Source: a virus. Taken from it: DNA of 21,130 nucleotides. Under the pieces are notes generated by a model. It saw only the letters and a program-made list of their open reading frames with translations, searched no databases and was not told the origin of the DNA. The translations under genes and the position numbers were made by a program. Positions 1-21,130 of the stretch are shown here, piece by piece (the first letter of the stretch is position 1; each line of letters begins with the position of its first letter). Where the stretch lies: the IMG/VR virus record IMGVR_UViG_3300009593_000150, positions 1 through 21,130 of that record; one strand, written 5' to 3'.

Positions 1-388
1 CATCACCAGATAATCTCAAACTCAATACTGCTAACCCCTCACACAAACCGCCTTTCATGGATCGGTTTGCCTGAGCGATCAACTGTAAAATCACAGGGAA
101 CGGGGTGCACTGGTTATCAACTACTGACTGGCAGGCTTGCTCATCGCCATACATTCTGCGAGCCATGTTTACTGTCAGGTCTGCTGGAGGTTCTCCTCCT
201 CCGAAGTTCTCAAAAGAAAAAGCATCGTTACCGGGAGTGAAAGGTATCTCCCACTGTTCAGTAGGTAAACCTAAATCTAAAGTCGTTGCTTGGACAGGTT
301 GAGTTACCTGTGGTTCTTCAGTTTTCGCCTTCCCTGAACAGGCAGCCCCTAGTAATGAGAGGATGAGGATTCCCGCCAAGGCCCTCAT
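1..388 (-). CDS. Putative lipoprotein, C-terminus cut by the window edge
   Basis: An open frame starts at ATG 386-388 and runs off the left edge with 129 full codons and no stop. The N-terminus MRALAGILILSLLGAACSG is a lipoprotein signal with the modified Cys at residue 17 (the -3 residue is Gly, unusual but tolerated), so the mature protein is probably membrane-tethered outside the cell. After a Thr/Gln-rich spacer comes a folded region with Cys pairs and, near the edge, GGLCEGLAVLSLRL. That segment recalls the GG-x-C-x-G-M motif around the nucleophile Cys of some secreted papain-like domains, but this is only a resemblance. The start lies two bases after the stop of the upstream membrane-protein gene, with no clear Shine-Dalgarno site, so translation is probably coupled. 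Role unknown: host-surface change, superinfection exclusion or lysis are all possible. Confidence 0.7.
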   Translation of the reverse strand, partial: MRALAGILILSLLGAACSGKAKTEEPQVTQPVQATTLDLGLPTEQWEIPFTPGNDAFSFENFGGGEPPADLTVNMARRMYGDEQACQSVVDNQCTPFPVILQLIAQANRSMKGGLCEGLAVLSLRLSGD

Positions 389-390
389 GG

Positions 391-810
391 TTAACGTCTT
401 CGGCGTTTTTGATAAATATAAAGAAGGGCGATAAATAACATAACGCCACCAGCAATAAGTATCAGAGTTATCGAACCTGAAGTTGTCGATGGGTCGAGAC
501 TAAAGTTTTTAGTCCCCCCTCCTAATAGGTCATTCCCAACTTGTAGTTCTGCTACTGCTTCTTCTAGTTGCGTTACTTGATCTTGTAAGGCTGCTTCTTC
601 TGCGCTTGATTCCCATAAGAAACCGAATGCTCCAGTTATCGCTGCCGGTAACCCCAGTATGTAAGCGATGTTGTCTTTGATTTTGTCAACGATCCCTACA
701 GCGGAGTCTGTTTTTTCTTTTATACCTTTTGAAGGCGTGTCGCCTCCTGTTGTAAGCATTGCTTCTTGTAAATGATGTAACGCTTTACCTAAATGTTCTG
801 ATTCGCTCAT
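391..810 (-). CDS. Small membrane protein, possible holin-like
   Basis: 139 residues, not recognised by family. A soluble helical N-terminus (1-45) is followed by a hydrophobic stretch at about 48-66 (AYILGLPAAITGAFGFLWE), a coiled-coil-like acidic segment (about 70-92), and a clear membrane span at about 114-133 ending in the basic tail QKRRRR. Size, one or two spans and the charged end fit a holin or another lysis/membrane factor, and the position after the tail fibres, where lysis genes often sit, agrees. No catalytic motif is visible. The start has a strong GGAGGG site 3 nt upstream and forms an ATGA overlap with the stop of the fibre gene. A structural or anchoring role cannot be excluded. 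Confidence 0.75.
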   Translation of the reverse strand: MSESEHLGKALHHLQEAMLTTGGDTPSKGIKEKTDSAVGIVDKIKDNIAYILGLPAAITGAFGFLWESSAEEAALQDQVTQLEEAVAELQVGNDLLGGGTKNFSLDPSTTSGSITLILIAGGVMLFIALLYIYQKRRRR

Positions 811-3800
811 GATCCCTCCAAATCCGCAACTCTTGTTGTTAATTCTTGAACTGCCTCAACGAGAACAGCCGTTAAAGAAGGGTAATCTAAAAGATAAGCA
901 CGACACCAACCATTTTCTAACGGTACAGCAGCATCATCTTTCATCACAGCGTTAGGGACAATATCCATAACTTCCTGAGCGACAAACCCATACTTTTTAC
1001 CACCTAATGTTTTCGGATCTTCAACCTCTAAACTGCTGTTAACAGTATTGAAAGTACGACCTCTCATGTTGTTAACCATCGCTAAAGCGCCAGTGATATC
1101 TTCAATGTTTGTTTTACGTCGCTCATCTGACGTATTGTAATTGCTTCCATCAATCGTAAGATCAACAGTAAAATCAGCCCCAGAACCACTTGGGTAAGAT
1201 GCCCAAGATTGATTTGAACCATGTATGCGAAACGTAGATTGAGAAGCCGAAGTAGAACCTGCTGCGTTTGAATTTAATACAGTGATCCCAGGTTGCCCCA
1301 TCCAGTTTCTATCTAGGAAAACACCAGCAGCGGCGAAACCGACAGCGCCATACTCTGTGTCGGAATCCCCTGTAGAATCATGTAGGTCAGAACCTAAACT
1401 AACTTTCATGCACTCGTTTGTGCCATTTACTTTGACAGAAACTACCCCATCAGAAGCAATGCGCATACGTTCAGAATCGTTAGAGATAAAACGGACATCA
1501 TGCGCTGAACTAGTTCCAAACAATGCAGTATTAGAACTATCAGAACCTATATAAGTAGTAGCCGTACCATTTAACGATCTAATATAAGCAGCCCCAGATG
1601 ATGCAACGACATCTAATCTGTTTGCTGACTCATCCCATAAAAGATGAGAACCAGCAGCGGCACCAAAGAACTTAACATCATGCCCAGTATCGTCAACCCC
1701 GACAGTCAGTGTTCCAACCATTGAAGTGTTGCCAGTTACGTCAAGCGAGCCAGTGACATCAAGTTGGTCTGCGGACTCATCCCACTCCATGTATTTTCCA
1801 GAAGTAGCGCCAAAGAATTTAACATCATGCCCAGTGTCATCAACGCCAACTGTTAAAGTAGATTTCAATACAGCGGCAGAGCCGTCATAAGTAAAGTTTG
1901 CTGACGAAGCGAATGCACCCGAAGAAGCATACTGAACCTGACCAGTAGCCCCAGCCGCCGCAGCAGAAGAAGCCCCAATCTCAACCCACTGATTACTAGA
2001 CCCATCAGCATAATAAACGAAAGTTTTACCAGTATCGCTTTCATACCAAAGATCACCAGCAGAAGGACCTGCTGGGGCAGTATCAGAAATAGATATACTC
2101 GCACCACCACCAGCGGCATTGATTCTGTCATCAATGGCTGCGCTAGTCATCAAGGAAGTGTCATTGTCGGCAAACGACTCACCAGAAGTTTGCACCGCTG
2201 TGATACCAACTGAATCAATCGTAACCGTACCAGACACGGTAAGAGCGCTAAGAGTGCCAACGCTTGTAAGCGAAGAAGTAACAACTGTAGATTTTAACTC
2301 TGTGCCAGTTAAGGTTCCTGCAGCAGCAGTAACCGTAATGGGACCAGTACCATCAAAATCAACGCCATTAATCGCCCTAGCAGTCGCTAACGCAGTAGCG
2401 GTAGCGGCATTTCCTGTAGTAGAGCCAGATGAACCGCTTACATTTCCTGTCACGTTTCCAGTTACATTACCAGTAACAGAAGTAGTAGTTAAAACACCTG
2501 AACTAGGGTTGTACGACAACCCAGTGTCAGTTTCTATTCCCTGAGAACCTGTCGCACCGTCCACAAAAGTAAGATAAACGGTTTCATCAGTACTGTTATT
2601 GGCTGTAGCAGTTACGTTAGTCGCAGTTGCGGCAGTAGTAGAAGTAGTAGCGTTACCAGATGTGTCTTGGTTACCAGTTGTATTTACACCTGCCAAATTT
2701 ATGTTTGCCGTACCATCAAAACTAACTCCGCCTATAGTCCTTGCAGTTTCCAAAGCAGTTGCTGTAGCCGCATTCCCAGTTGTTGAGCCAGAAGAACCAG
2801 AAGCGTTACCAGTGACATTTCCTGTAAGGTTTCCTGTCACGGAAGTAGTTGTCAACACGCCGCTACTTGGGTTGTACGACAACCCAGTGTCAGTTTCTAT
2901 ACCCTGCGAACCAGTTGCTCCGTCTACAAAAGTCAGGTAAACAGTTTCATCAGTAGAGTTGTTAGCAGTTGCTGTGACATTAGTGGCCGTAGTTGCAGTG
3001 GTAGCAGTAGTTGCATTACCTGAAGTGTTTTGATTACCAGCAGTGTTGACACCTGCTAAATCTATATTGCCTGTGCCATCAAAACTTACACCACCTATGG
3101 TCCTTGCAGTCTGCAATGCGGTTGCAGTTGCAGCGTTCCCTGTAGTTGACCCTGAAGATCCAGAAGTATTACCAGTAACGTTACCAGTCAAGTTTCCAGT
3201 TACAGAAGTTGTAGTGAGTACTCCAGAACTAGGGTTGTAACTAAGTCCAGTATCTGTTTCGATACCCTGTGTTCCTGTGGCTCCATCCACAAACGTCAAG
3301 TAAACAGTCTCATCAGTCGAATTGTTAGCAGTAGCCGTTACGTTAGTTGCTTCAGTTGCTGTAGCAGCATTACCTGTAGTAGACCCTGATGAGCCAGAAG
3401 TATTACCTGTTACATTTCCAGTCAAGTTACCTGTAACTGAAGTAGTGGTAAGAACTCCAGAACTAGGATTGTAATTTAACCCTGTGTCAGTCTCAACCCC
3501 TTGAGAACCAGTGGCACCATCTACAAACGTTAAATAAACTGTTTCGTCTGTACTGTCATTTGCGGTAGCAGTAACATTGGTAGCGGTTGTTGCAGTAGTT
3601 GCAGTTGCCGCATTACCAGTGATATTGCTATCTAAATAAGCAATAGTGCCTGAACCATCAGGTATTGTGACTGTCCGATCTGCAGTCGGATCAGTTACAG
3701 CGACAGTCGTTTCATAGTCATCAGCAGTTGCGCCTTCAAAAATTAAAGGGCTTGCTGCCGAAAATGTTGCAGAAGTTAACGAAATCGCTGAATCAAGATT

Positions 3801-4115
3801 CAAAGTTACAGTTGTAGCAGAACCCCCACCATTAAGATTAGTTCCAGCAGTAACAGTTTGAACTACACCGCCTGCACCTGCAGGACCAGTGGCCCCAGTG
3901 TCACCTTTTGACGCTAACGTTTGCCAATACGCACTTTCAGCAGGCGTGTTCCCTGTCGTAGATTGCCTAGCCACATAGGAAGATCCATTATATGTAACGA
4001 CATCCCCTGTGGTGTACGCTGTCGAGGCATTGTAAGTTCCCTCATAGTCAGGTGCGCCAGATATAGCAACTGTGACTGTTGGAGATAAGTTCTTAGTGAA
4101 CTGCAGGTCAGCCAT
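807..4115 (-). CDS. Tail fibre with repeats and S74 intramolecular chaperone
   Basis: 1102 residues. Order: a short N-terminus; residues about 24-68 resembling a small carbohydrate-binding (CBM5/12-like) module (STAYTTGDVVTYNGSSYVA, with a later W); a short collagen-like Gly-x-y run (71-83); then four copies of a Thr/Asn/Gly-rich beta module containing STDETVYLTFVDGATG and GN(L/V)TGNVTGN; two LTVGVDDTGHDVKFFG modules; and a C-terminal peptidase S74 chaperone domain. The S74 start SDERRKTNI lies at Ser996, with Lys1001 five residues on, matching the Ser/Lys dyad of self-cleaving endosialidase chaperones. KYGFVAQEV and a final helix LTAVLVEAVQEL follow. The family trimerises as a receptor-binding fibre and then releases the chaperone. 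GAGGG lies about 8 nt before the ATG. The gene shares modules with the next fibre gene, so the two are partial paralogues. Confidence 0.93.
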   Translation of the reverse strand: MADLQFTKNLSPTVTVAISGAPDYEGTYNASTAYTTGDVVTYNGSSYVARQSTTGNTPAESAYWQTLASKGDTGATGPAGAGGVVQTVTAGTNLNGGGSATTVTLNLDSAISLTSATFSAASPLIFEGATADDYETTVAVTDPTADRTVTIPDGSGTIAYLDSNITGNAATATTATTATNVTATANDSTDETVYLTFVDGATGSQGVETDTGLNYNPSSGVLTTTSVTGNLTGNVTGNTSGSSGSTTGNAATATEATNVTATANNSTDETVYLTFVDGATGTQGIETDTGLSYNPSSGVLTTTSVTGNLTGNVTGNTSGSSGSTTGNAATATALQTARTIGGVSFDGTGNIDLAGVNTAGNQNTSGNATTATTATTATNVTATANNSTDETVYLTFVDGATGSQGIETDTGLSYNPSSGVLTTTSVTGNLTGNVTGNASGSSGSTTGNAATATALETARTIGGVSFDGTANINLAGVNTTGNQDTSGNATTSTTAATATNVTATANNSTDETVYLTFVDGATGSQGIETDTGLSYNPSSGVLTTTSVTGNVTGNVTGNVSGSSGSTTGNAATATALATARAINGVDFDGTGPITVTAAAGTLTGTELKSTVVTSSLTSVGTLSALTVSGTVTIDSVGITAVQTSGESFADNDTSLMTSAAIDDRINAAGGGASISISDTAPAGPSAGDLWYESDTGKTFVYYADGSSNQWVEIGASSAAAAGATGQVQYASSGAFASSANFTYDGSAAVLKSTLTVGVDDTGHDVKFFGATSGKYMEWDESADQLDVTGSLDVTGNTSMVGTLTVGVDDTGHDVKFFGAAAGSHLLWDESANRLDVVASSGAAYIRSLNGTATTYIGSDSSNTALFGTSSAHDVRFISNDSERMRIASDGVVSVKVNGTNECMKVSLGSDLHDSTGDSDTEYGAVGFAAAGVFLDRNWMGQPGITVLNSNAAGSTSASQSTFRIHGSNQSWASYPSGSGADFTVDLTIDGSNYNTSDERRKTNIEDITGALAMVNNMRGRTFNTVNSSLEVEDPKTLGGKKYGFVAQEVMDIVPNAVMKDDAAVPLENGWCRAYLLDYPSLTAVLVEAVQELTTRVADLEGS
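2420..3600 (-). repeat. Four-copy coding repeat in the tail fibre
   Basis: The segment encoding STDETVYLTFVDGATG followed by ETDTGLxYNPSSGVLTTTSV and a GNVTGN run occurs four times. Matching points lie near 2551, 2914, 3277 and 3511, giving periods of 363, 363 and 234 bases (121, 121 and 78 codons). The longer units carry an extra block with T-A-R-T-I-G-G-V-S-F-D-G. Amino-acid copies are almost identical while third codon positions differ widely, so the DNA copies are not recent duplicates. Confidence 0.9.
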
Positions 4116-4118
4116 CGG

Positions 4119-5600
4119 CTAACCCTCTAGCGTTGCAAGTCTTTGACGAACAGATTTTAACTCAGCGACAACTACAGAAATTATGTCGCGTTCACGCCAG
4201 TTAGCAGCAACAAAAGACCCATCTTTTACAGTAAATGTTGCAAGATTTCCGTCAACCAATTCTCCAACATCTTCAGCAATAAAACCATAATTTATTTGTT
4301 GTTCACGAAACACTTTTTCTTCAGCAGTTTCTTCGCTTACTGCTTTAGCAACAAACGTTACAGGTTCTAAAGCATCTATTATTGTTCCGCTACCAGAAAC
4401 TGATTGTATGTTTTCTTTATGCGCACGCTGAGAAGAAGAAATAGCGAGAGTGCCTAAAGTATCATGTCTATAAACAGTAGAATAATCAGATAAAGATGCT
4501 GTAGCGAGATACGCTGTTGCTATAGTTCCTCCAGCGCCTGTAGAACCAGTACCATTAGTAGAAATCATCGCAGGAAGCCCACCAGAAGATAAACCTATTT
4601 GGTCTGTATCGTGATCGTAAAAACCAGAATCACTGGTTGAGCCGTTAAATCCTAATGTTGGAGCGCCAACAGACCCATCAGCGATAACTAAACTAGTCAA
4701 AGTACCGACACTTGTAATAGCAGATTGAGCGGCTGTGGTAACAGTTCCAGCGGTAGTAGCAGTAGCGGCATTACCAGTGCAAGACCCAGAGGACCCAGAA
4801 GTATTACCAGTAACATTACCAGTAACATTACCAGTGACATTACCAGTAATATTTCCAGTTACATTTCCAGTTACATTTCCAGTCAGGTTCCCAGTAACTT
4901 GAGTAGTCGTCAAAACACCTGAACTTGGATTATATGAAAGCCCAGTATCAGTTTCAATACCTTGCGTACCTGTAGCACCATCTACGAAAGTTAAATACAC
5001 TGTTTCATCAGTAGAATCATTTGCAACAGCAGTAACATTGGTAGCCTCAGTAGCAGTGGAAGCGTTGCCAGTCAAAGGACCAGAAAACGCCCCAGCAGTA
5101 ACCGTGTCAGCGACAGTCACATTACCATCAGCAACATCCAAAGCCGTCTGGCCATCAGTACCAGTAATAGTTAACTTTTCAGCCGAAGAATCCCAAACAA
5201 AAGAATCACCAGCAGTATCAGAATAAAACGTAACATCCTCACCAGCGCCATCACTACCAACAGTTAAAGTACCATCACCAATAACAACATTTCCATCGGT
5301 CACATCAAGAGCGGTGGAACCGTTAGTGCCTTCAATAATTAACTTGTTTGTGTCAGCGTCCCATTCAAGGTAATCACCTGATGTGTCACCAAAAAGTTTT
5401 ACATCGTGTCCTGTGCCATCTACACCAACTGTCAAAGTTTGTGTGATGATCACAGCGCCTGTCACCGTGCCGCCTGTCAATTGTAAAACCCCAGGACTTG
5501 AATTTACGAATGACTCAATGTCGTCAAAATTTGTATTCATTTGGGATGCAATTATTGTAGATCCCGAAGAAAAAGAATTTGTTACTGCTAGTGTTGCCAT
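4119..5600 (-). CDS. Second tail fibre with S74-type chaperone end
   Basis: 493 residues. The N-terminus MATLAVTNSFSSGSTIIASQMN is followed by two TVGxDGxGxDV modules (about 55-160) like those of the larger fibre. One copy of the STDETVYLTFVDGATG module follows (about 185-235), then a run of TGNV tetrapeptides, a GSSGSCTGNAATA linker and a C-terminal S74-type chaperone. Its processing site reads SQRAHKENI (Ser390, Lys395). The Ser/Lys spacing of five is kept, but the usual Asp after Ser is Gln. INYGFIAEDVGELV and the helix DIISVVVAELKSVRQRLATLEG match the rest of the fold. AAGG lies about 7 nt before the ATG, and the stop is 3 bases before the larger fibre's start. Probably a shorter fibre or the base to which the larger fibre attaches. 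Self-cleavage may be altered by the Asp-to-Gln change. Confidence 0.9.
   Translation of the reverse strand: MATLAVTNSFSSGSTIIASQMNTNFDDIESFVNSSPGVLQLTGGTVTGAVIITQTLTVGVDGTGHDVKLFGDTSGDYLEWDADTNKLIIEGTNGSTALDVTDGNVVIGDGTLTVGSDGAGEDVTFYSDTAGDSFVWDSSAEKLTITGTDGQTALDVADGNVTVADTVTAGAFSGPLTGNASTATEATNVTAVANDSTDETVYLTFVDGATGTQGIETDTGLSYNPSSGVLTTTQVTGNLTGNVTGNVTGNITGNVTGNVTGNVTGNTSGSSGSCTGNAATATTAGTVTTAAQSAITSVGTLTSLVIADGSVGAPTLGFNGSTSDSGFYDHDTDQIGLSSGGLPAMISTNGTGSTGAGGTIATAYLATASLSDYSTVYRHDTLGTLAISSSQRAHKENIQSVSGSGTIIDALEPVTFVAKAVSEETAEEKVFREQQINYGFIAEDVGELVDGNLATFTVKDGSFVAANWRERDIISVVVAELKSVRQRLATLEG
4807..4899 (-). repeat. 12-bp tandem repeat encoding TGNV units
   Basis: Seven and a half copies of a 12-base unit, consensus ccagtaacatta on the plus strand, run in phase with the fibre frame and encode tandem TGN(V/I/L) tetrapeptides. 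Unlike the long repeats in the other fibre, the first copies are identical in DNA. They could therefore expand or contract by slippage and change fibre length by four residues per step. Confidence 0.88.
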
Positions 5601-5603
5601 GCG

Positions 5604-7166
5604 CTACCTTAAACGTCTAGGGGTGTAAGTAAATGCTAAAGCATTCACTTCCCATGCCTTGTTTTCCGACCTTGGACCTTCAATCTTCATACTTATTGCC
5701 TGCGCTGTCCCGATTGTAGGTAATCTTTTCACATCAGTTATTGTCCCAGAGTCCCTAGCAGCCCATTTAGCAACATAACTAGAACTATCGTCATCATCAT
5801 CCCATTTAGCCGTATTCCACACAGAAGTAGAATCACGACCATCAATTACCACATCAAACGTCTTATAGGCTTCTGCTTTATCAAAATCACGGTAAACAGA
5901 AACGCCTAAAGTAATACTTGATTTAGCCAAAGTAATCATTCGGGGCTTACCCCAACGCTTTTTAACAACAGGATTTTTGGTAGCAATCCAAGGAGTAACA
6001 AAATGAGAATCAATATGGATATCAGTAGTCGCATACCTGTCAACAACCCTTGTAATGTCAGAATCCAAATATATAACTCTTCCAGTATTAGCCACACACC
6101 CTGAAGTCATATAAGGAGTAGAATTTGGAGGATTATACGCATACAGAGGGCCAGAGTCTATGTCGTGCATAGTCCAAGCGCCCCCTATTGAGGGGTCAAA
6201 CACAAAAACTCTACGAGTTGTCACTCCAGCGTCAGTCCAGTCAACAGACACATATAAACGGTTGTTGCCCCACGCTAACTGCGGTGGATTAGAAAAGGTT
6301 ATACGTCCATCATCAATAGCAGGTTTCAACTTTTCAAAAAGCCATTGGAACTTTTCGCCATCATATAAATAAACGCCTTCTTCAGCATGCCAAGTAAACA
6401 CCCCATAAGGTGTAGAAACAGGGCTTGATAAATCTACTGAACCGACAGAATTAGAAAGTTGTATAACTTGAAAAGAATCAGAGTCAAAACCAAGCAAAGC
6501 ATAAGTGCTGTTGTTTTTAAATATGACAAGCCGATCACCATGAGCAACCAAACCTGTTATCCAACCGCCTTGCTCGCCCTTGTCTATATCCACATAATCT
6601 GATGCAGCCCATTTCTCTGCATCGTTAAGATTCGACCAACGTAAGCGATACTTTTCACCGTAAATTTTACCGCACCATACAAAATTGTTCCAAGCGGCTA
6701 TATATTGCGCTTTGGGCATTTGCCCAGCAGCGCCAGTCATATTTGTTCCTAAATCCGCATCAGTGCTTCCATCCCATTTAAAAGAAACCTGATCGTAGGA
6801 AACACCATAAGCGACATTATTGAAAGTAGTTCCATACACTCTTGAACCATCAGTCCTGTTCGTTATATTAGTAAACTCGGTAAAGTTTCCACTAGCAGAC
6901 TGACCGACTTTAGTTCCATAATTTACCATTAACTGATTTGTGCCTCCATCAGTATGAAAACCCCAAATCCCTTTAACGTCAGCACTTAAAGCAGTATCGT
7001 TACGACGGTCAACACCTTGTCGCATCGCTACACCACCACGAGGGTCAACAGTAACATTTAACATGTCGGGAGATTCATTTTCAGCAAGATCAAACTGATC
7101 TGCTCTGAAATTCAAACCGCCTGAAAACGACTCCATTGTCGCTAACTTGAAGTCGCGTTTAGACAT
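5604..7166 (-). CDS. Beta-rich tail protein, nozzle/stabiliser-like
   Basis: 520 residues, almost all predicted beta strands, with repeated hydrophobic blades such as GLVAHGDRLVIFKNNSTYAL (about 208-227), followed by TPYGVFTWHAEEGVYLYDG and ARDSG. The N-terminus (about 12-60: SGGLNFRADQFDLAENESPD, then a DPRGG turn and RQGVDRRN) is typical of phage proteins of this position. The pattern fits the beta-propeller tail proteins of short-tailed phages (nozzle or packaged-DNA stabilisation proteins such as P22 gp10-like), which follow the adaptor ring and close the DNA channel. No specific catalytic residues are seen. It lies directly between the adaptor and the fibres, 3 bases before the first fibre. 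Family assignment is from fold pattern and context, not from a match. Confidence 0.7.
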   Translation of the reverse strand: MSKRDFKLATMESFSGGLNFRADQFDLAENESPDMLNVTVDPRGGVAMRQGVDRRNDTALSADVKGIWGFHTDGGTNQLMVNYGTKVGQSASGNFTEFTNITNRTDGSRVYGTTFNNVAYGVSYDQVSFKWDGSTDADLGTNMTGAAGQMPKAQYIAAWNNFVWCGKIYGEKYRLRWSNLNDAEKWAASDYVDIDKGEQGGWITGLVAHGDRLVIFKNNSTYALLGFDSDSFQVIQLSNSVGSVDLSSPVSTPYGVFTWHAEEGVYLYDGEKFQWLFEKLKPAIDDGRITFSNPPQLAWGNNRLYVSVDWTDAGVTTRRVFVFDPSIGGAWTMHDIDSGPLYAYNPPNSTPYMTSGCVANTGRVIYLDSDITRVVDRYATTDIHIDSHFVTPWIATKNPVVKKRWGKPRMITLAKSSITLGVSVYRDFDKAEAYKTFDVVIDGRDSTSVWNTAKWDDDDDSSSYVAKWAARDSGTITDVKRLPTIGTAQAISMKIEGPRSENKAWEVNALAFTYTPRRLR

Positions 7167-7172
7167 AATGAT

Positions 7173-7886
7173 TTACCAAATAACCCCACCAGTATTTGCA
7201 TAACGTAAAGATCCAAAGCCTGCAAGGTACCGAGTAGAAGAACGAGAATTAGCGATAATTGGTTGAGGGGCAGGCATGTCAGCGTATCTGCGGCCAACAT
7301 TGTCTAGTTCGATTTGGAATTGTTGCATGTATTGACTAGCCATTAAAGGATCTTCTTGCTGTAAATAGGCTTTTGCTAACCCATACGTTGTCAAAACAGG
7401 GTGGAAAGCATCAGGAAGATCAGGTTCAGTAGAATCTGTAGTTCCATCACCAAACGCTGTAGCGTTACGGACAGCGCGTACATGCACGGTATAAGCGAAA
7501 TCTGGAGAAGGATAAAAGCGTACCGTTTCGTTCCAGAAACTCCATTCCCAAGGTTCGCTTGACGATAAAACGTCTAGAGGATAATCGGCATCCGCTGCGT
7601 CATTACCGACATATTGTAAAACATGATCGTCGGTACGCATAGAAATTATTTCCCTCAATCCTTGCGTAACCGAAGCACCAATTGTGGCCAAAGTATAATC
7701 TTTGGTGCCAGCAACTGTATTAAAAGTAGTCAGAGTCTCGAAAAAAGGCCAGCGTTTTTCGCTGAAAACAATAGTGTCAAATCCTTGTCCGAGCATATTG
7801 TTTAAAACTGTGTCAGAAACATCAGTCGAATCAATATCTATAACGGATCGGATCTGATCACGCATTTGTTTTATTGTCATTCCCAT
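7173..7886 (-). CDS. Head-tail adaptor (SU10-adaptor-like)
   Basis: 237 residues. The N-terminal helices (KQMRDQIRSVIDIDSTDVSD, then LNNMLGQGFDTI) lead to a beta insert with the strand ETVRFYPSPDFAYTVHVRAV (about 118-137). A helical hairpin follows, PDAFHPVLTTYGLAKAYLQQ-EDP-LMASQYMQQFQIEL, the hallmark of phage adaptor proteins of the SU10/P22 gp4 type. These dock under the portal and extend the DNA channel. The start ATG overlaps the previous stop (TAATG). A second ATG two codons on is an alternative. The gene lies between a small Cys/His protein and the nozzle-like gene, the order expected for the connector. Confidence 0.8.
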   Translation of the reverse strand: MGMTIKQMRDQIRSVIDIDSTDVSDTVLNNMLGQGFDTIVFSEKRWPFFETLTTFNTVAGTKDYTLATIGASVTQGLREIISMRTDDHVLQYVGNDAADADYPLDVLSSSEPWEWSFWNETVRFYPSPDFAYTVHVRAVRNATAFGDGTTDSTEPDLPDAFHPVLTTYGLAKAYLQQEDPLMASQYMQQFQIELDNVGRRYADMPAPQPIIANSRSSTRYLAGFGSLRYANTGGVIW

Positions 7887-8149
7887 TAAGAATTAGCCTT
7901 TTCTGCTTGTCGAGTATGTCCGACACAAAGATCAGACCCGCGAATAGGGCGTGCTTTACACACAGCCCCATCGCGGGTTAAGGAGGAACAAGAGTCAACA
8001 TCTGATGGGTTAACCCAATCAGCATATTCTGTTACACCAGCAACAGGGCGCGCATTCTTAGATTGAGCGCCGACACGAGAGGCTGGAGGTTGCCCATTCG
8101 TACCTGCTAAATACGCTCCTGATTTAGATGCTATTGAATATCTTGACAT
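7886..8149 (-). CDS. Small Cys3-His protein, zinc-binding-like
   Basis: 87 residues. The N-terminal half is Ser/Gly-rich and flexible. The C-terminal half carries Cys54, Cys64, Cys75 and His78 in the pattern C-x9-C-x10-C-x2-H (CSSLTRDGAVCKARPIRGSD then LCVGH). Similar C-x-G-x-C-x-G-x-C-x2-H patterns occur in small phage proteins and look like a structural zinc site; metal binding here is inference. The start has a strong AAGGAGA site 6 nt upstream and follows the MCP stop and its large hairpin. Possibly a minor head or connector component, or a DNA-binding factor. Confidence 0.72.
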   Translation of the reverse strand: MSRYSIASKSGAYLAGTNGQPPASRVGAQSKNARPVAGVTEYADWVNPSDVDSCSSLTRDGAVCKARPIRGSDLCVGHTRQAEKANS

Positions 8150-8163
8150 ACTTCTCCTTGTTC

Positions 8164-8200
8164 AAATTAGTGGGGTGACATGCTGTCACCCCACCAATTT
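8164..8200 (-). terminator. Strong hairpin after the major capsid gene
   Basis: Arms GTGGGGTGACA (8170-8180) and TGTCACCCCAC (8184-8194) pair perfectly over 11 bp around a TGC loop. After one mismatch, AAATT/AATTT adds 5 bp. The structure reaches into the MCP stop codon. No long U-run follows on the minus strand, so it may attenuate or stabilise the capsid mRNA rather than fully terminate. This fits a need for far more capsid than connector protein. Confidence 0.75.
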
Positions 8201-9158
8201 AGTCTGTTAGACCGTAAAGCATTCCCTGACGAGAACGGTTACTTACAGTCAAGTTTCCGTAACTCAAGATTTGCGCATAGCGTGCATCTTGGTTAGTTGG
8301 ACGTACAAACGGAGTTGGTTTAAACCAAACATCGCTGTGTGCAACTAGACGGATATATTTAGTGTTCAAGAAGAACATTTTGCCAGCCAGATCCGTGTGT
8401 GAATCAAAGGTGCATGGAGCGCCCTTGAACAGAAGGTTCTGGAATCCAGCATCAGCCACAGTAGCGTCAGTGTAACGCAGTTGTGGTTGAAGAAGTGATT
8501 CATACTTCTCATATTCATCTTGATCGCTGATAATAATGGTTGGTTGATCGTTACCAACTGAAACGGTGTTATACATTGTTGCCATAGCAGCAATAGTAAG
8601 CGCACCACCTTGGTTGGTAAGAGTTGATCTCCACCATGAGTTATCAGAATCAGTAGCATCGATTCCACCAATAGCGCTACCTGAGTCATTGCCAGTTCCA
8701 ACTAGGGCATTCATGCCTAACCAGTCTTTACCGCCGTTTCCTGCACCATTTGCCCAGAACATTGAGTTCATGTTTTCAATGATGGTTTCTTCGGCCTGCA
8801 TGATTTTACCTTCAAGCAGGTCAATGATTTCGGCTTCGCCGTTGTTCTTTGCTTCTTCAATACCGTTGATCGTTACAGTGGCAGCATACTGTTTCCAGTC
8901 ATACTCAGCGGCAGTTATGCCAGCCTGAGCATCTGTAGAAATAGTATCTGATCCACTATAGGAAGCAGCGGTGCTGTTTGTTCCATAGATGATAGGTACA
9001 ACTATTTTCGCACCGCCACCAACGCGCCGAATGGTTTGTCCATTTGTTAGCGCATAAAACAGTGGGCGAGCAGAAAATACGTTGTCTGTCAACTTAGGAA
9101 TGTAGTTTTTCAACGTAGTTGATAATATTGCATCAAAATCGCTATTTCCAGCGGCCAT
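8199..9158 (-). CDS. Major capsid protein (HK97-fold type)
   Basis: 319 residues. It follows the scaffold gene and precedes the connector genes, the standard place for the main shell subunit. The N-terminal helix region (SDFDAILSTTLKNYIPKLTD), a long spine-like helix (EAEIIDLLEGKIMQAEETII, about 108-127), the A-domain region with TIIISDQDEYEKYESLL (about 206-222) and the closing strands with QDARYAQILSYGNLTVSNRS fit HK97-fold major capsid proteins of phages with a separate scaffold. GGAAAGG lies about 9 nt before the ATG. A strong hairpin at its 3' end may isolate its mRNA. Confidence 0.9.
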   Translation of the reverse strand: MAAGNSDFDAILSTTLKNYIPKLTDNVFSARPLFYALTNGQTIRRVGGGAKIVVPIIYGTNSTAASYSGSDTISTDAQAGITAAEYDWKQYAATVTINGIEEAKNNGEAEIIDLLEGKIMQAEETIIENMNSMFWANGAGNGGKDWLGMNALVGTGNDSGSAIGGIDATDSDNSWWRSTLTNQGGALTIAAMATMYNTVSVGNDQPTIIISDQDEYEKYESLLQPQLRYTDATVADAGFQNLLFKGAPCTFDSHTDLAGKMFFLNTKYIRLVAHSDVWFKPTPFVRPTNQDARYAQILSYGNLTVSNRSRQGMLYGLTD

Positions 9159-9190
9159 GTTGAATTACCTTTCCATGTAGTAGTTAATAG

Positions 9191-9886
9191 TTAATTTTCT
9201 TCAATAGCCAGCCGATATGCATCTTGGATGGACGAAACTGCACGAGCAGCACGTTCAACATTTCCCGAAGTAGATCCGCCTGTAGTCGAATCGACTACGT
9301 TTGCTGCACGCTTCTCTTCAACAATGTCAGCAGTTCGAGCCTTATCTTGCATAGTTTCATAAGTCATATGCGTGTATGCAGCCTCTAAATTGCCTATATT
9401 GTTGCGAAGAGCATGCGCGTACAAATCTTGTTCGCTAATGTCTGCACCGTACTTTTCGCGCAGTCCTTGCACATCCTTTTGCAAATTCTGCTGTCTTGTC
9501 GCTCGTTCTTGTTGTTCAATGGATTGTTCAATTCGTCGCAAGCGTACTTCTTCTGGGTCCAAATCTTCAAGTGCTTCCACTTCAGTGTTTTGACTGCCCA
9601 CCGATGCAACTCCAAAAGCGTCAGACAATGCTGAAATAGCGCCTTGTGGATCTGCCTCTAATGCTTGAACTATTGCCTCACCTTGAGCCAATCTCTCGCG
9701 TTCGGATGCCAATTCTTGCGTTTTACGTGTGTAATCTGCTTGTCTTTGGTATCCATTTTGAAGTTCCTCTAAACTCACCATTTGTTCTTCACCATCTACT
9801 TTGATGGCGTAGTTATGTGTGTCTGAATTTCCTTCATTTGAAATTTCTGGATTGCTGGTGTCCAGTTCCATAGTTTCTGTTTCCAT
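9191..9886 (-). CDS. Capsid scaffolding protein
   Basis: 231 residues, acidic and almost entirely helical, directly upstream of the capsid gene. Near the N-terminus it has the short beta segment YAIKVDGEEQMVSLEELQNG (about 26-45) followed by YQRQADYTRKTQEL, a recurring signature of phage scaffolds. It then has long coiled-coil helices rich in Glu/Gln/Arg (about 100-165) and a C-terminal helix ARAVSSIQDAYRLAIEEN likely to touch the shell. Scaffold assembles with capsid protein inside the procapsid and leaves before packaging. AAAGGA lies about 6 nt from the ATG. No protease domain is fused to it. Confidence 0.88.
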   Translation of the reverse strand: METETMELDTSNPEISNEGNSDTHNYAIKVDGEEQMVSLEELQNGYQRQADYTRKTQELASERERLAQGEAIVQALEADPQGAISALSDAFGVASVGSQNTEVEALEDLDPEEVRLRRIEQSIEQQERATRQQNLQKDVQGLREKYGADISEQDLYAHALRNNIGNLEAAYTHMTYETMQDKARTADIVEEKRAANVVDSTTGGSTSGNVERAARAVSSIQDAYRLAIEEN

Positions 9887-9934
9887 GGGAATCCTTTCGG
9901 TTGTTCCTAATATTTAATTAAAAGTGTCCCAAAA

Positions 9935-11806
9935 TCAAAGGTTTGGAAGATCCATACCCATTTGACCTTGCAACTGTGCCAACAACTCAGGTGGAACACC
10001 ACCTGTAGCCTCAAACGCTCCACCTGCAGGCGGAGGTCCACCCATAGGTCCAGCCATAGGAGGCGGTCCCATACCTGCTTCTGGCGGCATAGCGCCTTCA
10101 GGTGGCATGGGCTGTTGTTGAACTATAAATTTTTCAGGATTTTTAACCCCGAAACCGAACGAAAGCACGTATCTTGCGAGTTCTGCAGGATCAATTACTG
10201 TTCCCACAAGAGGTGCGACTGCGTTCATTAAAGAAATTGCTTCCTGACGGCGACCAGTTTCGTTCATAGGCTGCGTAGAGCCGCCTTCAACCGAAAAATC
10301 GTATTCGCCTAAAATATCATCGCGTGTGTATGCGACAAAGAATTGTTGATCATCTTTTCCAGTGATACGGACCATTTGGTCACGAGTCATGTATTGCTGA
10401 AGAAGTTGAACAACACGCCTAGCGACATCACCTATGCAGATTTCTACCATCGCTAATTTGTCAGAAGCCCTAGCGTTACCAGCATCTGAGACTATTGCAG
10501 CCTCAGTTGCTGTACGACGTATTTCAGGCATTTGACCACGAGCATATTCAGATACACCGCTTACAGTGTTTACATCGTTTTCGATAATTGAAGAATGATT
10601 ATACATTTCAGGAGCCAAAGGAACTTGGGGAAGCGGTACCACCACTTCGCCAAGAGGCCGATTTTCGTCTACAACTGGCACGAACCTTCCATCTTGATCA
10701 GATTCAAGCGCTTCGCGGCCTTCAGGTCCAAAAGACCTCTCGTGGTAAAGGTATTTACGTGCATACCGTTTACGATGGTTAACCATCTGAGAACGAGTCT
10801 TGTTTAATTCTTCTTGTAAGGACTCAATTGCTTCCAAGTCTCCCATTGGGTAGAAAGTATCTGGAATGTCATAGTTTCTTATCATCACAAATGGATGTCC
10901 AAAATCGTATGGCATAGGAGTCGGATCTAACAGATAGTCGTCTGAACTTTCAGCACAAACAGAAATAGTTCCTTCTTCTAAATCGTAGTATTCGTATAAA
11001 GTGACACGTTCTACAAGGTCCGAATATTGATCTCTTTCATCATCGTTTTCCCAACGAACCTTCAACCCAGAGTCTGCTTCAAGGTTCATTCGCACACCCC
11101 TGCGGAACCTTTTGTCTTTTTTAACCTCTTCTAAAGGCCTTACAATTCGTTGCGCTATCCATTTAGCATCTTCCATGCATGTTGCTTCAGGGTCTATGAA
11201 CATGTCGAAAGGAGATATCCGTTCAACAAATGGTTGATCTTCAACGATTTCCATTGTTGTAGAAGGTATCGAATCAACTAATTCTTGATCAGTTGGTAAC
11301 TCTCCAGCCAGTTCAGGGTTGCTGTATCCAAAAGCAGCAACCTCTGCTTGAGCGTCAACAAGTTGACTATCTTTTTCGTAATCAGAAACCATTCGTTCCT
11401 GTTCAACGAACTTCCAGCCAACCTTCAACCAGCCGTGCCCTATAATGAGGAAATCTTTTACAGAACGACGAAACGGTTTTCTAAAATCGTGATGTCGCCA
11501 CATGTAATTAACAATAGATTCGACAAAAATAGCACGATCAGCATCCTCGGCTGTATTAGGTGTAACAGTAATTTTTGGATGGTTTACCGCAACAGAAGGA
11601 CTAATCACATTAACAGTAGAAAACGCTAAGTTGACTGAAATGCGATCATCGCCATCAACCTGTTCACTAAAGTAAGTTTTGCCACGATAAAGATCTATCA
11701 TGCGATGCCATTTAACGTCATAACCTTCGTCATGACGCCAACGCTTCGCTAAATCAAGACGTTCTTTAGCGGTAGTGTACTTATCTGCTTTGGACTTTTT
11801 AGCCAT
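9935..11806 (-). CDS. Portal protein
   Basis: 623 residues from the preferred ATG at 11804-11806 (MAKKSKADKYTTAKERLDLA). An ATG eight codons earlier (11828-11830) would overlap the previous gene by 23 bases and is less likely. Signatures: ERISPFDMFIDPEATCMEDA (clip/wing region), VMIRNYDIPDTFYPMGDLEA, LEEELNKTRSQMVNHRKRYA, and a late helix-rich core with TEAAIVSDAGNARASDK. The C-terminus is Pro/Gly/Met-rich (last 60 residues), a flexible tail seen in many portals. Portals form the 12-fold ring through which the terminase pumps DNA. The gene sits between the terminase region and the scaffold as expected. The start follows the upstream TGA by one base, and Shine-Dalgarno support is weak for both starts. 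Confidence 0.92.
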   Translation of the reverse strand: MAKKSKADKYTTAKERLDLAKRWRHDEGYDVKWHRMIDLYRGKTYFSEQVDGDDRISVNLAFSTVNVISPSVAVNHPKITVTPNTAEDADRAIFVESIVNYMWRHHDFRKPFRRSVKDFLIIGHGWLKVGWKFVEQERMVSDYEKDSQLVDAQAEVAAFGYSNPELAGELPTDQELVDSIPSTTMEIVEDQPFVERISPFDMFIDPEATCMEDAKWIAQRIVRPLEEVKKDKRFRRGVRMNLEADSGLKVRWENDDERDQYSDLVERVTLYEYYDLEEGTISVCAESSDDYLLDPTPMPYDFGHPFVMIRNYDIPDTFYPMGDLEAIESLQEELNKTRSQMVNHRKRYARKYLYHERSFGPEGREALESDQDGRFVPVVDENRPLGEVVVPLPQVPLAPEMYNHSSIIENDVNTVSGVSEYARGQMPEIRRTATEAAIVSDAGNARASDKLAMVEICIGDVARRVVQLLQQYMTRDQMVRITGKDDQQFFVAYTRDDILGEYDFSVEGGSTQPMNETGRRQEAISLMNAVAPLVGTVIDPAELARYVLSFGFGVKNPEKFIVQQQPMPPEGAMPPEAGMGPPPMAGPMGGPPPAGGAFEATGGVPPELLAQLQGQMGMDLPNL

Positions 11807-11807
11807 C

Positions 11808-12074
11808 TCACACCCAACGTCGCCCGACATAGACAGGATCTCTGCCTTGTGCCTTAGCGTCGCTAATAACTTTCTGTTCTCGTTCCTTCATTGTCATATG
11901 TTGTTCTTCGGGTGGCAACAGGGAGCGTTCACCGCTGCCTGTTACAACCCTTAAACCAAGTAACTTCTGCCTCCACTCCCAAAGATCTTCTAACTCTTCG
12001 TCTGGAACAGCACCACGCAGTTCCTTGACGTAAGCGTAAAATTCTTCTTTTGAAGCGTCAGCAGGAAGAATCAA
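11808..12074 (-). CDS. Small acidic protein before portal
   Basis: 88 residues, not recognised. The helical first half (ASKEEFYAYVKELRGAVPDE then ELEDLWEWRQKLLG) is rich in Glu and Trp. The second half is basic and ends GRDPVYVGRRWV. The only plausible start is TTG at 12072-12074, whose last two bases and the following A form a TTGA overlap with the previous gene's TGA; no good Shine-Dalgarno site is present. Translation therefore probably depends on ribosomes finishing the upstream gene. Lying between terminase and portal, it may be a packaging or head accessory protein, but nothing in the sequence proves this. Confidence 0.62.
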   Translation of the reverse strand: MILPADASKEEFYAYVKELRGAVPDEELEDLWEWRQKLLGLRVVTGSGERSLLPPEEQHMTMKEREQKVISDAKAQGRDPVYVGRRWV

Positions 12075-12331
12075 CGTACAGAAGAATTAGGTTGCTTAGA
12101 AGATGGTTCTACTTTGCCACCAAGACCATGCTGGTTTTTAGGTGTTTGACGAGGCATTGTTCCACTGGCTTTATCGCCTTTGTGAGCCTTGTCAGTTCCA
12201 CCGCTTCCAACAGTAGACTTTTGCGATCCACCTGGGCGCGCAGGCCCATTAGAAAGCATTGAGGTTTTGCCCAAAATAGGTTTTGCGCCAGCCCCAACAT
12301 CGTTATATTTAGCCATTCGACCAATTGCCAC
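12071..12331 (-). CDS. Small basic Gly/Ser/Lys-rich protein, GTG start
   Basis: 86 residues from GTG at 12329-12331 (read M-AIGRMAKYNDVGAGAKPI). An AAAGGAG site (12338-12344) lies six bases upstream, which decides this start over a farther ATG at 12421 that would overlap the terminase gene by 56 bases. The product is hydrophilic, positively charged and poor in large hydrophobics (GPARPGGSQKS, KAHKGDKASG, KQPNSSVR), so it is likely disordered. It may bind nucleic acid or be a small head protein. No family recognised. It overlaps the next gene by a TTGA junction. Confidence 0.66.
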   Translation of the reverse strand: MAIGRMAKYNDVGAGAKPILGKTSMLSNGPARPGGSQKSTVGSGGTDKAHKGDKASGTMPRQTPKNQHGLGGKVEPSSKQPNSSVR

Positions 12332-12365
12332 AGGAAACTCCTTTGTTAGTTGTCCTAAAAGTATG

Positions 12366-13034
12366 TCACACTGTCCCACGCGACAAGTGAGAACCGATTG
12401 TATCATCAGTTCGTGTGCCATTAGGTAATTGCCTCATCCACCAATTAAACGTACCAGTATCATCGACATTCTGCACGTATTCAGGAACATAAGCGTATTT
12501 TCTCATCTGGTTCGCTAACGCTAACGACATCACACGGTCATCGTAAGGGGAACCATTCATAGACCCACGATCATTGCGCACAAACGTGCGCAACTCAGCG
12601 ACAGTTGATTCACAATGCAAAATCAACTCATCGTTTTTCAACGCTCTAGCCAAATCATCAATCATCAACGGTTTAGAAGTACGAGTAGTTTTCCACCCAT
12701 ACTCTTGAGAAATCCTTTCATTAGATTGATTCAACGACCTGCGACGATACAAATTAGGATAACCCAATTGCCTAAGAACAGTAATCGTTGTCAAACCATG
12801 ATTGTTTGCCTCCACACAACAAAGAGCATTACCATACCAAATCCCTAAATTATATACTTCATGCGCCAACTCGTCAGGCGGTATACGGCCATGCCATATA
12901 GCGACCTGACGGCCTTCCTTGACATCTATAACCTGTATACAAGAATAATCGCCATGCCCTAAACCTTCAGCAGTATCAACACCTAAAACATACCCTGAGT
13001 AACGTTCAGGTTTCTCCCATACAGTTAAACTCAT
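12366..13034 (-). CDS. terL: Large terminase, nuclease half (split gene)
   Basis: 222 residues with the RNase H-like nuclease domain of large terminases. YVLGVDTAEGLGHGDYS gives the first acidic residue (Asp20), CVEANN the second (Glu75) and YDDRVMSLALA the third (Asp165/166). This part cuts concatemeric DNA at the start and end of packaging. In other phages it is fused to the ATPase in one chain. Here it begins with its own ATG in an ATGA overlap with the ATPase stop and has only a weak site upstream. The preceding codons in its frame contain TAG, so it is not simply an extension of the ATPase frame. All catalytic acids are present, so it does not look decayed. Confidence 0.9.
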   Translation of the reverse strand: MSLTVWEKPERYSGYVLGVDTAEGLGHGDYSCIQVIDVKEGRQVAIWHGRIPPDELAHEVYNLGIWYGNALCCVEANNHGLTTITVLRQLGYPNLYRRRSLNQSNERISQEYGWKTTRTSKPLMIDDLARALKNDELILHCESTVAELRTFVRNDRGSMNGSPYDDRVMSLALANQMRKYAYVPEYVQNVDDTGTFNWWMRQLPNGTRTDDTIGSHLSRGTV

Positions 13035-13918
13035 GTTCTAAACTCTAAGACGTTCGGTTGAAGTACGTGGAGATATCCCTCCACGCCCTGTCGAAAATGC
13101 ACAGACATACCATTAAGAACGTCAAGATCAAAGACAGGATTCCCAGAACGAACAAATGCCTCTTCGGGATCGGTTGGGTACTCTTGAGCGAGTTGCCAAG
13201 GCAACATCGAATCCTTTTTACCTTCATACCAAGAATTATCCCTATCTTCCGAAGCCGACCAAGGAAAAAACATAGCATCAAACTTATTATTCCCCGTGGA
13301 CGCACCATTCCATAACTGATGAAAAAAATTACCTGAACCATTAGCAGTAGATAGCCCAATAATGCGGCCACCAACATCGGCAACAGGCTCAATAGAAGCC
13401 CAAGCCTCTTCAGGGTTCGGCAAAAAAGCCCATTCATCCACCACGATGAGCGTCGCAGACTCGCCACGCGCAGGATCAGATGCCGAAGGCATCGACGTAA
13501 TTTGTGAACCATTCTCAAACCCCATTCTCTGCTGATGCTCAACAACAGATTTAGGTCCACGCTCTACCAACCATTCAGGCAAATGCTTAAAACCGTATTT
13601 TGTCTTTTTTAACAAAAGCACAGATTCACGCTCTGTACGCGACAAATCAATAATGTTTTGATCATCATTAAAAAAAGCAAGCCAAAATTGGTGAGCCGCC
13701 ACCAAAGTAGACCAACCAATCTGTCTAGCCTTTAACGTTAAAGAATAACGATTATTGTCCCACCGATCTAACGCTTGAGACTGCGCATCTCTCAATTCAA
13801 ACAGAATGCGCCCATGAGCAGGATGAGCAATATGCCAATAATTTTGTAAAAAATATTTTTCATCACGTTGACATTTACGCCATTCTGCTTCTTGGCGCAA
13901 CTCTGTTAAACGACTCAT
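13031..13918 (-). CDS. terL: Large terminase, ATPase half (split gene)
   Basis: 295 residues forming the packaging motor ATPase. The deviant Walker A is KARQIGWST (63-71): the usual GK lysine is Trp, and Lys63 sits at the front as in lambda gpA. Walker B is LIVVDE (157-162, Asp161/Glu162), and the coupling motif is GLSTANG (188-194). The chain continues through PWQLAQEYPTDPEEAFVRSG, typical of the end of the ATPase domain, and stops at LEFRT just where a linker to the nuclease would normally follow. The nuclease is encoded by the overlapping next ORF. GAAAG upstream of the ATG is a weak ribosome site. With the small subunit it forms the motor on the portal. Confidence 0.92.
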   Translation of the reverse strand: MSRLTELRQEAEWRKCQRDEKYFLQNYWHIAHPAHGRILFELRDAQSQALDRWDNNRYSLTLKARQIGWSTLVAAHQFWLAFFNDDQNIIDLSRTERESVLLLKKTKYGFKHLPEWLVERGPKSVVEHQQRMGFENGSQITSMPSASDPARGESATLIVVDEWAFLPNPEEAWASIEPVADVGGRIIGLSTANGSGNFFHQLWNGASTGNNKFDAMFFPWSASEDRDNSWYEGKKDSMLPWQLAQEYPTDPEEAFVRSGNPVFDLDVLNGMSVHFRQGVEGYLHVLQPNVLEFRT

Positions 13919-13920
13919 AT

Positions 13921-14121
13921 TTATTCTTTCAAATGCTCGTAAATCTCTAAATTAGTTTCCTGAACAAAATCATTATAGTCTCCTACTTCTTGAATAATAA
14001 TATGAGTTATTGGTTGAGGAGTGTGATCCTCATCACCAAACATAGTGTTAATAGCGAGCACTAGGCCGCCTACAGCGGTTAGCATCGCAGTAATAGCCGT
14101 TATTATCTTAGAAAACGACAT
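13921..14121 (-). CDS. Small single-span membrane protein
   Basis: 66 residues from ATG 14119-14121. This start is preferred over one six codons upstream because it forms a TAATG junction with the preceding small ORF. A hydrophobic span at about 6-28 (IITAITAMLTAVGGLVLAIN) is followed by an acidic soluble tail with GDEDHTPQP and a terminal helix (QETNLEIYEHLKE). It could be a holin, antiholin or host-membrane modifier. No family recognised. It ends two bases before the large-terminase start. Confidence 0.65.
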   Translation of the reverse strand: MSFSKIITAITAMLTAVGGLVLAINTMFGDEDHTPQPITHIIIQEVGDYNDFVQETNLEIYEHLKE

Positions 14122-14216
14122 TATTGGCACGACTCGCATGTCTCAGGGTTCTCTAAACCACACTCCAATTCGACATCAGAACCCTCAATGTCGAAATCAG
14201 CCCACTCTTCATCCAT
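14121..14216 (-). CDS. 31-residue acidic Cys-containing protein
   Basis: A short ORF, ATG 14214-14216 to TAA 14121-14123, encodes MDEEWADFDIEGSDVELECG followed by LENPETCESCQ. It is strongly acidic with Cys19, Cys27 and Cys30 (a CxxC near the end). AGAGG lies four bases before the ATG. Its stop shares a base with the ATG of the following membrane protein (TAATG), which supports real coupled translation. Function unknown; a metal-binding peptide or simply a coupling leader are both possible. Confidence 0.5.
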   Translation of the reverse strand: MDEEWADFDIEGSDVELECGLENPETCESCQ

Positions 14217-14275
14217 TTAGCCTCTACTTTCCTATTTCCTACATTAAAAGCACAATTCGTCCCGACAAAAAAGAC

Positions 14276-14461
14276 TCAAGAACCGCCCTTTTTGTTATGG
14301 AAATAGTCAACAGTCACACCCACAAGATGAAGAAAAAGACTTGATAAAGAAATAATAATTGCATACCGAAGCACCTGATCTGTGAGAGTTATCAGGACCA
14401 GCCCAATCCCACCAATAGTCATAGCCAAATAAAGAATCTCTCTGGCCAATCTTTTAATCAT
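14276..14461 (-). CDS. Two-span small membrane protein, holin-like
   Basis: 61 residues. The basic start MIKRLAREI is followed by two hydrophobic spans (about 10-27, YLAMTIGGIGLVLITLTD; about 31-51, VLRYAIIISLSSLFLHLVGV) and a short charged end with HNKKGGS. This is the plan of class II holins, but other small phage membrane proteins look alike. The start has an excellent AGGAAGGAGG site (14469-14478), giving an eight-base overlap with the end of the secreted-protein gene. The following 59 bases (14217-14275) hold no feature I can support beyond the next gene's ribosome site. Confidence 0.68.
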   Translation of the reverse strand: MIKRLAREILYLAMTIGGIGLVLITLTDQVLRYAIIISLSSLFLHLVGVTVDYFHNKKGGS

Positions 14462-15833
14462 TACGTATCCTCCTTCCTGATCTTGGAGATGGTCCAGACG
14501 TAGGACCGCTTACAGACACAGAAGGAGCAGGACGAACACGCACAGCAGAAGCCGCCGCAACCGCCGTTGTAGCCACAATGACTGTTTGCCTATCCTCTAC
14601 ATTGATTCGTGAACCGTCCTGAACGAACTCTCCATAAGCGACATCGGAAAACACATCAACATTTTCAGTGAACTCCTCTCTAACTTCGTCGCTAGATTCG
14701 TTGATTATCGCCACCACTTCTTCTCTAGCCTCAACAGACAACTCTTCAAAATTATCATTCTCCGTTAATGCCTCAATTTCTTCCTGAGTAACTGGTTCAT
14801 CGTCAAAGATTTCTTCTAAATCTTCAACAAGTTCCTCAATTTCTTCTTCTTCTAAATCCACATCCAGAAATACTTCTTCAAGTATCTCCAATTCCTCTTC
14901 ATCCAACTCTTCCAACTCTTCTTCAGTAAAAACATCTTCTAAACCAATCTCTTCGATTTCAATAAATTCTTCCTCAATAAATTCTTCCTCAAACACCTCC
15001 TCTTCAATAAACTCTTCCTCCTCTTCTTCCTCAAGCCAAGCATCTAAATCAAACTCAACAACTTCTTCTTCAATCTCGATTTCTTCAAACTCAAACCAGT
15101 CCTCAAACTCCTCAAAATCTATAAAAGTCGTAGTCGGGGGAGGCATTGTAGTCGTCGTTGTAGTAGTCGTAGAAGGTGGCAAAGGCACAACAGTCGTCGT
15201 AGTCGTAGACGTAGTAGTAGTCGTAGTTTCAGGCGGCAAAGGTAACTCAGTGGTCGTCGTAGAAGTAGTAGTAGAAGTAGTAGTAGAAGTAGTGCTAGTA
15301 GTACTAGTCGTAGTACTAGTTGTAGACGTAGTAGTTGTAGTAGACGTAGGCAAATCATCTAAAACAGCAACACCAGAAACATCCAAACTGTAAGCGCCAA
15401 ACACATCCTCATAAACAGAAGCCTTCAACGTATAATCCCCAGCAGCCAAATTAGTTACAGCAATATGGGCATCCCAGCACATATTGGAACCATCATTATG
15501 TGCCGCCCCATCATCATCCTGAAACAACAAAACATCAGAATCGTCATACAAATACAAATACGGATCAGCAGCATAAGCCCCAGTGCCCTCATCACTGCCA
15601 TGATCATCACAAGTCAAAGACGTAAAAGAAGTAAAAACCACATCACTAGCCACAGACAACGTAAACGAAATCTCAACACCATCAACAGAATCAACAACCA
15701 AAGAACAATCCCAGCCACCCTCCTCCTCCGCACAAGAAATAGACGAAGCAAAAACAGGAGACGCGCGAAGCGCCAAAATTATTACAGACAACAAAAGAAG
15801 CCTGCTTACAAAACGAAAAGCCCCCCCGAGCAT
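14454..15833 (-). CDS. Secreted PPC-like, Thr-linker, Glu-rich surface protein
   Basis: 459 residues. The signal peptide is about 1-29 (LLLLSVIILAL, likely cut after SPVFA). Residues about 45-155 form a beta domain resembling the bacterial pre-peptidase C-terminal (PPC) fold (DPYLYLYDDSDVLLFQDDDG, then LAAGDYTLKASV and YSLDVSG) with Cys34/43/75/119. Residues 164-236 are Thr/Ser runs broken by ELPLPPE and VPLPP linkers. Residues 237-398 are very rich in Glu, with repeats like EEEFIEE, and probably helical. A weak hydrophobic stretch (416-431) and a basic tail (RSGRRIRND) could anchor it in the membrane. The architecture looks like a bacterial cell-surface protein rather than a virion part, suggesting acquisition from a host. 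It is inserted between small and large terminase genes. Seven G residues in codons 3-5 form a slippage-prone run. Ribosome site is weak. Confidence 0.8.
   Translation of the reverse strand: MLGGAFRFVSRLLLLSVIILALRASPVFASSISCAEEEGGWDCSLVVDSVDGVEISFTLSVASDVVFTSFTSLTCDDHGSDEGTGAYAADPYLYLYDDSDVLLFQDDDGAAHNDGSNMCWDAHIAVTNLAAGDYTLKASVYEDVFGAYSLDVSGVAVLDDLPTSTTTTTSTTSTTTSTTSTTSTTTSTTTSTTTTELPLPPETTTTTTSTTTTTVVPLPPSTTTTTTTTMPPPTTTFIDFEEFEDWFEFEEIEIEEEVVEFDLDAWLEEEEEEEFIEEEVFEEEFIEEEFIEIEEIGLEDVFTEEELEELDEEELEILEEVFLDVDLEEEEIEELVEDLEEIFDDEPVTQEEIEALTENDNFEELSVEAREEVVAIINESSDEVREEFTENVDVFSDVAYGEFVQDGSRINVEDRQTVIVATTAVAAASAVRVRPAPSVSVSGPTSGPSPRSGRRIRND
15120..15350 (-). repeat. Thr/Ser-codon simple-sequence region
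   Basis: About 230 bases built mainly of gta/gtc/gtt triplets on the plus strand encode the Thr/Ser runs of the secreted protein. Such triplet repeats can change length by slippage, altering linker length without a frameshift. Confidence 0.75.
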
Positions 15834-15837
15834 AACC

Positions 15838-16290
15838 CTAAGAAACAGCCCTCAAAGTAGAAACCTCAGACTCCAAAGCATCCGCCAACTCAGAATCAGA
15901 CAAAGACGCAGCATCACGATCATCCTCAACCACAAGACGACGCTTAGGAGTAAATTTATCAATATACTGCAAATACAACGCCGCAGCCTTCGTGTCGCCC
16001 TCAGCAGCGCGCTGCCAAAGAGCGTCCACTACGCTCTGAACCCTTTCAGGGTTAACATTCAATTCGGCAGCACGCCGATCCCACTCACGAATAAACCGTG
16101 GGTCGCGTTTAATGCGGCGTATAGAGTCCTCATGGATACTGTTTTGAGCAGCCCATGCTTTCTGTGTGGAAGGGCTTCTCTCTGGTCCTTGTAGGAGCCA
16201 GTCTAAAAGACCTTTCCAAGATTCGGGCATGATTTGTGTTCCAGTGTCAGGGTCAGTTTTCCATCCCTTGCCACCACCGTTTTGAGCCAT
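15838..16290 (-). CDS. terS: Terminase small subunit
   Basis: 150 residues from ATG 16288-16290 (MAQNGGGKGWKTDPDTGTQI). This start is chosen over one 15 codons upstream because GGAAGGA (16298-16304) lies seven bases before it. After a Gly-rich start comes a DNA-binding helix-turn-helix region (PSTQKAWAAQNSIHEDSIRR, about 40-60). A helical oligomerisation region follows (VQSVVDALWQRAAEGDTKAA then ALYLQYIDKF), a pattern common in small terminases, and then an acidic C-terminus. It binds packaging-site DNA and loads the large subunit. It is the first leftward gene after the divergent control region, as in many phages. Confidence 0.85.
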   Translation of the reverse strand: MAQNGGGKGWKTDPDTGTQIMPESWKGLLDWLLQGPERSPSTQKAWAAQNSIHEDSIRRIKRDPRFIREWDRRAAELNVNPERVQSVVDALWQRAAEGDTKAAALYLQYIDKFTPKRRLVVEDDRDAASLSDSELADALESEVSTLRAVS

Positions 16291-16319
16291 AATAAATTCC
16301 TTCCAATTGTAAGCGCAGA

Positions 16320-16334
16320 TGTCCCAATGGGACA
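16320..16334. promoter_or_regulatory. Operator-like palindrome before terS
   Basis: TGTCCC (16320-16325) and GGGACA (16329-16334) are perfect inverted halves with an AAT spacer, 29 bases upstream of the small-terminase start and overlapping a weak minus-strand -10-like TATAGT. A repressor or activator of late transcription could bind here. Confidence 0.5.
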
Positions 16335-16355
16335 CTATATCCTATAAAGGGGTGG

Positions 16356-16406
16356 TACTTAGTAAACGTTCTCCTAGCCTCAAGCGTCGGAGAACGGTAC
16401 TAGGTA
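16356..16406. promoter_or_regulatory. TACTTAGTA sites with enclosed hairpin
   Basis: TACTTAGTA (16356-16364) and a one-mismatch inverted relative TACTAGGTA (16398-16406) flank CGTTCTCC (16367-16374) and GGAGAACG (16389-16396), which pair perfectly around 14 bases. With TAGTA/TACTA the stem reaches 13 pairs. The same 9-mer recurs near 16565, so these look like related protein-binding sites. Confidence 0.5.
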
Positions 16407-16492
16407 CAAAATAATATCGCATACAGTTCACCAAGACGTTAAAAACGAAACGCACTGTCCCTTCATATCTATACATACATACATGCACGTGC

Positions 16493-16537
16493 CCCACCCC
16501 CCCCAAGGGGGTGGGTATGCGTAGGTGCGTGCACGCA
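16493..16537. repeat. GC-rich hairpin and 12-bp palindrome
   Basis: CCCACCCCC (16493-16501) pairs with GGGGGTGGG (16507-16515) around CCCAA, within an 8-C run. TGCGTGCACGCA (16526-16537) is a perfect 12-base palindrome. On either strand this could block transcription between the two promoters, but no U-run follows. Confidence 0.5.
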
Positions 16538-16564
16538 TAGGACTCGGTTCGGTGGACCACGCTT

Positions 16565-16588
16565 TACTTAGTACTTTAGTACTAAGTA
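16565..16588. promoter_or_regulatory. Perfect 24-base palindromic operator-like site
   Basis: TACTTAGTACT (16565-16575) and AGTACTAAGTA (16578-16588) are perfect 11-base inverted halves with a TT centre. The outer TACTTAGTA matches the site at 16356. Size and symmetry suit a dimeric repressor. Confidence 0.6.
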
Positions 16589-16623
16589 TTTACTCTTTTT
16601 TCAGCAGTGTTTGAACTGTTCCT

Positions 16624-16644
16624 TGTACATGTGCGCACAGTACA
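16624..16644. promoter_or_regulatory. Nested palindrome around GTGCGCAC
   Basis: TGTAC (16624-16628) and GTACA (16640-16644) enclose the perfect 8-base palindrome GTGCGCAC (16631-16638), slightly off centre. GTACAGCG follows at once (16640) and recurs at about 16671, forming a short direct repeat. Possibly a second regulator site for the early promoter. Confidence 0.42.
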
Positions 16645-16702
16645 GCGCAGGGGGATCGCACACGGTACAGCGGACAGGCGTGAGGACTGTCACCCTATCG
16701 CT

Positions 16703-16722
16703 TACAAGTCTTTAGACTTGTA
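16703..16722. promoter_or_regulatory. 9-bp inverted repeat upstream of early genes
   Basis: TACAAGTCT (16703-16711) and AGACTTGTA (16714-16722) are perfect inverted halves around TT, about 25 bases before the first long hairpin. Its right half overlaps a weak -35-like TTGTAC, so it could be an early-promoter operator or the first hairpin of the leader RNA. Confidence 0.5.
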
Positions 16723-16745
16723 CTGTGTGGATTGTTGGCGATAAC

Positions 16746-16796
16746 TTGGGGGGTATTTTTTCCCCCTCATTTATGAGGGGAAAAAATACTCCCCAA
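16746..16796 (+). promoter_or_regulatory. Leader stem-loop 1 (conserved hairpin family)
   Basis: About 24 base pairs. Left arm 16746-16770, loop TT (16771-16772), right arm 16773-16796. TCAT/ATGA closes the loop, then CCCC/GGGG with C16762 bulged, TTTTTT/AAAAAA, GTA/TAC, a G-T pair, GGGG/CCCC and TT/AA. It is followed by CCCAGAAAGGAAAAATT and the ATG at 16814. No U-run follows, so it is not a classical terminator. Confidence 0.85.
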
Positions 16797-16813
16797 CCCA
16801 GAAAGGAAAAATT

Positions 16814-16984
16814 ATGAGAAAATTGGTGAGTTTTTTACATCACTTGGTTATTGAGTTCGTTGAACTTCAACCAAGTGAACGTTTGTGGAGTGCCTACGGC
16901 AGTCGGTTTGAGCATCAAGGTCAGACTTTTTGGGACTGGGCGTACTACACTGCCGAGCGCATAGACAGGAAGGTGCGCATATGA
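16814..16984 (+). CDS. 56-residue early protein, unknown
   Basis: First rightward gene. MRKLVSFLHHLVIEFVELQP, then SERLWSAYGSRFEHQGQTFW, then DWAYYTAERIDRKVRI. An amphipathic start is followed by an aromatic-rich middle. No family recognised. AAAGG lies nine bases upstream, after leader stem-loop 1. The coding DNA itself folds: CACTTGG (16841-16847), TTGAGTTC (16851-16858), a GTT loop and matching right arms to 16877 give a 15-pair stem. The stop TGA overlaps the ATG of a 31-codon leader ORF (ATGA at 16981-16984). Likely an early takeover protein by position only. Confidence 0.7.
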   Translation: MRKLVSFLHHLVIEFVELQPSERLWSAYGSRFEHQGQTFWDWAYYTAERIDRKVRI

Positions 16985-17076
16985 GATTTTCGGTTAAATT
17001 AGCCGAATTGGGGTGTTTTTCCCCCTCATTTATGAGGGGAAAAACTCCCCACCAATTGACTTGGAGGTCAAATTGA
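16981..17076 (+). CDS. 31-codon leader ORF spanning stem-loop 2
   Basis: ATG 16981-16983 overlaps the previous stop (ATGA), has a strong AGGAAGG site seven bases upstream (16967-16973), and reads MRFSVKLAELGCFSPSFMRG and on to its TGA at 17074-17076. That TGA overlaps the TTG start of the next gene (TTGA). The whole of leader stem-loop 2 lies inside it, so a translating ribosome would unfold the hairpin. It may be a regulatory leader peptide rather than a functional protein. Confidence 0.45.
   Translation: MRFSVKLAELGCFSPSFMRGKTPHQLTWRSN
17008..17051 (+). promoter_or_regulatory. Leader stem-loop 2 (conserved hairpin family)
   Basis: Same plan as stem-loop 1: TCAT (17026-17029), TT loop, ATGA (17032-17035); CCCC/GGGG with C17021 bulged; TTTTT/AAAAA and a G/C pair; a T-T mismatch; GGGG/CCCC; T/A. 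About 19 pairs. The outer variable part is shortened equally on both arms compared with stem-loop 1. The next gene's GGAGG lies 12 bases after it. Confidence 0.85.
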
Positions 17077-17606
17077 GAACATTAGAAATTTCTGAAGCCG
17101 AGGCTTCAGCATTGGTGAAAGTTGCAGGACGGATATCTGCAATTGACACTAGTGTCAACACTGTTACGTCCATATCCGAAACAGCAGTTCCTGCTGAGGA
17201 AAGTGTGATTGAGTCTGTGTCTGCTATAGCAGATGTTGATAACATCGTGGTTGTTCCTGTGAGTTCGGCATCTTCGATGCCTACTTTCGCTGCTTCTGTA
17301 CCTTCGGTACAAGAGGTGTTGGAGGCTACGCCTTCTTTGGCTAAGGTGTCACCTGAGGCTGCTAAGGCTTCTGCTAAAGCAGAACGTAAGGCTGCTAATC
17401 AAGCGTTGAACGCTAGGATCAATGCTCAGTTGGCTAATGCCACTAAGGCACATGATGCTGGTGATCCTGCAAGGGTTGCTGAAGCGTTGAATGCTGCTAT
17501 GCAGTTAGTTCCGACTCGTACAAACAAGGACGGATCGCTTACATGGAGGTCTACAGTTGAGCGTATAATCGCCAAGGCTGAAAGCCTTGAAGCGGTTAAG
17601 GCTTAA
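17073..17606 (+). CDS. Ala-rich early protein, unknown, hairpin-dense coding DNA
   Basis: 177 residues from TTG 17073-17075, chosen because GGAGG (17063-17067) lies five bases upstream; an in-frame GTG at 17013 falls inside the hairpin and lacks a site. The protein is RTLEISEAEASALVKVAGRI, then a Ser/Val/Ala-rich, probably flexible middle, then a basic helical C-terminal part (AERKAANQALNARINAQLAN, about 108-127; then GDPARVAEALNAAMQLVPTR and a final STVERIIAKAESL). No family recognised; the C-terminal half could bind nucleic acid or form helical bundles. The coding DNA contains ten perfect inverted repeats with 6-8 bp arms and 0-4 base loops. Translation is probably coupled to the leader ORF. 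Confidence 0.75.
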   Translation: MRTLEISEAEASALVKVAGRISAIDTSVNTVTSISETAVPAEESVIESVSAIADVDNIVVVPVSSASSMPTFAASVPSVQEVLEATPSLAKVSPEAAKASAKAERKAANQALNARINAQLANATKAHDAGDPARVAEALNAAMQLVPTRTNKDGSLTWRSTVERIIAKAESLEAVKA

Positions 17607-17608
17607 CC
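17092..17608 (+). repeat. Cluster of ten perfect small hairpins
   Basis: Inverted repeats (start, arm, loop): 17092 CTGAAGCC loop GA; 17143 TTGACACT no loop; 17182 CAGCAG loop TTC; 17221 CTGCTA no loop; 17232 GATGTT loop GAT; 17267 GGCATC loop TTC; 17297 TGTACC loop TTC; 17369 TTCTGC loop TAAA; 17573 CAAGGCT loop GAA; 17594 GGTTAAG loop G. All arms match perfectly. Confidence 0.85.
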
Positions 17609-17610
17609 AT

Positions 17611-17656
17611 TTGGGGTGTGTTTCCCCCCTCATTTATGAGGGGGAAACACTCCCCA
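17611..17656 (+). promoter_or_regulatory. Leader stem-loop 3 (conserved hairpin family)
   Basis: Third copy: TCAT (17630-17633), TT loop, ATGA (17636-17639); CCCCC/GGGGG with C17624 bulged; TTT/AAA; GTG/CAC; a T-T mismatch; GGGG/CCCC; T/A. About 21 pairs. Downstream CACAACAGAAAGGAAAAAAT before the ATG closely matches the sequence after stem-loop 1, so hairpin plus ribosome site repeat as a unit. Confidence 0.85.
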
Positions 17657-17674
17657 CAACAGAAAGGAAAAAAT

Positions 17675-18127
17675 ATGAATACACGATTAGACGAACGGCA
17701 CCCGTTCGATATACCTGTGGCACTTTGTGCCCCAAAGGTACGTCCAGTACCTGTTGTGCCTGATCACCGTTCGGTGATTGAGAACGCCTATTTTGACAAG
17801 CGTTACACGCTTGGTGAGTGGGAGTTGCTTCGTATGTTGGGCTACGATGCGGCTCGTGTTGTGCTTGAGGAGTTCACTGATCCTGTGGATCGTGAGATAC
17901 GCAAGCCACGTGCTACATCATCATACGGTCCTGAATGGTACGACTCTCAGACATTCGATCTAGAGGCGTACAGGACAGGGCAGGTGCATGCTTATGGCAT
18001 GCTTAACAGAAACCTCGTAGAGGTTGAAGATACTGTCGTTGTCGCAGACGACGATGATGATGATACAGGCTTAGATGCTGGTGTGGACACAGATACGCAT
18101 CAGTGGTTGCTTGGTGTAGCGGTTTAG
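17675..18127 (+). CDS. Early protein with acidic C-terminus, unknown
   Basis: 150 residues from ATG 17675-17677 with AGAAAGGA upstream, after leader stem-loop 3. An upstream in-frame extension through the hairpin is unlikely because it lacks a site. Sequence: MNTRLDERHPFDIPVALCAP, a Pro/Val region, a helical centre with YTLGEWELLRMLGYDAARVV, an aromatic stretch (YGPEWYDSQTFDLEAY) and a run of Asp (DDDDDD) near the end. No family recognised. Acidic tails of this kind occur in DNA-mimic or partner-binding phage proteins, which is only an analogy. The coding DNA also holds perfect hairpins: 17692 CGAACGG loop CAC, 17763 ATCACCG loop TT, 17797 CAAGCGT loop TAC, 18011 AACCTC loop GTA. Confidence 0.75.
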   Translation: MNTRLDERHPFDIPVALCAPKVRPVPVVPDHRSVIENAYFDKRYTLGEWELLRMLGYDAARVVLEEFTDPVDREIRKPRATSSYGPEWYDSQTFDLEAYRTGQVHAYGMLNRNLVEVEDTVVVADDDDDDTGLDAGVDTDTHQWLLGVAV

Positions 18128-18148
18128 CAGGAAAGAGAGTGTGATCGT

Positions 18149-18298
18149 ATGTGTAAACCGAATAATATTCGTTGCGGTAGGTGCGAGACTTTGTATGCTC
18201 GTCACCCTCGCAAACTAGTTGAAACTAGGGGCTTTTGCCCTAGTTGTGTAGAGTCTCAGAAGCAAGTGTGGAGGCTTGTTAGGGGGGGACATGAGTAA
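18149..18298 (+). CDS. 49-residue zinc-ribbon-like protein
   Basis: Starts ATG 18149-18151 with AGGAAAGAGAG upstream and ends TAA 18296-18298. It has two Cys pairs, RCGRC (Cys9/Cys12) and FCPSC (Cys30/Cys33), 17 residues apart, with a basic middle (ARHPRKLVETRG): a standard two-knuckle zinc-ribbon plan. It could bind nucleic acid or modify a host protein such as RNA polymerase; nothing more specific is visible. It overlaps the next gene by eight bases. Its DNA contains inverted repeats at 18159 (CGAATA, one-base centre), 18215 (CTAGTT loop GA) and 18224-18244 (ACTAGGG-GC against GCCCTAGT). Confidence 0.72.
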   Translation: MCKPNNIRCGRCETLYARHPRKLVETRGFCPSCVESQKQVWRLVRGGHE

Positions 18299-18548
18299 CG
18301 TATTAGATGAAGTTAATATTGTTCCTGAACAATATATGGGTTTTGAGTGTGATGACCTTAGCGCAGAATTTCCGTGCGGTTGGGGGACTCAATCGCTGGA
18401 TTGCCCTGTTGATTGGCACAAGCAACTGATTGAAAAGACGTTGTCTTGTCCTGATTGCGGTACTCCAGAACATCTTAAGTTCTGGTATGTAGATGATAAC
18501 GAATGGGAAGGCAACGACCTTGAGTTATGGCTCAAGGGTTCCGCATAA
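18291..18548 (+). CDS. 85-residue Cys-rich early protein
   Basis: Starts ATG 18291-18293 (MSNVLDEVNIVPEQYMGFEC), just after an A-G7-A run that acts as a Shine-Dalgarno-like site. A TTG 15 bases earlier is less likely. Cys20, Cys29, Cys38 and the pair Cys53/Cys56 (SCPDCGTPEH) suggest metal binding; the overall charge is acidic and Trp-rich (WGT, DWHKQ, FWYVDD, EWEG, LELWL). Not recognised. The DNA holds a 9-bp perfect inverted repeat at 18316-18335 (ATATTGTTC, centre CT) and a 7-bp one at 18518-18537. Confidence 0.7.
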   Translation: MSNVLDEVNIVPEQYMGFECDDLSAEFPCGWGTQSLDCPVDWHKQLIEKTLSCPDCGTPEHLKFWYVDDNEWEGNDLELWLKGSA

Positions 18549-18585
18549 GTCGTTGTTTAGGGGCGATTAGACCCTATGGGTGTTT

Positions 18586-18619
18586 AAAAAAAACTTTTGC
18601 CGCTTCGCGGCAGGGAGGA
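18586..18619. promoter_or_regulatory. Short hairpin before ribosome site; terminator-like on minus strand
   Basis: TGCCGC (18598-18603) and GCGGCA (18607-18612) pair around TTC, immediately before the GGGAGGA ribosome site (18613-18619) of the next gene. Read leftward, the stem is followed by AAAG and eight T (18586-18593), like an intrinsic terminator for antisense transcription. Rightward it could mask the ribosome site. Confidence 0.5.
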
Positions 18620-18624
18620 TAGTT

Positions 18625-18780
18625 ATGTCGTTAGTTGATTTCGCTTTTATGCTTGCGGTGTTTTCCGTGATAGGGCTGCTTATGTCTGCTCTTGTGTGGG
18701 TGTTGGAGCGTTTGGAGTTGTTTGAAGAACCATATGAAAAGAGACCTGATCCGTATGATTGGGCTAAGGAGGAAGATTAA
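18625..18780 (+). CDS. 51-residue single-span membrane protein
   Basis: Starts ATG 18625-18627 with a strong GGGAGGA six bases upstream, preferred over an in-frame upstream start that lacks a site. A hydrophobic span at about 4-26 (VDFAFMLAVFSVIGLLMSAL) is followed by an acidic cytoplasm-like tail (VLERLELFEEPYEKRPDPYD). Unknown function; small early membrane proteins of phages often modify the host envelope. Its stop precedes the next ATG by one base, and the next gene's AAGGAGG lies inside its last codons. Confidence 0.68.
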   Translation: MSLVDFAFMLAVFSVIGLLMSALVWVLERLELFEEPYEKRPDPYDWAKEED

Positions 18781-18781
18781 T

Positions 18782-19027
18782 ATGAGTATGTCTAGGAAAG
18801 ATTATGTGCGTGTGGCTCAGATTCTTAAGAGTCATAAGCAACACGAGCAGGAGTGTGTACGCGATGGTGGCAAGCCACCTACGCCTAATGAGATTTTTTA
18901 TCGTTTAGCGTATGATTTTGGGTCTATGTTCCGTGCCGATAATGACCGTTTCGATTGGCATAGGTTCCGTGAGGCGTGCGATGTGCCGTTGAATTGGACG
19001 CATACGATTGGAGCGCTTGATGAGTGA
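18782..19027 (+). CDS. Small conserved-type phage protein (MSRKDY family-like)
   Basis: 81 residues from ATG 18782-18784, with AAGGAGG (18766-18772) nine bases upstream; a second ATG two codons on is possible. MSMSRKDYVRVAQILKSHKQ, a central PTPNEIFYRLAYDFGSMF helix and FRADNDRFDWHRFREACDV. This N-terminal MSRKDY helix plus a late N-x-x-F-D-x-x-R-F-x-x-A-C segment is a pattern I recall from short uncharacterised proteins in many actinophages and cyanophages. Function unknown. It overlaps the next gene by eight bases. Confidence 0.72.
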   Translation: MSMSRKDYVRVAQILKSHKQHEQECVRDGGKPPTPNEIFYRLAYDFGSMFRADNDRFDWHRFREACDVPLNWTHTIGALDE

Positions 19028-19298
19028 ACACGTTTTCTATAACGCTACGTACACTGCGCATGGGTCTAAGATTAGACAACATGCGTTGGGTTGTAGTTGG
19101 GTTAAAGTTGAGGCTTACGGTGATGACGATTCTCCGTTGGGCAACATGCATCGTTGGGTGATCCGTGCGGTTCATGATGCTCCAAGCATGGCTGAGATTG
19201 GTGAGACTATTGCGCAGTTGGGTGGCTTGTGGGGTGAGTTTTCCTGTGAGTGTGAGATTCTTGAGACTTCGTGTGATGTGTCTGGAGAACTAATTTGA
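19020..19298 (+). CDS. 92-residue early protein, unknown
   Basis: Starts ATG 19020-19022 (MSEHVFYNATYTAHGSKIRQ) with GGAG six bases upstream, inside the end of the previous gene. A mixed alpha/beta protein with HRWVIRAVHDAPSMAEIGET and Cys-containing strands near the end (FSCECEILETSCDVSGELI). No family recognised. It ends the first early cluster; about 270 bases of structured non-coding DNA follow. Confidence 0.66.
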   Translation: MSEHVFYNATYTAHGSKIRQHALGCSWVKVEAYGDDDSPLGNMHRWVIRAVHDAPSMAEIGETIAQLGGLWGEFSCECEILETSCDVSGELI

Positions 19299-19312
19299 TG
19301 CGGTTGGAGTTT

Positions 19313-19370
19313 AACCCCCCATTTTATTTTTAATTGAATGAAATGAAATTAAAAAGAAAATGGAGGGGTT
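19313..19370 (+). terminator. Long imperfect stem-loop after early cluster
   Basis: About 22 pairs: AACCCC/GGGGTT, CC/GG (one A bulged at 19364), ATTTT/AAAAT, one A-G mismatch, TTTTTAATT/AATTAAAAA, with an 11-base loop 19336-19346. The weak A/T inner stem and lack of a U-run afterwards make it an unusual terminator; an RNA-processing site is equally possible. Confidence 0.6.
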
Positions 19371-19474
19371 GAGAGGCTCCGAAGTTTTGGTTGGGCGTGA
19401 AGAGGTAGCCCATTAAATGTTACCTGTTTGTCCAAGCGTGTAAGCGTTTCAGGGCATATAAACACAGCCATTTG

Positions 19475-19531
19475 GGGGTTGTGCAGGGTTGTGGTCTTTC
19501 ATATTTCCACTCCTTTCCCCTGCGCAACCCC
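19475..19531 (+). promoter_or_regulatory. 14-bp stem with 29-base loop in the leader
   Basis: GGGGTTGTGCAGGG (19475-19488) pairs with CCCTGCGCAACCCC (19518-19531), 14 pairs including one G-U. Inside the loop GTGG (19491-19494) can pair with CCAC (19507-19510). A stable leader of this size 35 bases before a gene suggests post-transcriptional control. Confidence 0.6.
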
Positions 19532-19566
19532 TGTTACATATATATACAAGCATTGGAGGTGCTTAA

Positions 19567-20070
19567 ATGGGTGAAACAATTTCACTAGATATCGACTTTC
19601 CGCAAGTGGAGAGTCAAATAGAGGTAAGCCGTGAACATCTTGTAGACGAGTTGTGGGCTGAATACAGTCACCAAGGTTTACAGGGTAAAGTTAAGGACTG
19701 TATAGGCGAGAAAGTGCCTGAGCAGGTAGAAAGTTACATAAATCATAACTATGATTTAGACGAATTTGTGCCTGAAGGCGACTTAGAGAATGAAGTTCAG
19801 TCAATTGTGACTGAATGGTTAGAAGATGTAGTGCGTTTAGAGCCAGAAAACTTATGCGAAATAGGCGACAAGTTTAGTGCGGCAGTCGTACACGTTGTTA
19901 AAGGCATGAACATTGAATGTAAATGCGCTGACAACGACATGAGTGCGGATGATCTTACGTTAAGTGCTCGTGACATTGCTGCTTTTCAAGCAATAGAGCG
20001 TGAAGTTCTTAGCGTAAAAGCCGCTTTAAGAGGTATACGTGACATTATTGGGTCGGAGGTCCAAATATGA
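19567..20070 (+). CDS. 167-residue acidic early protein, unknown
   Basis: ATG with TTGGAGG seven bases upstream. MGETISLDIDFPQVESQIEV starts an acidic, largely helical protein with HLVDELWAEYSHQGLQGKV, a central EVQSIVTEWLEDVVRLEPEN, a short Cys cluster (ECKCADND, Cys118/Cys120) and a C-terminal helix rich in Arg/Glu (AIEREVLSVKAALRGIRDII). No family recognised. Its stop overlaps the next start (ATGA), so the two proteins are probably made together and may act together. Confidence 0.7.
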   Translation: MGETISLDIDFPQVESQIEVSREHLVDELWAEYSHQGLQGKVKDCIGEKVPEQVESYINHNYDLDEFVPEGDLENEVQSIVTEWLEDVVRLEPENLCEIGDKFSAAVVHVVKGMNIECKCADNDMSADDLTLSARDIAAFQAIEREVLSVKAALRGIRDIIGSEVQI

Positions 20071-21044
20071 GAGAAACAGTAGATAATCATGCAGGTCCGA
20101 ACTGGATGCATGCGCAAGAAGTAACTGACATAAGGAATGTCATTATTCTTGCCGCAGAAGCAGACGGTTTGTTCCCTGTCAAGTACATGCCATCTGGCTA
20201 TGTGCAGGATGGGTCATTTCATGTCCCAATCTATGGGTCAGGCAAGTATAAAGGTGAGCCGAAAGACAGATATGTTATTCGCGCTGATCAACATGAGCAA
20301 CATGGAGGTGTTGTTCTTGGTACACACTCAGGTAAATATCCTGAGCGTGACGGATACAAGCATGTGTATGCAACGTTGGAGGATTTGTTTCCTGCTAGTT
20401 GTACTGGCGTGCATGTATTCGGTTCGGGTGAAAAGGTTGTTGTTGAACAGCAACTGGATGAGCCGTTGGACTTGGGCGATGGAGATACCATCCAACCGTT
20501 CATCTACACCCGAATGTCTTTAAATGGTGTCTGGAAAACAGAGATCATTCCTATGCAAAAGCGCCTGTCGTGTGAAAACATGTTGGGTCACACAGGACAA
20601 CTTGTGAGTGTCCGTGCTACGAAAAACCATGACGATATTCTTACGATGCGTTCGTCTGTGTTGGAAACTTCAATGCAGCAGGCTCGTGTGTTAAGAGACA
20701 TGGCTCGTGTGTTGAAGGATCAACAGTTCACAGACATACAGTTCCATGACATGGTGCAAGCGTTAGTTCCTCAGTTGAAAGAGGACGCTCCGCCACGTGC
20801 AATCACTAATCGCAACAAGAAAATTGCTGCTATGGGTGTTGCGTGGAAGGATGAAAAACTGGCGTGGTCATCTACGAATTATGGAAATAAGTGGCTCGCA
20901 TACAATGCGGTGCAAGGTGCTGAGCAGCACAAGATTAACAGCAACTACAAGACAGACGTAAAAGCGTATGATAAGTCGTATGCGTTGGCTTTGGATGGTA
21001 AAACACCTTTGGCTGATGCGGCGTTATCGTATCTTCGTACTTGA
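20067..21044 (+). CDS. DUF932-like phage/plasmid protein
   Basis: 325 residues. The start overlaps the previous stop (ATGA) and has GGAGG seven bases upstream. The layout fits DUF932 (phage/plasmid-like) proteins: an early mixed region (DIRNVIILAAEADGLF), DRYVIRADQHEQHGGVVLG (about 67-85) matching the RxD-x-LGVV step, YATLEDLF, FGSGEKVVVEQQL, then RLSCENMLG (167-175) matching CxNxL, followed by SVRATKNH (181-188) matching the R-H-T region, and a helical C-terminus. The cellular role of the family is not established; in phages it often sits near replication genes. The RHT motif reads RAT, so the match is approximate. Confidence 0.62.
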   Translation: MRETVDNHAGPNWMHAQEVTDIRNVIILAAEADGLFPVKYMPSGYVQDGSFHVPIYGSGKYKGEPKDRYVIRADQHEQHGGVVLGTHSGKYPERDGYKHVYATLEDLFPASCTGVHVFGSGEKVVVEQQLDEPLDLGDGDTIQPFIYTRMSLNGVWKTEIIPMQKRLSCENMLGHTGQLVSVRATKNHDDILTMRSSVLETSMQQARVLRDMARVLKDQQFTDIQFHDMVQALVPQLKEDAPPRAITNRNKKIAAMGVAWKDEKLAWSSTNYGNKWLAYNAVQGAEQHKINSNYKTDVKAYDKSYALALDGKTPLADAALSYLRT

Positions 21045-21065
21045 TTTGTGTGTGGCCGCTGCGCA

Positions 21066-21102
21066 GACCTCCACTCATCCCCTAAATGGGTGCGTGGCGG
21101 TC
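21066..21102 (+). terminator. Hairpin after the DUF932-like gene
   Basis: GACC/GGTC (21066-21069, 21099-21102), one T-C mismatch and CCAC/GTGG (21071-21074, 21094-21097) form a stem, with an inner CCC/GGG pairing (21079-21081, 21088-21090). No U-run follows. It may be a weak terminator or an intercistronic hairpin. Confidence 0.4.
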
Positions 21103-21120
21103 ATGCATCAACTAAACAAA

Positions 21121-21127
21121 AAGGAGA
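21121..21127 (+). promoter_or_regulatory. Ribosome site of the next gene
   Basis: AAGGAGA at the right edge, in an A-rich context, is a typical Shine-Dalgarno site. The start codon of another rightward gene should lie just outside the window. Confidence 0.6.
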
Positions 21128-21130
21128 AAC

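Follow-up and report, generated by a model that had tools for sequence, protein, structure and literature searches.

A family of leader hairpins before early genes, conserved in pairing and free in sequence, in a lineage of uncultured phages

Why should the first three early genes of a phage each be preceded by a strong stem-loop, and is it the sequence of these stem-loops or their pairing that is kept? The question is raised by a viral stretch of 21,130 nucleotides (IMG/VR record IMGVR_UViG_3300009593_000150, positions 1 to 21,130; hereafter the window), in which a preliminary description made from the letters alone had placed three such elements. Repeat search and folding agreed with it, and its coordinates were right to within one base; the three stem-loops (16746-16796, 17009-17051 and 17612-17656) were grouped as repeat family D13, with copies 81% identical. 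The features of the region, all on the + strand, are these:

16746..16796, +, class A leader hairpin 1, TTGGGG-G.U-GTATTTTTTCCCC-(bulged C)-TCA-TTTA-TGA-GGGG... (direct reading, repeat search, folding)
16762..16766, +, C-run of hairpin 1, including the bulged C (direct reading, folding)
16814..16984, +, early gene 1, 56 aa, SD AAAGGA, ATG start; no family match
17009..17051, +, class A leader hairpin 2, beginning 24 nt past the gene 1 stop (direct reading, folding)
17073..17606, +, early gene 2, 177 aa, SD GGAGG, TTG start; relatives in many contigs
17612..17656, +, class A leader hairpin 3, beginning 5 nt past the gene 2 stop (direct reading, folding)
17675..18127, +, early gene 3, 150 aa, ATG start; no family match
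19311..19372, +, class B hairpin, stem-GAAT-GAA-ATGA-stem, the fourth hairpin of the window (folding and motif)

RNA folding gave energies of -35.4, -27.7 and -33.5 kcal/mol for hairpins 1, 2 and 3 (z-scores of -6.1, -4.7 and -5.3), and none of 200 shuffles folded as well. The shared cap, first drawn as TCAT-TT-ATGA, is indeed common to the three copies, but it is better represented as UCA-UUUA-UGA with a 4-nt loop. The bulged C was likewise present in all three; its supposedly fixed place was not upheld, since the MFE and centroid structures disagree on its exact position within a C-run that exceeds the G-run of the 3' arm by one C (17021-17025 and 17624-17629 in hairpins 2 and 3). The outer GGGG/CCCC pairs were found as described; between them and the variable stem, copy 1 has a G.U and copies 2 and 3 have a U.U mismatch, a detail that had gone unmentioned. 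The variable segments of the three copies are complementary, as had been stated, and the ribosome site regions after copies 1 and 3 are nearly identical, both reading AGAAAGGAAAAA..ATG; hairpin 2 is followed by CTTGGAGGTCAAA-TTG. Between the end of the hairpin and the start codon lie 17, 21 and 18 nt in copies 1, 2 and 3 (starts at 16814 ATG, 17073 TTG and 17675 ATG).

Relatives were found by an exact search of viral contigs for the 18-nt hairpin top, which revealed a set of contigs carrying the same hairpin in multiple copies each; the contigs read were G002, G003, G005, G009, G011, G012 and G013, and searches with the terminase and with DUF932 led to 80 and 43 loci, respectively. Lone occurrences of this 18-mer in contigs that seem unrelated (L053, L055-L058) did not enter the statistics on gene families and covariation: by judgement rather than calculation, chance could produce them, so numerous are phage hairpins. 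The hairpin carriers constitute a lineage of uncultured, mostly marine podovirus-like phages of bacteria. In near-full-length contigs the late strand encodes the terminase, the portal, the capsid and a protein of 2,821-2,826 aa, and the early strand many small genes followed by an exonuclease, a DnaB-like helicase and an AEP-type primase. The terminase of G013 is 93% identical to that of the window; no near relative was found among phage records, where the best terminase match was 55% identical. In a single MAG contig, labelled Acidimicrobiaceae, the terminase is 81% identical, a weak hint that the host might be a marine actinobacterium, perhaps of the Acidimicrobiia.

Two features of the late strand are worth recording. 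The large terminase is split in two ORFs, at 12366-13034 (-) and 13031-13918 (-) of the window, with ends overlapping by 4 nt, one of them the ATPase part of 295 aa and the other the nuclease part of 222 aa; the same split occurs in G011-G013, within an amino acid or so, and the 55% identical terminase of MW202803 is one ORF. The giant late protein (G011 26462-34936, G012 27317-35797 and G013 27594-36059, all on the - strand) has conserved ends and a poorly conserved middle, its least conserved part; neither Pfam nor PDB yielded a convincing match to it, and of two weak matches in PHROG one is to a tail fibre family.

The claim of three copies before three genes was accurate for these three, but the set is wider, with a fourth member of another class in the window and up to 11 hairpins per related IMG/VR contig. 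Class A comprises a variable stem, CCCC, a bulged C (sometimes two), UC, the loop, GA, GGGG and the complementary stem. In class B the variable stem is closed by GAAC-GNA-GUGA or GAAU-GNA-AUGA; one way to draw this cap is with tandem G.A pairs and two Watson-Crick pairs below a GNA triloop. The bulged C under UC..GA is kept across class A copies while stems and loops change, and in class B GAAC-GNA-GUGA is constant with a covarying Y-R closing pair; both sets were collected by cap, so that this constancy is partly by construction, and the stems were not searched for. Stems are 14-27 pairs long, with a median of 21 in class A and 24 in class B, and near-identical stems recur within one genome. 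All 41 motif-found hairpins (classes A and B, seven contigs) lie on the early strand within the early region, and none on the other strand.

No family of Rfam 15 was matched at its gathering score, and a search for class A among 50,697 phage records gave no convincing match, the only hit being weak and partial (E = 4). Class B hairpins with an SD and a start downstream were also detected in contigs unrelated or distantly related to this lineage (L198, L208, L209, L211, L215, L250, L255, L257, L258, L294 and L302, some with 2-3 hairpins each), 'unrelated' here meaning that no relation was detected in the available parts; that of L198 adjoins an anti-restriction gene. Class B core matches lacking a downstream start codon, one of them under a DUF1376 gene, were set aside as probably coding.

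That pairing itself, and not sequence alone, is kept had been proposed from three copies, and covariation among the hairpins of relatives bore this out at scale. In a set of 32 distinct hairpins of class A, each of the eight lower-stem pairs changed on both sides, and 98.4% of cells pair, against 50-64% in slid controls; the covariation score was 0.566, compared with 0.136 for shuffles and 0.08-0.15 after sliding. Watson-Crick pairs numbered 134 of 140 in class A (permutation mean 63.6, maximum 92; 0/10000) and 166 of 168 in class B (permutation mean 80.4; 0/10000), and swapping arms between hairpins abolished pairing. The four inner C-G pairs of class A are invariant and hence uninformative on covariation. 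Compensatory hairpins before orthologous genes, whose absence from relatives would have refuted the proposal, were present. The conserved feature of the family is thus its pairing, not its sequence. G.U pairs are rare in the stems, and a comparison of G.U with A.C mismatches leaned weakly towards RNA in one count only; selection on a DNA palindrome rather than on RNA pairing is possible.

Placement was similarly regular. In class A, 60 of the 73 hairpins are followed by a start codon with an SD, and in class B 29 of the 32, at a median distance of 24 and 30 nt, respectively; many hairpins begin no more than 26 nt past the preceding stop codon. When the class A sites are read the other way round, only 16 of the 81 are followed by such a start. 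The gene behind the hairpin varies freely: 89 hairpins precede 34 gene families, the stem TATTTAA alone precedes 13, and one gene family takes several stems and both hairpin classes. The hairpin is independent of the gene that it precedes and behaves as an interchangeable leader cassette. Gene order differs as well, being g1-g2-g3 in the window and g3..g1-g2 in L060. Most relatives of gene 2 have a strong hairpin just before the start, often of unrelated sequence: it is of class A in the window and of class B in G013, L060, L049, L152 and others, the exchange in G013 having occurred in a close relative, and L066, L067 and L113 have other caps. At this one gene, then, the structure was kept while the sequence was replaced outright. 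The SD lies inside the 3' arm in L066, L067, L113, L144, L152, L089 and L141. The hairpins of L066 (about 1660-1723), L067 (about 3493-3558) and L113 (- strand), in which the 3' arm holds the SD of the gene-2 relative, have about 25 bp, and each is preceded by a second strong hairpin. Together, these results identify a real, structurally conserved and gene-independent family of leader hairpins in an uncultured phage lineage.

The class B hairpin of the window is an exception in placement, as no start codon comes directly after it: it begins 12 nt past the stop of a gene ending at 19298, and the next gene (19567) starts 194 nt downstream. A 235-nt intergenic stretch that includes this hairpin is kept in three relatives (window 19304-19540, L051 17760-17965, L060 near 6670-6800), where it also contains a second conserved structure, GGGG..TTGTGGTCTNNCATATTNCCACTCCTTT..CCCC, with AGGGYATATAAACACAGCC before it; the stretch is possibly a non-coding RNA.

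What might the hairpins do? They had been taken for shared control elements of the early genes, a reading that our results support, with RNA as the probable level of action. No U-run was found after the hairpins (T makes up 16-20% of the next 10 nt), in agreement with the earlier view that plain termination is unlikely, and no promoter-like hexamer pair was found on the + strand between 16300 and 18800; on both grounds the hairpins most likely lie inside early transcripts. The spacers between stop codon and hairpin 2 or 3, of 24 and 5 nt, leave no room for a promoter, and their shortness suggests that the genes are transcribed as one mRNA. Common to the copies is a near-perfect duplex, about two helical turns long, that stands between stop codon and SD. 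The unrelated stems before gene-2 relatives fit recognition of a duplex better than recognition of a sequence, and the SD within the 3' arm in several relatives implies that translation would need the stem to be cut or opened.

T7 served as a yardstick: its early RNase III hairpins, located by what we take to be the cut positions, were folded in the same way, the R1 hairpin not being cleanly recovered. They have 21-25 pairs, end 9-16 nt before the start (101 nt for R1.1) and are offset from the preceding stop by -6 to +19 nt. This match in size and placement led us to propose processing of the RNase III type. As with the T7 sites (R0.3, R0.5, R1, R1.1, R1.3), the hairpins stand before the first gene and between early genes, and they share with those sites a stem-loop of about 20 or more pairs between early cistrons, close ahead of the next ribosome site. 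At T7 RNase III sites an asymmetric internal loop directs a single cut; in contrast, the hairpins described here have no such loop, only a one-base bulge (class A) and 1x1 mismatches, and some other RNase III substrates lack it too. Unlike the T7 hairpins, with their internal loops and other sequences, these combine a near-perfect stem with either a bulged C or a GNA cap and occur in as many as 11 copies.

With structure, covariation, strand, placement, gene independence and class swapping as the observations, we infer an action in RNA in which the hairpins would serve as leader hairpins and sites of intercistronic mRNA processing in early operons, cut by the host RNase III much as T7 messages are; we prefer this reading and consider it about equally likely to be right or wrong. 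Each hairpin would form part of the early mRNA, lying either in its leader or just past a stop codon and in both cases just ahead of the ribosome site of the following gene, and its duplex of about 20 bp would be recognised by the double-strand-specific RNase III of the host. A cut in the stem would divide the polycistronic early RNA into messages the size of single genes, each with a short and open 5' leader, and half-stems would stay at the message ends as at T7 R0.3, R0.5, R1.1 and R1.3; in the versions that pair the SD, it would also free the SD. The cap (the bulged C under UC..GA in class A, the tandem G.A pairs and GNA triloop in class B) may stabilise the stem or determine the cut. For RNase III, however, the conserved caps are not a requirement, which counts against a plain RNase III reading and suggests an additional factor. 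We advance more tentatively, as something that may well prove otherwise, that this is an undescribed family of phage RNA elements with at least two interchangeable caps, a common host or phage reader, a role as universal gene-independent early leader and a GNA class in other lineages.

Several phages of actinobacteria have been described as carrying inverted repeats ahead of early genes, with no known role. The ESAS of cluster K mycobacteriophages are intergenic inverted repeats that immediately precede the ribosome sites of many non-structural genes, imperfect and of 17 bp, with a genome-wide sequence consensus, beside the 13-bp SAS GGGATAGGAGCCC (PMC3203893); those of Adephagia contain a SigA-like promoter within the repeat (PMC11373665). 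Inverted repeats of 18 bp in Microbacterium cluster EG and of 17 bp in cluster O mycobacteriophages, and others before early genes of cluster EF Microbacterium phages, are also on record (PMC7302621). The window hairpins resemble the ESAS in being inverted repeats in gaps before ribosome sites of non-structural genes. They differ in that their stems vary between copies and genomes with pairing kept, whereas ESAS keep their sequence within a genome; moreover, the window has no SAS in the interval from hairpin to start, and no SigA-like promoter was found. The cluster EG repeats are one conserved sequence, GATCAACCNNGGTTGATC, and much shorter, compensatory stems not being reported for them. As judged from the published descriptions, the free sequence with compensatory change distinguishes the present family from both ESAS and cluster EG repeats.

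In T4-type phages, the PeSL (promoter-early stem-loop) cassettes join a terminator stem-loop to an early promoter, and a role in gene shuffling has been proposed for them (Arbiol 2010 and Comeau 2014, cited in PMC4503421). As far as that description of PeSL goes, the likeness lies in a cassette repeated before many small, shuffled early genes, and the difference in that no promoter-like pair and no U-run terminator accompany the hairpins here; the missing U-run also sets them apart from an intrinsic terminator. The lack of promoter and terminator features distinguishes the family from ESAS and from PeSL as so described. The anatomy of the repeats of actinobacterial phages recurs here in an abundant uncultured lineage, with compensatory change clear enough to show that pairing, not sequence, is conserved; this makes a role testable with synthetic hairpins, and the hairpins themselves form a natural set of interchangeable, gene-independent leader elements.

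The hairpin could instead be an RNA operator whose cap is recognised by a phage or host RNA-binding protein controlling translation or stability of all early messages at once. The class A bulged C under UC..GA, kept despite changing stems and loops, the constant GAAC-GNA-GUGA of class B with its covarying Y-R closing pair, and the multiple copies per genome, all on the early strand, would suit an operator, and T4 gp43 and gp32 provide the precedent that phage proteins can use leader hairpins in this way (PMC3014915). However, orthologous genes have two unlike caps, and others besides, at one and the same position, the constancy of the caps is in part a product of how both classes were collected, and no candidate RNA-binding protein was identified. 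The unlike caps make a binding site for one specific phage protein less likely than the preliminary description had it, and we regard the operator reading as unlikely.

Long, very stable stems placed directly between stop codon and SD, and independent of sequence, would also be expected of an uncut structural barrier, either an insulator against the passage of ribosomes or exonucleases or a 5'/3' stabiliser of early messages. We consider this quite unlikely, as deleting the hairpins in silico barely altered the predicted openness of the ribosome sites in the window, and the SD-sequestering versions would block their own gene.

A third alternative places the function in DNA, with the palindromes acting as homologous joints by which small early genes are shuffled or copied between phages, any role in RNA being secondary. 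It recalls the mobile palindromic unit suggested earlier, of which one part stands, namely the same hairpin before many unrelated genes and a varying gene order; different hairpins before one family and near-identical stems within one genome would agree with it too. However, every hairpin faces its gene in one and the same direction, behaving as a leader cassette rather than as a freely moving palindrome; all are on the early strand, at a precise distance from the SD, they conserve imperfections (the bulge) that palindrome correction would remove, and the unrelated stems at orthologous places offer no homology to recombine on, which makes such joints very improbable.

N4 promoter hairpins carry a C(GNA)G triloop, and this triloop in class B, together with the giant late protein, prompted us to consider promoters of the N4 type, on which a T7-like RNA polymerase encoded by the phage would act; this candidate was set aside as improbable, as the giant protein showed no conserved RNA polymerase motif and no convincing Pfam or PDB match. 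A PF00940 search of four contigs was empty but uninformative, its control being silent as well. Any promoter or terminator element, whether of the N4 type, an ESAS-like sigma promoter within the repeat (Adephagia ESAS contain SigA-like hexamers; PMC11373665) or a U-less intrinsic terminator, is hardly credible, given that no promoter-like pair lies on the + strand near the hairpins, the giant late protein has no RNAP-like match, the tails are A-rich with no U-run, and a terminator ahead of gene 1 would silence the operon.

Other palindromes surround the divergent early-late region. Those of the TACTTAGTA/TACTAAGTA type (window 16355-16407 and 16565-16588; G012 14223-14274 and 21263-21329) flank or form terminator-like hairpins around it in many relatives. 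Ahead of the early operon, the divergent region of the window also holds a strong GC-rich hairpin, CCCCACCCCCCCCAAGGGGGTGGG, at 16482-16531, and a similar one is found in G002 at 7308-7359.
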